Assembly (NCBI GenBank): GCA_943787745.1
Contig: CALSNJ010000001.1
Coordinates: 124,001 to 188,000, forward strand
From: an uncultured Alphaproteobacteria bacterium
Lineage (GTDB): Bacteria; Pseudomonadota; Alphaproteobacteria; UBA6615
Length of the DNA: 64,000 bases
Direction of reading: 5' to 3'
Under the pieces are notes generated by a model. The model worked only from the letters and a program-made list of their open reading frames with translations. It had not been told where the DNA came from and did no database searches. Positions 1 to 64,000 of the stretch are shown in pieces. How positions within the stretch are numbered: position 1 is the first letter of the stretch; each line of letters starts with the position of its first letter. Made by a program: the position numbers and the translations under genes.

Positions 1-28
1 GATCAGTCTCTTGGCAAACCCGGTCTGA
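1..28 (+). other. possible 3' end of an upstream gene
   Basis: Frame 2 reads nine codons from the window edge and stops at TGA 26-28, ending in Leu-Ala-Asn-Pro-Val. This may be the C-terminus of a gene lying left of the window. Nine codons are too few to identify or to prove coding. Confidence 0.2.
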
Positions 29-45
29 TCGTCCATATCAAAGAG

Positions 46-285
46 ATGGCTGACAAAACCGACAATACAAGCAGTGCGACACCGGTTTATCGCGAACGGG
101 TGCCCGATCACGCGCCCACCCGCGCACCGATACCAGCACCCAAACCCGCCCAAAATGCGGCAGACGCTTTGCCGGAAACCAAACCTGAGAATCCGGAAAA
201 GAAGCCCGAGCTTGGTGGACCCAAGGGGCCCGAGCCCACGCGCTTTGGGGATTGGGAACGTGACGGGCGTTGCGTCGATTTCTGA
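46..285 (+). CDS. DUF1674 protein, SdhAF4-like succinate dehydrogenase assembly factor
   Basis: This is a 79-residue protein with a Pro/Lys-rich, probably disordered N-terminal half. It ends in RFGDWERDGRCVDF (residues 66-79), the conserved C-terminal signature of DUF1674. Family knowledge: DUF1674 is the bacterial counterpart of SdhAF4, which binds the flavinylated SdhA subunit during complex II assembly. The length fits the family. The frame stays open to the window edge, so an upstream start is formally possible, but ATG 46 gives the usual size. The exonuclease gene starts 18 nt downstream, suggesting co-transcription. No sdh genes lie in the window. Confidence 0.85.
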   Translation: MADKTDNTSSATPVYRERVPDHAPTRAPIPAPKPAQNAADALPETKPENPEKKPELGGPKGPEPTRFGDWERDGRCVDF

Positions 286-303
286 CGTGTTTTTGCACCC
301 GGC

Positions 304-879
304 ATGATCAACCTTCCCGACGGTGACTTCGTTCTCGCGGATCTGGAATACACATCCTGGGACGGGGCGATGGCGCGCGACTGGGGCGGTCCCGGTGAGT
401 TCCGCGAGATCGTGCAGATCGGCGCTGTGAAAGTCACCCGGGCCGGCGGCTGGCACGAAGTCGACGCCCTGATGGTTCTGGTTCGCCCCACTCTCAACCC
501 GGTCCTGTCAGACTATTTCACCAATCTGACGGGTATCACCGATGCTGACATCGCCCGAGCGGGCGTTCCGGTCACCGACGCATTGGAGCGGTTTTCGCAG
601 TTCACCGGCGCGCTGCCCATCCTGACCCATGGGCGGGATGATCTGGTGGTCGTGGAAGAATGCGTGGAAAAGTCGATCGACAACCCGTTCGCCAATCACG
701 ACTGGTGCGATATCAACCCCGGGATCCGCGCGATGACGGGTCGTGATCTGATGAGTTCGGAACTCCCGGCGCATTTGGGGCTGCCTCAGAAAGGTCAGAC
801 CCATGACGCACTGGCGGATGCTCGCGCGTTGCTTGCGGTGCTCGCGCATTTCGAGGCGCCGGCGGTGCACACCAGTTAA
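304..879 (+). CDS. DEDD-family 3'-5' exonuclease
   Basis: This 191-residue protein has the RNase T/DnaQ fold pattern. Exo I is D13-L-E15 in VLADLEYTSWDG, an acidic Exo II segment lies near residues 111-120 (RDDLVVVEE), and Exo III is H167 with D172 in HDALADA. The HxxxxD spacing marks the DEDDh subtype, which uses two metal ions to remove nucleotides from 3' ends. The exact substrate (RNA or DNA) cannot be told from sequence. The Trp-rich start around residues 16-30 resembles stand-alone alphaproteobacterial exonucleases rather than DnaQ. It follows the DUF1674 gene on the same strand and converges with the small monooxygenase gene 3 nt beyond its stop. Confidence 0.85.
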   Translation: MINLPDGDFVLADLEYTSWDGAMARDWGGPGEFREIVQIGAVKVTRAGGWHEVDALMVLVRPTLNPVLSDYFTNLTGITDADIARAGVPVTDALERFSQFTGALPILTHGRDDLVVVEECVEKSIDNPFANHDWCDINPGIRAMTGRDLMSSELPAHLGLPQKGQTHDALADARALLAVLAHFEAPAVHTS

Positions 880-882
880 AAA

Positions 883-1173
883 CTACGTCTTCGGAATCTC
901 CGCAACGATATCAATCATCCGGCCCTTGGGGCCAAACTCTCCGAGAACTTCGCCGATCTTCTCGGCGTTGGAATCGCGGAAGTTGATGAAGTCCTCATGG
1001 GTGTCCCAGAGCATGTAATTGATCACCGTGCCGGTGGCTTTTTCCACATGCACCGTGGCGCCATGGAACTGTGGCTGTGCGGCCACGAGTGTGCCGGTGA
1101 TGCCCTTGAGGGCTTCGACGCAGGCATCGACCCGGTCCGGACCAACTGCGAATTCAACCATTGCGACTTGCAT
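883..1173 (-). CDS. ABM-domain putative quinol monooxygenase
   Basis: This 96-residue protein has the ferredoxin-like dimeric alpha/beta barrel (ABM) pattern. It begins with a beta strand (MQVAMVEFAV), has a helix with GxxDACVEALK-type spacing, and a central Tyr/Trp pair in the strand NYMLWDTHEDF typical of YgiN-like proteins. Members oxidise quinols or polyketides without a cofactor, but many have no known substrate. It lies 26 nt downstream of acs on the same strand and may be co-transcribed. Function is inferred from fold pattern only. Confidence 0.72.
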   Translation of the reverse strand: MQVAMVEFAVGPDRVDACVEALKGITGTLVAAQPQFHGATVHVEKATGTVINYMLWDTHEDFINFRDSNAEKIGEVLGEFGPKGRMIDIVAEIPKT

Positions 1174-1199
1174 GAGACGTACACCTGTTAAATGTGGTG

Positions 1200-3143
<1,944 letters not shown>

Positions 3144-3279
3144 GGCGTGTGCGCTCCCCTTTGATCACGTTTTCCGGTCCCTGTTGCGAGGGCCGGATTT
3201 GTTGCGCGGCATTATCGGGAAATCAGTCGGCCCGTACAACTCATACGATCTGTTGAGCGCGATATGGCGTTACAATAAC

Positions 3280-3705
3280 TCAGGCACCAAACAGCACCAT
3301 GCCGTCGTCATCGACCATCACGGGTAGTTTGGTCAGGGATTTGCCGATGCATGGCCCCTTGGTGCAGTAGCCGTCTTCCTTGCGAAATTTCGCGCCGTGA
3401 GTGGAGCACTGGATCAGCTCGCGTCCGACATCGAGGAAGGTATCGGGTCGCGGTTCCAGGGTGATCCCCTGATGCGGGCACATGTTCATGTAGCAGTGGA
3501 TATCTGTGCCATCGGGCACCAAAAACACAGGCATGGTGGCGTCCGGCTTGTCCTTGAAGATGTGTTTCAGGACGAAGCCCTTGCCAGCTTCGCCAACATC
3601 ATCGACATGGCACAGCACACGGCGATTGCCGCGCATGACGGGCTTGTCTGACGGCCCCTCTCCCACAGGGAGAGGGGTTTGGGGTGAGGGGTTACGGTCT
3701 GTCAT
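3280..3705 (-). CDS. Rieske 2Fe-2S protein with repeat-derived N-terminus
   Basis: This is a small soluble Rieske protein of 141 residues from ATG 3705. The cluster ligands are visible as CPHQG and CSTHGAKF, the Cys-x-His and Cys-x-x-His boxes. The part with family character begins at the internal ATG 3636 (MRGNRRVLCHVDD). The preceding residues, including PSPQTPLPVGEG, are encoded by a palindromic repeat, copy A at 3655-3697. Either the repeat inserted into the 5' end of the gene and is translated, or the true start is 3636, giving 119 residues. A GTG at 3750 is also in frame. None of the three has a strong ribosome binding site. The electron partner is unknown. Confidence 0.75.
   Translation of the reverse strand: MTDRNPSPQTPLPVGEGPSDKPVMRGNRRVLCHVDDVGEAGKGFVLKHIFKDKPDATMPVFLVPDGTDIHCYMNMCPHQGITLEPRPDTFLDVGRELIQCSTHGAKFRKEDGYCTKGPCIGKSLTKLPVMVDDDGMVLFGA
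3655..3697. repeat. palindromic repeat, copy A
   Basis: A perfect 10-bp stem (CCCCTCTCCC at 3655-3664, GGGAGAGGGG at 3668-3677, 3-nt loop) is followed by TTTGGGGTGAGGGGTTACG. This looks like the dispersed CCCTCTCCC-type palindromes common in proteobacterial genomes. It lies within the 5' coding part of the Rieske gene if that gene starts at 3705. Confidence 0.85.
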
Positions 3706-3771
3706 CGGTTGAACCAGACTGCAGGACGCTAAGAATTTCCATAAGTACACCTTCGGTGTTTTGTATTGCCT

Positions 3772-3814
3772 CGTGGTTCCAGAACCTCAGAACCTTCAGA
3801 ACCTCAGAACCACG
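3772..3814. repeat. GAACC direct repeats inside a larger inverted repeat
   Basis: GAACC occurs four times, at 3782, 3790, 3799 and 3807 (spacing 8, 9, 8). The block is bounded by CGTGGTTC (3772-3779) and GAACCACG (3807-3814), a perfect 8-bp inverted repeat. It lies between palindromic copies A and B. A further small hairpin (ACACC-TTC-GGTGT) sits at 3747-3759. Confidence 0.8.
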
Positions 3815-3868
3815 TAACCCCTCACCCGTCTCGCTGCGCTCGCCACCCTCTCCCGATGGGAGAGGGTT
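3813..3868. repeat. palindromic repeat, copy B (inverted relative to copy A)
   Basis: CGTAACCCCTCACCC (3813-3827) is the reverse complement of the distal part of copy A. It is followed by a 9-bp perfect stem, CCCTCTCCC (3846-3854) and GGGAGAGGG (3858-3866), loop GAT. Copy B has an extra TCTCGCTGCGCTCG stretch absent from copy A. It ends just before the stop of the EVE gene. Confidence 0.85.
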
Positions 3869-3873
3869 GAACA

Positions 3874-4287
3874 CTAAGCCTTCACACCGGCCATGCGGCA
3901 CACTTCCTTCCACTCGGCGGCAGTGACCGGCTGGACGGACAGGCGTGAATTGTTGACCAGGACCATGTTTTCCAGCTTCGGGTTCGACTTGCAATCTGCC
4001 AGGGTGACCGGCGTCTTGACGGGTTTGACGGTCTTGATGTCGACCATGCCGAAGCGCCCGGACTCGTCTGTGTGATCGGGATAATGCTCGCGGACGACCT
4101 CGACGATGCCGACCACCTGCTTTTCGTTGACCGAGTGATAGAAGAAGCCTTTGTCGCCCCTTTTCATGGCCTTCATATTGTTGTTGGCCTGATAGTTGCG
4201 AACCCCGTCCCAGTGTTCGGTGCCCTTCCTGACCTGGTCATCCCAGGACCAGGCGCCCGGTTCGGTTTTGAACAGCCAATACGCCAC
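3874..4287 (-). CDS. EVE-domain protein
   Basis: This 137-residue protein starts at GTG 4287, which is preceded by AGGGGA nine nt upstream. The open frame runs further upstream, but family members begin at this YWLFKTEP stretch. EVE hallmarks are YWLFKTEPGAWSWDD at the start and GVRNYQANNNMKAMKRGD in the middle. EVE domains share the PUA/YTH fold, bind modified bases in RNA or DNA, and often stand alone as thymocyte nuclear protein 1 homologues. The gene lies 75 nt downstream of gpsA on the same strand. Confidence 0.87.
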   Translation of the reverse strand: MAYWLFKTEPGAWSWDDQVRKGTEHWDGVRNYQANNNMKAMKRGDKGFFYHSVNEKQVVGIVEVVREHYPDHTDESGRFGMVDIKTVKPVKTPVTLADCKSNPKLENMVLVNNSRLSVQPVTAAEWKEVCRMAGVKA

Positions 4288-4362
4288 GTGCCATTTCCCC
4301 TGATTTTTTGTGCCGCTCACATTAACCGGCGTGGTTTGGGAATTCCAATGCGCCCCGCCCAC

Positions 4363-5367
4363 TCAGCCTTCGGGGCGAAGAGGTCGCGCGAGAATTTCGG
4401 CGATGGTTTCATCGATACCGGCACCAGCATGCAGGATTGCGTTGACGGCAGCACAGATCGGCATGTCCACACCAAGTGCGGCGGCGCGGGTCAGGACAGC
4501 AGGGGCCGTGGTGGCGCCCTCGGCCACTGTCTTGCGGCCTGCCATGGCATCTTTGAAGGACGTGCCACTGCCCAGGGTGGCACCGAGTGAATAATTCCGT
4601 GACGCGGTGGAGGTGCAGGTCAGCGTCAGATCACCAAGTCCCGACAATCCCATCAGGGTGCGTGGATCTGCGTCGAGCGCGCTTGCGAACCGGGTAATTT
4701 CCGCAAGTCCCCGCGCGATCACGGCCGCGCGGGCGTTCTGCCCCAGACCGCGTCCGTCGACGACGCCGCAGGCAATCGCAATGACATTTTTGATGGCGCC
4801 ACCGACTTCGGCCCCGACGACGTCGCTGGCTGTGTAGGGCCGGAAGGATGGGGTGCCCAGCGCATCGGCAAGTTGTGTTGCCAGCGCGCTGTCTGCACAG
4901 GCGAGTGTGACGGCGGTGGGCAATCCGCGGGCGACTTCGGCCGCAAAGGTCGGCCCTGAGAGAACCGCGAGGGTGGCTTGTGGTGCGGCAGCTTCCGCGA
5001 CCTCATTCATCAACAGCCCGGTCTTGAGTTCGATTCCCTTGGCGCAGATCACCAGGGGGACAGAGGCATGATTGTTGGCCGCAAGTTGGCGGAGCGTGTG
5101 TCCCAGAAACTGCGCGGGCGTCACCATCATAATTGCGTCTGCGCCGGACGCAGCGTCCTGCAGGTCAGGTGTCGCGCGAATCTCGCGATCAAGCGGGATG
5201 TCTGGCAGAAATACAGTGTTCTCATGGTGCCCGTTGATCGCTGCTGCGGTTTCGGATTCGTGGGCGTGGATCGTGACGTCACGACCCGCGCGACGGGCAA
5301 CGGATGCGAGTGCTGTGCCCCATGCGCCTGCACCGATAACCGTGATCCTCTGTATCGGCTTGGCCAT
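4363..5367 (-). CDS. gpsA: NAD(P)-dependent glycerol-3-phosphate dehydrogenase
   Basis: This 334-residue cytoplasmic enzyme makes sn-glycerol-3-phosphate from dihydroxyacetone phosphate for phospholipid synthesis. The N-terminal Rossmann motif is GAGAWGTALA (residues 12-21). The catalytic region holds CAKGIE and the C-terminal domain has GAIKNVIAIACGVVDG. Length is normal. It sits 2 nt downstream of the 2OG-Fe(II) oxygenase gene in the run tsaD-oxygenase-gpsA-EVE. Association of tsaD and gpsA is common in alphaproteobacteria. Confidence 0.97.
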   Translation of the reverse strand: MAKPIQRITVIGAGAWGTALASVARRAGRDVTIHAHESETAAAINGHHENTVFLPDIPLDREIRATPDLQDAASGADAIMMVTPAQFLGHTLRQLAANNHASVPLVICAKGIELKTGLLMNEVAEAAAPQATLAVLSGPTFAAEVARGLPTAVTLACADSALATQLADALGTPSFRPYTASDVVGAEVGGAIKNVIAIACGVVDGRGLGQNARAAVIARGLAEITRFASALDADPRTLMGLSGLGDLTLTCTSTASRNYSLGATLGSGTSFKDAMAGRKTVAEGATTAPAVLTRAAALGVDMPICAAVNAILHAGAGIDETIAEILARPLRPEG

Positions 5368-5369
5368 GG

Positions 5370-6011
5370 TCAGCTCAGATTGATTGCGATGGAAATACGG
5401 GTGCCGGTTCCCGTATAGGGGCGCACCGCGTGAGACAGCCAGGACGGAAACATGATCACGGTGCCAGCGGCAGGGCGGATGACCTCGCTTGCGCCCATTG
5501 AAGGCCCGTCGGGGACGGCCGGTACGATCTCGGGCCGGTACATGGCAGGAGCCACGCCGCGCGGATCCTGAATTTCAAACTCTCCTCCCAGAGACGGATC
5601 TTCACCAGCGCCGCCATCGTCTACGTAATACACAGCCGACCACATACAGCCGGGATGGGTGTGGAACTCGTTGCCGTGCCCGGCGCGATTGATGTTCGCC
5701 CAGGCGTTCAGGCGCCAGGTCTGTGGCGCAGGCTGACCAGTTCGGTCGGCCGTGAACTTGTCGGCGAGCTGTCGAACAAAGGCGAGGAGGTATCGGGTTT
5801 CGTCGCCGCCCCACTCGGGCAGGTCCCATGAGGACTGCCAGCCGCCAAGATTGGAATGTGCTGTGGAGGGGTGGTTTTCAGAACGCGCAAGGATCGTCTC
5901 ACGAAGCGTTGCATTGATGGCTTCGGATTTTGGCAATGGGGCAAAGGCAACCGGTGTCGCGAAGAGAGGTTGAATCTCGATCTTGGTTGCCGGGTTGTCA
6001 GTTTGGGCCAT
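5370..6011 (-). CDS. putative 2OG-Fe(II) oxygenase (TIGR02466-like)
   Basis: This 213-residue protein has a double-stranded beta-helix pattern. EFHTHPGCMWSAVYYV (residues 115-130) offers H117/H119 as metal ligands, PSWLSHAVRPY carries the distal H194, and R205 in GTRISIAIN would bind the 2-oxoglutarate carboxylate. This matches the TIGR02466 type of putative 2OG-Fe(II) oxygenase. The substrate is unknown. It is wedged between tsaD and gpsA (33 and 2 nt gaps), so it is very likely in one transcript with them. That context does not reveal its substrate. Confidence 0.82.
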   Translation of the reverse strand: MAQTDNPATKIEIQPLFATPVAFAPLPKSEAINATLRETILARSENHPSTAHSNLGGWQSSWDLPEWGGDETRYLLAFVRQLADKFTADRTGQPAPQTWRLNAWANINRAGHGNEFHTHPGCMWSAVYYVDDGGAGEDPSLGGEFEIQDPRGVAPAMYRPEIVPAVPDGPSMGASEVIRPAAGTVIMFPSWLSHAVRPYTGTGTRISIAINLS

Positions 6012-6044
6012 GTCGATCCGCTGCGGCTTGGGTGTTGCGTCAGC

Positions 6045-7094
6045 TTATTCTGCCGCGCGCAGTTCGGCCAGCGGCCAGCGCGGGCGAGGACGAAAATCAA
6101 GCGGGGAGGTGATGCCCGCCTTGAGGCGTTCCAGACCGGCCCAGGCGACCATGGCTGCGTTGTCGGTGCACAATGCGGGCGGTGGCACGACGAGTTTGAT
6201 GCCATGTGGCGCGCATGTTTTTTCGAGGGTTTCCCGGAGCGCGATGTTGGCTGCCACGCCGCCGGCGGCAACCAGCGCAGGCGGGGTGCCACCATGAGAA
6301 TCGGCAAACATTGCGAAGGCATGCCGGCATCGATCCGCCACGGTGTCGCAAACGGCGGTCTGAAAAGAGGCCGCAAGATCTGCAATGTCCTGAGCGCTTG
6401 CCGTGCCCTCGAGCTTGAGAGCGGTCTGGCGAACAGCCGTTTTCAGGCCGGAAAATGAAAAGTCACAACCCGGTCGGCCTTTGAGGGGGCGCGGCAATTT
6501 GAATCGTGCTGCATCACCCGTTGCAGCGGCATCCTGGACCGCAGGCCCGCCGGGGAATCCAAGCCCGAGAAGTTTTGCGGTTTTGTCGAAGGCCTCTCCG
6601 ATTGCGTCGTCGATCGTGGTGCCGAGCAGGGTGTATTGGCCAAGCCCCTCGACGGCAAGCAACTGGCAGTGCCCGCCGGAGACCAACAGCAGCAGATAGG
6701 GGAATTCGACGTCGTCGGTCAGCCGTGCTGTCAAAGCATGTGCTTCGAGATGATTGACTGCGATGAATGGCAGGCGGCGCGCGGATGCAATCGCCTTGGC
6801 GGTCATGCTGCCGACATGGACGCCGCCGATCAATCCAGGGCCCGCTGTGGCGGCAATGCCGTCTATGGCCTCAAGGGTCATTCCGGCATCGTCGAGTGCA
6901 CGGGCGATGATGGAATCGAGCTGGTCGAGATGCGCACGGGCTGCGATCTCGGGCACCACGCCTCCGAAAGGCCGGTGATCATCGAGTTGGCTGAGCACGA
7001 CGTTTGATAAAATCGTGCCGCCGCCATCACCAATGTCAGACACAATGGCGGCGGCTGTTTCGTCACAGCTCGTTTCAATTCCAAGTACGTTCAT
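6045..7094 (-). CDS. tsaD: tRNA N6-adenosine threonylcarbamoyltransferase TsaD
   Basis: This 349-residue enzyme transfers threonylcarbamoyl to A37 of ANN-decoding tRNAs together with TsaB and TsaE. The start at ATG 7094 gives the canonical [18 protein letters not shown]. The longer open frame upstream has no family similarity. Metal-binding H115 and H119 lie in NHLEAHA, and the ASKH-fold motifs SGGHCQL and FSGLKTAVR are present. It is divergent from hemC with 102 nt between them that must hold both promoters. The window's own tRNA-Thr would be a client of this modification. Confidence 0.96.
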
Positions 7095-7196
7095 GACGTT
7101 GATATAGCCCAAATTGGACGATAGGTCGCAACGCGTGTGGGTATGTTTGTGAAAAACGGATTTGCCTTCGCGCCGCAGACGGTTATGAGGTGAGGC

Positions 7197-8117
7197 ATGA
7201 ATGATCAACCGCTTCGCATTGGCACGCGTGGAAGCCCGCTTGCCCTGACCCAGGCACGCATGGTGCGCGGGCTTCTGGCCGACGCGTTTCCTGATTCGCC
7301 TGAGGCGGAAATTGTTCCCATCCGCACCACCGGGGACGCGATCACGGATCGCTCGCTGGCCGATGCTGGCGGGAAGGGGCTCTTCACCAAGGAAATCGAC
7401 CGGGCCCTGTTGGACCGTGAAGTTGATATTGCCGTGCATTCAGCCAAGGACATGGAAACATGGCTTGCCGAAGGCACCGTGATCGGCGCTGCTCTGGAGA
7501 GAGAGGACCCACGTGATGCCCTGATTGGCGCGACATCGATCAGCGATATACCGCGTGGCGCCAAAATAGGATCTGCCTCCCAACGCCGCCAGGCTCAGCT
7601 TCTGGCGCAGCGTCCGGACCTCAATGTGGTGCTGTTTCGAGGGAACGTGGAAACGCGTCTGCGCAAGCTTGCTGAAGGTGAGGCTGATGCGACGCTTCTT
7701 GCATTGGCAGGTCTCAACAGGTTGGGCCGGGCTGAGGCGGCCGACGCGGTATTGGGAACAGATGAAATGTTGCCGGCTGCCGGGCAGGGTGTCATCGCTA
7801 TTGCGCGTCGGGATGACAATGAAAGCGCGGCCCTTGCGCTGGCGCCGCTCAATGATGGGGCGACTCTGACATGCCTGCATGCAGAGCGCGCGATGCTCGA
7901 TGCCCTCGATGGCACCTGCCGGACGCCCATAGGTGGGCTCGCGCGGATTGTTGGGGATGGCTTGAACCTCGACGGATTGGTGGCATGGCCGGATGGTTCG
8001 GGACTACAGCGATGCCAGATGACAGGTGATCGGGATGATCCTGTTGCGCTTGGGCGCGCAGTGGGCCTGGCGCTGCGGGAGGCCATCGGGCCGGATTTCT
8101 TCGCTGCCCTCGACTGA
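7197..8117 (+). CDS. hemC: porphobilinogen deaminase (hydroxymethylbilane synthase)
   Basis: This 306-residue cytosolic enzyme joins four porphobilinogens into hydroxymethylbilane for heme and other tetrapyrroles. The N-terminus [15 protein letters not shown], the anion-binding segment [10 protein letters not shown] and the dipyrromethane cofactor site C241 in [11 protein letters not shown] are all present. GAGGTGAGGC precedes the ATG. It begins the heme cluster hemC-hemD-Mic60-like-hemY and is separated from hemD by one base. Confidence 0.97.
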
Positions 8118-8118
8118 G

Positions 8119-8832
8119 ATGCGCATTCTCGTCACCCGCCCGCAACCAGATGCGGATCAGACAGCCGAATTGCTGCGGGCCCGGGGCCATGACGCAATCG
8201 TTTGTCCTTTGATGGAGATTGTCCCCAGCTCCGCCCCGGAAAACCTCAATGCTCAAGAATTTCAGGCGATTCTGATCACCAGTGCCAATGGAGTTCGCGC
8301 GTTTGCCCAAGCCACTCCAGCGCGAGATATGCGGATGTTTACGGTCGGGGCGGCAAGCGCGGAGGCCGCGCGCAAGGAAGGTTTTACCCATGTCGAGAGC
8401 GCCGAGGGAGATGTCGGGACGCTTGCGGCATTGGTTGGGCAAAGCCTTGACCCAGTGGCCGGCAAACTCCTGCACGTCGCCGGGTCGGTAACGGCCGGCG
8501 ATCTTTCGGGAATTCTGGGTTCTTATGGGTTCGAAATCGAGAAAATGACGCTATATCAGGCCAAAACAGCGGATATTCTGCCCGTAATAGCTAAAAATGG
8601 CCTTCAAAGGCAGGAATTCGACGCAGTAGTTCTGTTCTCTCCCCGCACAGCACGTATCTTTACGGATCTGGTGGGGCAGGCCGGGCTGGCCGAATATCTG
8701 GGAAACATCACCGCGTTTTGTCTTTCACCCGCAGTTGCCGGCGGGCTGAATTCCGAAGACTTTCTGGACGTACGAGTATCGTACACGCCTGATCACCCCG
8801 GCATCCTCGAAGTTATCGACGCGCACCCTTGA
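8119..8832 (+). CDS. hemD: uroporphyrinogen-III synthase
   Basis: This 237-residue protein starts at ATG 8119, one base after the hemC stop. It converts hydroxymethylbilane to uroporphyrinogen III with inversion of ring D. The family is poorly conserved, but MRILVTRPQPDADQTAELL at the start, the central ITSANGVRAFAQ, and VVLFSPRTARIF near the C-terminus are typical of HemD. The position right after hemC settles the assignment. A longer frame opening inside hemC is less likely. Confidence 0.93.
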   Translation: MRILVTRPQPDADQTAELLRARGHDAIVCPLMEIVPSSAPENLNAQEFQAILITSANGVRAFAQATPARDMRMFTVGAASAEAARKEGFTHVESAEGDVGTLAALVGQSLDPVAGKLLHVAGSVTAGDLSGILGSYGFEIEKMTLYQAKTADILPVIAKNGLQRQEFDAVVLFSPRTARIFTDLVGQAGLAEYLGNITAFCLSPAVAGGLNSEDFLDVRVSYTPDHPGILEVIDAHP

Positions 8833-8848
8833 TCACGGCTTCCTGACA

Positions 8849-8872
8849 TGCGTATGTACGTGTGCGTACGCA
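8849..8872. promoter_or_regulatory. TGCGTA inverted repeat upstream of the Mic60-like gene
   Basis: TGCGTA (8849-8854) and TACGCA (8867-8872) form an inverted repeat with a 12-nt spacer that itself contains TGTACGTG, so GTACG/GCGTA words recur three times in 24 nt. It sits 26 nt before the start codon at 8898. Possible operator; no regulator is assigned. Confidence 0.35.
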
Positions 8873-8897
8873 ATGAATGACGGAAGTGGAGGTCGCG

Positions 8898-10277
8898 ATG
8901 GCTGATGAGATGGATCAAGCAGCAACCGGGATAATCGCGGCTTTTGGCGGGATCCGCCCGATGGCGACGAAACTGGGTGTTCCTGTCAGCACGGTTCAGG
9001 GCTGGAAACAGCGAGACACGATTCCGGCAGGCCGTATGGCCGAAATTCGTCGTGTTGCCAGCGAGAACAACATTCAGATGCCTGCAGCAGGCGAACCGAT
9101 CATTGAGGCAACAGCAATCAAATTACCGGACAGTCGCGATAGCGAACCAAAAGAGCGTTCTGAAACCGGTTCAAAAACCGAAAAGAAAGCCCCCGAAACA
9201 AAAGCCCCGGCTCCGGTTAAGAGTGGCAAGACTTCCGGCATAGCCGTGTTGGCACTTCTCGTTTCGATCGGTGCTGCAGGCTGGTTGTGGTGGAGCACCG
9301 AAGGACCCGGTGCGGGCCATGGTGAGAATGCGCGGATATCGGCTTTGGAGGGGCGGATTGCACGATTGGCGGACACGACCGGTGATCCCGGGAAGGCGGA
9401 CCGGGAGGCTCTATCCAAACAAGTCTTGATGTTGCGTGGCGAGATCGAGACGCTTTCGAACCCTGACCTGAATATCGCCCTCGATCCCATCAAGGTCGAA
9501 ATTGCAAAGTTGCGAGCTCAGGTCGCGCAGTCTGGTGAAGTGAATGGTTCCGCTGTCGACCCGTTGCTGACCCAGCGTCTCAGCGACATGGATGCAAGAA
9601 TCCTGAAGATAGAGCAGATGGCTGCCGAAAATAGTCAGGTGGGCGCGGATGCGATCGCAGACCTCGGCCGCAAGTTTGTCACTCTGGACGAACGGTTGGC
9701 CGGGTTGCAGAGCGAGGGTGCACGGCAGGAAGCAGCGGCCATTGATGCGATTTCCCTGACCCTGGCTGCGAGTCAGCTGCGACGGGATATCGATCGCGGC
9801 GAACCCTATCGTGATGCACTCACGACCCTGGAAAGTATCTCGCGCGATGATGTTGAACTCGAAGCTGTTGTGAAGCGCCTCTCTCTGGATGCTGATGCCG
9901 GTGTGGCGTCACTGGAGGAACTTGTGTTTTCCTTTGATGCGACCGCTGTCGCAATCCTCGACAATGCGCCCGAAGACGCCGAGAGCACGATTGTTGACCA
10001 GATCCTCGATCGCGCCCGCCGTGTGGTGCGAGTGCGTCGCGTCGGAACGGATCTTCCGCCCGATAGTATCGACGGGCGTCTCTCCCGGGTTGAGTTCCGC
10101 CTGCGCGAAGGCGATGTGGCTGGCGCCGTTGCCATCCTCGATTTGCTTGAGGGCGGTGCTGCTGAAGCTGCCCGGTCCTGGGTTGTCCGTGCGAAATCCT
10201 ATGTCGAAATTGGCGCGGCTCTTGAAACCATTGAGGCGCAGGCATTGGCGCGTCTGCGCACTGCGGGTGGGTCCTGA
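8898..10277 (+). CDS. mitofilin/Mic60-like membrane protein with N-terminal helix-turn-helix
   Basis: This 459-residue protein starts at ATG 8898, with GGAGG five nt upstream. Residues about 12-58 (GIIAAFGGIRPMATKLGVPV, then STVQGWKQRDTIP) read as a small helix-turn-helix. A Glu/Lys/Pro linker follows, then one membrane segment at about 113-132, a long coiled coil (about 140-290), and a C-terminal mitofilin-like domain ending EFRLREGDVAGAVAILDLL and beyond. Alphaproteobacterial Mic60 homologues are typically encoded between hemD and hemY, as here, and shape intracytoplasmic membranes. The DNA-binding-like N-terminus is unexpected for such a protein. It is 2 nt from hemY. Confidence 0.82.
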   Translation: MADEMDQAATGIIAAFGGIRPMATKLGVPVSTVQGWKQRDTIPAGRMAEIRRVASENNIQMPAAGEPIIEATAIKLPDSRDSEPKERSETGSKTEKKAPETKAPAPVKSGKTSGIAVLALLVSIGAAGWLWWSTEGPGAGHGENARISALEGRIARLADTTGDPGKADREALSKQVLMLRGEIETLSNPDLNIALDPIKVEIAKLRAQVAQSGEVNGSAVDPLLTQRLSDMDARILKIEQMAAENSQVGADAIADLGRKFVTLDERLAGLQSEGARQEAAAIDAISLTLAASQLRRDIDRGEPYRDALTTLESISRDDVELEAVVKRLSLDADAGVASLEELVFSFDATAVAILDNAPEDAESTIVDQILDRARRVVRVRRVGTDLPPDSIDGRLSRVEFRLREGDVAGAVAILDLLEGGAAEAARSWVVRAKSYVEIGAALETIEAQALARLRTAGGS

Positions 10278-10279
10278 TC

Positions 10280-11635
10280 ATGCGGACCATCATTTATATT
10301 CTTGAGGTCGCCATCGTCATTGCGATTGCTGTCTGGCTGGCCGACCGACCCGGGAAGGTTTTGATCGAATGGCAGGGATACCGGATCGACACTTCGATCG
10401 GGATCCTCGCGCTTTGTGTTTTTCTGTTCGCTGTCGTCGTTGCGGGGCTATATGCGGGCTGGCGCTGGTTCCGCCGCCGCCCGCAGGCGTGGTCAAACCA
10501 TCGGCGGTTAAACCGTCAGGACGCCGGGCTGAAGGCGTTGTCCGACGGGCTGGTCGCCATCGCTGCAGGTGACGCCGACACCGCACGCAAGCAGGCGCGC
10601 CGCGCGGGCAATCTGCTCGAACACGCACCCATGACCCTGCTTTTGGAAGCGCAAACGGCGCAGATTGCAGGCGATGATGTTACGGCGCGCGAGACATTTG
10701 AGAAAATGCTCAAGACCCCGGAGACAGAATTTCTCGGGTTGCGGGGACTGATAGCAGATGCGCTCCGCGAGAATGATGATTCCCGCGCGCTTTCTTATGC
10801 ACGTCGCGCCTATGCGCTCAAGCCGCGTACGCCATGGGTGCTCGATACGATGATCTCCCTGCATAGCCGTGCCGGAGACTGGCGCGAGGCGCAGCGGCTT
10901 GTTGAAGAATCACAGAAAGCCAAGCGTGTCCCCGGCAAGTCAGGCAACGCGCAGCAGGCGGCCCTGCTGACTGAACGCGCCCGAGCGGCTCGCGCGGCGG
11001 GGCAGGTGGCCGATGCGTATGTCCAGGCCCGCAAGGCCAATGACCTTGATCCTGATCTGGTGCCGGCCGCCGAACTTGTCGCCCGGATGGTGGCCGAGGA
11101 TGGTCGCACGCGGCGTGCGCGCAAGGTTCTGGAGCGGGCGTGGGGACGTACGCCACACCCGGCGTTGATGGCGGCATATCTGGATTTCGGGGTTGAGAGC
11201 AAGGAACCGCTTGATCGCTACAAGGCGGTCGAACACATGACCCGGCCTGCCCGCGAGCATCCTGATAGTCGGCTTGCATTGGCGGAAGCGGCGTTGGATG
11301 CCAAACTTTGGGGTGAGGCCCGCGCGCAGCTGGAGGCTCTGGAGGCCGCCCGCCCGACCGTGCGTGTTTATCAGCTCCGTGCACGTTTGGCAGAAGAAGA
11401 TTCTGAGGATGCCACCACGGTGGATCAATGGCTCGAACGCGCAGCCGCGGCCGACGCTGATCCCCAGTGGGTCTGCAAGGATTGTGGCACTGTTGCGGAT
11501 GACTGGTCGGCGGTGTGCGGGAACTGTGGGTCGTTTGGAACTTTGGAGTGGAACCAGCCGCCGCGAATCCATCGCACATTGGTTTCGCTGGTACCCGCCG
11601 ACGTTGATGAATCGTCTCCGGCGCGCGACAGTTAG
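10280..11635 (+). CDS. hemY: HemY-like tetratricopeptide membrane protein
   Basis: This 451-residue protein has two N-terminal membrane segments (about residues 3-21 and 42-62) and a cytoplasmic TPR-like helical domain. At the C-terminus is a rubredoxin-like zinc ribbon with C399/C402 and C413/C416 (WVCKDCG and VCGNCG). This architecture, including the tail, is typical of alphaproteobacterial HemY N-terminal-family proteins. Despite the name, its role in heme synthesis is not established and it is not protoporphyrinogen oxidase. The start ATG lies 2 nt after the Mic60-like stop, so the genes are co-transcribed. Confidence 0.9.
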   Translation: MRTIIYILEVAIVIAIAVWLADRPGKVLIEWQGYRIDTSIGILALCVFLFAVVVAGLYAGWRWFRRRPQAWSNHRRLNRQDAGLKALSDGLVAIAAGDADTARKQARRAGNLLEHAPMTLLLEAQTAQIAGDDVTARETFEKMLKTPETEFLGLRGLIADALRENDDSRALSYARRAYALKPRTPWVLDTMISLHSRAGDWREAQRLVEESQKAKRVPGKSGNAQQAALLTERARAARAAGQVADAYVQARKANDLDPDLVPAAELVARMVAEDGRTRRARKVLERAWGRTPHPALMAAYLDFGVESKEPLDRYKAVEHMTRPAREHPDSRLALAEAALDAKLWGEARAQLEALEAARPTVRVYQLRARLAEEDSEDATTVDQWLERAAAADADPQWVCKDCGTVADDWSAVCGNCGSFGTLEWNQPPRIHRTLVSLVPADVDESSPARDS

Positions 11636-11745
11636 AGGCCGCAAGCTTGGCAACGGACACGTATCGGATAACTCTTTCTTAACCGTGTGCGGGTCTTATG
11701 GGGATGTTTGAGATTCCCTGATGATTGCTTCGGCGCCTGCTCACA

Positions 11746-12732
11746 ATGTCCGGTTATTGCCCGTCCCTGCTGATTGTTACCTATCACTATGTTCGTGATC
11801 CCGGAGAAGTGCGCTACCCCGGTATTCATCCGGTTTCCATGCAGCGCTTTCGGAACGATCTTGCCCGGCTCGGTGAGCACGGGACATTCGTGACGCCGAG
11901 CGAGGCAGAAAAATTTCTGACCGGGGGCGGTGGGCATGATGGCCCGCAAATTCTGATCACCTTTGATGACGGCCTGCAGGACCATTGGCGCGCGGCGCAG
12001 CAAGCGCTCGATCCCCTCGGTATCAAGGGTGCTTTCTTTGTGTCGAGCCGACCGCTTACGGAGCAGCGCGCCCTGCTCGTCAATAAGCTGCAATATCTGC
12101 GCTCGATCACTCCGCCTGAGGCGTTCCGGTCTCGGTTTCTTTCTCTGGTTCCACCCGAAGCCGCGTTGCTTGCGGTGCAACCTGCGTTTCGTGCGAAGGC
12201 GTGCGGTGTCTATGTGCACGATAGCGAAGAGGATGCGTGTGTGAAGTATCTCGCGAATTTCTCGCTTGGCTATGATGATACCGAGATGGTCGTGGACGAA
12301 CTTCTCGCAGAACGCGGTGTCTCTGAGACCGTTCTGTGTGACGAGCTCTATATGAATCCCGATCAGATGCGGAGCCTGCACAATGACGGCCATATGATTG
12401 CCTGTCACGGGCACACCCATCGTCCGCTGGGGACTTTGCTGCTGGAGGAAATGGACGCAGAGGTTTCAACGAATCGGGATGCGTTGCATGGGATTCTGGG
12501 TGAACGGCCTGGCTGGATTTCGTTTCCTTATGGACGCGGCGATGCAATTCCGCAGGACACCGAACGGCTTTGTGAAACTTTTGATTTCCGTGTCGCCTTA
12601 ACCCTGATGTCGGATTGGAACGTGGCAGGGCAAGATCCGTTGCGGGTGTGTCGTGTCACGGAGAATCAATACGCGGGACTCCTGAAGGACATTCCGCGAA
12701 TGGCGGATGTCAGCTCGAGGAGAGTGGCGTGA
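11746..12732 (+). CDS. polysaccharide deacetylase (NodB-fold) family protein
   Basis: This protein is 328 residues from ATG 11746; a TTG at 11725 would add seven residues and neither start has a clear ribosome binding site. NodB motifs are visible: YHYVRDPGEVRYPGIHPVSM near the start, catalytic ITFDDGLQDHW, a zinc-binding HxxxH in ACHGHTHRPLG, and SFPYGRGD. The family removes N- or O-acetyl groups from glycans, and no signal peptide is evident. Its stop overlaps the start of the sulfotransferase (GTGA). This opens a glycan-modification run, so the substrate may be a sugar destined for flagellin or surface polysaccharide (inference). Confidence 0.85.
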   Translation: MSGYCPSLLIVTYHYVRDPGEVRYPGIHPVSMQRFRNDLARLGEHGTFVTPSEAEKFLTGGGGHDGPQILITFDDGLQDHWRAAQQALDPLGIKGAFFVSSRPLTEQRALLVNKLQYLRSITPPEAFRSRFLSLVPPEAALLAVQPAFRAKACGVYVHDSEEDACVKYLANFSLGYDDTEMVVDELLAERGVSETVLCDELYMNPDQMRSLHNDGHMIACHGHTHRPLGTLLLEEMDAEVSTNRDALHGILGERPGWISFPYGRGDAIPQDTERLCETFDFRVALTLMSDWNVAGQDPLRVCRVTENQYAGLLKDIPRMADVSSRRVA

Positions 12733-13592
12733 GTTTGATTTGCACCAGCCCAATTTTTGTCGGCGGATACTTCAAGTCCGGAACATCGCTCCTGCGCGCT
12801 TTGCTCGGGCAGCATCCAGATGTGGCATCGGGGCTGGAGACACACTGGTTCGCGATTGATCCGAAACGCCAGCTTGGTCGTCATGGTGAGGCTTTGCACG
12901 ATAGTGTTTCGCGCCTTGCCGCATTTTTTGGTCTGGATGAAGCCGATATCCGGGCGGTCACTGCCGAGGCTGAGACTGGTGAAGCATTTCTCGATCGCCT
13001 CATGCAGTTGCATCTCACAACACAGAAAAAGTCGCGCTGGGCCGAGAAAACACCGGACAATATTCTCCATGTTGACCGGATTTTTGACCATTGGCCGAGT
13101 GCGCGCTTCGTGCACATTCTGCGAGACCCGCTTGATGTTTATGTCTCCCTGCTGAATTGCGGCAAAGGCGACGCCCCAGAGGTTTTCGCCAGATCCTGGA
13201 GCGATTGGATGTCCGGTGGTGAAGCGGTGGGCCGCGAGATTGGTCCGGAGAAATTTCGGACTGTGCTTTATGCCGATCTGGTGAACAGGCCCGAGTTGGT
13301 TATGCGTCCGCTCTCGGAGTTCCTCGATCTGACATGGAGCTCTGCGCTTGCCACTTTCGAGGGCCAGCAGGACGAATTTGATCTTGTCCTGCGCACAACC
13401 GGGAAGCGCAGCACCACACTGGAAAGCCTGTCACGACCTCTTTTCAATGACCGGGTCGGCGTTTGGCAGCGCGATCTCGATCCGGTCGTTGCGCAAAATC
13501 TTCAGTGCGAGTTGGAGAAAGCGGGTGGCTGGTCAACCTATCGGCGTCTTTGTGATGCCTGGGGTCTCGGTGAAATCCAGGAAGCCGTTTGA
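12729..13592 (+). CDS. PAPS-dependent sulfotransferase family protein
   Basis: This 287-residue protein starts at GTG 12729, overlapping the deacetylase TGA, with GAGGAG upstream. The 5'-phosphosulfate loop is GGYFKSGTSLL (residues 12-22) and the 3'-phosphate site is ILRDPLDVYVSL (around residue 130), both diagnostic of the sulfotransferase superfamily. The family moves sulfate from PAPS to a hydroxyl of a carbohydrate, peptide or small molecule. Neighbours point to a glycan acceptor (inference). It is translationally coupled to the deacetylase. Confidence 0.87.
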   Translation: MSLICTSPIFVGGYFKSGTSLLRALLGQHPDVASGLETHWFAIDPKRQLGRHGEALHDSVSRLAAFFGLDEADIRAVTAEAETGEAFLDRLMQLHLTTQKKSRWAEKTPDNILHVDRIFDHWPSARFVHILRDPLDVYVSLLNCGKGDAPEVFARSWSDWMSGGEAVGREIGPEKFRTVLYADLVNRPELVMRPLSEFLDLTWSSALATFEGQQDEFDLVLRTTGKRSTTLESLSRPLFNDRVGVWQRDLDPVVAQNLQCELEKAGGWSTYRRLCDAWGLGEIQEAV

Positions 13593-13662
13593 CGCATTTT
13601 CGGGTGCGCATGGAAAGTCTTCCTTAACCAAATAAGCGTTCAATGACGTCATCTCATTAACC

Positions 13663-13678
13663 ACACCCGATTGGGTGT
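13663..13678. promoter_or_regulatory. hairpin between sulfotransferase and Maf genes
   Basis: ACACCC-GATT-GGGTGT is a perfect 6-bp inverted repeat with a 4-nt spacer in the 108-nt gap before the Maf gene. TTAACC words flank it at 13624 and 13657. It could be an operator or a small mRNA hairpin; the lack of a T-run argues against a terminator. Confidence 0.35.
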
Positions 13679-13700
13679 TCTGAGAATGCGAAAGACGTTC

Positions 13701-15659
13701 ATGAGCGGTATGTCCCTTTTCCAGAAGAATATTGTCTTCCTCCAAACAGCCGTGCCGGCGCTGGCGTCTCTGGCTGGAAAGACAACAGACACGCTAACCA
13801 AAGCCGTGATGGATTCATCCGGCATCGCGGTTGATATCGATCTTGGTGGGGGGCGTCTCTACAACCGCCCGGCTGCAGAGTTCGCGCAGGAGCAGGTTTT
13901 GTCGTGGCTTCGCCAGCCAAACCGTGTGGTGGTCAATCGACCCGAGCCGGAGTCAATGAAGGATGAGGCTGGGAAAACGCTTTCCATGCGCCTTTCTGAC
14001 GAAGTTGGAGATGACCTTCTTGCATTTCCGCCGACGGATGAATCCGGCCTCCTCGTTGTGATCGGGATAGGGCTGGGTCAGCACATCCGCGATCTTGTGA
14101 AAAAAGTCGGCCCCCGCCATCTGGTGCTGATCGAATCGATTTCCGAGTTCGTCGTCCACAGCCTGCACGCATTGGATTGGGCCTCCCTGATTCAGGATTG
14201 TCAGGCGCAGGGGACAACGGTGGATGTGATCGTGGATTCCGACCCGCGGGTTGTGAAGACCGAGCTGGAAGAATTGATCACCCATTTCGGGGCCTACTGC
14301 GTGGACGGGGCATACTCGTTTCTGCATTTCCAGACCGATGTGAGCCGCGCCATCGCGCGGGACTTTCAGGAACTGGCCGGCATGAAGACGATCCTTCAGG
14401 GATATTATGCTGACGAAAAACTGATGATTGAGAACACGATCGCCAATGTCACCGGCGAGGAGTTCTGGATGATTGATGGGGCGCCGCAAAAGACACATGA
14501 CATGCCAGCTTTCATCATCGGCTCTGGACCTTCGTTGGATGGTGCCCTCGATACCATTCGCGAATGGCAGGATCATGCTGTGATCTTCTGTGCGGGTTCT
14601 GCCTTGCAGAGTTTGCTCGCTGCCGGGATCAAGCCTGATTTCCAGATCGAGAAGGAAAACAACGAACAAACCCGCAAGCGTATGGAGCATATTTTTGAGC
14701 GCCATGGTGCGGGAGCGGACCGATTTGACATCAGCCTTATTGGGTCGGTGACCGTGAAGCCTGCGGTTGTTGATTTGTTCGGGGATACCTTCCTGTTCCA
14801 TCGCGAAATGCTGAGTTCGACACGGATGTTCGGAAAAGGCTTTAACCCGCTTCTTGCGACCGGGCCGTTCTCTGCGAATACAGCGGTTTCGGCGGCTACG
14901 ATTCTGGGGTTCCGGAACATGTACATGTTCGGTTGCGATTGTGGCTCGGTGGATCGGGGACAGCACCATGCCCGCGATACGGTTTACTACACACGTGACG
15001 GTCACACTTCCGGGCATGCCAACTTGCCGCTTCCGGTTCCCGCAAACTTTGGTGGGCAGGCCTGGTCGAACCCTTATTTCCTATGGAGCCGCTGGGTTTT
15101 TGAAAGCATGATTTCGCAGGCTGAGATCTCCGCTGTCAATTGCAGTGATGGCGTGGCGATCCAGGGGGCGACGCCAATCCGGCCAGCCGATTTGGAAATG
15201 CCACGCAATGTTTTGAACAAGGAGAAGGTCCTGAGCGCCTTGAAGAAGTCATGTCTTTATCAGACGCCCGGCTCTTATCTGCAGGGGCAGAACCTGCCTG
15301 ATGTCCTTGACCGGTGGAACAGGTTTGCCGCTGACTTGCGCCAGTTTTGTGCCGAAGTGCTGCCCCAGGCAAAAAGCCTCCATGATTTGGATGGGGCACT
15401 TGCGCGGTTCGTTGAAACCCGCGACCTCACCTATGACGGCATCCTTGTGCCGATAGAGGGTTCGATGCGGGCCATGGTCCCTGTGGGTGGTTACTTCCTT
15501 AATCGTGTTGCCGAACCGCAGGATCGCGCGCGGCTTCTTGATGTGTTCCGGGATGTGTTCGACGAAGAGGTCGAGCGCATGTTGGCTGATTGCACGGCCA
15601 TGCTCGCGGGCATCGCAGCAGGCCACGGGGATTCCAGAGAAATTCAGGTTGCGAGTTGA
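13701..15659 (+). CDS. Maf (motility accessory factor)/DUF115 glycosyltransferase
   Basis: This protein is about 652 residues from ATG 13701; ATGs at 13686 and 13710 are alternatives. The diagnostic DUF115 block is AFIIGSGPSLDGALDTI (about residues 266-282), followed by FCAGSALQSLLAAGIKPDF, and later GCDCGSVDRGQHHA. Maf proteins transfer nonulosonic acids such as pseudaminic or legionaminic acid onto flagellin Ser/Thr. The epimerase and methyltransferase downstream fit a sugar-supply role. No flagellin gene is in the window, so flagellin as target is inferred from family knowledge. Confidence 0.88.
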   Translation: MSGMSLFQKNIVFLQTAVPALASLAGKTTDTLTKAVMDSSGIAVDIDLGGGRLYNRPAAEFAQEQVLSWLRQPNRVVVNRPEPESMKDEAGKTLSMRLSDEVGDDLLAFPPTDESGLLVVIGIGLGQHIRDLVKKVGPRHLVLIESISEFVVHSLHALDWASLIQDCQAQGTTVDVIVDSDPRVVKTELEELITHFGAYCVDGAYSFLHFQTDVSRAIARDFQELAGMKTILQGYYADEKLMIENTIANVTGEEFWMIDGAPQKTHDMPAFIIGSGPSLDGALDTIREWQDHAVIFCAGSALQSLLAAGIKPDFQIEKENNEQTRKRMEHIFERHGAGADRFDISLIGSVTVKPAVVDLFGDTFLFHREMLSSTRMFGKGFNPLLATGPFSANTAVSAATILGFRNMYMFGCDCGSVDRGQHHARDTVYYTRDGHTSGHANLPLPVPANFGGQAWSNPYFLWSRWVFESMISQAEISAVNCSDGVAIQGATPIRPADLEMPRNVLNKEKVLSALKKSCLYQTPGSYLQGQNLPDVLDRWNRFAADLRQFCAEVLPQAKSLHDLDGALARFVETRDLTYDGILVPIEGSMRAMVPVGGYFLNRVAEPQDRARLLDVFRDVFDEEVERMLADCTAMLAGIAAGHGDSREIQVAS

Positions 15660-15698
15660 ACGTCGTCATAAACATCCCGCAGTACCAAGGAGGGTCAA

Positions 15699-16901
15699 TT
15701 GTCTGACCGCAAAATCCAAAAAGGTGTCCGGAAGCTCAATGGCAGTCCGGCCATTCGAAAGGTCTGCGTGGTCGTGAACAGTCGCGCCAACTACGCCCGG
15801 ATCAAGTCCGTGATGCGCGCCATTCAGCGTCACAACCGCCTGGAACTCCAGCTTGTGGTAGGGGCTTCTGCGCTGCTCTACCGCTATGGCAATGTTGTGG
15901 ATCTGATCCGCGCAGATGGTTTTGAGCCATCCTCGGTCGTATACTCCATCGTGGAGGGTGAAAACCCGACCACCATGGCGAAGTCGACAGGCATGGGGAT
16001 CATTGAACTGTCGTCACAGTTTGAGAATCTGCAGCCCGATATTGTTCTGACGGTGGCCGACCGGTTTGAGACCATGGCGACGGCCATCGCGGCGAGCTAC
16101 ATGAACATTCCGCTGGCGCATACCCAAGGCGGTGAGGTGACAGGCTCCATCGATGAAAGCGTGCGCCATGCCATTACCAAGCTGGCGCATATTCATTTCC
16201 CGGCGACCGAACGCGCCCATGACTATGTGGTGCGAATGGGTGAAGCGCCCGACACGGTACATCTGACAGGATGCCCGGCGATTGATCTTCTGGTGGAATC
16301 GGATTTGTCGCTCACACCCGATTTGTTCAGTGAGGATCAAGGCACCGGTGCACAGCTGGACCCGTCACGGCCCTATATTGTGGTCCTGCAGCATCCCGTG
16401 ACCACGGAGTATGGGTCAGGTTTTGAGCAGGTAAGCGCAACGCTCGATGCGGTGGACCGGTTGGGCATGCAGACCGTCTGGTTGTGGCCAAATGTCGATG
16501 CCGGCTCGGACGATGTGTCCAAAGGTCTGCGCATGTATCGCGAGGACAATCCCGAGGCCAATGTCCATTTCTATCGCAACTTCCCGGCTGAAGATTACGC
16601 ACGACTGATCAACAATTCGGCTGCGCTCGTTGGCAATTCCAGTTCTGCGTTGCGGGAAGGTGCATATCTTGGTGTCCCGGCGGTCAATGTGGGAACGCGC
16701 CAGACCGGCCGCGAGCACGCCGAGAATGTGCGCCACGCCGGATATGACGGCAAGGAAATCGAACGCACGGTCCGCGCGCAGATGGAGCACGGGCGCTACG
16801 GTCGCTCGGAGATGTTCGGCGATGGTCATGCCGGCGTCAGGATTGCCAATCATCTGGCGGAAAATGAAATCGTTGTTCAGAAGCGCTTGGCGTACCAATG
16901 A
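15699..16901 (+). CDS. neuC: UDP-N-acetylglucosamine 2-epimerase, hydrolysing (NeuC-like)
   Basis: This 400-residue enzyme starts at TTG 15699, supported by a consensus AAGGAGG at 15687-15693. The two-domain GT-B-like fold is evident: early VVVNSRANYARI, catalytic region DIVLTVADRFE then HTQGGEVTGSIDESVRHAI, and C-terminal ALVGNSSSALREGAYLG for nucleotide binding. NeuC enzymes turn UDP-GlcNAc or its derivatives into ManNAc-type sugars for sialic/legionaminic acid synthesis. No neuB or neuA lies in the window, so the downstream pathway must be elsewhere or the product is different. Its stop overlaps the methyltransferase start. Confidence 0.87.
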   Translation: MSDRKIQKGVRKLNGSPAIRKVCVVVNSRANYARIKSVMRAIQRHNRLELQLVVGASALLYRYGNVVDLIRADGFEPSSVVYSIVEGENPTTMAKSTGMGIIELSSQFENLQPDIVLTVADRFETMATAIAASYMNIPLAHTQGGEVTGSIDESVRHAITKLAHIHFPATERAHDYVVRMGEAPDTVHLTGCPAIDLLVESDLSLTPDLFSEDQGTGAQLDPSRPYIVVLQHPVTTEYGSGFEQVSATLDAVDRLGMQTVWLWPNVDAGSDDVSKGLRMYREDNPEANVHFYRNFPAEDYARLINNSAALVGNSSSALREGAYLGVPAVNVGTRQTGREHAENVRHAGYDGKEIERTVRAQMEHGRYGRSEMFGDGHAGVRIANHLAENEIVVQKRLAYQ

Positions 16902-17848
16902 GTGTTGCTCAGGCGATGGACGTTGGTGCCGCGTCACTTGATCCCGAACAGTTTCCGAGTTGTTCCGTTTGTGGCGATCTTGCCTGGATCCCGGTTTACG
17001 AAGGTCCTGTGCGAGATGGCGCCTTTGGCAATATCCGGGCAGATGCGGTTGTTGCGGAATGTGTCGGCTGTGGCGTGCAACGGCTTGATGAGTCGTCCTG
17101 TCACGATGATGCGGTCTACACGGATGCAGCCTACCGCGAATTGTTGGGCGAATCTGTCGACACCAACGGTTTTCATGCCGAACATGACCCGTTGCAACTC
17201 GAGCGCCTGAATGTCGTCAATCCGATGACCTTGCGTGGCAAGGTGATCGCCGATATCGGCTGCGCGGCGGGCAGTTTCCTGGATTTCGTCTCGGGTCTGG
17301 CGCGGTCCGTGATCGCGGTGGAGCCGGGCAAGCCATATCAGGGATCTCTCCGGCAGCGCGGATATCACACCTATGATTTCACGTCTGGTGCGCTTGACGA
17401 TTGCCAGGGCAGTGTCGAGCACGCTTTTTCATTTCAAGTGATTGAGCATGTCGCCGAACCCGGTGCGTTTCTGTCCCAGATTTCTGATCTTTTGGCACCG
17501 GGTGGCAGGCTGACAATCTCCACGCCGAACCGCAGTGATATTCTGATGTCGCTGCTGCCCGAGGATTATCCGCCGTTCTTCTATCGCAGTGTGCACCGCT
17601 GGTATTTTTGTGCAGATTCGCTCTCACGCTGCGGTCGTGCGGCAGGGTTGATTCCGGTCGAGACCCGTTTTGTTCATCGTTTCGGGGTCGCAAATACCCT
17701 GCGCTGGCTGCGCGAACGCCGCCCGGGTGGCCGCGATCCGCTGCCGGGGCTTGATGATCCCGCACTTGATTCTGTCTGGCGCGACACGCTGGCCCGTGAA
17801 GGCACAGCAGATACGATTTACATGACCTTTGAGAAGCCAGCGAACTGA
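16898..17848 (+). CDS. class I SAM-dependent methyltransferase with N-terminal zinc ribbon
   Basis: This 316-residue protein starts at ATG 16898, overlapping the epimerase stop by 4 nt. Residues about 14-50 hold two Cys-x-x-Cys pairs (SCSVCG and ECVGCG), likely a structural zinc ribbon. The SAM-binding motif VIADIGCAAGSFLDF and the post-motif SFQVIEHVAEPGAFL mark a Methyltransf_23-type enzyme. Zinc-ribbon plus methyltransferase proteins often act on nucleotide sugars or glycans. The operon context supports a sugar O- or C-methylation role (inference). Confidence 0.85.
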   Translation: MSVAQAMDVGAASLDPEQFPSCSVCGDLAWIPVYEGPVRDGAFGNIRADAVVAECVGCGVQRLDESSCHDDAVYTDAAYRELLGESVDTNGFHAEHDPLQLERLNVVNPMTLRGKVIADIGCAAGSFLDFVSGLARSVIAVEPGKPYQGSLRQRGYHTYDFTSGALDDCQGSVEHAFSFQVIEHVAEPGAFLSQISDLLAPGGRLTISTPNRSDILMSLLPEDYPPFFYRSVHRWYFCADSLSRCGRAAGLIPVETRFVHRFGVANTLRWLRERRPGGRDPLPGLDDPALDSVWRDTLAREGTADTIYMTFEKPAN

Positions 17849-17869
17849 CGGGATAACCACGCAATTCGC

Positions 17870-17902
17870 TTGACCGCAGGGCCCGCCTTACATAGGTAAG
17901 GC
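17870..17902 (+). promoter_or_regulatory. predicted sigma70-type promoter of tRNA-Thr with overlapping inverted repeat
   Basis: TTGACC (17870-17875), a 17-nt spacer and TAGGTA (17893-17898) give a plausible sigma70 promoter about 18 nt upstream of the tRNA. The inverted repeat GCCTTAC-ATAG-GTAAGGC (17885-17902) covers the -10 element exactly. Confidence 0.5.
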
Positions 17903-17915
17903 CCCGCACACCGGT

Positions 17916-17991
17916 GCCGCCTTAGCTCAGTTGGTAGAGCATCGCATTCGTAATGCGGGGGTCGCGTGTTCGAGTCACGCAGGCGGCACCA
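17916..17991 (+). tRNA. tRNA-Thr (anticodon CGT)
   Basis: This folds as a complete 76-nt cloverleaf with encoded CCA. The acceptor stem is GCCGCCT/AGGCGGC, the D stem GCTC/GAGC, the anticodon stem TCGCA/TGCGG with loop TTCGTAA and anticodon CGT at 17949-17951, and the T arm GCGTG-TTCGAGT-CACGC. It reads ACG codons. U at 36 makes it a substrate for the t6A pathway that includes TsaD at 6045. Confidence 0.97.
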
Positions 17992-18062
17992 TTTTCTTTC
18001 AAAATATTCGTTGGTGCCGAGCAAGCGGGGTTTATCCGCCTGACGGCGTTAAGCTGTGCCGG

Positions 18063-18404
18063 TCACGGCAGCCGCTGCGTGCGCAGCCTCAGAAAGACCA
18101 GATAGACGCGTTCGAGAGCGAACAGGATCGGCCCGAACTGTGCGATGCGTCCGAGCCAGCGGAACCGGGGCATCTCTGACCACAGCTGCGCGAAAGCCGC
18201 GGCGCCATCATGCAAACGGCCTGTTCTGTCCACGAAATGGAAACGTGCCAATGCGTCCTCGCGGGTCAGGCCGACTGGAAAATCAGCGTCAGGCGCTGTG
18301 TCGATATCGACCCACTCGATATTGGTGTCGCCGCCGCGTCGTTGGTAGAAGCCAATCTCGCGAGAACACACTGGGCACGTGCCATCATAAAATACTTTGG
18401 GCAT
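18063..18404 (-). CDS. DCC family (DUF393) thiol-disulfide oxidoreductase-like protein
   Basis: This 113-residue protein begins MPKVFYDGTCPVCSREIGFY. The DxxCPVC motif (C10 and C13) defines the DCC/DUF393 family, which has a thioredoxin-like redox pair. ALARFHFVDRTGRLHDGAAAF matches the second conserved block. The family's role is poorly known; redox activity is inferred from the CxxC. It follows a small membrane-protein gene by 12 nt on the same strand. Confidence 0.85.
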   Translation of the reverse strand: MPKVFYDGTCPVCSREIGFYQRRGGDTNIEWVDIDTAPDADFPVGLTREDALARFHFVDRTGRLHDGAAAFAQLWSEMPRFRWLGRIAQFGPILFALERVYLVFLRLRTQRLP

Positions 18405-18416
18405 GATGGGGTTGCG

Positions 18417-18713
18417 TTAAACCGCACCCCAAACATCGTCATATCGAGCCGTTCCGTCACTCTTTGGATGGTCGCGGTAGGACGCTGTCCGGGTTGAAGT
18501 GAAGAAGGTCGCCCCTGTAAGTGCGAAACCAAGCGCGAAAAGAATGTGCAGGGCGACGAGCTCGCCGTACCAGAGCCAGGCACCGGCCATTGTCGAGAAG
18601 ATGGTTGTCCACATCAGGCTCAACACGACCATGATCTGAAAGCGTTGTTGCGGAGGCAGCAGGCGCAGGGGGTTGCGTTCAGAATCCATGATGGTGCGGT
18701 AAATCGATAGCAT
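18417..18713 (-). CDS. small two-helix membrane protein, unknown function
   Basis: This 98-residue protein was not recognised as a named family. It has two hydrophobic segments, roughly residues 27-48 (IMVVLSLMWTTIFSTMAGAW) and 52-72 (VALHILFALGFALTGATFF), with a charged cytosolic-looking tail. It precedes the DUF393 gene by 12 nt in the same direction, so the pair is probably one transcript and may share a redox or membrane role. Confidence 0.6.
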   Translation of the reverse strand: MLSIYRTIMDSERNPLRLLPPQQRFQIMVVLSLMWTTIFSTMAGAWLWYGELVALHILFALGFALTGATFFTSTRTASYRDHPKSDGTARYDDVWGAV

Positions 18714-18874
18714 TGAAGTCTCCTTGAGTTGCTTTGTCGTTACGGGCCGGGATCGTGCCCGGATCAGGATTCATCCTATGCAGTGTTCTCAGTGGAGCGA
18801 TGCGTTGGGCGCACGTCCAGGACGTCTCGGGCTGCGTAGAGAGGGGCAAATCAACCCGATCAGGAGCAAGTATT

Positions 18875-18955
18875 ATGTTCGATTACCTTTGCCGTCTCGG
18901 CGACAAAATCTACAAGAGCCGTTCAGAGCAATCATGGAACCGAGAGAACGTCTGA
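18875..18955 (+). CDS. candidate 26-residue small protein
   Basis: This short ORF of 26 codons begins MFDYLCRLGDKIYKSR. A ribosome binding site (CAGGAG at 18861-18866) stands 8 nt before the ATG, and a strong intrinsic terminator follows 23 nt after the stop. No larger gene occupies this strand between 18714 and 19213. That layout is what a monocistronic small-protein gene, or a regulatory RNA with a leader peptide, would show. The family is not recognised. Confidence 0.45.
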   Translation: MFDYLCRLGDKIYKSRSEQSWNRENV

Positions 18956-18978
18956 TTTCTCTCTGGATGACCCAATGA

Positions 18979-19005
18979 ACGCCCGGCTTTTGCCGGGCGT
19001 TTTTT
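18979..19005 (+). terminator. intrinsic terminator
   Basis: A perfect 9-bp stem ACGCCCGGC-TTTT-GCCGGGCGT is followed by TTTTT. It is placed to end the transcript carrying the 26-codon ORF. Confidence 0.9.
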
Positions 19006-19127
19006 GTTCAGCACCATTGAAGTGAACAGCATGAAAATTTTGTCGTGAAAGACGTGATGTGGCTTCGTCCTCTGTAGTGGGCCGGCGCGGAAGATATCAA
19101 CTGAAAATGAGAATAGGATTGCTCCGA

Positions 19128-19155
19128 CGTGTCACACGGACTCACAACGTGTGAC
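19128..19155 (+). promoter_or_regulatory. overlapping inverted repeats upstream of mgtE
   Basis: CGTGT-C-ACACG (19128-19138) can fold on itself. Alternatively, GTCACACG (19131-19138) pairs perfectly with CGTGTGAC (19148-19155). The two pairings exclude each other. The site lies about 60 nt before the mgtE start. It is either a dyad operator or a simple RNA switch; it does not match any Mg2+ riboswitch I recognise. Confidence 0.4.
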
Positions 19156-19213
19156 GGATCAGGCATGACGGGTCGCCGCATCACGACACCCGATCACTTA
19201 AGGAGGAGCGGCC

Positions 19214-20203
19214 TTGACGGTATCGCCAGAATTGTCGGACGAGATCTTTCCCAGAGAAACCGCCGGCACCTATATGGTCACGCGCATACCGCGGGCCTCT
19301 ACGAGCACGCCGATCGATTCGGTGATTCGGTCTCTTCATGGCAACAGGTTCGAATGCGCGGACACCATATTCGTCACGGATGACGAGGGATGTCTGGAAG
19401 GGATCGTCCGGATCAACGAACTCTTTGCCAATGTGAGGGGCGCGATAGGCGACATCATGGAGCCCGAGCATGAGGCTGTTCAGGCGGGTGACGATCAGGA
19501 ACAGATCGCCGTTCTGGCCATGCGTCTGAACATGATTGCCCTTCCCGTTGTGGACAAGGATCAACGACTGATCGGCGCAGTTCCGCCCGAAGCTCTGTTC
19601 AAGATACTTCGGGCCGAGCACATGGAAGATTTGCAACGGTTCGCCGGAATCGTGACCCATGAAGAGGGGCCGCATGTTGCCCTGGATGCATCCTTGTTCA
19701 ACCGATTCCGCCGTCGCCTGCCTTGGCTGGTCTTCGGCTTGGTTGCGTCCTCGATCATTACCGCGCTGATGACGGGGTTCGAGCAAACATTGTCTGAAAA
19801 TGTGGCCGTAGCGTTTTTTGTTCCAGCGCTTGTCTATATCGCCGGGGCCATCGGTAGTCAGGCTGTATCGGTCGCGGTGCGCGGACTTTCCACCGATAAC
19901 ATCTCGCTTGGAAGGCTGCTTCAGGACGAACTGGTTATCGGTCTGGCCATCGGTCTGACACTCGGTACGATCACCTTTGTCTCGGTGTTCATTTTCTTTG
20001 ATAACGTCGCCTTGTCTTTGGCTGTGGGGCTGGCCGTTCTGGGCGGCGGTGCCATTTCGGCCGTGGTGGGGTTTGTTCTGCCATGGTCGTTTCAACGTCT
20101 TGGGTCGGACCCCGCGCTTGGGAGTGGCCCGGTCTGCACGATTATCCAGGACGTGGCGAGTTTGTCTTTGTACTTCGTCCTGGTGATCACCCTGGTGATC
20201 TGA
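19214..20203 (+). CDS. mgtE: MgtE-family magnesium transporter lacking the N domain
   Basis: This 329-residue protein starts at TTG 19214, backed by TAAGGAGG a few nt upstream. Two CBS repeats occupy about residues 18-135. Five membrane helices follow from residue 170, with the conserved GAIGSQAVSVAVRGL (211-225) and a last helix containing IIQDVASL, whose Asp is the usual Mg2+ site. Standard MgtE is about 450 residues; the N-terminal Mg2+-sensing domain is absent here, so gating may depend on the CBS pair alone. It imports Mg2+ or a related divalent cation. Confidence 0.9.
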   Translation: MTVSPELSDEIFPRETAGTYMVTRIPRASTSTPIDSVIRSLHGNRFECADTIFVTDDEGCLEGIVRINELFANVRGAIGDIMEPEHEAVQAGDDQEQIAVLAMRLNMIALPVVDKDQRLIGAVPPEALFKILRAEHMEDLQRFAGIVTHEEGPHVALDASLFNRFRRRLPWLVFGLVASSIITALMTGFEQTLSENVAVAFFVPALVYIAGAIGSQAVSVAVRGLSTDNISLGRLLQDELVIGLAIGLTLGTITFVSVFIFFDNVALSLAVGLAVLGGGAISAVVGFVLPWSFQRLGSDPALGSGPVCTIIQDVASLSLYFVLVITLVI

Positions 20204-20426
20204 GGCGCTGAAGGGGTGTTTGGCCGTCGACCCATAAAAGCGCGGAGGGGGCCAAGACGGCTCACTGGCGAAGTCTCGAATTGATCGAGATCAAGGCAAA
20301 AACTTGCGGTTTCTCTAGTCTTTTAACGGTCAAAATTTTCACATTCCCAACAGCGAATTTGGGAAAACGCCTGAGTTTGGCTGCGGGTATGTCGGGGCCC
20401 TTGGAACAATAGAAGGAACTCTGGGA

Positions 20427-20723
20427 ATGCCAGATTTGACCAAAATTGATGGGGTTGGCCCCACATTGGCAACCGCATTGGTGAAGGGAAATTTCCTGAC
20501 CATCGCCCAGATTGCTGCGGCGGACCCGACCGAACTGGCGACCGTTCCGGGGATCAGCCGGCAGGGCGCTGCGCGGATCGTTGCTGCTGCGAGTTCACTG
20601 GGGCCAAAACCGCGCGCCCGACAAGGCGGCCAGAAACGGTCACGGGGTGCTGTTGCCCCTCCCAAAGGCAGCGCCTGTCAGCCGTTCCAAAGCGAAAATA
20701 GTCGAAGAAAAAATCGCTATTGA
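20427..20723 (+). CDS. helix-hairpin-helix protein, apparently frameshifted
   Basis: This 98-codon frame contains two HhH motifs: LTKIDGVGPTLATAL (residues 4-18) and LATVPGISRQGAARIVAAA (37-55). HhH proteins bind DNA or RNA backbones non-specifically. After about residue 71 the sequence stops looking like the family. A +1 shift enters a Lys-rich frame (20659-20832) that would give a natural basic tail. Either a one-base change in the G4 run (20643-20646) or C4 run (20656-20659) broke the gene, or the ribosome shifts. GGAACTCTGGGA precedes the start. Confidence 0.7.
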   Translation: MPDLTKIDGVGPTLATALVKGNFLTIAQIAAADPTELATVPGISRQGAARIVAAASSLGPKPRARQGGQKRSRGAVAPPKGSACQPFQSENSRRKNRY

Positions 20724-20832
20724 GGCGAAAAATATGAAGCAGAAAGAAAAAATAAAGAAGCTGAAAAAGAAAATCAGGAAGCTGAAAAGGCAAAAGAAGA
20801 AAATTCTGGCGAGAGATAAAAAGCGGTCCTGA
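20659..20832 (+). pseudogene. out-of-frame lysine-rich tail of the HhH gene
   Basis: This frame runs on as KAKIVEEKIAIEAKNMKQKE and then a Lys/Leu/Arg heptad-like stretch to the stop at 20832. It is AT-rich and far more lysine-rich than its surroundings, as in basic nucleic-acid-binding tails. It has no start codon or ribosome binding site of its own, so it is best explained as the displaced C-terminus of the gene at 20427. Confidence 0.5.
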
Positions 20833-20915
20833 AGGGAGCGTACAAAGAATTTTGATGCGTAGAAGGCGGCGCGCGCACCGGCAACCGTTCGCACAGTTCA
20901 TAGGGATGATAGGTC

Positions 20916-21917
20916 ATGAAAATGAATGGAGTTTCGGAGAAGGTTTCTCAGGCGGAAAAACCAGGGTCTGGAAACGGTAAGGCCGCAAAAGCCACCGCAG
21001 TTAAGCCGACCGCAGCCGTGCCTCGGGCGAAGGCGCTGGACGGGGCGCCCAAAAGCAGCGCTTTGCTTTTGCATGAAAAGCAGGAGAAAAGAGGACGTGC
21101 CGCTCCGTTGCCCGACAACTATCCCTACGAGAAGCGTATGCGGCGCGCCGAATACGAGGTGCGGAAACAGGAACTGCAGATTGAGCTTTTGAAAGTGCAG
21201 AACTGGGTCAAGGACACAGGTCAGCGTATTCTTTGTGTCTTCGAAGGACGTGACGCGGCTGGCAAAGGTGGGACGATCAAGCGGTTTACCGAGCACCTGA
21301 ACCCGCGCGGGTCGCGCGTTGTTGCCTTGGAAAAGCCCACCGAAGAAGAGCGTGGTCAGTGGTACTTTCAGCGCTACACCCGGCAGTTGCCGACCAAGGG
21401 TGAAATGGTTTTCTTCGACCGCTCCTGGTACAACCGGGCGGGCGTCGAAAAGGTCATGGGATTTTGTACGCCTGCTGAATATATGGAGTTCATGCGTCAG
21501 GTCCCGGAGTTTGAGCGGATGCTGGTGCGAAGTGGAATCCTGCTCTTCAAATTCTGGTTCTCGGTCAGCAGGGAAGAACAATTGCGACGATTCCGCTCGC
21601 GTGGCAGCGACCCTCTCAAAAGCTGGAAACTGAGCCCGGTCGATCTTGAATCTCTTGACCTCTGGGACGATTACTCCGAAGCCAAGGAGGCCATGTTCTT
21701 CAACACGCACACGGCGGACGCGGCGTGGACGGTGATCCGCTCCGATGACAAGAAGCGCGCCCGGTTAAACTGTATGCGGCATTTTCTGTCGAGTATTGAC
21801 TACCCGGGAGCAGATCGCAGCGTTGCTCTGGAGCCCGACCCCCTGATCGTTGGCCCGGCTGACACCTTGTACGAAACGCTGGATGACTACGATCCGAGTA
21901 TGCAGATCAGAGTGTAG
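20916..21917 (+). CDS. ppk2: polyphosphate kinase 2 family protein
   Basis: This 333-residue protein phosphorylates nucleoside di- or monophosphates with polyphosphate, or the reverse. Walker A is GRDAAGKGGT (111-120) and the Walker B/lid region is FFDRSWYNRAGVEKVMGF (167-184). RGSDPLKSWKLSPVD is the conserved later block. The first 60 residues are a Lys/Ala/Pro-rich extension that may be disordered. Subclass cannot be settled by eye, but the GDP/ADP-using class I type is most likely. The phasin gene downstream makes a storage-granule context plausible. Confidence 0.93.
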   Translation: MKMNGVSEKVSQAEKPGSGNGKAAKATAVKPTAAVPRAKALDGAPKSSALLLHEKQEKRGRAAPLPDNYPYEKRMRRAEYEVRKQELQIELLKVQNWVKDTGQRILCVFEGRDAAGKGGTIKRFTEHLNPRGSRVVALEKPTEEERGQWYFQRYTRQLPTKGEMVFFDRSWYNRAGVEKVMGFCTPAEYMEFMRQVPEFERMLVRSGILLFKFWFSVSREEQLRRFRSRGSDPLKSWKLSPVDLESLDLWDDYSEAKEAMFFNTHTADAAWTVIRSDDKKRARLNCMRHFLSSIDYPGADRSVALEPDPLIVGPADTLYETLDDYDPSMQIRV

Positions 21918-21923
21918 GCTTTT

Positions 21924-21948
21924 CTGGCGGCGCCGCTTTTTTGTTTTC
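21924..21948 (+). terminator. weak intrinsic terminator after ppk2
   Basis: GC-rich self-complementary GGCGGCGCCGC is followed directly by TTTTTTGTTTT. The hairpin is tight, with little room for a loop, so the call rests largely on the T-run. Confidence 0.4.
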
Positions 21949-22016
21949 GGTAAACGGAATGACGGGGCCGTGCTAGGCTTTATGTATGACTTATCCCTCT
22001 ATCTGGAGAGCCGATC

Positions 22017-22448
22017 ATGGCCAACGAAGACCCCTTCAAGCAGTTCAGTGAATTCCAGAAAAATCTGTCGCAACTCAAGATTCCCGGTGTCGACCCGGAT
22101 CAATGGGTGAAGGTCTATGAGCAGAATATCGCGGCCGTGACCCAGGCCAATCAGACATTCATGACGGGTATGCAGGCGTTTGCCGAAAAGCAGGCCGCCA
22201 TGCTTCAGGAGGGCTTCAAGACCTCTGAGGCCGCCATCAAGGAAGCTGCCGAAGCGGGAGAGCCGACGGACAAGGTTACAAGTCAGGTTGAGCGCGCCAA
22301 GGCCGCTTATGAAAAAGCACTTGCCGACATGAATGAGATCTCCGAGATCGTGACGAAGACAAACTCTGAGGCGCTTGAGGTCATCAACCAGCGCGTCAAT
22401 GCATCCTTCTCGGAAGTTCAGAAAATCCTTTCGGAGAACAAGAGCTAG
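22017..22448 (+). CDS. phasin family protein
   Basis: This 143-residue helical protein begins MANEDPFKQFSEFQKNLSQL and continues with phasin-type amphipathic coiled-coil sequence (EQNIAAVTQANQTFMTGMQA). It ends with a helical segment rich in Ala/Glu/Lys. Phasins coat polyhydroxyalkanoate granules, and related proteins serve as general granule or stress chaperones. A GGAG lies ten nt upstream of the ATG. No PHA synthase is in the window, so granule association is inferred from family only. Confidence 0.85.
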   Translation: MANEDPFKQFSEFQKNLSQLKIPGVDPDQWVKVYEQNIAAVTQANQTFMTGMQAFAEKQAAMLQEGFKTSEAAIKEAAEAGEPTDKVTSQVERAKAAYEKALADMNEISEIVTKTNSEALEVINQRVNASFSEVQKILSENKS

Positions 22449-22457
22449 AATCCGTTC

Positions 22458-23081
22458 TTACGGAACCAGCCAGCTGCCCGTCCATGTTTCTCCGTCGCGA
22501 ATAAAACGTGCGCGGCGGTGTCCGCGTGCATCGAGGAACAGCCATTCGAGCGCCTCGATCTGTAGGGTTACGACCATGAAGTTTGCGGCCCCACCATCGG
22601 TCTCGTCGGGGTCGCGGATCGCCTGCAACGGGTCATCGATGGGTGTGCCGGGCGCTTCAGTGACCTGATACACTATCCGGCTCATGGGCTTGGTATCTGC
22701 CCAGGCGTTTGCCACCACCGCATCGCCGATGTGGAGTTCGGCACGGCAGTCGATCTGCAGCTGTACCTTCTTTTCGGGGTCGTAGATGTGCAGCGCCGCG
22801 CCAGCGTGCGCGCGCAGTTCGGATATCTTGGTCGAACGTTGGTCCGTGTGAAGCCGGAGTGCGCAAGGGTGTTGTTCAAAACCCTGCAACACGAATGTAC
22901 GTATGCGCGGCGCGCCATCCAGGCCGATCGTGGTCAGGGTCGGTGTGTGGGCTGCCGCATGTCTGTTTTTCGCGCCGTCCTTAAGCAAGGCCCATGCTGA
23001 TTCGAGCACTGCGTCCAAATTGGAATAGTGGGCTGGCGTTGCGCGTTCGGTTTCCGGTTCTGGGGGCTTTGCGATTGTCAT
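22458..23081 (-). CDS. pyridoxamine 5'-phosphate oxidase-like flavin protein
   Basis: This protein is 207 residues from ATG 23081 (MTIAKPPEPETERATPAHYS). The split-barrel FMN-binding pattern shows in TLTTIGLDGAPRIRTFVLQGF, LRLHTDQRSTKISELRAHAG and the C-terminal EWLFLDARGHRRARF. This resembles Alr4036/PNPOx-like proteins rather than true PdxH. The longer upstream frame overlaps the divergent membrane-protein gene and is rejected. It converges with the phasin gene 9 nt away. Confidence 0.8.
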   Translation of the reverse strand: MTIAKPPEPETERATPAHYSNLDAVLESAWALLKDGAKNRHAAAHTPTLTTIGLDGAPRIRTFVLQGFEQHPCALRLHTDQRSTKISELRAHAGAALHIYDPEKKVQLQIDCRAELHIGDAVVANAWADTKPMSRIVYQVTEAPGTPIDDPLQAIRDPDETDGGAANFMVVTLQIEALEWLFLDARGHRRARFIRDGETWTGSWLVP

Positions 23082-23132
23082 TGTGTCATCTCGGCGCGCG
23101 CATATATCGGTGAAGTCGGCTATTCTTTGCCA

Positions 23133-23378
23133 ATGTTGGACACTCTGCAATTTTTCTCTATCGCGCTTGAGGCCGTCATCGCCGTGATTTTTCTCATGAT
23201 CGCAATTCGCGGGCGCGCTTTCATGTTTGGTCTGGCGCTGACCTTTGCGATCTATGTGGGCTACGACTTGGCCCGTCAGTTCGCATGGGATGTGTCTCCG
23301 CCGTTCTTGATTGTCGGCTTTTTTGTGGCGACAGTGTCTGCGCTGTATTCTGCAGTGAAACTTTACCGAAGGCTTTGA
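23133..23378 (+). CDS. small membrane protein, unknown function
   Basis: This 81-residue protein has three hydrophobic stretches (ALEAVIAVIFLMIAIRG, FMFGLALTFAIYVGYDLA and FLIVGFFVATVSALYSAVKL). No family is recognised. The stop lies 28 nt before the nitrile hydratase-like genes on the same strand, so it could be co-transcribed and act with them, for example in uptake, but there is no direct evidence. Confidence 0.6.
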   Translation: MLDTLQFFSIALEAVIAVIFLMIAIRGRAFMFGLALTFAIYVGYDLARQFAWDVSPPFLIVGFFVATVSALYSAVKLYRRL

Positions 23379-23406
23379 CGGCTCGAACGCCTGTGACGGA
23401 GGAACC

Positions 23407-23724
23407 ATGGTGGATAAACTCACAACTGATATTGGCGGAGATTCCGCCGGTCCGGTCCCACAGGAGGACCGTGACCAGCTCTTTTGGGAGAAGCAAATGA
23501 TCGCGGCCTTCAACCTGCTTCAGGTGAAGGGCGTTGTCGTCACCGATGAATTCCGACGTACGGTCGAGGAAATGCCAGCAGATTATTATGCCAATTCGAC
23601 ATTCTATGGCCGCCGTCTGGACGGCATGGTGCGCTTGCTGATCGAGAAAGGCGTCATTGACGCTGATACAATCGAGGCGCGCACGCGGGAAATTCTTGAA
23701 TCCGGGACCCGTGACCATGTCTGA
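23407..23724 (+). CDS. nitrile hydratase beta N-terminal-like subunit (SCNase beta-like)
   Basis: This 105-residue protein has GGAGG before the ATG. It matches the N-terminal helical domain of nitrile hydratase beta: FWEKQMIAAFNLLQVKGVV, then EFRRTVEEMPADYYANSTFY, then a GVI(D)ADTIEARTREIL helix. In two-subunit nitrile hydratases this is fused to the SH3-like barrel. Here it is a separate gene, as in the three-subunit thiocyanate hydrolase and toyocamycin nitrile hydratase. Its end overlaps the next gene by 8 nt. Confidence 0.82.
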   Translation: MVDKLTTDIGGDSAGPVPQEDRDQLFWEKQMIAAFNLLQVKGVVVTDEFRRTVEEMPADYYANSTFYGRRLDGMVRLLIEKGVIDADTIEARTREILESGTRDHV

Positions 23725-24022
23725 GGCGGAACCAAGCTATGCGGTCGGGGACCGGGTGCGAATCCTGGATATTGGCAAGCCCGGGCATGTCCGCACGCCG
23801 ACCTATATCCGTCACAAGGTCGGCACCATTGAGCGGTTTTGCGGGATGTTCGAAAATCCCGAGGACAAGGCCTATGGGCGTTGGGGGTTACCGCCGATCC
23901 CGCTGTATCGCGTGCAGTTGAAGCAGGACGATATCTGGCCGGACTATGATGGTGCGCCGGGCGATGTCCTCGAGATTGAAATTTATGACCATTGGCTGGC
24001 ACCTGCCGGGGAGACAACCTGA
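23717..24022 (+). CDS. nitrile hydratase beta C-terminal-like (SH3-like) subunit
   Basis: This 101-residue protein starts at ATG 23717, inside the end of the preceding gene; GTG 23711 is an alternative. The SH3-like barrel that closes the nitrile hydratase beta subunit is clear: YAVGDRVRILDIGKPGHVRT, then the conserved GTIERFCG and YRVQLKQDDIW, and a C-terminal DVLEIEIYDHWL. It corresponds to the alpha subunit of thiocyanate hydrolase. Its stop shares a base with the next start (TGATG), so the three subunits are translationally coupled. Confidence 0.85.
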   Translation: MSEAEPSYAVGDRVRILDIGKPGHVRTPTYIRHKVGTIERFCGMFENPEDKAYGRWGLPPIPLYRVQLKQDDIWPDYDGAPGDVLEIEIYDHWLAPAGETT

Positions 24023-24654
24023 TGAGCGACCATGACCACGATCATGATGATCACGCGCCGACTCGCGAAGACGATGACCTTGAGCTGACCGAGGGAGAGG
24101 CGCGTTTCCTGGCTCTCAAGAGCCTGCTGATTGAAGGCGGTGTCATGACCGCAGATGAAATCCGGGCGCGGATGGAATTCAACGAGCGCGGCAGCCCGCA
24201 TCAGGCGGCTCGCATGATCGCCCGGGCCTGGGTCGATCCGGACTACAAGGCACGTATGCTGGCCGACACAAAATCGGCCGCTGCAGAATTGGGGATCGAG
24301 GCCACCGAAGCGGCGTTGGTCACAATTGAGAACACGCCCGAGCGGCACAACATGGTTGTCTGCACGCTATGCTCCTGCTACCCGCGCTCGCTGCTGGGAG
24401 AGCCGCCGGCGTTCTATGTCAGCAAGGCCTATCGGTCGCGGGCCGTGCGAGAGCCACGCAAGGTGTTGCGGGAGTTTGGCGTGGATATTCCAGACGCGGT
24501 TGATATCGCCGTTCACGACAGCAATGCCGACCTGCGCTACGTGATCATGCCCATGCGCCCGCAAGGGACCGAGGGCATGAGCGAAGAGGAGCTCGCCGCC
24601 CTGATCACACGTGACAGCGTGGTTGGTTGTGCGTTGCCTGTCGAGCCGGCCTGA
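24022..24654 (+). CDS. cobalt-type nitrile hydratase alpha / thiocyanate hydrolase gamma-like subunit
   Basis: This 210-residue catalytic subunit carries the metal claw VVCTLCSCYPRSLLG with C114, C117 and C119. Thr at the second position of C-T-L-C-S-C is the cobalt-type signature; iron-type enzymes have Ser. In the family the second and third cysteines are oxidised to sulfinic and sulfenic acid. The N-terminus MSDHDHDHDDH may hold or deliver metal. The C-terminus ALITRDSVVGCA matches the family. Substrate (nitrile, thiocyanate or other) cannot be decided. No separate activator gene is seen next to it. Confidence 0.88.
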   Translation: MSDHDHDHDDHAPTREDDDLELTEGEARFLALKSLLIEGGVMTADEIRARMEFNERGSPHQAARMIARAWVDPDYKARMLADTKSAAAELGIEATEAALVTIENTPERHNMVVCTLCSCYPRSLLGEPPAFYVSKAYRSRAVREPRKVLREFGVDIPDAVDIAVHDSNADLRYVIMPMRPQGTEGMSEEELAALITRDSVVGCALPVEPA

Positions 24655-24663
24655 TCTCGTTCT

Positions 24664-25359
24664 ATGGCAGCGATTGCTCTCTATGATCTCGTCGGGGCAG
24701 ACGACCGCCGTTTCTCCAGCCATTGTTGGCGAATTCGTCCGGCGCTGGCCCATAAGGGTCTCAATTTTGAAACGGTCCCGACACCCTTCACCGGCATTCC
24801 TGCCATAGGTGACGGGTCTTTTCCCACGCTTCCCGTCATCCGTGACGGCGAAACCTGGGTTTGCGATAGCGGGGTGATCGCCGCGTATCTGGAGGCGACT
24901 TATCCGGACCGGCCATCTCTTTTCGGTGGCTCTGCAGGGCAAGCCCTGACGCAGTTTGTCAGTCACTGGTGGCGCGGGCGCATGCATCTGTTCGTGATGC
25001 CCATGATCCTGCAGGACATTCACAGCCATCTTGTGCCCGAAGATCAGGACTGGTTTGCCGAAAGCCGCAAGAAGCGCTTCGGGAAATCCATCGCCGAACT
25101 CGCCGAGGGGCGTGAAGAACGCCGCGTCGAGTTTCGGACACGGCTCGAACCTCTGCGTCAGATGTTGGGGGGTCAGCCTTTTCTGGGTGGCGAGACCGCG
25201 CTTTATGCGGACTACCTGGTGATGGGCACGTTTATCTGGGCCCGCAAGATGAGCCCCTTTGCGTTGGTCGAAGCCGGCGACCCGGTGCATGACTGGATGA
25301 ACCGGTGTCTGGATCTTTATGACGGAATGGCCCGGTCGGGCCCCGGATTTGATTGGTAG
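24664..25359 (+). CDS. glutathione S-transferase family protein (beta-etherase-like)
   Basis: This 231-residue protein has an N-terminal thioredoxin fold (ALYDLVGADDRRFSSHCWRIRPALAHKG), a cis-Pro region FPTLPVIRDGETWVCDSGVI that binds glutathione, and an all-helical C-terminal domain. The SSHCWRIRPAL pattern is reminiscent of LigE/LigF-type beta-etherase GSTs. It starts 9 nt after the nitrile hydratase alpha stop on the same strand, so it is likely in the same operon. The electrophile it acts on is unknown. Confidence 0.8.
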   Translation: MAAIALYDLVGADDRRFSSHCWRIRPALAHKGLNFETVPTPFTGIPAIGDGSFPTLPVIRDGETWVCDSGVIAAYLEATYPDRPSLFGGSAGQALTQFVSHWWRGRMHLFVMPMILQDIHSHLVPEDQDWFAESRKKRFGKSIAELAEGREERRVEFRTRLEPLRQMLGGQPFLGGETALYADYLVMGTFIWARKMSPFALVEAGDPVHDWMNRCLDLYDGMARSGPGFDW

Positions 25360-25508
25360 GACAGGGCCGGTCGGAAGCTTTACGGGCTGGACTTTTCCCC
25401 AAATACAAATATTCTGCGGGATATAACGTATTTACACACAATAATATGTGAAATAGGTGTCGGTGTTTGCCATGCCGTTTCACCTGCACGACAATCAGGA
25501 GTCCTCAA
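25360..25508 (+). promoter_or_regulatory. AT-rich leader of metY
   Basis: This 149-nt gap is far more AT-rich than its surroundings around 25395-25455 and holds a CACA-ATAATA-TGTG dyad near 25436-25449. A promoter is likely here but no -35/-10 pair is convincing. I looked for a SAM-II type riboswitch, common before metY-like genes in alphaproteobacteria, and did not find its conserved core. Confidence 0.35.
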
Positions 25509-26795
25509 ATGCCAACCACGCACCCCGAGACGCTTGCGCTCCACGCTGGACACCGCGCCGACCCCACAACCGGGTCCGTGGCGGTGCCGATCCATCAGAC
25601 CACCAGTTATCAGTTCCGCGACACCGAACATGCGGGCAACCTTTTTGCGCTGGCGGAACTCGGCAATATCTACACCCGGATCATGAACCCCACGGTGGAT
25701 GTTCTCGAACAACGTCTCGCGGCGATCGAGGGCGGCGTTGCCGCACTGGGTCTGTCCTCGGGGCAGTCGGCCTCCATGTTCTCGATCTTGAATATCGCGC
25801 GGGCCGGTGACAACTTCGTCTGCTCAACCGATATTTATGGTGGTACCTGGAACCTGTTCAAGAACACCATGCGTGACATGGGCATCGAGGCACGTTTCGT
25901 GGACCCGGCCGATCCGGAGGGCTTTCGTGCGGCCACCGATGACAAGACGCGCGCTTACTATGCCGAGACGCTGCCGAACCCGAAGCTGCAGGTGTTCCCG
26001 ATCGCCGAAGTCGCGGCGATCGGTCGTGAACTGGGCGTTCCACTGATCATGGACAACACGGCAGCGCCGCTGCTGTGCCGTCCGTTCGATCATGGTGCCG
26101 CCATTGTCATGTACTCGACCACCAAATATATCGGCGGGCACGGCACTTCGATCGGCGGCATGCTGATCGATGGCGGCAACTTTGACTGGGAAGCTCACGC
26201 CGACCGGTTCCCGATGCTCAATGAACCAGACCCGAGCTATCACGGCGCGGTCTGGACCGAGGCGGTCAAACCCCTTGGGCCTATTGCCTATATCATCAAG
26301 GCACGTGTCACCCTGTTGCGTGACATCGGCGCCGCCATGTCACCCCAGAATGCCTTCCAGTTTATTCAGGGGCTGGAGACATTGCCGTTGCGCATGGAGC
26401 GACATTGCGAAAATGCGACCAAAGTTTCTGAGTTTCTCAATGGTCATGACAAAGTTGAACGGGTGATATATCCGGGCCTGATGGACGGCGAAGCGCGCAA
26501 GCGTGCTGATGCACATCTCAGTGGTGGCTACAGTGGCCTGGTGGGTATGGAAGTGAAGGGCGGCCTCGAAGCGGGCAAGAAGTTCATCGATTCCCTCGAG
26601 CTTCTCTACCATGTTGCCAATATTGGGGATGCACGTTCGCTGGCCATTCATCCGGCTTCGACCACCCATAGCCAGCTGGATGCAGAAGAGCTTCTTCAGG
26701 CCGGCGTCACCCCGGGCTATGTGCGCCTGTCCATTGGCATCGAGCACGCCGACGACATCATCGCGGATATCGATCAGGCCCTGTCCAAGGTCTAG
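25509..26795 (+). CDS. metY: O-acetylhomoserine sulfhydrylase (aminocarboxypropyltransferase)
   Basis: This 428-residue PLP enzyme forms homocysteine from O-acetylhomoserine and sulfide. The Cys/Met metabolism fold is shown by LHAGHRADPTTGSVAVPIHQ, YTRIMNPTVDVLEQRLAAIE, PLIMDNTAAPLL and the Schiff-base lysine K206 in MYSTTKYIGGHG. Length fits MetY. AGGAG precedes ATG 25509; an upstream in-frame start at 25467 is weaker. It lies between the nitrile hydratase/GST genes and the amidase, which may be coincidence or a sulfur link. Confidence 0.92.
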   Translation: MPTTHPETLALHAGHRADPTTGSVAVPIHQTTSYQFRDTEHAGNLFALAELGNIYTRIMNPTVDVLEQRLAAIEGGVAALGLSSGQSASMFSILNIARAGDNFVCSTDIYGGTWNLFKNTMRDMGIEARFVDPADPEGFRAATDDKTRAYYAETLPNPKLQVFPIAEVAAIGRELGVPLIMDNTAAPLLCRPFDHGAAIVMYSTTKYIGGHGTSIGGMLIDGGNFDWEAHADRFPMLNEPDPSYHGAVWTEAVKPLGPIAYIIKARVTLLRDIGAAMSPQNAFQFIQGLETLPLRMERHCENATKVSEFLNGHDKVERVIYPGLMDGEARKRADAHLSGGYSGLVGMEVKGGLEAGKKFIDSLELLYHVANIGDARSLAIHPASTTHSQLDAEELLQAGVTPGYVRLSIGIEHADDIIADIDQALSKV

Positions 26796-27107
26796 TCCCC
26801 GGGCGCGTTCAAACGTGTCATGTCTTCGCAAGTCGGTGTGAAACCCGGTATTGTGTGGCGTCTGTCACCGCGCATGGATTCTCATGGCACGTTCGTCTGG
26901 TCTGTTCCCTTCACCCAAAGGTTGGCTCGCTGCATTGCAGACCGGGTGACGGACAAAAGAAGAGACCTGCTGCCGGAGGGTGATTGCCTTGGCCCGTCCG
27001 GTGGGATCGTGCCGCTGACTATGGAATTTCCACGATAGGTCTCTCTGGCTCTGGATTTTTTGACGATCTATCGACATCATCGGCGCGAAGAAAAACAGGG
27101 AAATGTC
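26796..27107 (+). other. 312-nt gap with no supported gene
   Basis: A 72-codon frame (26820-27038) crosses most of this gap, but its composition and lack of any recognisable motif or ribosome binding site argue against coding. The region probably holds the promoter of the amidase gene. No terminator or repeat is evident. Confidence 0.5.
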
Positions 27108-29423
27108 ATGTCGGAAAAATCCGGAAAGTTTGAAGTTGTCGAGGCGTCCATTGACGACCTTCACAACGCCATTCGCGCGGGTGAAACAACCCTCGTCGAA
27201 GTCGTGCAGGGCTATATCGACCGCGCCCGGGCCTATAACGGCGTGGCCAGCATGCTGGTGACCGAGGACGGACTTCCGGTGCCCGAAGCCACCGGCGTGG
27301 TCCGCGCCGGGGCCGCTTTGAAATTCCCGACCGAGACAATTCCGGTGTCCGACGTGTTGCCCGATCTCGACAAGTACAAGGGGCCGCCGCTCGAATACGG
27401 CCGCATGGAAGCCACCGCCTCCAAACCCGATGTGCAGCAGCAATTCGGCATGATTGCGGGCATTCCCAGGGCCGGTCAGGTCAACGCGCTGTCCACTCTC
27501 AACATTCGCGGCGAACGGTCGGTCACCTGCTGGGGCGATTACGACCGCCATCCTTCCGAGGGGCCGCTTCCCGACGGAGCGCCGCCGGTCTGTGAGATGT
27601 TCCGCCAGTTTCCCGATGCGCTTGAGCGCGCCGCCGAACTCGACGCCGAATTCGGCAGCGATCCCGACCTTGAGGCCCTGCCCATGTATGGCGTGACCTT
27701 CTCCTTCAAGGATCCCTTTGACACCAAAGACATGCGCTCGACCGGTGGCGCCGATGCCGCCTATGACAACGATTTCCCGGCCCGCGATCATGTGCTGGTT
27801 GAACAGTTGCGTGCGAAGGGGGCGATCATTCTCGCCAAGGCCGTGAACACCGAATATAACGGCCGCGCTGGCGACCCCGGCGGGCGGAACCATCCTGACA
27901 AGGTGTTGCCTTCCACGCTCGGCTATCAGCGCGCGACCTGGGGCGGCAATCCGTCCAACCCCTATGACACGACTCGTGCGGCTTCGCTGGGGTCGAGCTC
28001 CGGCTCGGCGTTGTCGGTCAGCACCAACATGGTGATGGCAAGTCTCGGTGAAGAAACCCGGGCGTCATGTCGCGGCCCGTCCAACCACAACTCCGTGGCC
28101 CTCATTCTGCCGCATAAATCGATGATCGGATTTGATGGCGGCGCCATTGGGGCAGACATCTATTGTGACCGGTCGGGTGTGCATGGAAAGTCCCTGCCCG
28201 ACTGCGCAAAAATTCTCGATGCGCTGAAGGATCCCGAAATGGGCTACTACGACCCGCGTGATCCCTATACGACCGTGCCACGCTCCTCGGTGCTCGACAC
28301 ACCTTATGCGTCGCATCTGTCTGACAATGGTGCGCCCGGTGCCCTGAAGGGCGTGCGTCTTGGTGTCGTTCGCGAGTCCATGGTCTATCCGAAGGATTCC
28401 ATGACTGAGAAGCCGATCGTCGATGCGGCCACGGTCGAGATCAAGGAGGTGCTCGGGGCTACGCTGGGCGCCACGCTGGTGGAATCCGGGGACCCCCTCT
28501 GGACGCCCGATCCGGATCTCGAACAGATGGGGACGGATTTCCGGACCGCGCTGACCCGGCTGATCCCGGTCTTTATGCCCGATATTCTGTTTCGACTGGG
28601 GCCGGATGGCACGCCGTTGTTCAAGGAGTTCGAGGCCGCGATTAAGCCGACCGAATTTTTCCCGGGCAAGACCTTCGGCACCGGCACGATGGATTCCATC
28701 GATTACTGCGTGGCCCTGTCCGAAGGCCGGATTGAAGCGCCAGCCAATCTCGATATCGGGACGATCCAGCCGCAGCAGCTTGCCAACACATTCCGGTTTC
28801 ATATCAGCCAGTATCTGATGCGCCGGGCCGAAGACTGGAAGGCAGCGGGCTTTCATGAGGCGCTCGACAACTGGGCCGAACTCAATGCGCGGTCGAAGTT
28901 CTGGGGCGACGACCAGCGCAGCGGCTTCAAGAACTGGGAAGAAACCTCTGATCCGCGCAACGCGCTCGATGGCCGTCAGGGTGTGAATGAGCGCATCATG
29001 CTCCGTGAGTTGCTCCGGCGGGTCGATATGATGGTGCTGATCGAAAACAAGCTGGACGGCTTCGTGCGGCTGCACACACCATGGCCGCCGGGAATCATCG
29101 GTGGACCGCTGCAATACGACACGCCCAACAATCTCCGGAATGAGAGTCTCTACGGCCCGAATGCCGGACTGACCGAGATTCTGGTGCCGGCAGGGTATGT
29201 CACGACGGCCTACGACCCGGTCTACAAACTAAATGCTGATGGCACGAAATACGTTTCCGCGCCGTCTCATGAACCGACGATGATCGATGGGCCGGGCCTG
29301 CCGTTCTCGCTGGTCTTCCGGTCCGAACCGGGAACGGAAGACAGTCTGGTGCGGATTGCCTCGACCTATGAGGCGGCGTCACGACGTCGTGTCTCACCGC
29401 CGGATTTCGGGCCGCTTTGTTAA
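27108..29423 (+). CDS. amidase-signature family protein, long and divergent
   Basis: This 771-residue protein is far longer than typical 450-550-residue amidases. Catalytic residues can be placed as K201 (FSFKDPFDT), cis-Ser S296 (LGSSSGSA) and nucleophile S320 (ETRASCRGPS). The 24-residue spacing between the serines is canonical, but the usual DTGGSIR is replaced by ETRASCR. A GDPGGRNHPDKV insertion and long N- and C-terminal regions are extra. Amidases hydrolyse amides to acids, the step after nitrile hydratase. An AGGGA site precedes ATG 27108. No signal peptide is seen. Confidence 0.85.
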   Translation: MSEKSGKFEVVEASIDDLHNAIRAGETTLVEVVQGYIDRARAYNGVASMLVTEDGLPVPEATGVVRAGAALKFPTETIPVSDVLPDLDKYKGPPLEYGRMEATASKPDVQQQFGMIAGIPRAGQVNALSTLNIRGERSVTCWGDYDRHPSEGPLPDGAPPVCEMFRQFPDALERAAELDAEFGSDPDLEALPMYGVTFSFKDPFDTKDMRSTGGADAAYDNDFPARDHVLVEQLRAKGAIILAKAVNTEYNGRAGDPGGRNHPDKVLPSTLGYQRATWGGNPSNPYDTTRAASLGSSSGSALSVSTNMVMASLGEETRASCRGPSNHNSVALILPHKSMIGFDGGAIGADIYCDRSGVHGKSLPDCAKILDALKDPEMGYYDPRDPYTTVPRSSVLDTPYASHLSDNGAPGALKGVRLGVVRESMVYPKDSMTEKPIVDAATVEIKEVLGATLGATLVESGDPLWTPDPDLEQMGTDFRTALTRLIPVFMPDILFRLGPDGTPLFKEFEAAIKPTEFFPGKTFGTGTMDSIDYCVALSEGRIEAPANLDIGTIQPQQLANTFRFHISQYLMRRAEDWKAAGFHEALDNWAELNARSKFWGDDQRSGFKNWEETSDPRNALDGRQGVNERIMLRELLRRVDMMVLIENKLDGFVRLHTPWPPGIIGGPLQYDTPNNLRNESLYGPNAGLTEILVPAGYVTTAYDPVYKLNADGTKYVSAPSHEPTMIDGPGLPFSLVFRSEPGTEDSLVRIASTYEAASRRRVSPPDFGPLC

Positions 29424-29515
29424 GGCCTGCTGGGTTGAAGCAGTCGTGCCCGTTTTGACCTCACGCGGGTGACGCCTGTCTGGCAGTATGTGTGTTGCAG
29501 AATAGGGAACAGACC

Positions 29516-30865
29516 ATGGTCGCCACTCGGCAGCTTCACCTCGCGGCGTTCATGCGCCCGATCAGCATCCACACCGGCGCCTGGCGTTACCCGGGCGGGA
29601 TGCCGGATGCCAATTTCAACTTCCGGGCGATTGTGAAATTTGCCCAGCGGCTTGAGGAGGCGCGTTTTGACGCGTTTTTCATGGCCGACCATCTGGCGAT
29701 GCTGAACATGCCGATGGATGCGCTCAAACGCAGCGCAACGGCCACTTCCTTTGAGCCATTCACGCTATTGTCGGCGCTTTCCATGGCAACGGAAAACCTG
29801 GGCTTGATCGCAACCGGTTCGACGTCCTTTGACGAGCCGTTTCATGTTGCGCGCCGGTTTGCCTCGCTCGATCACATTTCCGAAGGGCGGGCGGGCTGGA
29901 ACATCGTCACCACATCCAATCCCGATGCGGCAAAGAATTTCGGGCTGGAGGATCATCTCGACCATGCGGACCGGTACCGTCGCGCACGTGAGTTCTATGA
30001 TGTGGTGACCGGTCTTTGGGACAGCTGGGCTGATGATGCGTTCGTTCGTGATGTGGACACCGGCGTCTTTTTTGATCCTGAAAAACTCCACACTCTCGAT
30101 CACAAGGGTGAGTTCTTTTCCGTGCGGGGTCCGCTGCACGTGGCCCGGCCGGCGCAGGGCTGGCCGGTCATTGTCCAGGCCGGCGGATCGGACGCCGGGC
30201 GCCAGTTGGCTGCCGAAACCGCCGAGGCGATTTTCGCCGCGCAGCGCACGCTCGAGGACGGGAAAGAATTCTACGCGGATGTGAAAGGACGGATGAAGGT
30301 GCTTGGCCGCAATCCCGATCATCTGAAAATTCTACCCGCCTGCCTGGTGGTGGTCGGTGACACTGTGGAGGAGGCGCGCGAAAAGCGGGCGATGCTCGAT
30401 TCCAAGGTGCATCTCGACAGCGCCATTGCATCACTGTCCATTGCACTGGGTACGGACGCCTCAAAATTTGACCTCGATGGACCGTTGCCTGAGATCCCGG
30501 AAACCAATGCGTCCAAAAGCGGACGCGACCGGGCCGTTCGCATGGCGGAACAGGACAGCCTGACCGTCCGTCAGCTGGCCCAGCGCATGGGGGGCTATTC
30601 GGGTTTGGCGCTGGTCGGCACGGCCGAGACCATTGCAGACCAGATGGAAGAGTGGATTGACGCGGAGGCCAGCGATGGCTTCACAATCATGTTCCCGTTT
30701 CTGCCGGAAGGGCTGGATTTGTTCGTAGACCGGGTGACACCCGAGCTTCAAAGGCGCGGATTGCTGCGCCGGGAATACGAAGGCAAGACCTTGCGCGAAA
30801 ACCTTGGTTTGCCGCGTCCCGAGAATCGCTTCTTTGCGACAGCCTCAGATCAGGCGGCGCAATAG
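29516..30865 (+). CDS. LLM-class FMNH2-dependent monooxygenase (NtaA/SnaA/DszA group)
   Basis: This 449-residue TIM-barrel flavin monooxygenase begins with HLAAFMRPISIHTGAWRYPG, the strongly conserved opening of NtaA/SnaA/DszA proteins. HISEGRAGWNIVTTSNPDAA binds flavin phosphate and VIVQAGGSDAGRQLA follows. These enzymes use free FMNH2 and O2 to cleave C-N or C-S bonds in chelators or sulfur heterocycles. They need a partner flavin reductase, which is encoded convergently at 30866. It follows the amidase by 92 nt. Confidence 0.9.
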   Translation: MVATRQLHLAAFMRPISIHTGAWRYPGGMPDANFNFRAIVKFAQRLEEARFDAFFMADHLAMLNMPMDALKRSATATSFEPFTLLSALSMATENLGLIATGSTSFDEPFHVARRFASLDHISEGRAGWNIVTTSNPDAAKNFGLEDHLDHADRYRRAREFYDVVTGLWDSWADDAFVRDVDTGVFFDPEKLHTLDHKGEFFSVRGPLHVARPAQGWPVIVQAGGSDAGRQLAAETAEAIFAAQRTLEDGKEFYADVKGRMKVLGRNPDHLKILPACLVVVGDTVEEAREKRAMLDSKVHLDSAIASLSIALGTDASKFDLDGPLPEIPETNASKSGRDRAVRMAEQDSLTVRQLAQRMGGYSGLALVGTAETIADQMEEWIDAEASDGFTIMFPFLPEGLDLFVDRVTPELQRRGLLRREYEGKTLRENLGLPRPENRFFATASDQAAQ

Positions 30866-31375
30866 TCAGTCGAGATAGCCGCCCCGGAAATAGACGAGCG
30901 GGTCGGCATCCTTGTTGCCTGCAATGGCAACGACACGGCCGAGCGCGATGATCGTGCCGTGGCGTTCGATGGTTTCTTCCAGCTTGCAATCCATGACCCC
31001 AACGGCGTCGTTGAATGTTGGGGCACCTGTTGCAAGATAGCCCCAGCGTTCCGTCTGGAACCGGGCGGGACCTTTGACGTCGGTCTTCCCTGAGAACATA
31101 TCGACCACGTCTTCGGTACCTTTCGGCAGGTAGTTGATCGCAAAATGCGCGGAATCGCGAATAGCGCCGAGCGCGGATGTTTTTGCGTCGATCGAGACGA
31201 GCATGGTGGGCGGACTGGCGCAGACATGGGTCGCAGAAAGACCGAGAAAGCCCGCCGGCCCGGCGCTGCCGCGTGCCGTGACAATTGTTGCTGCGATCGC
31301 GCGCTGCCCGACGGCACCCCAGAATGCGCCGATATCGATATCGGCGTTTCCCACGCCCGAGCCTTCACTGCCCAT
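30866..31375 (-). CDS. flavin reductase family protein
   Basis: This 169-residue protein belongs to the NtaB/HpaC split-barrel family. TIVTARGSAGPAGFLGLSAT and the conserved PPTMLVSIDAKTSA with FAINYLPKGTEDV mark the FMN-binding barrel, and the C-terminus PLVYFRGGYLD is typical. AGGAG lies upstream of ATG 31375. It most likely supplies FMNH2 to the monooxygenase whose gene ends at the adjoining base on the other strand. The convergent rather than operonic arrangement is slightly unusual. Confidence 0.9.
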   Translation of the reverse strand: MGSEGSGVGNADIDIGAFWGAVGQRAIAATIVTARGSAGPAGFLGLSATHVCASPPTMLVSIDAKTSALGAIRDSAHFAINYLPKGTEDVVDMFSGKTDVKGPARFQTERWGYLATGAPTFNDAVGVMDCKLEETIERHGTIIALGRVVAIAGNKDADPLVYFRGGYLD

Positions 31376-31410
31376 GGGTTTTCTCCTGATCGAATTTCAC
31401 GGTCGTGTGT

Positions 31411-31722
31411 TCAGGCCTGACTGTCATGGTTCGTCAGCCGATTGTTGATCCAGTCGGAGTAGAGGTCCACAGCGAGCCAGATCGCCTGTGCAAGGGCGAA
31501 GTTCACCAGCCCGAAGAGCCAGGGAAAATCGAGTCCGTCTGCGAACCACATACCTGAAATGAGGAATATGGCCATGCACACAATGCCTGCGGCCAGATTG
31601 GCCAGTGCAAGACGTTGCCAATGGCCCTCCCAGCGCTTGGACAGACGAAAGAAAATGCGACTGACGAGAAAGGTCGGGACAAATGCTGCAGCAAAAAAAC
31701 CGACTTCGAACACAAAATTCAA
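31411..31722 (-). CDS. small integral membrane protein, unknown function
   Basis: This protein is 103 residues from a probable TTG start at 31722, chosen because GGAG precedes it at good distance and no ATG or GTG fits. Three hydrophobic segments are seen: VFEVGFFAAAFVPTFLVSRI, ANLAAGIVCMAIFLISGMWF and LFGLVNFALAQAIWLAVDLY. No family is recognised. It is upstream of the flavin reductase gene by 35 nt on the same strand. Confidence 0.5.
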   Translation of the reverse strand: MNFVFEVGFFAAAFVPTFLVSRIFFRLSKRWEGHWQRLALANLAAGIVCMAIFLISGMWFADGLDFPWLFGLVNFALAQAIWLAVDLYSDWINNRLTNHDSQA

Positions 31723-31870
31723 CGGAGTCTCCGCAGAGGTAGATAATTTTGTTAACCATACATTGGTCCGCGTCTTTACAGAACCTTCCTGTGCGCAGAG
31801 AACTGTTGGCGGTATACGAGTGTGTAGGATATTGAGGGTACACGAAACCTTCGGTTGGGGGATATGAACC

Positions 31871-32002
31871 ATGGAAGATCATATTCAGGAAGCAGAACGA
31901 CCTGTGATGAGCGGGTTTCTATTGGCGGTTGTGCTGTTCTTTGTGGGGCTAGGTGCCGTCGCGATGCTCGTGTTGGCTGCTGCTGCTGTGGTTTTTCGCT
32001 AG
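31871..32002 (+). CDS. candidate 43-residue single-pass membrane protein
   Basis: The ORF begins MEDHIQEAERPVMSG and continues into one 25-residue hydrophobic helix (FLLAVVLFFVGLGAVAMLVL, then an Ala/Val run) ending in Phe-Arg. GGGGGA lies about 10 nt before ATG 31871. The acidic N-terminus followed by a clean membrane segment is typical of small membrane regulators. Its stop overlaps the stop of the convergent EamA gene by 2 nt. Unknown function. Confidence 0.45.
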   Translation: MEDHIQEAERPVMSGFLLAVVLFFVGLGAVAMLVLAAAAVVFR

Positions 32003-32874
32003 TCCGAAGTCGCTGGAGCCGCTTTGCGTCGCCGGCTTTCCCGATGGGCGATAAATGTCACGCTGGCCACGATCATGCCGCCGCCGACCCAGGTCCAGAC
32101 CTCCGGTTGTTCGTCGAACAGCAGCAGACCCAGGATCGTGGCCCAGACCAGTTGAAGGAACTGAATGGGCTGCGTGACGGTGATGTCTGCGGCGCGAAAG
32201 GCCTGCGTCAGGGTGTAATGACCGGCCGTCGCGCAGGCTGCGGTCGCAAACAACCAGGCGAGTTCGACCAGCGTGGGTGTCCGCCAGACGATCAGTGCGG
32301 GTACCAGCAGTGTCAGTGTCACGAAGACCGACAGATAGGCGACAATAGCTGTGCTGGATTCGACATTGGTGAGGCGTTTGGCGATCAGGAACGAGCAGGC
32401 AAAGAGCGGCGCAGCCGTCAACTGGGCGACCGATCCGATATTGATGGCCTGAAACCCCGGCTGCAGCACGACAATCGCGCCACCAAACCCCATCAGGACG
32501 GCGCCGATCCGATAGAAATGCAGGCGCTCGCCGAGAAACAGCGCGGCGCCGACGGTGGTGAAGATCGGTGCGGTAAAACCCAGCGCGGTAACTTCGGCAA
32601 TGGGAATTCGAGCCATGGCGTAGAACCAGAGCATCACGCCGATTCCATGAATGATACCGCGTGCCGCATGCAGCCCGAGTACTTTCGGCGGGCGGAGGAG
32701 TTCCCCCATCCTGATGAAGACAGGTATCAGGAGAATCAGACCGAAGAGGTAGCGGATGAAGGCAGCCTGCACCGGGCTCATATCGGTCCCAAGGTGCCGG
32801 ACGATCCCGGTCACGGCCACAAACAGGATACCTGTGGCCATCATCCAGAAGATGCCCTGAAGGTTCGACGTCAT
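31999..32874 (-). CDS. EamA/DMT-family transporter
   Basis: This 291-residue protein has ten predicted membrane helices in two EamA repeats (about residues 7-138 and 150-280). FMVAVTGIVRHLG-type TM1, GFTAPIFTTVGAALFLGERL at the end of repeat one, and LLFDEQPEVWTWVGGGMIVA at the end of repeat two are family hallmarks. Members export amino acids, metabolites or drugs; the substrate is not predictable. The minus-strand gene stands alone between two small membrane proteins. Confidence 0.87.
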   Translation of the reverse strand: MTSNLQGIFWMMATGILFVAVTGIVRHLGTDMSPVQAAFIRYLFGLILLIPVFIRMGELLRPPKVLGLHAARGIIHGIGVMLWFYAMARIPIAEVTALGFTAPIFTTVGAALFLGERLHFYRIGAVLMGFGGAIVVLQPGFQAINIGSVAQLTAAPLFACSFLIAKRLTNVESSTAIVAYLSVFVTLTLLVPALIVWRTPTLVELAWLFATAACATAGHYTLTQAFRAADITVTQPIQFLQLVWATILGLLLFDEQPEVWTWVGGGMIVASVTFIAHRESRRRKAAPATSD

Positions 32875-32915
32875 CTCTGGTTATGGTCTGTGCTGCAAAG
32901 CTGCTCGCGGGCGCT

Positions 32916-33281
32916 TCACTCGGACCGTCCGGCATGTCCGATGGTCAGGAAGGCCTGCAGGATGAGCAGCAGGGACAGCACGAACACCGGCCCGTCGGGT
33001 GTTTTTGTTGTGCCACCGATGAAAGCGTTGACGCCCAGTCCCACCACGCCGATGAAAAGCACCACCAGCGCCGTGCGTTTGAGGCGCAGGACTCGTGCGG
33101 ATGGGGTTTTGAACAAGGCTTCCCAGGTGATCAGTGTCGCGCCGATGACGACGATTGCGACGACGGTTCGGAGCAACAACACGACCAAAGCCGTATCTTG
33201 GGCCGCAATGTCGAGCCAGACCGCGTAGGCAGAGCCAAAACCGGTCAGGGTCGCAAGGATGAGTAGGGCAATTCGGTTCAT
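32916..33281 (-). CDS. four-helix membrane protein, unknown function
   Basis: This 121-residue hydrophobic protein has a signal-like first helix (MNRIALLILATLTGFGSAYA) and helices at about 32-52, 68-88 and 98-115. RLKRTALVVLFIGVVGLGVN is a clear internal helix. No family is recognised. It is 41 nt upstream of the EamA gene in the same direction, so the pair may be co-transcribed. Confidence 0.6.
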   Translation of the reverse strand: MNRIALLILATLTGFGSAYAVWLDIAAQDTALVVLLLRTVVAIVVIGATLITWEALFKTPSARVLRLKRTALVVLFIGVVGLGVNAFIGGTTKTPDGPVFVLSLLLILQAFLTIGHAGRSE

Positions 33282-33412
33282 GGCCGGAGCGTTCTGGTGC
33301 GAGAAACGTGCAGTCTAGCACTTGTGGCGACATTGGCGATCCCGGTTGTCTCTGCGACGTACAAAACCGTCTGTTCGTGTGCCATGATACCGGTTCAACA
33401 TGGAGGTGCCCG

Positions 33413-34186
33413 GTGCAGAAAACGAATAAATGGCGGAACACGATTGTGATGTCAGCTGCTTCGCTACTTATCGTGGCGGGATCGCATGCGGCCTTTGCCC
33501 AGTCTGATTTTCTCAAGCGCGGCAAGGATTTGATGCGTCAGTTGCCGGGATCGGGAAGCGGCGGTTCAGGTGCCACCCAGAGCCTGACCGACGGTGAAAT
33601 AGGGTCGGGACTTCGCGAAGCGCTCAAGGTCGGGGCGAAAAAGGTGGTTGGACAGGTTGGCGCTGTTGATGGTTACAACGCCGATCCCAGCATTCATGTG
33701 CCGCTGCCCGACAGCCTTGCGACTGTTCAAAGCACGCTGTCCAAGATCGGTCTATCGGGGATGATGGATGATCTTGAGCTGAAGCTGAACCGTGCTGCGG
33801 AAGCGGCAGCACCGGAGGCCCAGGCCGTGTTTCTGAGTGCTGTCGACAAGATGTCGATGGACGATGTCCGTGAAATTTTCAACGGTCCTGATGATGCGGC
33901 CACCCAGTACTTTCAGCGCACCATGACGCCCGATCTCAAGGAGCGCATGAAGCCGATCGTGGACAAGAGCCTGTCCGAGGTCGGGGCGGTGAGGTCCTAT
34001 GATGCGGCCGTGAGCCAGTACAAGAACGTGCCGTTTGTGCCGGATGTAAAGTCCGATCTTTCGGGTCATGTTCTCGAGCGTGGTCTTCAGGGAATTTTCC
34101 TCTATCTGGCCAAGGAAGAGAAAGCGATCCGCGAAAACCCTGCTGCGCGTTCAACCGAATTACTCAAAAAGGTCTTTGCCAAGTAG
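33413..34186 (+). CDS. DUF4197 family exported protein
   Basis: This protein is 257 residues from GTG 33413, which has GGAGG six nt upstream. A signal peptide (hydrophobic MSAASLLIVAGSHAAFA, cleavage probably after AFA) precedes the DUF4197 domain. Recognisable blocks are LTDGEIGSGLREALKVGAKK, YNADPSIHVPLPDSLATVQS and YFQRTMTPDLKERMKPIVDK. The family is periplasmic or lipoprotein-like and uncharacterised. The frame is open further upstream without a signal, so GTG 33413 is preferred. Confidence 0.85.
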   Translation: MQKTNKWRNTIVMSAASLLIVAGSHAAFAQSDFLKRGKDLMRQLPGSGSGGSGATQSLTDGEIGSGLREALKVGAKKVVGQVGAVDGYNADPSIHVPLPDSLATVQSTLSKIGLSGMMDDLELKLNRAAEAAAPEAQAVFLSAVDKMSMDDVREIFNGPDDAATQYFQRTMTPDLKERMKPIVDKSLSEVGAVRSYDAAVSQYKNVPFVPDVKSDLSGHVLERGLQGIFLYLAKEEKAIRENPAARSTELLKKVFAK

Positions 34187-34205
34187 CCAAACACGCGGGT
34201 CACAG

Positions 34206-34928
34206 CTATCGACCAAATAGACGTTTGATGCCGGTTCGATCCCGCGGCGGAATGCGTGCGTCGGAAATGCATTCGCTTTCAAGCATTGTTTCATCCACCC
34301 GGTAGAGGTGGCAAAGAACGTGGTCGACATGTGTGTCGGGGCCAAAAGGTAGCGCGATCACGCCACAATGGATGGCGCCTTGCGCGGTCGGAACCGCATC
34401 TGTTTCATGCACCGGACTTGCCGTCATGGCCACTTCGCGACCGAGTGCCACGATCCAATCGACCGTCATGGCATCGATCGGGATCGGTACTGTTGGGCCG
34501 CCGACAGTTGGTGCGAACATGTGCGCAACTTCCAGAGCGGGTCGTCGAGCAACCTCCTTCACCCGCAACAACAAACTGTTTGGCCATTGCCGGGCGATAA
34601 TCAGGGGGTCCAGGTCGGCGAGAATCGGACGCAAGCGATCTGCGGCCAGGTGCTCCCACACATCGATGACGGCGGCTGGCGCAATGGTCTCAGGTTCGGA
34701 GGCATATGTTGTGAACGCGGGATATAGGGGAGGTGTTGGTTTTTTTCCGAATGCAGGCGCGCCTGAAGGTTCATCGTCATTGTTTGGCGTGGGCAGGACA
34801 ATGGAGAGCGGACGCGGGACCGGGTCAGATTTCTCTGCCGGGATACGTCGCGCAATTGAAATACCTGCTAGTGAGGCCGCGGGCGCGGGACGTGCTGAGG
34901 TCTGATGATTTTTATGAATATCGGTCAT
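34206..34928 (-). CDS. PAS_5-like domain protein in parA operon
   Basis: This 240-residue protein has a disordered Pro-rich N-terminal third. Residues about 88-220 recall the PAS_5/DUF1457 pattern: VIDVWEHLAADRLRPILADL, then DPLIIARQWPNSLLLRV, and a final VIALPFGPD(T)HVDHVLCHLYRVD strand pair. PAS_5 proteins are ligand-sensing or localisation modules in alphaproteobacteria. Similarity is by pattern only and should be treated as tentative. It is the third gene of a parA-RHH-PAS operon, 23 nt after the RHH stop. Confidence 0.5.
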   Translation of the reverse strand: MTDIHKNHQTSARPAPAASLAGISIARRIPAEKSDPVPRPLSIVLPTPNNDDEPSGAPAFGKKPTPPLYPAFTTYASEPETIAPAAVIDVWEHLAADRLRPILADLDPLIIARQWPNSLLLRVKEVARRPALEVAHMFAPTVGGPTVPIPIDAMTVDWIVALGREVAMTASPVHETDAVPTAQGAIHCGVIALPFGPDTHVDHVLCHLYRVDETMLESECISDARIPPRDRTGIKRLFGR

Positions 34929-34951
34929 GATAAACGAAGTGGCGGAGACCC

Positions 34952-35380
34952 CTAGAAGGGAAGTTGTAACGTCGAGGCGTGGTCGGGAGCTTGCGACGGT
35001 TCAAACGGTGCGGGAAGGTCTGACGAGGATGGGGGCCCTGAGTTTTGATCGCGCAGGGTTTCAAGATAGGCATCCAGCGCACGGGTAAGGAACTCTTGCC
35101 GGCTGATGCCGAGCTTGTCCGCCGCCGCGCAGAACGTGGCGTGACGGTCCGGTTCGATCCGGAACGTAAACTTTCGCCGATTGACCGGCGCACGAAGTGG
35201 CTTGGCCATATTGGCTGCGCGACGGGGCAGTATGCGTTGACCGGACTCCCCGACCGGTATGCGGTGAAGCGCTATTGGCGGAAGAACCACGACGCGCTGA
35301 GCCTGAAACCGCGATTCACCGCCATGATGTGTTGTCGCGGGGTTGGCTTCACCTTTTCTGGCCAGCAAACCTTCGGTCAT
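34952..35380 (-). CDS. ribbon-helix-helix DNA-binding protein, ParA partner
   Basis: This protein is 142 residues from ATG 35380, overlapping the parA-like stop by 4 nt. The RHH core is at 68-110: RRKFTFRIEPDRHATFCAAA then DKLGISRQEFLTRALDAYLE. A 57-residue N-terminal extension and a Pro/Ser-rich tail flank it; an internal ATG at 35209 would give the core alone. Small RHH proteins coupled to ParA ATPases (ParG type) bind DNA and stimulate ATP hydrolysis. Translational coupling strongly supports such a pairing. Confidence 0.75.
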   Translation of the reverse strand: MTEGLLARKGEANPATTHHGGESRFQAQRVVVLPPIALHRIPVGESGQRILPRRAANMAKPLRAPVNRRKFTFRIEPDRHATFCAAADKLGISRQEFLTRALDAYLETLRDQNSGPPSSSDLPAPFEPSQAPDHASTLQLPF

Positions 35381-36084
35381 CGGGCGTCGGTCCAGTGTGG
35401 TGGCTGATGCGTTGTCTTGCCGGCGAGCCGCGTGAAGCTGTCAGGCATGACCGTTGGGCTGGCATGTCTTTGAAACCGGCTTTGCACGTATTCCCAAAGC
35501 CGCGTGATCTCGTCACAGGAACGCTCTGATCGTGGCAGCTCCATGACCGTACGGCCATCGATCATGCTTGAGGCGAAGTCGGTGCGTTGATGGATGGTCA
35601 CGGGTGCCACCGTGCCGTGTTGGGAGAGCACGACGGCAGCCTCGCCGGTGATGCGTGCACGCGGGTTGGCTGCGTTGATTATGAAGACGAGTGGTTTGTC
35701 GGCGGCCTCAACCATGGAAATGGTTGTTCCGGCCGCGCGCAGATCATGGGGGCTGGGCCGGGTCGGAATGGCGATCAGGTCGGACAAGGCAATCACATGT
35801 TCGATCATATCGGTGATGGCGGGTGGGGTGTCGATAACCACCAATTGGAACCCGAGATCGTGGGCGCGCTCCAGATCATGTGAGAGGGTCGTGATCGAGG
35901 CACTCAGAAACGAGGGTGTGGAGGCCTGTCGCTCATTCCACCAGTCGGTCAGGCTGCCCTGCGGGTCGGTGTCGATGACGGCAACCGGCCCGGCACCACT
36001 CATTTCTGCGGCGACGGCGAGATGTCCGGCGAGAGTGGTTTTCCCAGATCCGCCCTTCTGGGATGTCAGTGCAAGCACCTTCAT
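35377..36084 (-). CDS. ParA/MinD-family ATPase
   Basis: This 235-residue protein starts MKVLALTSQKGGSGKTTLAG with the deviant Walker A at residues 10-17. VIDTDPQGSLTDWW is the switch I region and LVVIDTPPAITDM is Walker B. The short N-terminus without an HTH makes it the small ParA (type Ib-like) form. It lacks a ParB-type neighbour; its partner is the RHH protein. This could segregate a replicon, but it could equally position a protein cluster, as orphan ParAs do for chemoreceptors or other cargo. No parS-like repeats are obvious. Confidence 0.87.
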   Translation of the reverse strand: MKVLALTSQKGGSGKTTLAGHLAVAAEMSGAGPVAVIDTDPQGSLTDWWNERQASTPSFLSASITTLSHDLERAHDLGFQLVVIDTPPAITDMIEHVIALSDLIAIPTRPSPHDLRAAGTTISMVEAADKPLVFIINAANPRARITGEAAVVLSQHGTVAPVTIHQRTDFASSMIDGRTVMELPRSERSCDEITRLWEYVQSRFQRHASPTVMPDSFTRLAGKTTHQPPHWTDAR

Positions 36085-36401
36085 GCAGGCCTCCTGTAAA
36101 CAGAATTCGGAGGCGATATTATTTGGCGGGAGCTTTTCTCACCAATGGTATTGGGTAAAAAACGCGATATCCTTTATCGGAAAATGGAACGCATAAGGGT
36201 TTGTTTTTCATAGAAAAATGCCGCGAAATTCAATCAATTCTGAATCCATCTGCGGGTTTCCACCTGTTGGACCGGCGTTCGGTGTTCACACAAATTCACG
36301 CCGATTTATCGCTCGTTAAGACCTGATATTTACAACACAGGAGCGACGGCGTGATGCCCCGCGTCCCGAGCTATGCTTCAAATAAGAATGGAACCCAAAC
36401 C
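36085..36401. other. 317-nt divergent intergenic region, AT-rich
   Basis: This lies between the parA-like operon (minus) and the PDC-sensor gene (plus), and must contain promoters for both. Composition is AT-rich at 36110-36260. A GCCGATTTA word at 36311-36319 recalls a flagellar sigma28 -10 element, but no TAAA-type -35 stands at the right distance. ParG-like proteins bind short repeats upstream of their operon; none is clear. Confidence 0.45.
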
Positions 36402-36986
36402 ATGTCCCTGACGAAAAAAATTGCCGTTGCCGCGGCCCTGACAGTCATGTCCATCTCCGGCGTCAATGCAGCTGGCGAACACGAAGAGCCGATGCGCTCC
36501 TATGGCGCCGAAACCGTTACCCAGTGGATTTCCAACGCCGACCTGATTGCTGCCATCAAGGCGCAGAATGCCAAGACTGCTGCGCTGAGCGAAGCGGAGA
36601 TTGTGACCATGGACAAGCAGTGGCGTGCCCAGACCGGTGCAGCCAGTAAGCCGATGATCGATGATGTGCTTGGCCGTCCGGTCTCGAAATGGCTTTCGGA
36701 CATGAAAGAAAAGAGCGGTGGTGTCGTTACGGAAGTCTTCGTGATGGACGCCAAGGGCCTCAATGTCGCCCAGAGCGATGTCACCTCTGACTACTGGCAG
36801 GGCGATGAAGCTAAGTGGAAGCAGACCTTCCTTGTTGGCCCGGATGCGGTCCATGTCAGTGATGTCGAGGAAGATGAATCGACCCAGACGCTTCAGTCGC
36901 AGCTCTCGATGCCGGTGGTTGATCCGGCATCTGGCCAGGTGATTGGTGCAGTTACAATTGGCGTCAATCTCGACGCACTTCTCTAG
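36402..36986 (+). CDS. secreted PDC/Cache-type sensor domain protein
   Basis: This 194-residue protein has a Sec signal peptide (MSLTKKIAVAAALTVMSISG, cleavage near residue 24) and a single periplasmic alpha/beta sensor domain. FVMDAKGLNVAQSDVTSDYW, then QGDEAKW, and the final VIGAVTIGVNLDALL are typical of PDC sensor proteins of alphaproteobacteria. It has no membrane anchor or signalling domain. The chemoreceptor gene follows 95 nt downstream, suggesting the sensor binds a ligand and docks to it (inference). Confidence 0.82.
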   Translation: MSLTKKIAVAAALTVMSISGVNAAGEHEEPMRSYGAETVTQWISNADLIAAIKAQNAKTAALSEAEIVTMDKQWRAQTGAASKPMIDDVLGRPVSKWLSDMKEKSGGVVTEVFVMDAKGLNVAQSDVTSDYWQGDEAKWKQTFLVGPDAVHVSDVEEDESTQTLQSQLSMPVVDPASGQVIGAVTIGVNLDALL

Positions 36987-36994
36987 TTTGGTAA

Positions 36995-37020
36995 CGGCCG
37001 GATCCGCTGTGATCCGGCCG
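36995..37020 (+). terminator. hairpin between sensor and chemoreceptor genes
   Basis: CGGCCGGATC-CGCTGT-GATCCGGCCG is a perfect 10-bp stem with a 6-nt loop, followed by GTTTCCTT. The weak T-run suggests partial termination, which would make more sensor than receptor mRNA. Confidence 0.6.
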
Positions 37021-37081
37021 GTTTCCTTCAGCTATTCGTTTATCGGTCTTAACGGAACCTGATAAACTCGGGAGAATTTGC

Positions 37082-38788
37082 ATGCTTGATTCAACACCAG
37101 TCGAAATGCGAGACGCAGCACCTTCCGAAACGCCGGCGCGCGCAAGTTCGGTTGGAACAAAACTTTCGGTGTTTGCCGGTCTTGTTATGGTCACGGGACT
37201 GGTCGTGCTGGTCGCAACCAGCACCTGGAGTGCTCGTGAGGCACTGATTGCGAACGAGGAGCGTTCCTTTACCGCGATCACGGAAGTGCTTGCCGCCAAT
37301 GTGGCGGGTGGGGTGCGTTGGAACAAACCTGACATTGTGGCCAAAGCCTATTCCCGGTTCACAGAAGACCCGACATCGTCGATTGCGAGTATCCGAACCT
37401 GGAACAAAACCGGAGCCGAGGTGACCGCCTTTGACTCGGACCATGAGGCGCCGGTCGACCTCGCTGCGGCCCTGACGCAAAGCCTGGAAATCGAAGGCGG
37501 TGAGTTTACCTCACGGAACACCTCGCATGTGGTTGTCGCGGTGCCTGCAGGCTTTGACAAAGAGGGAAACCGGGTCGGAACTTTGGCAATCGCCTGGAGC
37601 CTCCGGTCGATTAATGATGCCGTTATGGCGAGTTTGCTCAACAAGGGCCTGATAGCGTTGGCCGTTATGATGGTGGCCGTTGGGGTCCTGGTCGTGCTTT
37701 CGCGTCGGCTTGTCAGCACGCCGATTGCACGTCTGACAGCTGTTATGTCGGAACTCAGTGAGGGACGTACCGACGTTGATCTTGGCGATGAACACCGACG
37801 CGACGAACTGGGCACCCTCGCAAGGGCCATGAAGGTCTGGCGACAGCGCATACTCGATCGTCAAAAACTGGAACTTGAGCAACAACGCTCACGCAAGGCT
37901 GTGGCCCAACAGAATGACCGACGTGAGGACCTGATCAAGCTGTTTGATGAGCAGGTTCGTGAAGTGCTGACCAACTTCGACTCATCCACAACCGTTCTGG
38001 ACGAAACCGCGCAAAGCATGAGTTTGGTTTCGCGCGAGACGAACAGTCAGGCGAGCGCGGTGAGTGCGGCCGCGGATGAGGCCTCCACGAATGTTGCAAG
38101 CCTGGCGGTGACCGCTGAAGAACTTTCGGGTTCGATTAGCGAAATTGCCCGGCAGGTGCAGGATGCCACTCAGGTATCCGATCAAGCTGTACTTGATGTG
38201 AACCGGACCGATGAAGCCATGCGCAGTCTTGATGAAGTTGCCCAGCGCGTTGGTGAGGTCGTCAAGATGATTGCGGATATCGCAGAGCAGACAAACCTGC
38301 TTGCGCTGAATGCGACGATTGAGGCCGCCCGTGCGGGCGAGTCTGGTCGTGGTTTTGCCGTCGTGGCCAATGAGGTCAAAAACCTCGCCAATCAAACTGC
38401 AGCGGCGACGGATGAGGTTGGCCAGCAGATCTCTGCTATCCAGTCGGCGGCTTCTGATGCGGTTAGATCAATCTCGGGTGTGACCTCTACAATTGAGAAG
38501 GTCAAGGAGATCAATGGTCGGATCGCGGAAGCTGTTCAGCAGCAAACGAATTCAACCAATGAAATCTCTGACACCGTGCAGCACACGGCCCGTGGTGCCA
38601 AAGAAGTTAGTCAGGTTATCGCCGGTGTGACGGAAGGCGCGGGGAAAACAGACAGTGCCGCGCAGGCTGTCCTCGATTCAGGTTCCGTGCTGACGGGCGA
38701 GGCAACGCGTTTGCGCTCAAGCGTTGAGAGCTTCCTTGCGGAGATCAGGGCCGTCAACGAATCCTCGCAGGCCCAGGCAACAGCCTGA
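37082..38788 (+). CDS. methyl-accepting chemotaxis protein
   Basis: This 568-residue receptor has TM1 at about residues 26-46, a roughly 135-residue periplasmic domain, TM2 at about 185-205 and HAMP from 206 to about 260. The cytoplasmic signalling hairpin has its tip [20 protein letters not shown] at about 398-417, followed by [19 protein letters not shown]. No C-terminal CheR-binding pentapeptide is seen. GGGAGAA lies before ATG 37082. It relays ligand state to CheA/CheW, which are encoded elsewhere. The preceding secreted sensor may be its ligand-binding partner. Confidence 0.95.
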
Positions 38789-38813
38789 CCAGGACTCAAA
38801 ATTCTAATGTGAG

Positions 38814-38850
38814 AACGGCGGGGCTTTCGAGCTCCGCCGTTTCGCTTTGG
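38814..38850 (+). terminator. intrinsic terminator after the chemoreceptor gene
   Basis: AACGGCGGGGCT (38814-38825) pairs with AGCTCCGCCGTT (38830-38841) with one G-U pair and a stable TTCG loop, followed by TCGCTTTGG. Confidence 0.75.
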
Positions 38851-38937
38851 TGTCGCGAAAAACGATCTCTTGCTGTACCCTTCGGATGAAAACCCGGCCT
38901 TGTCCGGGGCGATTTGAATCAGCAGGAGGATGTAGAA

Positions 38938-39339
38938 ATGGCGGATACACAAACCAAGACCGAAGGTGCTTACAAGGCTGGCGATGGCGCCTATGTCTTC
39001 GATGTGGAGTCCTTGCAGGGTCTTCCTGCAGGACCGGGTTATGCCGAGACATTTGGCCCCGTGGTTGAGGGTGAACTCACCCAGGTGGGTGTCATGACCT
39101 TGCCAGCAGGGCAGAGTTCGCTCCCCCATACCCACCCCAATGAGCAGTGGATTTATATTCTCACTGGAAATCTGCTTGCGACCGTTGATGGTCAGGAATC
39201 CGAAGTTGGTCCCGGACAGCTTATTTATATTCCCGCCAATGTCGTCCATTCGGTTGCGATTTCTCCGGATGAGGATTGCCATTTTTTCACCGCCAAGGAT
39301 CTGCGCAGCGGAATCGCGGGCACGCCGGTTGGTGGCTAG
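38938..39339 (+). CDS. cupin-domain protein
   Basis: This 133-residue single-domain cupin starts at ATG 38938, after AGGAGG. Motif 1 is LPHTHPNEQWIYILTG (two His and the Glu/Gln position) and motif 2 is PGQLIYIPANVVHSVAISPD with the third His. Such small cupins bind a metal and serve as sensors, isomerases or dioxygenases. It sits 15 nt before a hydroxyacyl-CoA dehydrogenase gene, with which it is surely co-transcribed. Role unknown. Confidence 0.85.
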   Translation: MADTQTKTEGAYKAGDGAYVFDVESLQGLPAGPGYAETFGPVVEGELTQVGVMTLPAGQSSLPHTHPNEQWIYILTGNLLATVDGQESEVGPGQLIYIPANVVHSVAISPDEDCHFFTAKDLRSGIAGTPVGG

Positions 39340-39354
39340 GTCAGGAGTGCGGGC

Positions 39355-40287
39355 ATGGCAACGGTTTCAACGGTTGGCATCTTAGGTGCGGGAACGATCG
39401 GGTCGTCCTGGGCATTGTACTTTCTGTCCCGGGGGCTGAAGGTCCAGTGCTGGGATCCGTTGGATGAATACGCAGAATCCGTAGCGGCGTCGGTTGCCCG
39501 CAGTTGGCCCCTGATGCAGGAGCTTGGCCTGTCTGAAGGTGCTTCTCTGGACAATCTGCGGTGTTTTGACCGGATTGGAGATGCGCTTTCGGGTGTGGAG
39601 TTCGTTCAGGAAAGCGCACCCGAAGATGCCGGATTGAAAGCCAGCCTCATGGCGGAGCTGGACCGCGATCTCGGGCCTGAAGTGGTGATTTCCTCCAGCT
39701 CAACGGCTCTGCCAGTCTCGGAATTTCAACACAAATCCAAGAATCCAGGGCGGATCGTACTCGGCCATCCCTTCAACCCGCCGCATTTGATGCCGGTGGT
39801 GGAAGTTGGGGGCGGAAAGCAAACCGAGACCTGGGCCATCGATCAGGCAATGGCCTTCTATGAAGCTGTCGGCAAAACCCCGATCCGATTGCGGGCGGAA
39901 ATACCGGGGCACCTTGTGAACCGCTTGCAGGCCGCCCTGTATCGGGAAGCTGTGTATCTGGTGGCAGAGGGTTATGCCACGGTCGAGGATATCGACAAGG
40001 CGATCACCGGTGGTCCCGGTTTGCGCTGGGCCTTCATGGGGCCACACATGACCTTCCATCTGGGCGGAGGGGAAGGCGGCATCGCGCGCTATCTGGAAAT
40101 TCTTGGTCCCAGTCAGGAGCGCCGGTGGGAAGCGTTGGGGGACCCCAAGCTGACAGATGACGTGAAACAGAAGATCATTGACGGTATCGATGCGGAAGCA
40201 CGCGGGCGTTCCATGGGGCAACTCACTGAAGAACGCGATGCGACGCTTCTGAAGTTGCTAAAGGTTCTCAATAAGTCAGACAAATAA
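39355..40287 (+). CDS. 3-hydroxyacyl-CoA dehydrogenase family (carnitine dehydrogenase/lambda-crystallin-like)
   Basis: This 310-residue enzyme has an N-terminal Rossmann fold (VGILGAGTIGSSWALYFLSR), the catalytic His in VLGHPFNPPHLMPVVEV, and the helical dimerisation domain (GHLVNRLQAALYREAVYLVA). GLRWAFMGPHMTFHLGGGEG is typical of the L-carnitine dehydrogenase / L-gulonate dehydrogenase branch rather than fatty-acid FadB. It would oxidise a 3-hydroxy acid with NAD+. The cupin and old yellow enzyme genes flank it. Confidence 0.85.
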   Translation: MATVSTVGILGAGTIGSSWALYFLSRGLKVQCWDPLDEYAESVAASVARSWPLMQELGLSEGASLDNLRCFDRIGDALSGVEFVQESAPEDAGLKASLMAELDRDLGPEVVISSSSTALPVSEFQHKSKNPGRIVLGHPFNPPHLMPVVEVGGGKQTETWAIDQAMAFYEAVGKTPIRLRAEIPGHLVNRLQAALYREAVYLVAEGYATVEDIDKAITGGPGLRWAFMGPHMTFHLGGGEGGIARYLEILGPSQERRWEALGDPKLTDDVKQKIIDGIDAEARGRSMGQLTEERDATLLKLLKVLNKSDK

Positions 40288-40348
40288 CCCGGTACGACTA
40301 GGCCCACCTTGTCGCTCTGCGTTAGAATTTCCCTTCAACTCAGGGGGT

Positions 40349-41515
40349 ATGAACGTGGCCGAGGAAAATCATCAGAAGAGTGCGTTGTTTTCGCCCCTGA
40401 CACTGCGCGGGGCGACCTTCAAAAATCGGATCGTCATCTCGCCGATGTGTACATATTCGGCCGAAGAGGGCATCGCGGATGAGTGGCATTTGGCCCATCT
40501 CGGACAGTTTGCGCTTGGTGGTGCGGCGGCAATTTTTACTGAAGCAGCTGCCGTCGAACCACGTGGCCGGATTACCCATGGTGATCTTGGTATCTGGTCG
40601 GCCGACCATGCTGCCGCCCTTAAGCCGGTGACGTCTTTTCTTTCCCGACAGGGTGCATTGCCTGCGATCCAGATAGCGCATGCAGGCCGCAAGGCGAGCA
40701 TGCAGCGTCCGTGGCATGGCAATGGTCCCATGGATGCTGGAGATGCGGCACGTGGTGAGATGCCCTGGGATATCGTGGCGCCGAGCGCTGAACCGGTGAA
40801 GGATGGCTGGCTGATGCCCAATGAGCTGACTGTCGAAGAGATCCAGGGCATTCAGGAAAAGTTTGCCACGGCTGCCGGGCACGCCCATGACGCCGGGTTT
40901 GAAGTGCTGGAAATACATTCCGCACATGGCTATCTCGCCCATTCGTTTCTTTCGCCGACCTCCAACCAGCGCAACGATGCCTATGGCGGGGACCGCGCGG
41001 GGCGGATGCGCTTCTCGCTGGCGATTGCAGAAAAGGTTCGCGCGGTCTGGCCAGAGAACAAACCGCTTTTCGTGCGAATTTCCTCGGTCGATTCAGACGG
41101 GGTGACCGAGGGCTGGCAGCTTGATGATTCCGTGGCGTTGGCGGGAGAGCTCAAGATGCGTGGTGTCGACGTGGTCGATTGTTCGTCGAGCGGCATTTCG
41201 GGAACCGCGACAGCAGCGCAGGGAAAGCTACCCCTCGGGTTCCGGACGGCCTATTCGTCGCGGATCGGCACGGAGGCTGACATCACCACCATGGTGGTTG
41301 GATTGGTATTGCATGCCGCGCAGGCAGAACAGATCATCGGAGACAGGCTGGCCGATCTGGTCGCCATTGGTCGTGAAGCCCTGTTCGATCCTTACTGGGC
41401 GCGCCATGCTGCATATGAATTGGGGGCTGACCCGAGGTTTGGCGACTGGCCGATGCAGTATGGCTGGTGGCTCGAGCGACGTGAGCCTTTGGTTCGCGAA
41501 TTGCGCGATGGCTGA
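40349..41515 (+). CDS. NADH:flavin oxidoreductase, old yellow enzyme (YqjM-type)
   Basis: This 388-residue FMN TIM barrel shows VISPMCTYSAEEG with the YqjM-class C34 and Y36, IQIAHAGRK, and the substrate-binding H190/H193 in HSAHGYLAHSFLSP. NQRNDAYGGDRAGRMRFSLA is the conserved phosphate-binding stretch. The enzyme reduces activated C=C bonds with NAD(P)H. It lies 61 nt after the dehydrogenase in the same direction, so it may take part in the same catabolic route. Confidence 0.93.
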   Translation: MNVAEENHQKSALFSPLTLRGATFKNRIVISPMCTYSAEEGIADEWHLAHLGQFALGGAAAIFTEAAAVEPRGRITHGDLGIWSADHAAALKPVTSFLSRQGALPAIQIAHAGRKASMQRPWHGNGPMDAGDAARGEMPWDIVAPSAEPVKDGWLMPNELTVEEIQGIQEKFATAAGHAHDAGFEVLEIHSAHGYLAHSFLSPTSNQRNDAYGGDRAGRMRFSLAIAEKVRAVWPENKPLFVRISSVDSDGVTEGWQLDDSVALAGELKMRGVDVVDCSSSGISGTATAAQGKLPLGFRTAYSSRIGTEADITTMVVGLVLHAAQAEQIIGDRLADLVAIGREALFDPYWARHAAYELGADPRFGDWPMQYGWWLERREPLVRELRDG

Positions 41516-41651
41516 CGGTTAAACGCATAACGAATGACACAACGTGCGGTCCGGATCTCGGTAGCCGCCAACGAAATATCCGAGTGGATTACTGAGTATG
41601 GCGGCGTACGCGTCGCCCGAAAAACAACAACATCAGTTTGTGGGGAACTTT

Positions 41652-42704
41652 ATGGCAACGCCGATCAAATTCTATTTCGACTTCGTCTCCGCCTATTCTT
41701 ATGTGGCGATGAACCGGATCGACCGTATTGCGAAACGCTATGGGCGAGAGGTCGAGTGGAACTGCGTGTCCCTGCCTGCGGTCCTGGCACACCACAAGTC
41801 GATTTCCCCGCGCGAACAGCCGGCGAAGTTCGCGCACAACATCAAGGATTTCCCGCGTCTGTGCGAAATGAACGAACTGCCCGTGGCCTCCCCTTTTCCG
41901 CCAAAGGTGCCGCCCTATGGCGCAAGCTTGCACCGGCTGGTCTTCTGGCGGCTCAACCGAAAGACCCCTGAACTGGCACGGGAATTTGCGCGGGCCGTGG
42001 ACCATCGTTACTTCGGCACGGGCCAGGAAGTGCGCACCGCCAGTCAGCTGGCCAGTGCCTGCAAAGCCCGCGGCGTGCCGCTTTCGCTTAAGGAGATCAA
42101 AGCCGCCGAAACGGACAATCGCGCGCAGAAAGACCTCGATGCGGCTTACGAACGCGCCATTGCAGATGGCATGTTCGGGGCACCCTTCATGGTGCTCGAC
42201 GGCGAAACCTTCTGGGGCGCGGATCGCCTCGATCATCTGGAGTTTCGGCTGAAGCAGAAAATCAAGGCGCCACGTGGCTTCGAGCCCTTTTCCTTCACCA
42301 GTCCCTTCACGTCTCATAACGGCCCGCTCTTTGTGAAGTGCGGAGCAAAGAAGGCCGTCTTTGGCTTTCGGGTCGACGAACGTCACCTCAACCCGCGCGA
42401 TGTTGTCCATGGCGGCTGGATGACGAGTTTCGTCGATGTTGCGATGGCCCAGTCGGCGCTTTACGAATTGGGCGTCGTTGCACTGACCCCGACCATTCAC
42501 CTGGACGCAGATTTTCTCGCACCAATCTATCCCGGGGCCTGGGTCGAGTGTGATGCCAAGCTGGTCAAATCCACCCGCACCATGAATTTCGTCGAGGCGA
42601 CCTGTTACGCCGATGGTGAAGCCGTTCTGAGGTCCTCGGCGGTTTACCGTAAGCCCCGCGAGATGAAAAAACGCGTCGGCAAAAATCTGTCCCCGACTGA
42701 TTGA
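41652..42704 (+). CDS. fusion of DsbA/HCCA-isomerase domain and hotdog thioesterase domain
   Basis: This 350-residue protein starts at ATG 41652 after GGGGAA; ATG 41598 is also in frame. Residues 1 to about 205 match the 2-hydroxychromene-2-carboxylate isomerase/DsbA-like family: KFYFDFVSAYSYVAMNRI with the glutathione-activating S13, and FGAPFMVLDGETFWGADRLD. Residues about 225-340 are a PaaI-type hotdog: LNPRDVVHGGWMTSFVDVAM with the HGG motif, then IHLDADFLAPIYPGAWVECD. The two parts together suggest isomerisation coupled to thioester hydrolysis, or an aromatic catabolic step (inference). Confidence 0.83.
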   Translation: MATPIKFYFDFVSAYSYVAMNRIDRIAKRYGREVEWNCVSLPAVLAHHKSISPREQPAKFAHNIKDFPRLCEMNELPVASPFPPKVPPYGASLHRLVFWRLNRKTPELAREFARAVDHRYFGTGQEVRTASQLASACKARGVPLSLKEIKAAETDNRAQKDLDAAYERAIADGMFGAPFMVLDGETFWGADRLDHLEFRLKQKIKAPRGFEPFSFTSPFTSHNGPLFVKCGAKKAVFGFRVDERHLNPRDVVHGGWMTSFVDVAMAQSALYELGVVALTPTIHLDADFLAPIYPGAWVECDAKLVKSTRTMNFVEATCYADGEAVLRSSAVYRKPREMKKRVGKNLSPTD

Positions 42705-42735
42705 TCACATCACCTGGTCGGTGTGAGGGTGAATT

Positions 42736-43323
42736 TCACGGACAGTTGTTGTGGGCGCGCCATCTTGCAAGGTCATGGCCTTCAGGCGGAAGAGCACATG
42801 GGTTGTCGGAATAGCCGCGGAGAGCATTGTATCGCGCGATTTGTTCCGTGGACAGCAACTCAGGCGTTTTGAGATGGGTTACAAGATGTGTGTAGCGCAG
42901 CTGACCCCGCGAAGTGGATATCTCGCCTAATTTTCGTTTCAGGGTTTGTTCGGTGATGGTCTGGTTTCTGAATCCCTGCTCAAGCTCCCGTTCCAGCCGG
43001 ATGTGTGCTTCACCCTGTTCAATTGCCTGTGCCCGCATCGATTCATAAATTTTAGTGATTGCCCCGACCTGGTCCTGGCTCAGAGGAATCTCATCTTTCA
43101 GCTCCAGAAGATGCGCCGGTCCAGGCACGCCGTTCAACTCGGCCGCCTTTGCAAGCCCCCAAACCGAACAGCGCTGCAATTTGTCGATATCAGCAGGCGA
43201 CAGGCTCTTAATGTCCCGATTTTCCTGGCCGCTGTATTGTGAATGGGCCCCTGTTTCCGACTGTGCGGGAAGGGTGAAGAAAACCAGAATTGCAAGAATT
43301 ACAAAACCTAAGCGCGTGTTCAT
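42736..43323 (-). CDS. periplasmic Spy/CpxP-like (LTxxQ) protein
   Basis: This 195-residue protein starts at ATG 43323, with AGGAG upstream. A signal peptide (MNTRLGFVILAILVFFTLPA) is followed by a helical domain with two LTxxQ-like repeats: PLSQDQVGAITKIYESM and LLSTEQIARYNALRG. This is the Spy/CpxP pattern of periplasmic chaperones or metal-stress proteins, though here it carries extra Cys residues. It is divergent from a Crp/Fnr gene, with an FNR-like site between them. Confidence 0.65.
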   Translation of the reverse strand: MNTRLGFVILAILVFFTLPAQSETGAHSQYSGQENRDIKSLSPADIDKLQRCSVWGLAKAAELNGVPGPAHLLELKDEIPLSQDQVGAITKIYESMRAQAIEQGEAHIRLERELEQGFRNQTITEQTLKRKLGEISTSRGQLRYTHLVTHLKTPELLSTEQIARYNALRGYSDNPCALPPEGHDLARWRAHNNCP

Positions 43324-43379
43324 GATTGGCTCCTGATCAGAAAATAGGCCTGCTTCTTGCCAGTGATCGTGCCTGTAAG

Positions 43380-43397
43380 ACATGATCATAATCATGT
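43380..43397. promoter_or_regulatory. FNR/CRP-type palindrome overlapping the regulator start
   Basis: ACATGAT-CATA-ATCATGT is a perfect 7-bp inverted repeat with a 4-nt spacer. Its core TGAT-N4-ATCA is identical to the core of the FNR/DNR box. It spans ATG 43382 and ATG 43394 of the divergent regulator gene, so it could repress that gene and act on the Spy-like gene starting 57 nt away. Confidence 0.6.
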
Positions 43398-43927
43398 TGG
43401 ATCAACTGTTTCATGAACTGTTGGCAGAATCTGGCCGACACCATCATCTGGATCGGGGCCAAACCCTTTTTCATCGGGAAACACCTGTCCGTTCAATTCA
43501 CCTGTTGCGTCGCGGTGCTGTGGATCTGGTGCGTCCACAATTCGATGGGGCCACCTTGTTGCTGCACCATTTGTCCGGGTCAGGGATAATTGCCGAGGCT
43601 TCGATGTATGCTGCGCAGTACCATTGCGACTGCATCTGTGTTGAGCCCGCGGAAGTGTTCTCGATTCCGCGCAAGCGCGTCAAAGACAGGCTCCATCGTA
43701 CGCCGGAATTATATGAGCACTGGGCCGCTTATCTGGCTGTTGAGTTGCAGAACGCGCGACATCGAAGTGAATTGCTGGTGAGGAAGACTGTCGCGGAACG
43801 CTTGTCTGGCTGGATTGACTGGAACGGTGCATTGCCGCCGAAGGGTGGCTGGAAGTATGTCGCACAGGAAATTGGGGTGACGCCCGAGGCGCTTTATCGC
43901 GAAATAAAGAAGCGTGGTGGCAAGTAG
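43382..43927 (+). CDS. Crp/Fnr-family transcriptional regulator
   Basis: This protein is 181 residues from ATG 43382, or 177 from ATG 43394. The N-terminal cNMP-binding-like barrel is seen in HLDRGQTLFHRETPVRSIHL, LRRGAVDLVRP and SGSGIIAEASMY. A short C-terminal winged helix follows with VAQEIGVTPEALYREIKK. The recognition helix keeps the E-x-x-x-R arrangement that reads TGAT-type half-sites. There is no N-terminal Cys cluster for a 4Fe-4S centre. The FNR-like box over its start suggests autoregulation. The effector is unknown. Confidence 0.85.
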   Translation: MIIIMLDQLFHELLAESGRHHHLDRGQTLFHRETPVRSIHLLRRGAVDLVRPQFDGATLLLHHLSGSGIIAEASMYAAQYHCDCICVEPAEVFSIPRKRVKDRLHRTPELYEHWAAYLAVELQNARHRSELLVRKTVAERLSGWIDWNGALPPKGGWKYVAQEIGVTPEALYREIKKRGGK

Positions 43928-43982
43928 ACAACAGCACAAAGTTGGGTCTGCACGTTGTTCGATGTCAGGCCGATCTGGTTCT

Positions 43983-45221
43983 TCAACTGTCTTGCAGGTT
44001 CCGCCAGATCTTGTCGAAGGACGCATGGGTATCACCGAAAGCTTCCACAACCATCGGATCAAAATGGCCGCCGGAATCGATACGGTCATCACCATGCAGA
44101 ATGATGTCCCGGGCATGTGCGTGATCGAAGGATGGTTTGTAAGGCCGCCGGGAGCGTAGCGCGTCATAGATATCAGCGATCTGGACGATCCGGGCGGAGA
44201 GCGGAATATCATCGCCGCGCTTGCCGGCCGGATAGCCGCTGCCATCCCATTTTTCGTGGTGGTTCAGGGCGATTTCGGCGGCCATGGCCAGCCGCGGTGA
44301 CTGGCTGAGAATGCGATGACCATAAACCGTGTGGTTGTCCATTTCGCGGCGCTCGGCAGAATCCAGCGCGCTTGTCTTTCGCAAGACAGAAGGGGCGACG
44401 CCCATTTTTCCAACATCGTGGAGTTGGGCCGAGTAGCGGAGCTGGTGACAATATTTGGCGTCCTTGCCCAAAGTCTGTCCGAGAAAATGACTGTATTCGT
44501 TGACCCGGAACACATGGTTCCCGGTGCCTTCATCATAGATTTCGGCAGCACGTGCGAGCATGGAAATCGCAAGGCGAAACGCATCATCGCCGCGCACGCC
44601 TTCGATATCCTCAATGAAGGCAAGGCGTTCAACCTGCGTTCGCAAACGTTCAGTGCGGGCACTCGTATCCAGTTGGGTCTGGCTGATCTGTTCGAGAAGA
44701 TCGGCATGTTCCACAGCCGCGCCCGCCAACCGGCAAAACCGAACAAATAGGTCCAGAGGGGCTGTGGAAAAATTTCGACCTGAGATGGTGTCGGTTGAGA
44801 GAACGAGGACGCCGATGATGTTTTTGGCGTGATTGGTCAATGGAAAGGCCGCAGTGGCGCCGGGTTCAAAGCCGGGCGGAATATCCACATCCCGGTTCAG
44901 AGTTGCGATCGCGTCCGGTGTCGTCGCATCATCAAATTTCAGGGTCGCGCCGGTCCGGACGGCAATCGTGGCCATCGCGGGCAGGTCCAGAGAAATTCGA
45001 TGCTCGGCTGGCTTCGGTCCAGGATGGGTTGCCGCATGCACAAGGCTGTCATCCTCTGCGTCTTGGCGTCGCAGATAGAGCACCCCGGCATCCGCTCCAA
45101 CAAGCGCGCAGGCCTGATTGAGAGCCTTCTCTGCAATTGTCGTTGCGGATTGACCGGGATGGTGGTCGAGCATTTCTGCAAAGGAAAGCCGGCTGGTCAT
45201 CACATCATTTGCTTCTTGCAC
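43983..45221 (-). CDS. GAF-HD-GYP cyclic-di-GMP phosphodiesterase
   Basis: This protein is 412 residues from GTG 45221; ATG 45200 is an alternative. A GAF-like sensor spans about 25-175. The HD-GYP domain holds H268-D269 with K272 (QLHDVGKMG), and HHEKWDGSGYPAG (321-333) carries the GYP signature. DIYDALRSRRPYK completes the core. The enzyme would cleave c-di-GMP and lower it, favouring motility. Its position near chemotaxis and glycosylation genes fits, but co-regulation is not shown. It is cytoplasmic. Confidence 0.9.
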   Translation of the reverse strand: MQEANDVMTSRLSFAEMLDHHPGQSATTIAEKALNQACALVGADAGVLYLRRQDAEDDSLVHAATHPGPKPAEHRISLDLPAMATIAVRTGATLKFDDATTPDAIATLNRDVDIPPGFEPGATAAFPLTNHAKNIIGVLVLSTDTISGRNFSTAPLDLFVRFCRLAGAAVEHADLLEQISQTQLDTSARTERLRTQVERLAFIEDIEGVRGDDAFRLAISMLARAAEIYDEGTGNHVFRVNEYSHFLGQTLGKDAKYCHQLRYSAQLHDVGKMGVAPSVLRKTSALDSAERREMDNHTVYGHRILSQSPRLAMAAEIALNHHEKWDGSGYPAGKRGDDIPLSARIVQIADIYDALRSRRPYKPSFDHAHARDIILHGDDRIDSGGHFDPMVVEAFGDTHASFDKIWRNLQDS

Positions 45222-45282
45222 GGTGGACAGATTTTCAGGACGTGAAGCCTATCGACAACTCCTGAACATCGCGTGAACCGCG

Positions 45283-46047
45283 CTAGAAATCTTCAAGTCC
45301 GGCGCGCAGGGTGAGGTCATTGAACTGAATTTCACAATGCTTGCCCGCGAGGTCTGCCGGCGCTTCACGGGCGAGCCAGGCCAGCATTTTTGCCGGACGT
45401 TCGGGCTTCTGACCCTGATTGGGGCTGAGGGCCTGGGCGCGGAATGCCGGGCTGGCGTAGATCTCGGCAACCATGTCTGTCTGGGTAAATCCGGGGGACA
45501 GTGCAAAAATTTTGACACCGGTTTCGGCCAGATCGAAATGCAGGCATTGGGTCATCGACAGCAGGGCCGCTTTCGAGGCGCAATACGCCGCATAGAAGCG
45601 GTCCGGCATAAAGGCACGCGCGCTGGTGATGTTGATGATGGATCCTGAATCATGTTCGAGCATCGAAGGGAGAACGGCCGAAATCAGGTTGTAAGGGCCC
45701 ATTACATTGCCCATGAGGACGGCCTGGAACCGATCCGGGGTGACTTCGTCGACCGGCCCGACAACGTTCATGCCGGCATTGTTGATCAGGACATCGATCC
45801 GGCCATGTGCGGCGACCACGCCGTCGACAAAGGCCTTCGCGGCAGCGGCGTCCGAGACATCGAAGCCGTGGCATTCCGCCGTGGCCCCCAGCTCTTCGAC
45901 GGCTGATTTGGTGTCGGCACAGGCTTCCGGGGTTCGTGCGCACAGGATGAAGTGCGGGCCATCAGGGGCCATTTCACGTGCGGCGGCGGCGCCGATACCC
46001 CGGCTTGCGCCTGTGAGGACGACGATCTTGTTTTTCAGTCCGGACAT
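45283..46047 (-). CDS. short-chain dehydrogenase/reductase
   Basis: This protein is 254 residues from ATG 46047, preceded by GGAG. The NAD(P) motif is LTGASRGIGAAAARE, NNAG follows at LINNAGMNVVGP, and the active site is YAAYCASKAALLS with Ser upstream in ITSARAF. The C-terminal part NQGQKPERPAKMLAWLA is unusual for FabG and suggests a different substrate. It stands alone between the HD-GYP gene and the BI-1 gene. Substrate unknown. Confidence 0.88.
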   Translation of the reverse strand: MSGLKNKIVVLTGASRGIGAAAAREMAPDGPHFILCARTPEACADTKSAVEELGATAECHGFDVSDAAAAKAFVDGVVAAHGRIDVLINNAGMNVVGPVDEVTPDRFQAVLMGNVMGPYNLISAVLPSMLEHDSGSIINITSARAFMPDRFYAAYCASKAALLSMTQCLHFDLAETGVKIFALSPGFTQTDMVAEIYASPAFRAQALSPNQGQKPERPAKMLAWLAREAPADLAGKHCEIQFNDLTLRAGLEDF

Positions 46048-46097
46048 CGGTGGCTCCATTCAATCAATTCCTGCAGGGGATATTGACCTGCACCCGA

Positions 46098-46132
46098 CCA
46101 AAAGAAAACGCCCGGGACAGGCCCGGGCGTTT
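46098..46132 (-). terminator. intrinsic terminator of the BI-1/YccA gene
   Basis: AAACGCCCGGG (46106-46116) and CCCGGGCGTTT (46122-46132) form a perfect 11-bp stem with a 5-nt loop. On the minus strand it is followed by TTCTTTTGG, ending the gene that stops at 46155. Confidence 0.88.
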
Positions 46133-46154
46133 GAATTGTTGTCTGCCGGTTCGC

Positions 46155-46901
46155 CTATTCGCGATTGCCGAAGAGATGCAGCAGCATCATGAAGAGGTTG
46201 ATGAAGTCCAGATAGAGACGCAGCGCGCCCATGATGGCCTTCTTGCCGGCCACTTCCGAACCGTCGAGCTCGTTATACATCTCCTTGATCTTCTGGGTGT
46301 CGTAAGCCGTAAGACCAACGAAGACCAGAACACCGATCACCGAAATAGCGAATTGCATCACCGTCGAACCGATGAACATATTCACGATGCTCGCAATGAT
46401 GATGCCGATCAGGCCCATGAACAGGAATGAGCCCAAACCCGACAGGTCACGCTTGGTGGTGTAACCATAAAGGCTCATCGCGGCGAAGGTTGCCGCCGTA
46501 ATAAAGAACACGCGGGCGATACTTGCGCCGGTGAAGGTCAGGAAGATGTGGCTCAGAGAAAGCCCCATCACGCCCGCGAACAGCCAGAACACCAACTGCG
46601 CGGTGGAGGCCTTCATGCGTTGGATTCCAAAGCTCAGAACCATGATGAAGGCCAACGGCGAAAGCATCGCGATCCAGGCGAGCATCGTCGGCTGAACCTG
46701 CCCGACTGCGTTCTGCGCATAGAAAAGCTGCAGAAGTGCGGGTGTGCTTGAGACCATGTAGGCCACGATGCCGGTCAGTGCGAGGCCGGTTGTCATGTAG
46801 TTGTAGACGCGCAGCATGTAGGACCGCAGGCCCTCATCAATCTGTGCGTCGGCTTGTGTGCGGCCCTGAATAACGGTGCCGCGGTTGAATTCGTTCGCCA
46901 T
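46155..46901 (-). CDS. Bax inhibitor-1/YccA family membrane protein
   Basis: This 248-residue protein has seven hydrophobic segments. The N-terminus RSYMLRVYNYMTTGLALTGI is the conserved opening of BI-1 proteins. The C-terminal VGLTAYDTQKIKEMY with its Asp pair matches the pH-sensing calcium-leak site of the family, and ALRLYLDFINLFMMLLHLF closes it. Bacterial members interact with FtsH or leak Ca2+; the precise role here is unknown. It is monocistronic with its own terminator. Confidence 0.93.
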   Translation of the reverse strand: MANEFNRGTVIQGRTQADAQIDEGLRSYMLRVYNYMTTGLALTGIVAYMVSSTPALLQLFYAQNAVGQVQPTMLAWIAMLSPLAFIMVLSFGIQRMKASTAQLVFWLFAGVMGLSLSHIFLTFTGASIARVFFITAATFAAMSLYGYTTKRDLSGLGSFLFMGLIGIIIASIVNMFIGSTVMQFAISVIGVLVFVGLTAYDTQKIKEMYNELDGSEVAGKKAIMGALRLYLDFINLFMMLLHLFGNRE

Positions 46902-47019
46902 GGTGTTTCGGCCCTTTCGGGGCTCCCCTGCTAAAACGTCAAATCTGTGTCCCGAATATGGGGGGGCTGGGAACGTGAATCAACCGTCCCACAGATGGAA
47001 TTTCCGTGAATTCTACCCT

Positions 47020-47829
47020 TCAGGCGTCAGTCATCGGACGGTTTTGGCTCTTTGCAGCCTGAATCCGGGTGATCAGAGCCATTGATACATGTGTCAACGC
47101 GATCAGAATGGCCAGTCCGGCAAGAATTTCGCGGGCCCATGGGGGTGCCCAGGGCACAAGAATCGCGAGCAGAGCGACGCGCAGCGCCAGTCGGCTCCAG
47201 ATTTGCCAATGTGGAATTTCACCCTTCGGCCCGCGGGGGGCGATTGCTGCATCGGCGAAACCGAAAATTCCTGCCGCGAGAACCCAGGGCCCGACAAGTT
47301 CGAGCTTCATGGGCAGCAGTGCCAATGCCAGCGCGAAGAACGAGCCGGTCATGGTGCTCAGACGTTCACTGAACCCGCTGACAGAGCCTGTGATCCGGGC
47401 AAGCCAGTTGTCCGTGGCTTCCAGAAGCGCGGCCGCCAGCCCAAAAGCAGCAAGCGACCAGAGCAGGGCTTCGGGTGCGCTGTTGGGGGGCATGAGTGCG
47501 ACCCCGCCGAGCATGCAGGCAATTGAGACGCGCACGATCGTGAAACGGGTGCCAGTGGTGAGTTTGACGGGCCCCGCATCACCGGTCGGGTTCAGGCTAT
47601 GCGGGCTGGGAACGATCGCGGAGAGTGCATAGAGCATGACCAGCATCGCCATGCTCGCGACCGGCGGTGCTGTGCCAAGGTGGAAGGCGACGGCATAGAT
47701 GAAGGATACCGACGCCGTGACCAGGAATGTCAGGGGGATGTGGCCAAGCCCCATTGTGTGAACCTTGGGTGGGTGTAGCGGCGGACGGGCTTCAACAGAA
47801 TGTTCGTCTTCGCGGTTCTCGTTGGTCAC
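47020..47829 (-). CDS. degenerate CDP-alcohol phosphatidyltransferase-like membrane protein
   Basis: This 269-residue protein has at least six membrane segments. TGTRFTIVRVSIA resembles the N-terminal family motif. The hallmark D-x2-DG-x2-AR-x8-G-x3-D-x3-D can be aligned to residues 137-162 (LLEATDNWLARITGSVSGFS, then ERLSTMTG). Only the second Asp (D140) and A144-R145 remain: E137, N141, S154, S158 and G162 replace the others, including both C-terminal catalytic Asp residues. It is likely inactive as a transferase or has a new role. It lies 18 nt from the FtsX-like permease gene in the same direction. Confidence 0.65.
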   Translation of the reverse strand: MTNENREDEHSVEARPPLHPPKVHTMGLGHIPLTFLVTASVSFIYAVAFHLGTAPPVASMAMLVMLYALSAIVPSPHSLNPTGDAGPVKLTTGTRFTIVRVSIACMLGGVALMPPNSAPEALLWSLAAFGLAAALLEATDNWLARITGSVSGFSERLSTMTGSFFALALALLPMKLELVGPWVLAAGIFGFADAAIAPRGPKGEIPHWQIWSRLALRVALLAILVPWAPPWAREILAGLAILIALTHVSMALITRIQAAKSQNRPMTDA

Positions 47830-47847
47830 GACAGATTCCCTTGTTCT

Positions 47848-50391
47848 CTATTCGTTGCGCAGCCAGGGCGCAGCTTTCTGGCCCATGGCGCGCCAGGTCC
47901 CGATAAGCCCGGCCCCAACGGTGATCAGGGTGGCAATCAGCGTCGTGACGATGACGGCCATGGGTTCGAAACTCCATGACAGGCGTAACAGATAGGTGAC
48001 AACTGCCCAAGCTGTGATGCTGCCGACCAAGGCTGCGATGGCCGCCGTGACGAGGCCAAGCAGCCCGTACTCCAGAATATAGGCTGTTACGATGTCTCGC
48101 CGGGTTGCACCGAGAACCTTCAGGACAACGCTGTCGTAGATGCGTCGTCGATGTCCGGCAGCGATCGCCCCGGCCAGAACGAGCGTCCCCGCCACCAGCG
48201 TGATCAGAGCAGTCAGGCGGACAGCAAGGCCGACATTGCCGATCAAGGCACTAACGGTTTCAAGCGCACCGCGGACCCGGATCGAAGTGACGTTTGCAAA
48301 CAGGTCTGTCACGGCGCGTTCGAGTGGATCTTCGGCAGATGGTTCGGCATGCACCACGGCAATGTGCATCCGGGGCGCGGATTCGAGGACCCCGGGTGAG
48401 AAGACCATCACGAAATTGATTGCCAATCGCTGCCAGTTGATCTGTCGGGTGTTGGCGACAGTGGCGGTGAATTCACGTCCGAGTATGTTCACGGTGATCG
48501 TGTCGCCGATCTCCAGCCCCAGTCCCCCCGCAATCCGATGGTCGAGGCTGACCAACATATCTCCGGTGTAGTCGGCGGCCCACCATTCACCGCTGACAAT
48601 TTCATTGTGTGACGGCGCTTCACGGGCCCATGTGATGCCGCGATCTCCGCGCAACACCCAGCGGGCATCCGGCGCCACTTCTGCTTCCGACGCAGCGACG
48701 CCATCAATGGCCGTGATGCGCCCGCGCAGCATCGGGACCTGTTCGCTGTGATCAAAACCGGGTACCCCGGCGACAAGATCCCGGAAGGGGTCGATCTGGT
48801 CGGGCTGAATGTCCACAAAGAAGAATGCGGGTGCGTCGGCGGGCAATTCCTCTGCGATCTGGCGTGAAAGGTTTCCTTCGATTGTGGCCACTGTCACCAG
48901 CATCGACAGGCCAAGGCCGAGAGAAAGCACCACTGACGCCGTCGGGGCGCCGGGGCGGTGCAGGCCAGCGACGGCCAGCCGCAAAGCCGGCCGGCGAATG
49001 TCTTTCAGTCGTGCAGCACCCTTTGTAATCCCGGCTGCCGCCAGTCGGAAGGTGGTCATGGCGGCCAGCGATCCGATCACGAACCAGATCGCGAAATAGG
49101 CGTCGGACGCCGTGGCAATTGCCAATGCGGCCAGCGCGCCGCCGAGCAGAACTGTGAGCGTAATATAGGGCGCGCGTGGCCATCCTTTGGTTGGTGACAC
49201 AAGCGAACGGAAGAGACTTCCCGCAGGAATATCGCCAGCGCGTGCGATGGCCCAGACCGAAAAAGTCAGGGCGGTCAGCAGTCCGAAGACGGCTGCCACG
49301 ATCAGGGGTTCGAGGAACAATCCTGATGAGATGCGGATGGGAACGACCTGAGCCAGCAGGTCTGAAGCGACCATTGGCAGTGCGGCCCCCAAGACGAGGC
49401 CGGCGAGAATTCCGATCGTCGCCAGTGAGAGCACCTGCAGCAGATAGATCCGAAAGACCAATGCGCGCGGTGCGCCGATGCATTTTAGCGTTGCGATGGT
49501 CGAAATTTTTCCATCCAGCCAGGCGCGGACAGCATTGGCGACCCCGACCCCGCCGACCAGCAGCGCCGTGAGACCCACAAAAGACAGGAACATCGTCACG
49601 CGACTGATCAGACGGGTCAGGCGTGGCGAGGATTCATCCAGGGTTCGAATGCGCCACCCGGCGTCCGGGAAAGTCTCATTCAGTGTTTCGATGACACCCG
49701 CAGAAAGTAGGTTTTCTGGCAGGCGGAGGCGATAATTGTAGTGAATCAGGCTGCCTGGCTGGACGAGCGCCGTATCTGGTAAGGCGGCGGCCGAGATCAT
49801 CGCGCGGGGGCCCAGAGAAAATATTCCCGACCCGCCAATGCGGTCAGGTTCGTGGGTGATGGCTGCGCGAATTTCGAAACGGGTTTCGCCGATTCGCAGT
49901 TTGTCTCCAATATCAACGCCGAGTTTTGACAGCAGTTCGGGTGCCGCCGCCACACCCCAGATACCGTCCCGTTGGGCGAGGAGCGTATCGCGCGGCAGCG
50001 GGGGATTGGTTTCAAGTGTGCCGTAAAGCGGATAGGTCCCCTCAACGGTTTTCAGCTCAACGAGCGTGCGTGCCGCCTGTTCGTTTTCCGCCCGTGCCAT
50101 CGCCCGCATCTCGGCGCTGGCGGCTACGATGCCCGCCGAATCCATTGCAGCGCGCTCTTCGGGAGAGGCGGGACGGTGAACGATATCAACCAGAAGGTCG
50201 CCGCCGAGAATTTCCCGGGCGTCGGAGCTAATACTGTCTTCCAGCATGGCGCGGGTCGAGCCAACCGCGGCGATGGCAGCGACACCGAGCGCCAGACAGG
50301 CCACGAAAATGCGGAAGCCCTGCGCACCGCCGCGCAGCTCCCGCCGTGCCAGTCGTGCCGCCAGCGGCCAGGAAATATCGGTATGCGTCAC
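47848..50391 (-). CDS. FtsX-type ABC transporter permease (YbbP-like)
   Basis: This protein is 847 residues from GTG 50391, overlapping the ATPase stop (GTGA). The architecture is two FtsX-type units: an N-terminal helix, a large periplasmic domain, and membrane triplets around residues 240-350 and 700-840. SRVTMFLSFVGLTALLVGGV and ATLKCIGAPRALVFRIYLLQ are typical. With the YbbA-like ATPase and TesA esterase upstream it forms the known ybbA-ybbP-tesA locus, thought to act on lipids or lipoproteins in the cell envelope. Confidence 0.9.
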   Translation of the reverse strand: MTHTDISWPLAARLARRELRGGAQGFRIFVACLALGVAAIAAVGSTRAMLEDSISSDAREILGGDLLVDIVHRPASPEERAAMDSAGIVAASAEMRAMARAENEQAARTLVELKTVEGTYPLYGTLETNPPLPRDTLLAQRDGIWGVAAAPELLSKLGVDIGDKLRIGETRFEIRAAITHEPDRIGGSGIFSLGPRAMISAAALPDTALVQPGSLIHYNYRLRLPENLLSAGVIETLNETFPDAGWRIRTLDESSPRLTRLISRVTMFLSFVGLTALLVGGVGVANAVRAWLDGKISTIATLKCIGAPRALVFRIYLLQVLSLATIGILAGLVLGAALPMVASDLLAQVVPIRISSGLFLEPLIVAAVFGLLTALTFSVWAIARAGDIPAGSLFRSLVSPTKGWPRAPYITLTVLLGGALAALAIATASDAYFAIWFVIGSLAAMTTFRLAAAGITKGAARLKDIRRPALRLAVAGLHRPGAPTASVVLSLGLGLSMLVTVATIEGNLSRQIAEELPADAPAFFFVDIQPDQIDPFRDLVAGVPGFDHSEQVPMLRGRITAIDGVAASEAEVAPDARWVLRGDRGITWAREAPSHNEIVSGEWWAADYTGDMLVSLDHRIAGGLGLEIGDTITVNILGREFTATVANTRQINWQRLAINFVMVFSPGVLESAPRMHIAVVHAEPSAEDPLERAVTDLFANVTSIRVRGALETVSALIGNVGLAVRLTALITLVAGTLVLAGAIAAGHRRRIYDSVVLKVLGATRRDIVTAYILEYGLLGLVTAAIAALVGSITAWAVVTYLLRLSWSFEPMAVIVTTLIATLITVGAGLIGTWRAMGQKAAPWLRNE

Positions 50392-51125
50392 GAGGCGGCT
50401 TCGGCTTTGACGATCAGTCCGTCGCGCAAATGAACGGTGCGGTCGCAACGTGCCGCGATCGCCGGATCATGGGTGATCAAGAGCAGGGTCGTGCCGTGCT
50501 GATCTGACAAATCGAACAGGGTTTCAATAATTGTTGTGCCGGTTTCTCCATCAAGGTTGCCTGTCGGCTCGTCGGCCAGCAGCAAGTCAGGTCCGGGCGC
50601 AAAGGCGCGGGCCAATGCCACACGCTGTTGTTCGCCACCAGAAAGTTGCGAGGGATAATGGTCGAGCCGGTGGCCGAGACCGACAGTCTCGAGGCTGGCC
50701 CGCGCGCGTTCGAACGCGTCATCGGCGCCTGCGAATTCCAGAGGGACGGCCACATTTTCGAGCGCGTTCATGGTGGGGATCAGGTGAAAGGCCTGAAACA
50801 CGATCCCGACACGCGTACGGCGAAATCGCGCGAGATCGTCCTCGTTGAACTTCGATAAATCTTCCCCGGCAATCGTTACGCGACCGCCGGTCGGTCGCTC
50901 CAGACCGGCGATCACCATCATCATGGTGGACTTGCCCGACCCGGATGGACCCACCACGCCCACCGTTTCGCCGCGTTCGACGGTCAGGTTGATTCCACGC
51001 AGGATATTGACGTTGCCGCCTGCACTCGCCAAATGAAGCTCAGCCCCGGCGAGCGCGATCATAGGTTGCGCATGCGCGGAATTGCCCGGGGTGTCGTTTT
51101 CCCCCGCGCCAGACAGGTTGTTCAT
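50388..51125 (-). CDS. ABC transporter ATP-binding protein (YbbA/LolD-like)
   Basis: This 245-residue ATPase has Walker [10 protein letters not shown] (59-67), Q-loop [17 protein letters not shown], signature [14 protein letters not shown], Walker [13 protein letters not shown] and the H-switch [10 protein letters not shown]. This matches MacB/LolD/YbbA-type ATPases partnered with FtsX-like permeases. A 20-residue Gly/Asn-rich N-terminus precedes the domain. It is translationally coupled to the permease and divergent from the esterase gene. Confidence 0.95.
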
Positions 51126-51180
51126 GATGGCTCGCTTTCACCAGAAGAGGTCACATACAGTTTGTACATATGGCCGTCAG

Positions 51181-51867
51181 TTGCGGATCATCAACGAAAC
51201 AATTTTACGTGTGATCGGCACCGGCCTGTTGGTGATGGGGTTTTTGTGGGTTCTTGCGGCTCCTGCAACAGCCGCTGAGCGCCCGGTTATCCTTGCTTTT
51301 GGGGACAGTCTGTCAGCCGGATATGGGCTCGACAATGAAGATTCTTTTCCGGTACAGCTCGAGCGTGCACTTCAGGATAAGGGTATCGACGCTCAGGTCA
51401 TAAACTCCGGCGTTTCAGGGGACACAACGGCTGGGGGTCGTGCGCGGCTGGGTTGGTCCATGCCTGCGAATGTTGATCTTGTGATCCTCGAGCTGGGTGC
51501 AAATGATGGGTTGCGCGGTGTCAATCCCGACGAAACCGAAGCCAATCTGGATGCGATGCTTCGTGCATTGTCGGAGCGCAAAACGAAGATCCTGTTTACG
51601 GGCATGCTGGCGCCCCCCAATCTTGGGCGCGAGTACGGAAGTGCTTTCAATGCCGTGTTCCCACGTCTCGCGGAAAAACATGATGTCACGTTCTATCCCT
51701 TTTTTCTGGAAGGGGTGGCTGGCGACACCCGCCTGAACCAGCGGGATGGGATACATCCGAATGCTGAAGGGGTCGCGCGAATCGTCGACCGCATAACACC
51801 ATATGTCATGATCGCTCTTGGCCAGACTGGCGCGGCGTTGCCGGAACAGAAGACACAATCAGAATGA
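51181..51867 (+). CDS. tesA: SGNH/GDSL arylesterase-lysophospholipase (TesA-like)
   Basis: This protein is 228 residues if it starts at TTG 51181; GTG 51211 is another option, and the open frame reaches 51082 into the divergent gene. A signal peptide-like stretch (VIGTGLLVMGFLWVLAAPAT) precedes the periplasmic enzyme. SGNH blocks are AFGDSLSAGYG (nucleophile S43), GVSGDTTAGG, LGANDGLRG, and DGIHPNAEG with the catalytic Asp/His. TesA hydrolyses acyl esters and thioesters. The divergent YbbAP genes are its usual partners. Confidence 0.9.
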   Translation: MRIINETILRVIGTGLLVMGFLWVLAAPATAAERPVILAFGDSLSAGYGLDNEDSFPVQLERALQDKGIDAQVINSGVSGDTTAGGRARLGWSMPANVDLVILELGANDGLRGVNPDETEANLDAMLRALSERKTKILFTGMLAPPNLGREYGSAFNAVFPRLAEKHDVTFYPFFLEGVAGDTRLNQRDGIHPNAEGVARIVDRITPYVMIALGQTGAALPEQKTQSE

Positions 51868-52997
51868 CGATATTTCCATTCGCCCATGCGGGCGTCACGA
51901 CTGAAGGCCCGGTCACGTCCTGGACGGGTTGGCCGGACCTCTTGGAGGTGTGCCTCTCCCAACTCGATGGGCCATCGCAGGGCTTTGGTCTTGTCTATGT
52001 GACCGACCCGCTGGGCGGTGACATTTCTGATATCGTTGAAGTTCTGCGCACGCGCACCGGAATAGATATCTGGCGCGGTGCTGTCGCGCCGGCGATTTGT
52101 GCCACAGGGATCGAATATTTCGATACGCCTGCAATCGCACTCATGGTTCTCGATGTACCTGACTCGGATATAGCTGCGTTCCCTGGTGAGCCCGGCAACA
52201 ACGAGTTGCAGGTGGCGAGCCGCGCCCATCTGGGCATTGTTCATGCCGATCCGCGACAGGCTGCTGCGCTTGAGGCCATGCCGGAACTGGCAAAAACCAC
52301 AGGCGCGTATCTGGTGGGTGGACTGACGAGTGGAGCGAGCCCGGCGCCGCTGGTTGGCGCGCCCGATGCACCTTCAGGTCTTGCCGGAGTTTTGTTGACC
52401 GACCAGGTGCCGCTTTCAACAGGTCTGACTCAGGGATGTTCTCCCATTGGTCTGGTTCACACGATCACCGGAATGCACGAGGGAATCGTGACCGAACTGG
52501 ATGGTGAGGATGCGCTGGAGGTGCTCAAGGCGGATGTCGGTGCATTGCTTGCCCGTGACCTCCGTCAGCTTGCCGGATATGTGCATGCTGCAATTCCCGT
52601 CTCTGGCTCGGATCAGGCCGATTATCTGGTGCGTAATCTGGTTGGCTTTGATGTGGACCAGGGATGGATCGCCGTCGCCGAAGGTTTGCGGGTTGGCGAT
52701 CGATTGCGGTTCGTCCGGCGGGATGCGGCAAGTGCGATTGAGGACATGCAACGCATGCTGGATGACGTGAAACGTCGGGCGGGCGAGAGGCCTCGTGGCG
52801 CGGTCTATCACAGCTGTGTGGCACGTGGGCCCCATCAGTTCGGTCCCGGTTCACAGGAACTCACCATGATTGCCGAGACCTTTGGCGATATCCCTGTTGT
52901 GGGTTTTTTCGGGAATGGCGAGATATCCCATGACCGGCTCTATACCTATACCGGCGTGTTGACGGTGTTTTGTGAACCGGAGGAGGCGAAGGGTTGA
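51864..52997 (+). CDS. FIST-domain signal transduction protein
   Basis: This 377-residue protein contains FIST-N and FIST-C. The N-part shows GGLTSGASPAPLVG, and the C-terminal VVGFFGNGEISHDRLYTYTG is the conserved FIST-C end. FIST domains bind small ligands, perhaps amino acids, and are often coupled to signalling proteins. It is a stand-alone sensor here. Its start overlaps the tesA stop by 4 nt and its stop overlaps thpR, so it is part of a coupled run. Cytoplasmic by appearance. Confidence 0.85.
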   Translation: MTIFPFAHAGVTTEGPVTSWTGWPDLLEVCLSQLDGPSQGFGLVYVTDPLGGDISDIVEVLRTRTGIDIWRGAVAPAICATGIEYFDTPAIALMVLDVPDSDIAAFPGEPGNNELQVASRAHLGIVHADPRQAAALEAMPELAKTTGAYLVGGLTSGASPAPLVGAPDAPSGLAGVLLTDQVPLSTGLTQGCSPIGLVHTITGMHEGIVTELDGEDALEVLKADVGALLARDLRQLAGYVHAAIPVSGSDQADYLVRNLVGFDVDQGWIAVAEGLRVGDRLRFVRRDAASAIEDMQRMLDDVKRRAGERPRGAVYHSCVARGPHQFGPGSQELTMIAETFGDIPVVGFFGNGEISHDRLYTYTGVLTVFCEPEEAKG

Positions 52998-53554
52998 TCC
53001 GGCTTTTTGTCGCGATTCCGATCCCAGATCAGCTTCGCTTGCGGCTGACAGGTTTGCGTGGGCAAGTTCCCGGCGCGCGCTGGACACTACCGGAGAATAT
53101 GCATCTCACCCTCCGTTTCGTCGGGGAAATAGATGAGGATGCGGCAGATGATGTTCATGACGCATTGGCGCGAATTACAGCAGACCCGTTCGATGTGCAG
53201 CTCTCGGGCGTGGGTCATTTTGAGTCTCGCGGACAGGTTCGTGCTCTTTGGGCTGGCGTTGCACGAAATGATGAATTGGCGCATTTGCAATCACGGATAG
53301 AGGTTGCCTGTCAGCGTGCCGGGCTGCCACCTGAAACCCGGCGCTTCCACCCCCATGTAACTCTCGGCCGGTGCCGGGATACCAGCCTGGCCCGCGTGGC
53401 GCCGTTTGTTGCCGAGCATGCCGGTTTCGTGGCCCCGGCGTTTCCGGTGGAGCGCTTTGTGCTCTATTCTTCGGTGCTTGGGCGGTCCGGCTCGGTTTAT
53501 ATTCCCGAGATGGATTACCCCCTCGGGGTCTATCTGCCAGCCGACGGGCATTGA
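52994..53554 (+). CDS. thpR: RNA 2',3'-cyclic phosphodiesterase (LigT/2H family)
   Basis: This protein is 186 residues from TTG 52994, which overlaps the FIST stop (TTGA) and follows GGAGG. The two catalytic HxTx motifs are H37-L-T39-L and H121-V-T123-L. RLFVAIPIPDQ and ENMHLTLRFVGEI are classic LigT/ThpR openings. The enzyme opens 2',3'-cyclic phosphates at RNA ends. No tRNA ligase is nearby. Confidence 0.93.
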   Translation: MIRLFVAIPIPDQLRLRLTGLRGQVPGARWTLPENMHLTLRFVGEIDEDAADDVHDALARITADPFDVQLSGVGHFESRGQVRALWAGVARNDELAHLQSRIEVACQRAGLPPETRRFHPHVTLGRCRDTSLARVAPFVAEHAGFVAPAFPVERFVLYSSVLGRSGSVYIPEMDYPLGVYLPADGH

Positions 53555-53618
53555 TCCAGGCTGGGGTTGCTCGCTAGGCTGGTCCTTTCCAACGGACCCT
53601 GGCCGAACTGGGCTTTTC

Positions 53619-54356
53619 ATGAACGTTCTCGATCACATTTCGCCATCCGACCCCATCGTTATTCTGACAGGTGCGGGGATTTCGAAGGAATCCGGACTGG
53701 CGACTTTTCGGGATCCCGACGGCATCTGGGCCAAGCACAAGATTGAGGATGTCGCCACACCGGAAGCGTTTGCGCGTGATCCTGATGCGGTGCTGGGTTT
53801 TTACAGTGTGCGTCGGGCGCAGATGAAGGATGCCGGTGTGGAGCCCAATGATGCCCATCGTGCGTTGGGGGAACTGGAGGGCTTCTGGCCGGGCGGTGTG
53901 CTTCTGGTTACCCAGAACATCGACGATCTGCATGCGCGTGGCGGATCGAAGAATCTCATCCATATGCATGGCGAACTGGCAAAGACGCGCTGCAATGATT
54001 GTGGCGATCTCATCGATGGTCTCGGTGATCTGGACAAGAACATGACCTGTGCAAACTGTCAGGCCGTCGGGACCCTGCGACCCCATGTGGTCTGGTTTGG
54101 CGAGATGCCGCTGCAGATGGATGCGATCCTGCGGGCGCTCTCGGATTGTGGCCTGTTTATCTCCATAGGTACGTCGGGGAACGTCTATCCGGCCGCTGGC
54201 TTCGTTCAGGAAGCACGCGCCCATGGCGCATCGACCATTGAGCTCAATCTGGAAGAATCCCTCGGTGCCAGTTCTTTCGACGAAGGTCGCTACGGGCCGG
54301 CAACCGAAGTGGTCACCGGGTTCGTTGCGGAGCTAAAAGCCCGCGCGGTGCAGTGA
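53619..54356 (+). CDS. cobB: Sir2-family NAD-dependent protein deacylase
   Basis: This protein is 245 residues from ATG 53619; a longer in-frame opening overlaps thpR and is rejected. NAD-binding TGAGISKESGLATFRDPDG, TQNIDDLHARGG, catalytic H117 in HMHGE, and zinc cysteines C125/C128 and C144/C147 are present. ATPEAFARDPDAVLGFYSVR carries the Tyr62-x-x-Arg65 pattern of class III sirtuins, which remove succinyl and malonyl as well as acetyl groups. It could deacylate Acs. Its stop overlaps the UDG start. Confidence 0.92.
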   Translation: MNVLDHISPSDPIVILTGAGISKESGLATFRDPDGIWAKHKIEDVATPEAFARDPDAVLGFYSVRRAQMKDAGVEPNDAHRALGELEGFWPGGVLLVTQNIDDLHARGGSKNLIHMHGELAKTRCNDCGDLIDGLGDLDKNMTCANCQAVGTLRPHVVWFGEMPLQMDAILRALSDCGLFISIGTSGNVYPAAGFVQEARAHGASTIELNLEESLGASSFDEGRYGPATEVVTGFVAELKARAVQ

Positions 54357-54940
54357 GCAAGCCCGGCAAGCTTGAGAAGATTCTGTGTGAGGCGCGCGCG
54401 TGCACGGCCTGCGTACCGCATCTGCCGCTGGGGCCCTTGCCGTTGGTCCGTGCGGGATCGGGCGCGCGCGTTCTGATCATCAGTCAGGCCCCGGGCACCA
54501 GGGCACATGAAACCGATTTGTCCTTCAATGATCCGTCTGGCGACCGGCTGCGGGACTGGCTCGGTGTGGATCGGGATATTTTTTACGACCCTGACAAACT
54601 GGCGATTGTGCCCATGGGGTTCTGCTATCCCGGGCGGTTGCCCAAGGGTGGCGATGCCCCTCCACGACCGGAATGTGCGCCGCTCTGGCATGACCGAATT
54701 TTGGCAGCCCTGCCGAACATTGAACTCACGCTTTATGTCGGCAGCTACGCAATCCACCACTATCTGCCCGGCTACAAGACCATGACGGCGGCCGTTGCGG
54801 ACTGGCGTAATTACGCACCCAAGGCGGTGCCACTTCCACACCCGAGCTGGCGCACGAATGCGTGGGAACGAAAGAACCCGTGGTTTACAGAAGACGTGCG
54901 ACCGGTTGTGCGGGAGCTTGTTGGCGCGGCGCTGGCCTGA
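54353..54940 (+). CDS. uracil-DNA glycosylase family protein
   Basis: This protein is 195 residues from GTG 54353, overlapping the sirtuin stop by 4 nt. The opening CEARACTACVPHLPLGP offers three cysteines. ILIISQAPGTRAHETDLSFN and DPSGDRLRDWLGVDRDIFYD are the UDG-superfamily water-activating and pocket motifs, and PLPHPSWRTN is the leucine-loop-like end. The family includes 4Fe-4S and non-FeS forms; three Cys near the start make the FeS status uncertain. It may excise uracil or a related base, unless it is a non-catalytic homologue. Confidence 0.82.
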   Translation: MSKPGKLEKILCEARACTACVPHLPLGPLPLVRAGSGARVLIISQAPGTRAHETDLSFNDPSGDRLRDWLGVDRDIFYDPDKLAIVPMGFCYPGRLPKGGDAPPRPECAPLWHDRILAALPNIELTLYVGSYAIHHYLPGYKTMTAAVADWRNYAPKAVPLPHPSWRTNAWERKNPWFTEDVRPVVRELVGAALA

Positions 54941-54941
54941 C

Positions 54942-55030
54942 CGATTTCGTCATGGCCGGACTTGATCCGGCTATCTCGCCTCGGTCTGCGTGAAGATGCC
55001 CGGGGCAAGCCCGGGCATGACGGAATTTGG
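54942..55030. repeat. paired palindromic (REP-like) repeat
   Basis: Two hairpins face each other: GCCGGA-CTTGA-TCCGGC (54955-54971) and ATGCCCGGG-GCAAG-CCCGGGCAT (54996-55018). The outer arms, TTCGTCATG (54946-54954) and CATGACGGAA, are also nearly complementary. This is the GTCATGCCCGGGC-type dispersed repeat seen in many alphaproteobacterial genomes, here as an inverted pair between convergent genes. Confidence 0.8.
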
Positions 55031-55060
55031 AGTTGTGTTGAACTTACGCGCCGCTCTGGC

Positions 55061-55468
55061 CTAGTTTGCGCTGGCTTCGATGCTGTCCATGTCATCATCG
55101 GAAAAACCGAAATGGTGCCCGATCTCGTGGATGAGAACATGGCGGACAAGACCGTAAAGGCTTTCACCGGATTCCACCCAATAGTCGAGCATCGGGCGAC
55201 GATACAGATAAATCCGGTCGACATCCGAGGCCACATCGCCCAGTGATTTCTGGTCGAGACTGACGCCGACATAGAGTCCGAGGATATCGAACGGACTTTC
55301 GATGTCCATTTCATCCATGGTCTCGTCATCGGGAAAATCACTCACGTGAATCACCACATCCGCTACATGGGCGGACAGACTTTTCGGGATTGTCGCGAAG
55401 GCCTCACCGGCGATTGCCTCGATATCGGCAAGGGTGGGTGCGGTTTCGTACATTGCGGTCGCTGCCAT
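55061..55468 (-). CDS. metallopeptidase family protein (minimal zincin)
   Basis: This protein is 135 residues from ATG 55468. The zincin motif H114-E115-I-G-H118 lies in VLIHEIGHHFGFSD with a following Asp as likely third ligand, and DRIYLYRRPMLDYW is typical of the short bacterial DUF1025-like group. Many members are predicted proteases without known substrate. It is divergent from phhB (87 nt). The upstream frame extension is not used. Confidence 0.83.
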   Translation of the reverse strand: MAATAMYETAPTLADIEAIAGEAFATIPKSLSAHVADVVIHVSDFPDDETMDEMDIESPFDILGLYVGVSLDQKSLGDVASDVDRIYLYRRPMLDYWVESGESLYGLVRHVLIHEIGHHFGFSDDDMDSIEASAN

Positions 55469-55555
55469 GGGGCCATCATATAGTGCGGCTTGATCGCGAC
55501 GCCAAGCGGCATCACATGTCATGATGATCACATTCGACACACTTGGAGTCACGCT

Positions 55556-55846
55556 ATGGCCGAGAAACTAAGTATATCTGACCGCGATGCAGCGATTGCG
55601 AAGCTCAATGGTTGGGAATTGGTGGAGGGCCGTGACGCCATCGCCAGGGCCTTCCAGTTTGCCAATTTCAGCGAAGCCTTCGCCTTTATGACCCGCGCGG
55701 CCCTCAAGGCCGAGGCGATGGATCATCATCCCGAATGGTTCAATGTCTGGAATAAGGTCGATGTGACCCTCTCCACCCATGATGCCGGTGGCCTGACCGA
55801 GCTTGATATGGAACTGGCGGCGTTCATGGACGGGTTGGCGGGGTAA
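55556..55846 (+). CDS. phhB: pterin-4a-carbinolamine dehydratase
   Basis: This protein is 96 residues from ATG 55556, preceded by [24 protein letters not shown] followed by [15 protein letters not shown] carries the family's catalytic His triad. It dehydrates 4a-hydroxytetrahydropterin after aromatic hydroxylation and may act as a stand-alone pterin-recycling enzyme. No phenylalanine hydroxylase gene is in the window. The open frame extends to 55490 but lacks a ribosome binding site there. Confidence 0.92.
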
Positions 55847-55863
55847 GCGCCCCGTCGTCGTGA

Positions 55864-56625
55864 CTACCGCGCGGCCATTCGCAATGCACCATCAAGGCGC
55901 AGCACGGTCCCGTTGATCAGCACGTTGTCGCACATATGCATGACTAGCTTGGCGTATTCGTCCGGACGGCCCAGGCGCTTGGGGAACTCGGGCTGCTCGC
56001 CGAGGCTTGCTCGGGCTTCTTCGGGAAGTCCGGCCATCATCGGGGTGTCGATCAGGCCCGGCGCGATGGTGTTGACCCGGATGCCCTGCGAGGCGAACTC
56101 GCGTGCTGCGACGAGTGTGAGCGAGACAATCCCGCCTTTTGATGAGGCATAGGCGGCTTGTCCGATTTGGCCTTCAGTGGCGGCGACCGAGGCCGTGTTG
56201 ACGATCAGACCGCGTTCGCCGTCTTCCATGGGGTCGGTCCCGTAAAGGTCTGCGCCGAACAGGCGGATCATGTTGAAGGTGCCGATCAGGTTCACCTGAA
56301 TGACCGAGCTGAAGATTTCGAGCGGTAAAGGACCGTTGCGTCCGACAATGCGGCCCGGCGTGGCAATGCCTGCGCAGTTCACGAGCAGGCTGGCGACACC
56401 GTTGGCTTCGCGGGCGCTGGCGATGGCGGCTTCCGCGCTGTCGGCGCTGGTGACGTCGCACTCCACGGCCACGCCGCCGATTTCTGCGGCGACGGCATTC
56501 GCGCCGTCCATATTTACATCGAGAAGCGCGACTTTCATGCCGGCCGCTGTGCAATGACGGGCGACTTCAGCGCCAATGCCTGATCCGCCGCCGGTGATGA
56601 TGGCGGCTTTACCGTTTACGTCCAT
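55864..56625 (-). CDS. short-chain dehydrogenase, HSD10/3-hydroxyacyl-CoA dehydrogenase type II-like
   Basis: This 253-residue enzyme has AAIITGGGSGIGAEVARH at the cofactor site, NCAGIATPGRIVG with the NxAG motif, and catalytic AAYASSKGGIVSLTL with an upstream Ser in NTASVAATEGQIG. The insertion FSSVIQVNLIGTFNMIRLFG resembles human HSD10 / bacterial 3-hydroxyacyl-CoA dehydrogenase type II. It ends a six-gene minus-strand run and probably acts on a branched or short acyl-CoA; the scoAB genes nearby fit acyl-CoA metabolism. Confidence 0.88.
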   Translation of the reverse strand: MDVNGKAAIITGGGSGIGAEVARHCTAAGMKVALLDVNMDGANAVAAEIGGVAVECDVTSADSAEAAIASAREANGVASLLVNCAGIATPGRIVGRNGPLPLEIFSSVIQVNLIGTFNMIRLFGADLYGTDPMEDGERGLIVNTASVAATEGQIGQAAYASSKGGIVSLTLVAAREFASQGIRVNTIAPGLIDTPMMAGLPEEARASLGEQPEFPKRLGRPDEYAKLVMHMCDNVLINGTVLRLDGALRMAAR

Positions 56626-56676
56626 GTCACTCTCCTCTTGCTTTTAAACCTTGTTCGTCTGCCCGATGGTCGGGCG

Positions 56677-57681
56677 TTAGTCTGACGGGTGCTGAAGCAT
56701 TTTTGCATCCAGACCCAAAATCCATCCTTCGATTTGGCGGACGACAGCGTCGGCAGGTTCCCCTGATGTGCGATGCCCGAAGATCACGTTCAGCATCCCC
56801 AACAGGCCGACTGTGGCATCGAACCTGTCTTCGCCATCCGCGCCTTCGCCGAACCCGTCTCGAATATCGCTGGCCAGTGCGGCCGAAAGTTGCACGTTGT
56901 TCTGTATCGCCCATTCGAGCAGGCGTGGCGCGTCTTCCTTGCGGTGTGCGCTGTTGAGCTTGGACTTGTTGGAGGCCGCGATCTGCAATTTCAGATGTCC
57001 GTAAATTTCACCGGGATAGACCTCGGCCACGGTGATGCCCGGGCGGGTCAGCAACTCGGTCAGGCGCCCTTCGAAGGGCCAGACATGAAAGGCGGGGTCA
57101 CGGCGTATGGCCGGGGCGATCAGGTCACGCCATCCCGAGATGGCCGCTTTCCCAACCTGCTGTGCGCCCATGGTCCAGAACATCGGGTTTGCGGCTGCCC
57201 GCAGATTTGTCGGATGGTCACAAAGCCGGAAGAGTTCGTCCGGTCCGTTGAGTTTCAGCCCGTCAATCAGATGCGCACGACGCGTGCCACCCGGGCGGTT
57301 GGGGTAGAATGGTCGGCGTGGAGAAATGTCTTCCTGCCCATTGGCGGGCGCATAGAAATCTTTCCAGGTGCCGCGTCCGAACTTGGGCAGGGCGGTCATG
57401 AACCGATCGATGCGGGCGGCCTTGGCATAGGCGCGTGGCACGCCGAGCGGAAAGTCGAAGCCGACAAAAGCGGTTTCGCCGACCCCGGATGCTGCGTTCA
57501 GGCGTGCAAACAAATCCTCCAGATTGCTCACGGGCTCGGGAGCCAGTGCGATATATCCGCCGTTGGAGGTTCGCACAGCCCGGGCCATGGAGCGTTTTTT
57601 GGGATCGATCGACCAATCTGCATGGGCCACCAATGCGGGTGGCTGGAGTGTCGGTCGAGGTTTGACGGCGAGTGCGTTCAC
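56677..57681 (-). CDS. DUF429-like (RNase H-fold) protein
   Basis: This 334-residue protein has an RNase H-like acidic pattern: ADWSIDPKKRSMARA near the start, VGFDFPLGVPRAYAKA, VAEVYPGEIYGHL and EDRFDATVGLLGMLN. These correspond to the conserved blocks of DUF429, whose function is unknown. A 100-residue middle part (DFYAPANGQEDISPRRPF and on) seems specific to this subgroup. The stop of the upstream hydrolase overlaps its start by 4 nt, so it is coupled to a catabolic gene, an unusual place for a nuclease-like fold. Confidence 0.6.
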   Translation of the reverse strand: MNALAVKPRPTLQPPALVAHADWSIDPKKRSMARAVRTSNGGYIALAPEPVSNLEDLFARLNAASGVGETAFVGFDFPLGVPRAYAKAARIDRFMTALPKFGRGTWKDFYAPANGQEDISPRRPFYPNRPGGTRRAHLIDGLKLNGPDELFRLCDHPTNLRAAANPMFWTMGAQQVGKAAISGWRDLIAPAIRRDPAFHVWPFEGRLTELLTRPGITVAEVYPGEIYGHLKLQIAASNKSKLNSAHRKEDAPRLLEWAIQNNVQLSAALASDIRDGFGEGADGEDRFDATVGLLGMLNVIFGHRTSGEPADAVVRQIEGWILGLDAKMLQHPSD

Positions 57682-58475
57682 GGCGCTTGAAAAGAATCGA
57701 GGAACGGGATCAGCGCCGCGTTGAACGCCACGGGGTTTTCGATGTTTGAAAGATGTCCGGCGGGGTCGATTTCAACATAGGTCGCATTGGGAATGCGTTT
57801 GGCCATTTCACGCATGCCGTCCGGCGGGGTGCCTATATCCTGTGCACCGCAGATCAGCAGGGTGCGGTGCTCGATTTTGTGGAGCCGGTCCATGTAGTCG
57901 AGCCGGGTCATCGCTCCGGCGCATGCGACATAGCCTTCGACCGTGTTGGTCGCGATAAGCTGGCGCGCGCGTTCCACAAGTTCGGGGCGTGCTGCGCGGA
58001 CCTCTTCGGCAAACCAGCGCAGCGGCATCACGGCCACCAGCGGATCAAGACCCTCGGCAACCACCTTGTCGATCAGGGCTGGGACGGTTTGGGCAAATTC
58101 CCCGGTAAAGTCGGCACGGGTATCGGCCAGCACATAGGCGCTGATCCGGTCGGGCCAACCCAGCGCGAGCGCCTGTCCGGTCATGCCGCCGATGGACAAT
58201 CCAACAAAGTGACTTTTGGCGATCCCGAGTTCGTCCCACAGCGCAATGATATCGCTGGCAAGGTCTTCGAGTGACCAGGGCCCCGGTGGCGTGCCCGTGC
58301 CGTCATGGCCGCGTGTGTTGTAGCGCAGAACCCGATAGCGGTCGGACAGCAGCGCCACCTGCTCGTCCCATAGTGAGAAGTTGGTGTTCAGGGAGTTCGA
58401 GAATGTCAGCCACGGCGCACTTTCAGGGCCGTCGATCTGGCAGACGAAGTTAATGCCGTTTGCCGAGACCTGCAT
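57678..58475 (-). CDS. alpha/beta hydrolase, 3-oxoadipate enol-lactonase-like
   Basis: This 265-residue protein has nucleophile S94 in VGLSIGGMTGQAL, the oxyanion region FSNSLNTNFSLWDEQV, a catalytic Asp in CGAQDIGTPPDG and His in DPAGHLSNIE. The SNSLGTN-type opening and cap sequence match PcaD-type enol-lactonases that open a lactone to 3-oxoadipate. Coupled with the CoA transferase scoAB and LLM oxidoreductase nearby, a ring-cleavage route is possible, but other pca genes are not present here. Confidence 0.82.
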   Translation of the reverse strand: MQVSANGINFVCQIDGPESAPWLTFSNSLNTNFSLWDEQVALLSDRYRVLRYNTRGHDGTGTPPGPWSLEDLASDIIALWDELGIAKSHFVGLSIGGMTGQALALGWPDRISAYVLADTRADFTGEFAQTVPALIDKVVAEGLDPLVAVMPLRWFAEEVRAARPELVERARQLIATNTVEGYVACAGAMTRLDYMDRLHKIEHRTLLICGAQDIGTPPDGMREMAKRIPNATYVEIDPAGHLSNIENPVAFNAALIPFLDSFQAP

Positions 58476-58480
58476 TCTGG

Positions 58481-59566
58481 CTATGCCGCCACGTAGGCGG
58501 GCGAAGGTGTGCCTGCTACTGTCAGGGGACCGACGCTTTTCTCGATCAGGGGAACCACGTCGTTTCCAAATTTTTCGATCGACCGCATCGCCGCTTCATG
58601 GGGCGTGTCCCCGATGGTCATGTAAAGCGCGGAATGAACCGGCCGAACGCGCTCGATCTCCTCGACCAGTTTTTCAGCGACGGTCTCAGCATCACCAATC
58701 GGGTTCCAGGCCAGAATGTCCTCAGGTGACATTTCGTCTTCGAAGGCTTCTTCGGGCAACCATGGTTTGTCGAGTGCGGTCTGGCCCTGACGCAGATAGC
58801 GGGACAGACGAATCTGGTAGCGGGCATTCTCGGCGAAGGCGAGGGCTTCGGCCTTGTCGTCGGTGACGAAGCAATACCGCAGCGTGCCGAATTGAAGGTC
58901 GTCCGGGCTTTTGCCCGCATGCTTCCAGGTTTCCTCGGCTTCGGCCCGGATTTCAGCCAGCGTTTCAACGTCGCGGCCAAAGCCGGAGACGAAGAGAGGG
59001 TGGTCGCCGGTCACCGCGCGCCTTTGGGAGCCGGGGCTGTTGCCAGCGATCCAGATTTCTGGGCGCGGCTCCTGCACGGACCGGGCGGTGAACCAGGTTT
59101 GGGGCAAATCTATATAATCGCCATGATACTCAAAGGATTCCTGCCCCAATCCCTTGGACAGGAAATCGATCCATTCATTGGTGATCGCGCTGGCTTCCGA
59201 CAATTCCACGCCAAACCGTGCCAGTTCATAGGCCTGATAACCCGACCCCAGTCCCAGCACGAGGCGCCCTTCGGACAGACAATCGGCGAAAGATATCTCT
59301 CCCAGAAGACGCGCGGGCTGGTAAAGCGCGGGCAGGACCACCGCGGAGCCCAGACGAATGCGCAGGGTTTGGGGTGCGACATGGCCGATCATCATCAGGG
59401 GCGATGGCGACAGCGAATAGTTCGAGAAGTGATGCTCGGTGAACCACGAGATGCCAAACCCGGCGCTCTCAGCAGCCTGAACCTGTTCGACTGTTTCCGA
59501 GATGACCTGCGGTACCGTCTGAGACGGGTGACGCCGGTTCATCAGGTTGAAAATTCCGTAATCCAT
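58481..59566 (-). CDS. LLM-class flavin-dependent oxidoreductase (luciferase-like)
   Basis: This protein is 361 residues from ATG 59566, preceded by GGGGGGAGAG. MDYGIFNLMNRRHPSQTVPQ, WFTEHHFSNYSLSPSPLMM and RLGSAVVLPALYQPARLLGE are typical of bacterial luciferase alpha-like monooxygenases. SFEYHGDYIDLPQTWF and a conserved GNSPGSQRRAVT follow. It would use reduced flavin, yet no flavin reductase gene is adjacent. It is 5 nt from the hydrolase in one transcript. The longer frame upstream overlaps the EamA gene and is rejected. Confidence 0.88.
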   Translation of the reverse strand: MDYGIFNLMNRRHPSQTVPQVISETVEQVQAAESAGFGISWFTEHHFSNYSLSPSPLMMIGHVAPQTLRIRLGSAVVLPALYQPARLLGEISFADCLSEGRLVLGLGSGYQAYELARFGVELSEASAITNEWIDFLSKGLGQESFEYHGDYIDLPQTWFTARSVQEPRPEIWIAGNSPGSQRRAVTGDHPLFVSGFGRDVETLAEIRAEAEETWKHAGKSPDDLQFGTLRYCFVTDDKAEALAFAENARYQIRLSRYLRQGQTALDKPWLPEEAFEDEMSPEDILAWNPIGDAETVAEKLVEEIERVRPVHSALYMTIGDTPHEAAMRSIEKFGNDVVPLIEKSVGPLTVAGTPSPAYVAA

Positions 59567-59588
59567 ATCTCTCCCCCCAAGAGGTCTA

Positions 59589-60518
59589 TTAACCCGTTTT
59601 GCCGCCTTGCGAGTCAAGCTGTCTGGGTCGGGCTGCGCGTGCTTCCCGGCGCGCGATGTAGAAGGCAGATCCAACGATGATCGCTGCGCCAATGATTGTG
59701 AACAGGCCGGGAATTTGGCCAAACAGCAGATAGCCGAACAACGCAACGAAAGGCAGGCGGGCATAGTCAAACGGGGCGACCAGTGAGGCATCCGCCAGAT
59801 CAAAGGCGCGCGCCATCAGAAAGATTGCGGCCGTTCCCATTGCGGCCATCGCGATCGACAGCCAAAGAGCGTTCCCGCTGGGCATCTGCCATTCCGGCAG
59901 AGCCAGAAGAAACAGCAGCAGCGAAGCCCAAATGGTCTGGTAGACCGTGATGGTCGCTGTCGATTCGGTTCGACCCAGTCGTTTCAGGGTGAAGTACCAA
60001 AGGGCGAGCGTTGCGGCTGAAGAGATTGGCAACAGGATTGCCGGGTCGAAGACAACAAAGCCCGGGCGGAGGATCACAAGCACGCCCAGGAAGCCGATCA
60101 CGGTTGCTGCCCAGCGTGCGATTTCGACCCGCTCCTTGAGCAGGATGACCGCCATGATCGTGGTGAAGAGCGGGGCTGTAAAGTTCAGCGTTGTCGCCAG
60201 CGCGACGGGCAAATGGGCAAGGCCGAGAAACAGCAATGCAGTGGTCAGAGCGGTCAGCGACGCCGAGACAAAATGCAGCCCATGCCGCTTGGTGCGAAGC
60301 ACCTGACCCTTGCCGCGCAATATCCAGGGCAACATCATGGGCAGTGCCCAGATGAAGCGCAGCGCAGATGTCTCGAAGGCGCCGACTTCGTCGGAGACGA
60401 GCCGCACAATGGAATGGTTTCCCGCCAGACAGGCCACGCCGGCCGCCATGGAGAGTCCGCCCCAGACCTGCAGGGGCAGACCCAGCACACGGCGATTCTC
60501 GGGAGGGGTGGCGGTCAT
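59589..60518 (-). CDS. EamA/DMT-family transporter
   Basis: This 309-residue protein has ten membrane helices in two EamA repeats. LNFTAPLFTTIMAVILLKER closes repeat one and RLPFVALFGYLLFGQIPGLF lies in repeat two. It overlaps the next upstream EamA gene by 4 nt, so the two could form a heterodimer. It leads into the LLM oxidoreductase gene by a 22-nt gap. Substrate unknown; export of a catabolic intermediate is only a guess. Confidence 0.88.
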   Translation of the reverse strand: MTATPPENRRVLGLPLQVWGGLSMAAGVACLAGNHSIVRLVSDEVGAFETSALRFIWALPMMLPWILRGKGQVLRTKRHGLHFVSASLTALTTALLFLGLAHLPVALATTLNFTAPLFTTIMAVILLKERVEIARWAATVIGFLGVLVILRPGFVVFDPAILLPISSAATLALWYFTLKRLGRTESTATITVYQTIWASLLLFLLALPEWQMPSGNALWLSIAMAAMGTAAIFLMARAFDLADASLVAPFDYARLPFVALFGYLLFGQIPGLFTIIGAAIIVGSAFYIARREARAARPRQLDSQGGKTG

Positions 60519-61408
60519 GGGGATTTCCTGATTTTGCCAGCCATGGCTTCGTTGCGCGCGATGTAGACGGCAGACACACCAATGATCAAAGCACCGATGA
60601 TTGTCCAGCCGTCAGGCACCTCCATGAACCAGATAAAGCCAATCAGGGCAGAGATCGGCAGACGCACAAAATCCAGGGGGATTACGGCGGAAGCCTCTGC
60701 GATCCGCATGGAGCTCGTCAGCATCAGATGGGCGAGCGTGGTCAGAGCACCAATTCCGAAGGTGACCGCGATCATGCTCAGGCTGGGATTCTGCCAGACA
60801 AAAATCGCGGGGATCAGGGTGAAGATCGTCAAAAACAGGTTGAACGATGTGACGATGGCACGAGCGCTGTCGACCTGCGCCATCACCCGGATGAGCAACA
60901 CGTTCACAGAAATCATCATCGCGCTGCCGAGCGAAAGCAGCGCGCCGAGCTGGATGGTTTCGACCCCGGGACGGATCACGATCAGGACTCCCATAAATCC
61001 GACCAGCGTGGCGGCCCAGCGTTTGGCGCGCACCACTTCATGCAGAAAAATCGCTGCCAGAATGGTGGCAAACAAAGGTGCGGTGAAATTCAGGGCGACG
61101 GCTTCCCCGAGCGGCATGGTGGCAACGGCGGTGAACCACGCCAGTGTTGCGATGGAAGACGTCACACCCCGAATGAGATGCAGCTTGGGCAGTTTGATTT
61201 TCAGGTCGGAATAGTCGGGACCCTTGAGGATCAGCGGCAGGACAAAAAGCAGCCCGAAGAATGACCGCAGGAAAGAAATCTGGAAGGGATGAAGCTCTGT
61301 ACTCGCATATCGCACCAATCCGTGACCCGCGGAAAACAGGGCCACAGCACCCAGCATGAGGATGATGGCGAGGACAGCCGGGGACAGGGGGGCGAAACGG
61401 TTGGACAT
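60515..61408 (-). CDS. EamA/DMT-family transporter, tandem partner
   Basis: This protein is 297 residues from ATG 61408; ATG 61432 is an alternative with no better ribosome binding site. Ten hydrophobic helices are seen, with LNFTAPLFATILAAIFLHEV ending repeat one and RLPISALIGFIWFMEVPDGW in repeat two. It is a close paralogue of the gene at 59589 and is coupled to it through a 4-nt overlap. It heads the six-gene minus-strand run. Confidence 0.88.
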   Translation of the reverse strand: MSNRFAPLSPAVLAIILMLGAVALFSAGHGLVRYASTELHPFQISFLRSFFGLLFVLPLILKGPDYSDLKIKLPKLHLIRGVTSSIATLAWFTAVATMPLGEAVALNFTAPLFATILAAIFLHEVVRAKRWAATLVGFMGVLIVIRPGVETIQLGALLSLGSAMMISVNVLLIRVMAQVDSARAIVTSFNLFLTIFTLIPAIFVWQNPSLSMIAVTFGIGALTTLAHLMLTSSMRIAEASAVIPLDFVRLPISALIGFIWFMEVPDGWTIIGALIIGVSAVYIARNEAMAGKIRKSP

Positions 61409-61550
61409 GGTCGTTGAGCATAGACCAGCCATGAATGTCTGCGATAGACGGGTGCGGGCGCGAGGCTTTCGTATTTCAGCACAGCAGATAGGCGTGAAGC
61501 GGACTAGGAACCGGGGACTGCTTTGGGCATACTCGCGGCTCCTGTCAGGT

Positions 61551-61605
61551 TTGACTCCGGGTCGCGCGTTGGTGTTTATCGGCGCTGTTCCGACAGGGGG
61601 AACAG
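61551..61605 (+). promoter_or_regulatory. possible promoter and dyad upstream of scoA
   Basis: TTGACT (61551-61556), an 18-nt spacer and TTTATC (61575-61580) form a mediocre sigma70 promoter. Just after it is the perfect inverted repeat CTGTTCC-N7-GGAACAG (61585-61605), a candidate operator for scoAB. Confidence 0.35.
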
Positions 61606-61664
61606 GTGCGCACGCAATTGGTGGGCGTACGAGCTAAGAGAAACGAACAATTCAGGGCTGAGAG

Positions 61665-62366
61665 ATGAGCAAAAAGGTTTATGCGGACGCAAAGTCCGCG
61701 CTCGATGGCGTCCTATTCGACGGCATGACAATTCTGGCAGGTGGCTTCGGTCTCTGCGGGATTCCCGAGCATATGATCCTCGCGATCCGCGATTCTGGCG
61801 TCAAAGACCTCACGGTCGCGTCGAACAATGCTGGTGTCGATGATTTCGGCCTCGGGCTGCTGCTGCAGACCCGTCAGGTCAAGAAGATGATTTCTTCCTA
61901 TGTGGGCGAGAACAAGACGTTCGAAGCGCAGTACCTCGCGGGCGAACTTGAGCTTGAGTTCAACCCGCAGGGCACACTGGCCGAACGCTGTCGTGCTGGT
62001 GGCGCCGGTATCCCGGCCTTCTTTACCAAGACGGGTGTTGGCACCCTGATTGCTGAAGGCAAGGAAACCCGTGAGTTCGACGGTGTGACCTATCTGATGG
62101 AACGGGGCCTGACTGGCGACCTGGCTATCGTGAAGGCCTGGAAAGGCGATACGGCGGGCAATGTTGTGTTCCGCAAGACGGCTCGCAACTTCAACGCCCC
62201 GATGGCCACAGCCGGCAAGATTTGTGTTGTCGAGGTTGAGGAACTGGTCGAGCCGGGCCAGCTGGATCCCGATGGCATCCACCTGCCGAGCATCTACACC
62301 GACCGGATCTTCCAGGGTCAGGATTTTGAGAAACGCATCGAGTTCCGCACGGTCACCGAAGACTGA
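61665..62366 (+). CDS. scoA: 3-oxoacid CoA-transferase subunit A
   Basis: This 233-residue alpha subunit begins [39 protein letters not shown] and [18 protein letters not shown] are family blocks, and [19 protein letters not shown] is a conserved later one. With subunit B it transfers CoA between succinyl-CoA (or similar) and a 3-oxoacid such as acetoacetate or 3-oxoadipate. The two genes are 36 nt apart. It could work with the phasin-linked PHA turnover or the enol-lactonase-like route. Confidence 0.95.
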
Positions 62367-62402
62367 GCGACTTGAGCTAGAGCAGAAATAAGGAGACGAA
62401 AT

Positions 62403-63035
62403 ATGGCTTGGTCCCGCGATGAAATGTGCGCCCGTGCAGCACTTGAACTCGAAGACGGCTTTTATGTGAATCTCGGCATTGGAATGCCGACCAAAGTGGC
62501 GAATTTTATCCCTGACGACATGAACGTAACCTTCCAGTCGGAGAACGGCATGCTGGGTATGGGGGCGTTCCCGCGCGACAATGAGGTCGATGCCGATCTT
62601 ATCAACGCCGGTAAGCAAACCATTACAGAACTGCCGGAATCGGTTTATTTCGACAGCGCTCAGTCTTTTGCGATGATCCGCGGCGGACATATCAACATGT
62701 CGATCCTCGGCGCGCTTCAGGTCGCCGAGAACGGCGATCTTGCGAACTGGATGATTCCGGGCAAGATGGTCAAGGGCATGGGTGGTGCCATGGATTTGGT
62801 CGCGGGCGTCAAACGCGTGATCATTCTGATGGACCACAATGCCAAAGACGGTTCGGCCAAGCTGCTCAAGTCCTGCGACTTGCCGCTGACGGGTGCCGGT
62901 GTTGTTGATGACATCATCACCGAGCTGGGCGTCTTCACGATCGGTGAAGGTGGCGTTCACATCAAGGAGCTGGCACCTGACGTCACGGTTGATGAGGTTC
63001 GTGAGAAGAGCGAAGCCACGATCGTAACCCAGTAG
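62403..63035 (+). CDS. scoB: 3-oxoacid CoA-transferase subunit B
   Basis: This 210-residue beta subunit has the catalytic glutamate in [11 protein letters not shown], which forms the glutamyl-CoA intermediate. [20 protein letters not shown] and [20 protein letters not shown] are conserved blocks. AAGGAGACG precedes ATG 62403. It ends in a hairpin terminator at 63079. The pair is clear; the actual acid substrate is not. Confidence 0.95.
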
Positions 63036-63078
63036 TATTTCGACAGGTCGACGCGTGTCTGACGCGTTCGCTAGTTTG

Positions 63079-63116
63079 AAGGGCCTCGTGCATTTACGCG
63101 GGGCCCTTTCCTTTGA
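63079..63116 (+). terminator. intrinsic terminator of scoAB
   Basis: AAGGGCC (63079-63085) pairs with GGCCCTT (63102-63108) and is followed by TCCTTT. The loop is 16 nt and can be shortened by inner G-C pairs. Confidence 0.65.
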
Positions 63117-63128
63117 CGGATCCAGCCT

Positions 63129-64000
63129 ATGAACCGTGACGCAGTCCTCGGTGTTCTTGCCAGCCTTGGCGTGCTGGTCCTGTTTTCGGGCTTTCTGGTG
63201 GTTTCGCGCTTTGGCGCGACCTCGACACTGACCGTGTTCGATATGGCGGCGTTGCGGTTTGGCGTGGCGGGCATCTGCACCATTCCGTTCTTCTTTTTGG
63301 TTCGCTGGCCGCCGATTCCGCTTTGGAAAGCGGCCGTGATCGCGACGACGTCTGGTGCGCCTTTCACCCTGTTTGTGTTTGGCGGGATGTCTTATGCGCC
63401 CGTGGCCCATGGCGGAATTGTGATCAACGGTGCCATGCCGGTGTTTGCCGCCTTGCTCGCCTGGGCCGTGTTTGGTGTGAAGCTGGGCGGCTGGCGGATC
63501 GCAGGGGTCCTGATGATTGTCGCCGGCGTCGCGGCGACGGGATGGGATGCCTTGTCTTTCGGGGAACCCGGACAGTGGCGGGGGCATCTGCTGTTTCTCG
63601 GGGCAGCAGCGTGCAATGCAACCTTCCTGACATCGGTGCGCGGATGGGGCCTGACGGCGTTTCAGTCTTTGATTGTGGTCAATGGCTTTAACCTCGCGCT
63701 CTATGTGCCGATCTGGTTCTTCGTGCTGCCGAGCAATCTGGCTGGGACACCCTGGCCGGAGATCGCACTGCAAGCGGTCTATCAAGGTATTGTTGCGGCA
63801 TTTGTCGCTTCCATTCTGATCGCCCATGCTGCGCGCATGCTCGGCGGGATGCGCCAGGCGGCGATGATGTCGGGTGCGCCGGCGCTGGCGCTTCTGATTG
63901 CAATTCCCGCTCTTGGCGAGATTCCCTCGATCATCAGCATTATTGGTGTGTGTGTGGTGACAGCAGGAATTCTTGTCGCACTCGGGCCGGGATTGTTGTC
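63129..64000 (+). CDS. EamA/DMT-family transporter, cut by window end
   Basis: The ORF starts at ATG 63129 (MNRDAVLGVLASLGVLVLFS) and is open to base 64000, 290 codons without a stop. Membrane helices alternate throughout, with VINGAMPVFAALLAWAVFGV ending repeat one and SGAPALALLIAIPALGEIPS in repeat two, the EamA pattern. Nearly all of the usual 300 residues are present, so only a short C-terminus is missing. It is divergent in sequence from the tandem pair at 59589-61408. Confidence 0.85.
   Translation, partial: MNRDAVLGVLASLGVLVLFSGFLVVSRFGATSTLTVFDMAALRFGVAGICTIPFFFLVRWPPIPLWKAAVIATTSGAPFTLFVFGGMSYAPVAHGGIVINGAMPVFAALLAWAVFGVKLGGWRIAGVLMIVAGVAATGWDALSFGEPGQWRGHLLFLGAAACNATFLTSVRGWGLTAFQSLIVVNGFNLALYVPIWFFVLPSNLAGTPWPEIALQAVYQGIVAAFVASILIAHAARMLGGMRQAAMMSGAPALALLIAIPALGEIPSIISIIGVCVVTAGILVALGPGLL

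Follow-up and report, generated by a model that had tools for sequence, protein, structure and literature searches.

A three-gene enzyme of the nitrile hydratase family in an uncultured alphaproteobacterium, and the apparently uncharacterised branch to which it belongs

Genes at the locus

Three overlapping genes at positions 23407–24654 of the window (the whole 64,000-nucleotide stretch of DNA that was analysed) encode proteins related to the subunits of nitrile hydratase (NHase).

23407..23724, + strand: betaN subunit (P0001), a free beta N-terminal domain of 105 aa; PF21006, 3.3e-14; mapped against 3qxe_B and 2dd4_B
23717..24022, + strand: betaC or SH3-like subunit (P0002), 101 aa; PF02211, 4.9e-20
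24022..24654, + strand: alpha subunit (P0003), 210 aa; PF02979, 3.9e-75

The betaN and betaC genes overlap by 8 nt, betaC and alpha by 1 nt (TGATG), and a GGAGG motif lies upstream of the betaN start. The positions and lengths are exactly those given for three separate, overlapping genes in a preliminary description of this DNA. All three domains scored above the gathering cut-offs in a Pfam profile search, and PDB searches with each of the proteins matched chains of NHases and of thiocyanate hydrolase (SCNase). The alpha subunit begins with MSDHDHDHDDH and carries the claw C114-T-L-C-S-C119, and CTLCSC marks it as being of the cobalt type, as had been proposed.

When the three genes are compared with orthologues from the same genus (the alpha of the third relative being left out of the set), dN/dS is approximately 0.02–0.08, indicating strong purifying selection. 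The split is also kept in the orthologues. These values therefore rule out both a chance arrangement and an ordinary beta gene that has been frameshifted by an artefact.

P0003 scores 241.2 bits against TIGR01323 (ordinary NHase alpha), under the cut-off of 249.85, and 198.9 bits against TIGR03887 (SCNase), under the cut-off of 291.45.

The source genome contains three NHase-family loci. One is the window set. A second contig (C2) has another split set of the type described below as R-type, beside genes for glutaminyl-tRNA synthetase, an extradiol dioxygenase-like protein and an M23 peptidase, and a third contig (C3) has an ordinary alpha-beta-activator set. An alpha resembling P0003 occurs in 19 of 24 genomes of the bacterial family, and a search at the level of the order spanned these 24 genomes as well. 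Four more genomes of the genus, and the sister genus too, carry orthologues of the window locus with 84–96% identity, so that inheritance of the cluster is vertical there. Elsewhere in the window (13671–16901), a Maf-type glycosyltransferase gene is followed by one of the UDP-GlcNAc 2-epimerase family, as in flagellin glycosylation clusters.

The R-type branch

A comparison set of 80 relatives was assembled from public genomes, plasmid records and a phylum sample. The residue that follows CTLCSCYP divides the family: it is Trp in ordinary NHases and Arg in a second group, here called R-type (CTLCSCYPR). In P0003 this is R122 (codon 24385–24387). The division is matched by gene layout. In the 38 R-type loci (Arg, with one Lys) betaN and betaC are always apart, or betaN is fused to alpha, whereas in Trp-type loci the beta subunit is nearly always encoded by one fused gene.

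In the alpha tree, a single branch with support 100/98 parts 51 Trp rows from 38 Arg/Lys rows. The same branch has support 100/100 and a length of 0.7 in a tree of betaN, betaC and alpha joined, from which the trait residue had been masked. Since the R-type enzymes form one branch, the traits linked to it represent one evolutionary event, and not many independent ones. R-type rows come from four phyla (Pseudomonadota, Chloroflexota, Actinomycetota and Cyanobacteriota), and fall both above and below the TIGR01323 cut-off when P0003 is set aside. The window enzyme belongs to a subclade (P0003, L009–L013 and L108) with support 100/99 in the joined tree. The alpha phylogeny that had been suggested as a check puts P0003 outside any characterised clade, in a tree that included SCNase and was built without ToyJ.

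The branch is large, widespread and apparently uncharacterised. A literature search, with subscription papers mostly outside its scope, found no description of it, and a search for NHases with SH3-like domains returned nothing; the literature covers NHase gene orders, SCNase and activators. In public genomes the split layout is common, and is annotated as an ‘SH3-like domain-containing protein’ beside nthA. The preliminary description had likened the three-part layout to SCNase, which is correct, and had confined it to SCNase and the toyocamycin enzyme, which is not, as Trp-type enzymes have it too. Trp-type NHases with a split beta and an adjacent activator are found at L164, L165 and L166, from the same bacterial family, and at L098. 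A split beta by itself is not special.

Some loci depart from these layouts. In Roseomonadaceae and two MAGs (L022, L024, L025, L027, L029 and L041) the betaN domain is fused ahead of alpha. A deeper clade (L085, L086 and L087, from Actinomycetota, Verrucomicrobiota and a deltaproteobacterial MAG) has alpha followed by betaC, with no recognisable betaN, His or Tyr after the claw, and a long N-terminal extension on two of the alphas. On a plasmid of Planktothrix agardhii (L120; NZ_LR882951.1, 2328–9916), an R-type split NHase ends a biosynthetic-looking run of genes for a methyltransferase, a TauD dioxygenase, a NADAR protein, a GST and asparagine synthase, with an aminotransferase nearby. The MAGs behind L016, L019, L076 and L079 carry titles (such as Klebsiella pneumoniae, Bordetella parapertussis and Bifidobacterium breve) that are odd given their gene content; these bins are probably contaminated or wrongly assigned.

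Relation to known three-gene enzymes

SCNase was represented in the tree and alignments by the chains of PDB 2dd4 (Thiobacillus thioparus), obtained from the PDB searches. It lies on the R side of the joined tree, next to a subclade of plasmid-borne enzymes (L119 and L121–L125; support 97/93). The SCNase branch is long, and AU tests did not reject two other placements of it, one with the window subclade (p 0.22) and one with the Trp side (p 0.12). No genome in the phylum sample scored above the TIGR03887 cut-off.

SCNase and the window enzyme have much in common: three subunits corresponding to betaN, betaC and alpha, the claw CTLCSC with Arg after CTLCSCYP, a His/Asp-rich alpha N-terminus, and RT in betaC where ordinary NHases have RL. 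The gamma subunit of SCNase (2dd4_C) reads CTLCSCYPR, with the Arg at position 136; PDB 3vyg_C has Trp there and is the R136W form. GammaArg136 and betaArg90 are reported to set the selectivity of SCNase.

The plasmid enzymes come from Rhizobium, Agrobacterium, Microvirga, Polymorphobacter and Streptomyces. Like the window enzyme they are R-type, encoded by three genes and without an activator nearby. They differ in gene order, which is betaC-alpha-betaN in five of the six, and in having Lys at the position of SCNase betaArg90. Most of them adjoin genes for aquaporin, DUF302 and cobalt transporters (CbtAB or HoxN).

Toyocamycin nitrile hydratase (ToyJKL) likewise has a three-gene organisation. 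The one split locus seen on a Streptomyces chromosome (L072) has Leu after the claw. None of the genes identified around the window cluster belongs to 7-deazapurine metabolism.

The active site

The pocket was numbered according to 3qxe_B, together with 3qyh and its His71 change. The two beta residues that contact the claw, which the preliminary description had singled out for checking, are both present in the alignment: R50 of betaN (23554–23556) and R32 of betaC, in the sequence YIRHK (23810–23812), occupy the positions of betaArg52 and betaArg157. Two further betaN residues depart from the usual pattern, namely F66 (23602–23604) at the position of betaTyr68 and R70 (23614–23616) at that of betaTrp72. 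These positions are known in the family to play a part in the choice of substrate.

Every member of the window subclade has the alpha Arg, beta Phe66 and beta Arg70, and betaPhe51 is also mostly kept there (F49 in P0001, Tyr in L011, Leu in L108). Tyr68 and Trp72 are kept in most other R-type enzymes, and outside the subclade nearly every member of the comparison has betaTyr68.

Compared with ordinary cobalt NHases (1ugp, 3qxe and 1v29), the window enzyme has the same domain families, claw and claw-contact Arg residues, and its alpha is clearly homologous over the whole length. In contrast, its beta subunit is divided between two genes, both pocket Trp residues are replaced by Arg, betaTyr68 is replaced by Phe, and no activator gene is adjacent. 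It differs from SCNase in having F49 in P0001 where SCNase has betaArg90, and Phe and Arg where SCNase keeps Tyr68 and Trp72. The pocket is therefore a hybrid, in that its alpha side is SCNase-like and its second Arg is at a place other than that of SCNase. Given the change of betaTyr68 to Phe, the activity could be low or altered.

Activator and cobalt loading

Subunit-swapping activator proteins have been the explanation for how NHases acquire non-corrin cobalt. A gene for such an activator, recognisable as a second betaN-like gene, adjoins 65 of 72 Trp-type loci and none of the 38 R-type loci (counted for some loci within a flank of 1.5 kb). The window locus follows this pattern, and the absence of an adjacent activator noted in the preliminary description is confirmed; the activator-like gene of this genome sits on C3. 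Eight R-type genomes that are 95–100% complete (G411, G412, G413, G095, G226, G280, G099 and G390) each have a single R-type alpha, and the only PF21006 match in each is the betaN that belongs to that alpha; they thus have no activator paralogue. The same PF21006 search recovered the activator for 17 of 18 Trp-type loci, and at the remaining locus a weak one was seen separately.

Splitting alone fails to explain the absence of the activator, because the Trp-type split NHases of three genomes from the same bacterial family (G398, G399 and G417; L164–L166), with separate betaN and betaC, keep it, as does L098. Nor is P0001 itself an activator of the P14K/NhlE kind. It has the sequence DEFRR, whereas all 18 aligned activators are without the claw-contact Arg (DxxR), and P0001 is therefore a subunit. 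The suggestion that the His/Asp-rich alpha N-terminus substitutes for an activator did not survive comparison, as this feature is not specific: the median number of His is 6 in activator-linked alphas against 7 otherwise.

SCNase differs from the window locus, which has an amidase gene beside it and no adjacent activator, in that an activator, P15K, has been reported for it (cited in PMC3511329). The rule of no activator may therefore not cover the whole of the R side. Within the R-type branch, cobalt would be loaded without a dedicated activator such as those already known. In the source genome, the C3 activator could still serve the window enzyme in trans.

A wider proposal can be made tentatively, although we regard it as doubtful: that R-type enzymes form a separate class with no dedicated activator, in which the free betaN, a homologue of the activator, loads cobalt into alpha and then stays as a catalytic subunit, with the double change of Trp to Arg in the window subclade fitting the pocket to cyanide or a negatively charged nitrile. 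Loading by the betaN protein had already been raised in the preliminary description, and gains interest from these results.

Neighbouring genes

The genes that follow the alpha subunit are:

24664..25359, + strand: glutathione S-transferase (GST)-like gene, GST Pfam families, 9 nt 3' of alpha
25509..26795, + strand: O-acetylhomoserine sulfhydrylase (OAHS)-family gene, TIGR01326, 611.7 bits
27105..29423, + strand: large amidase-signature enzyme, PF01425, 2.8e-24
29516..30865, + strand: NtaA/DmoA-type flavin monooxygenase, TIGR03860, 556.8 bits
30866..31375, - strand: flavin reductase, PF01613, 1.7e-26, probably the partner of the monooxygenase

Synteny within the genus gives the order betaN-betaC-alpha-(GST-OAHS)-amidase-monooxygenase, and then the convergent flavin reductase. 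The GST gene is kept in three loci of the genus (L009, L145 and L147). In G404 (L146) both GST and OAHS are missing from the cluster and the amidase directly adjoins alpha. In G403, the contig carrying L009 ends past OAHS, and a different contig holds the amidase. There are three OAHS-family genes in the source genome, which, with the absence of OAHS from the G404 cluster, weakens its candidacy as a required partner.

The amidase keeps the Lys, cis-Ser and Ser catalytic positions when compared with peptide amidase 5ac3. It is rare, being confined to the bacterial family of the window in samples of 385 genomes of the class and 398 of the phylum, and a search of plasmids gave no homologues. A second lineage that carries it beside an NHase is Aquabacter cavernae (Xanthobacteraceae; L012), where the alpha has 70% identity and the gene directly 3' of it is an amidase with 65% identity over 771 aa; none of the other neighbours is present. 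Near the Aquabacter cluster there is also an asparaginase gene. In another member of the subclade (G095), a divergently transcribed formamidase gene is next door (NF009803, 580 bits, cut-off 406), and a gene for an ABC-type binding protein is also adjacent.

The amidase is not adjacent to the sister-genus orthologue (L148), and four further genomes of the family have it apart from the NHase, either together with the monooxygenase or close to it. The link between amidase and NHase thus rests on two lineages, and the amidase is not an obligate NHase partner, as other genera pair it with the monooxygenase without NHase. A role as a pure partner of the NHase has to be qualified accordingly. Together, the amidase, the NtaA/DmoA-type monooxygenase and the flavin reductase (27105–31375 in the window; L160–L163 elsewhere) make up a family-wide module that is independent of the NHase.

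Substrate

On balance, and with moderate confidence, we consider that betaN, betaC and alpha assemble into a single cobalt-containing member of the NHase superfamily that hydrates a nitrile or cyanide, and that the amidase carries out the following step. In this mechanism alpha would hold Co(III) in the claw CTLCSC, whose oxidised cysteines would be bound by betaN R50 and betaC R32 in the manner of betaArg52 and betaArg157 of NHase. Because alpha R122 and betaN R70 replace two Trp of ordinary NHases, the enzyme would act on a small polar or anionic nitrile, the best guesses being cyanide or a cyano-acid. The downstream amidase would then hydrolyse the amide to the acid and ammonia. Two different amide-hydrolysing enzymes, the amidase and the formamidase, occur beside one subclade, which points to an amide product and hence to a nitrile or cyanide as the substrate.

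An Arg in the pocket would also suit thiocyanate. In a rival account the enzyme converts SCN- to COS and ammonia, with the pocket Arg holding the anion and OAHS using the released sulfide. The three-part layout, the equivalence of the Arg after the claw to SCNase gammaArg136, the position of SCNase on the R side of the tree and the nearby OAHS gene are all consistent with this, and the AU test does not reject a grouping of SCNase with the window subclade (p 0.22). However, P0003 is far under the TIGR03887 cut-off (199 against 291 bits), SCNase betaArg90 is a Phe in P0001, and SCNase groups at 97/93 with the plasmid subclade, which has Lys at that position. Hydrolysis of SCN- would leave the neighbouring amidase and formamidase without a role, and the OAHS gene is one of three copies and is missing from G404. 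We consider thiocyanate hydrolysis unlikely, and the amidase and formamidase neighbours favour the sequence nitrile (or cyanide) to amide to acid over it.

An equally improbable account is that this is an ordinary broad NHase with a beta subunit split by chance, in which the Arg residues are neutral variation and the C3 activator acts in trans. The alpha is indeed near the TIGR01323 cut-off (241 against 250 bits), Trp-type NHases with an activator can also have a split beta, and an activator-like gene is present in the genome. Against this, Arg (with one Lys) and a non-fused beta go together across 38 loci in four phyla, the branch between R and Trp types is deep (length 0.7), and eight near-complete R-type genomes are without an activator paralogue. 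Much less probable still is a cyano-amino acid as substrate (gamma-cyano-aminobutyrate or beta-cyanoalanine), which the OAHS-family enzyme would form from cyanide and whose hydration would give Gln or Asn. OAHS enzymes have a side activity with cyanide, an OAHS gene is in the cluster, a carboxylate could bind the two Arg, and there is the asparaginase gene near the Aquabacter cluster; but OAHS is missing from the G404 and Aquabacter clusters, and asparaginases are common.

Judged from these sequence comparisons, the window enzyme probably hydrates a polar nitrile or cyanide and works without a dedicated activator.

Significance

The R-type branch links NHase and SCNase, and the window subclade is an uncharacterised group within it. 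Public annotation hides the branch under the names ‘SH3-like domain-containing protein’ and ‘nitrile hydratase subunit alpha’. The pattern of Arg for Trp in the pocket ties ordinary NHases to SCNase, and may amount to a simple residue code for the charge of the substrate. NHases are used as catalysts in industry. With a widespread branch of the family now known in which several near-complete genomes are devoid of any activator gene, the subunit-swapping model of cobalt loading becomes directly testable.
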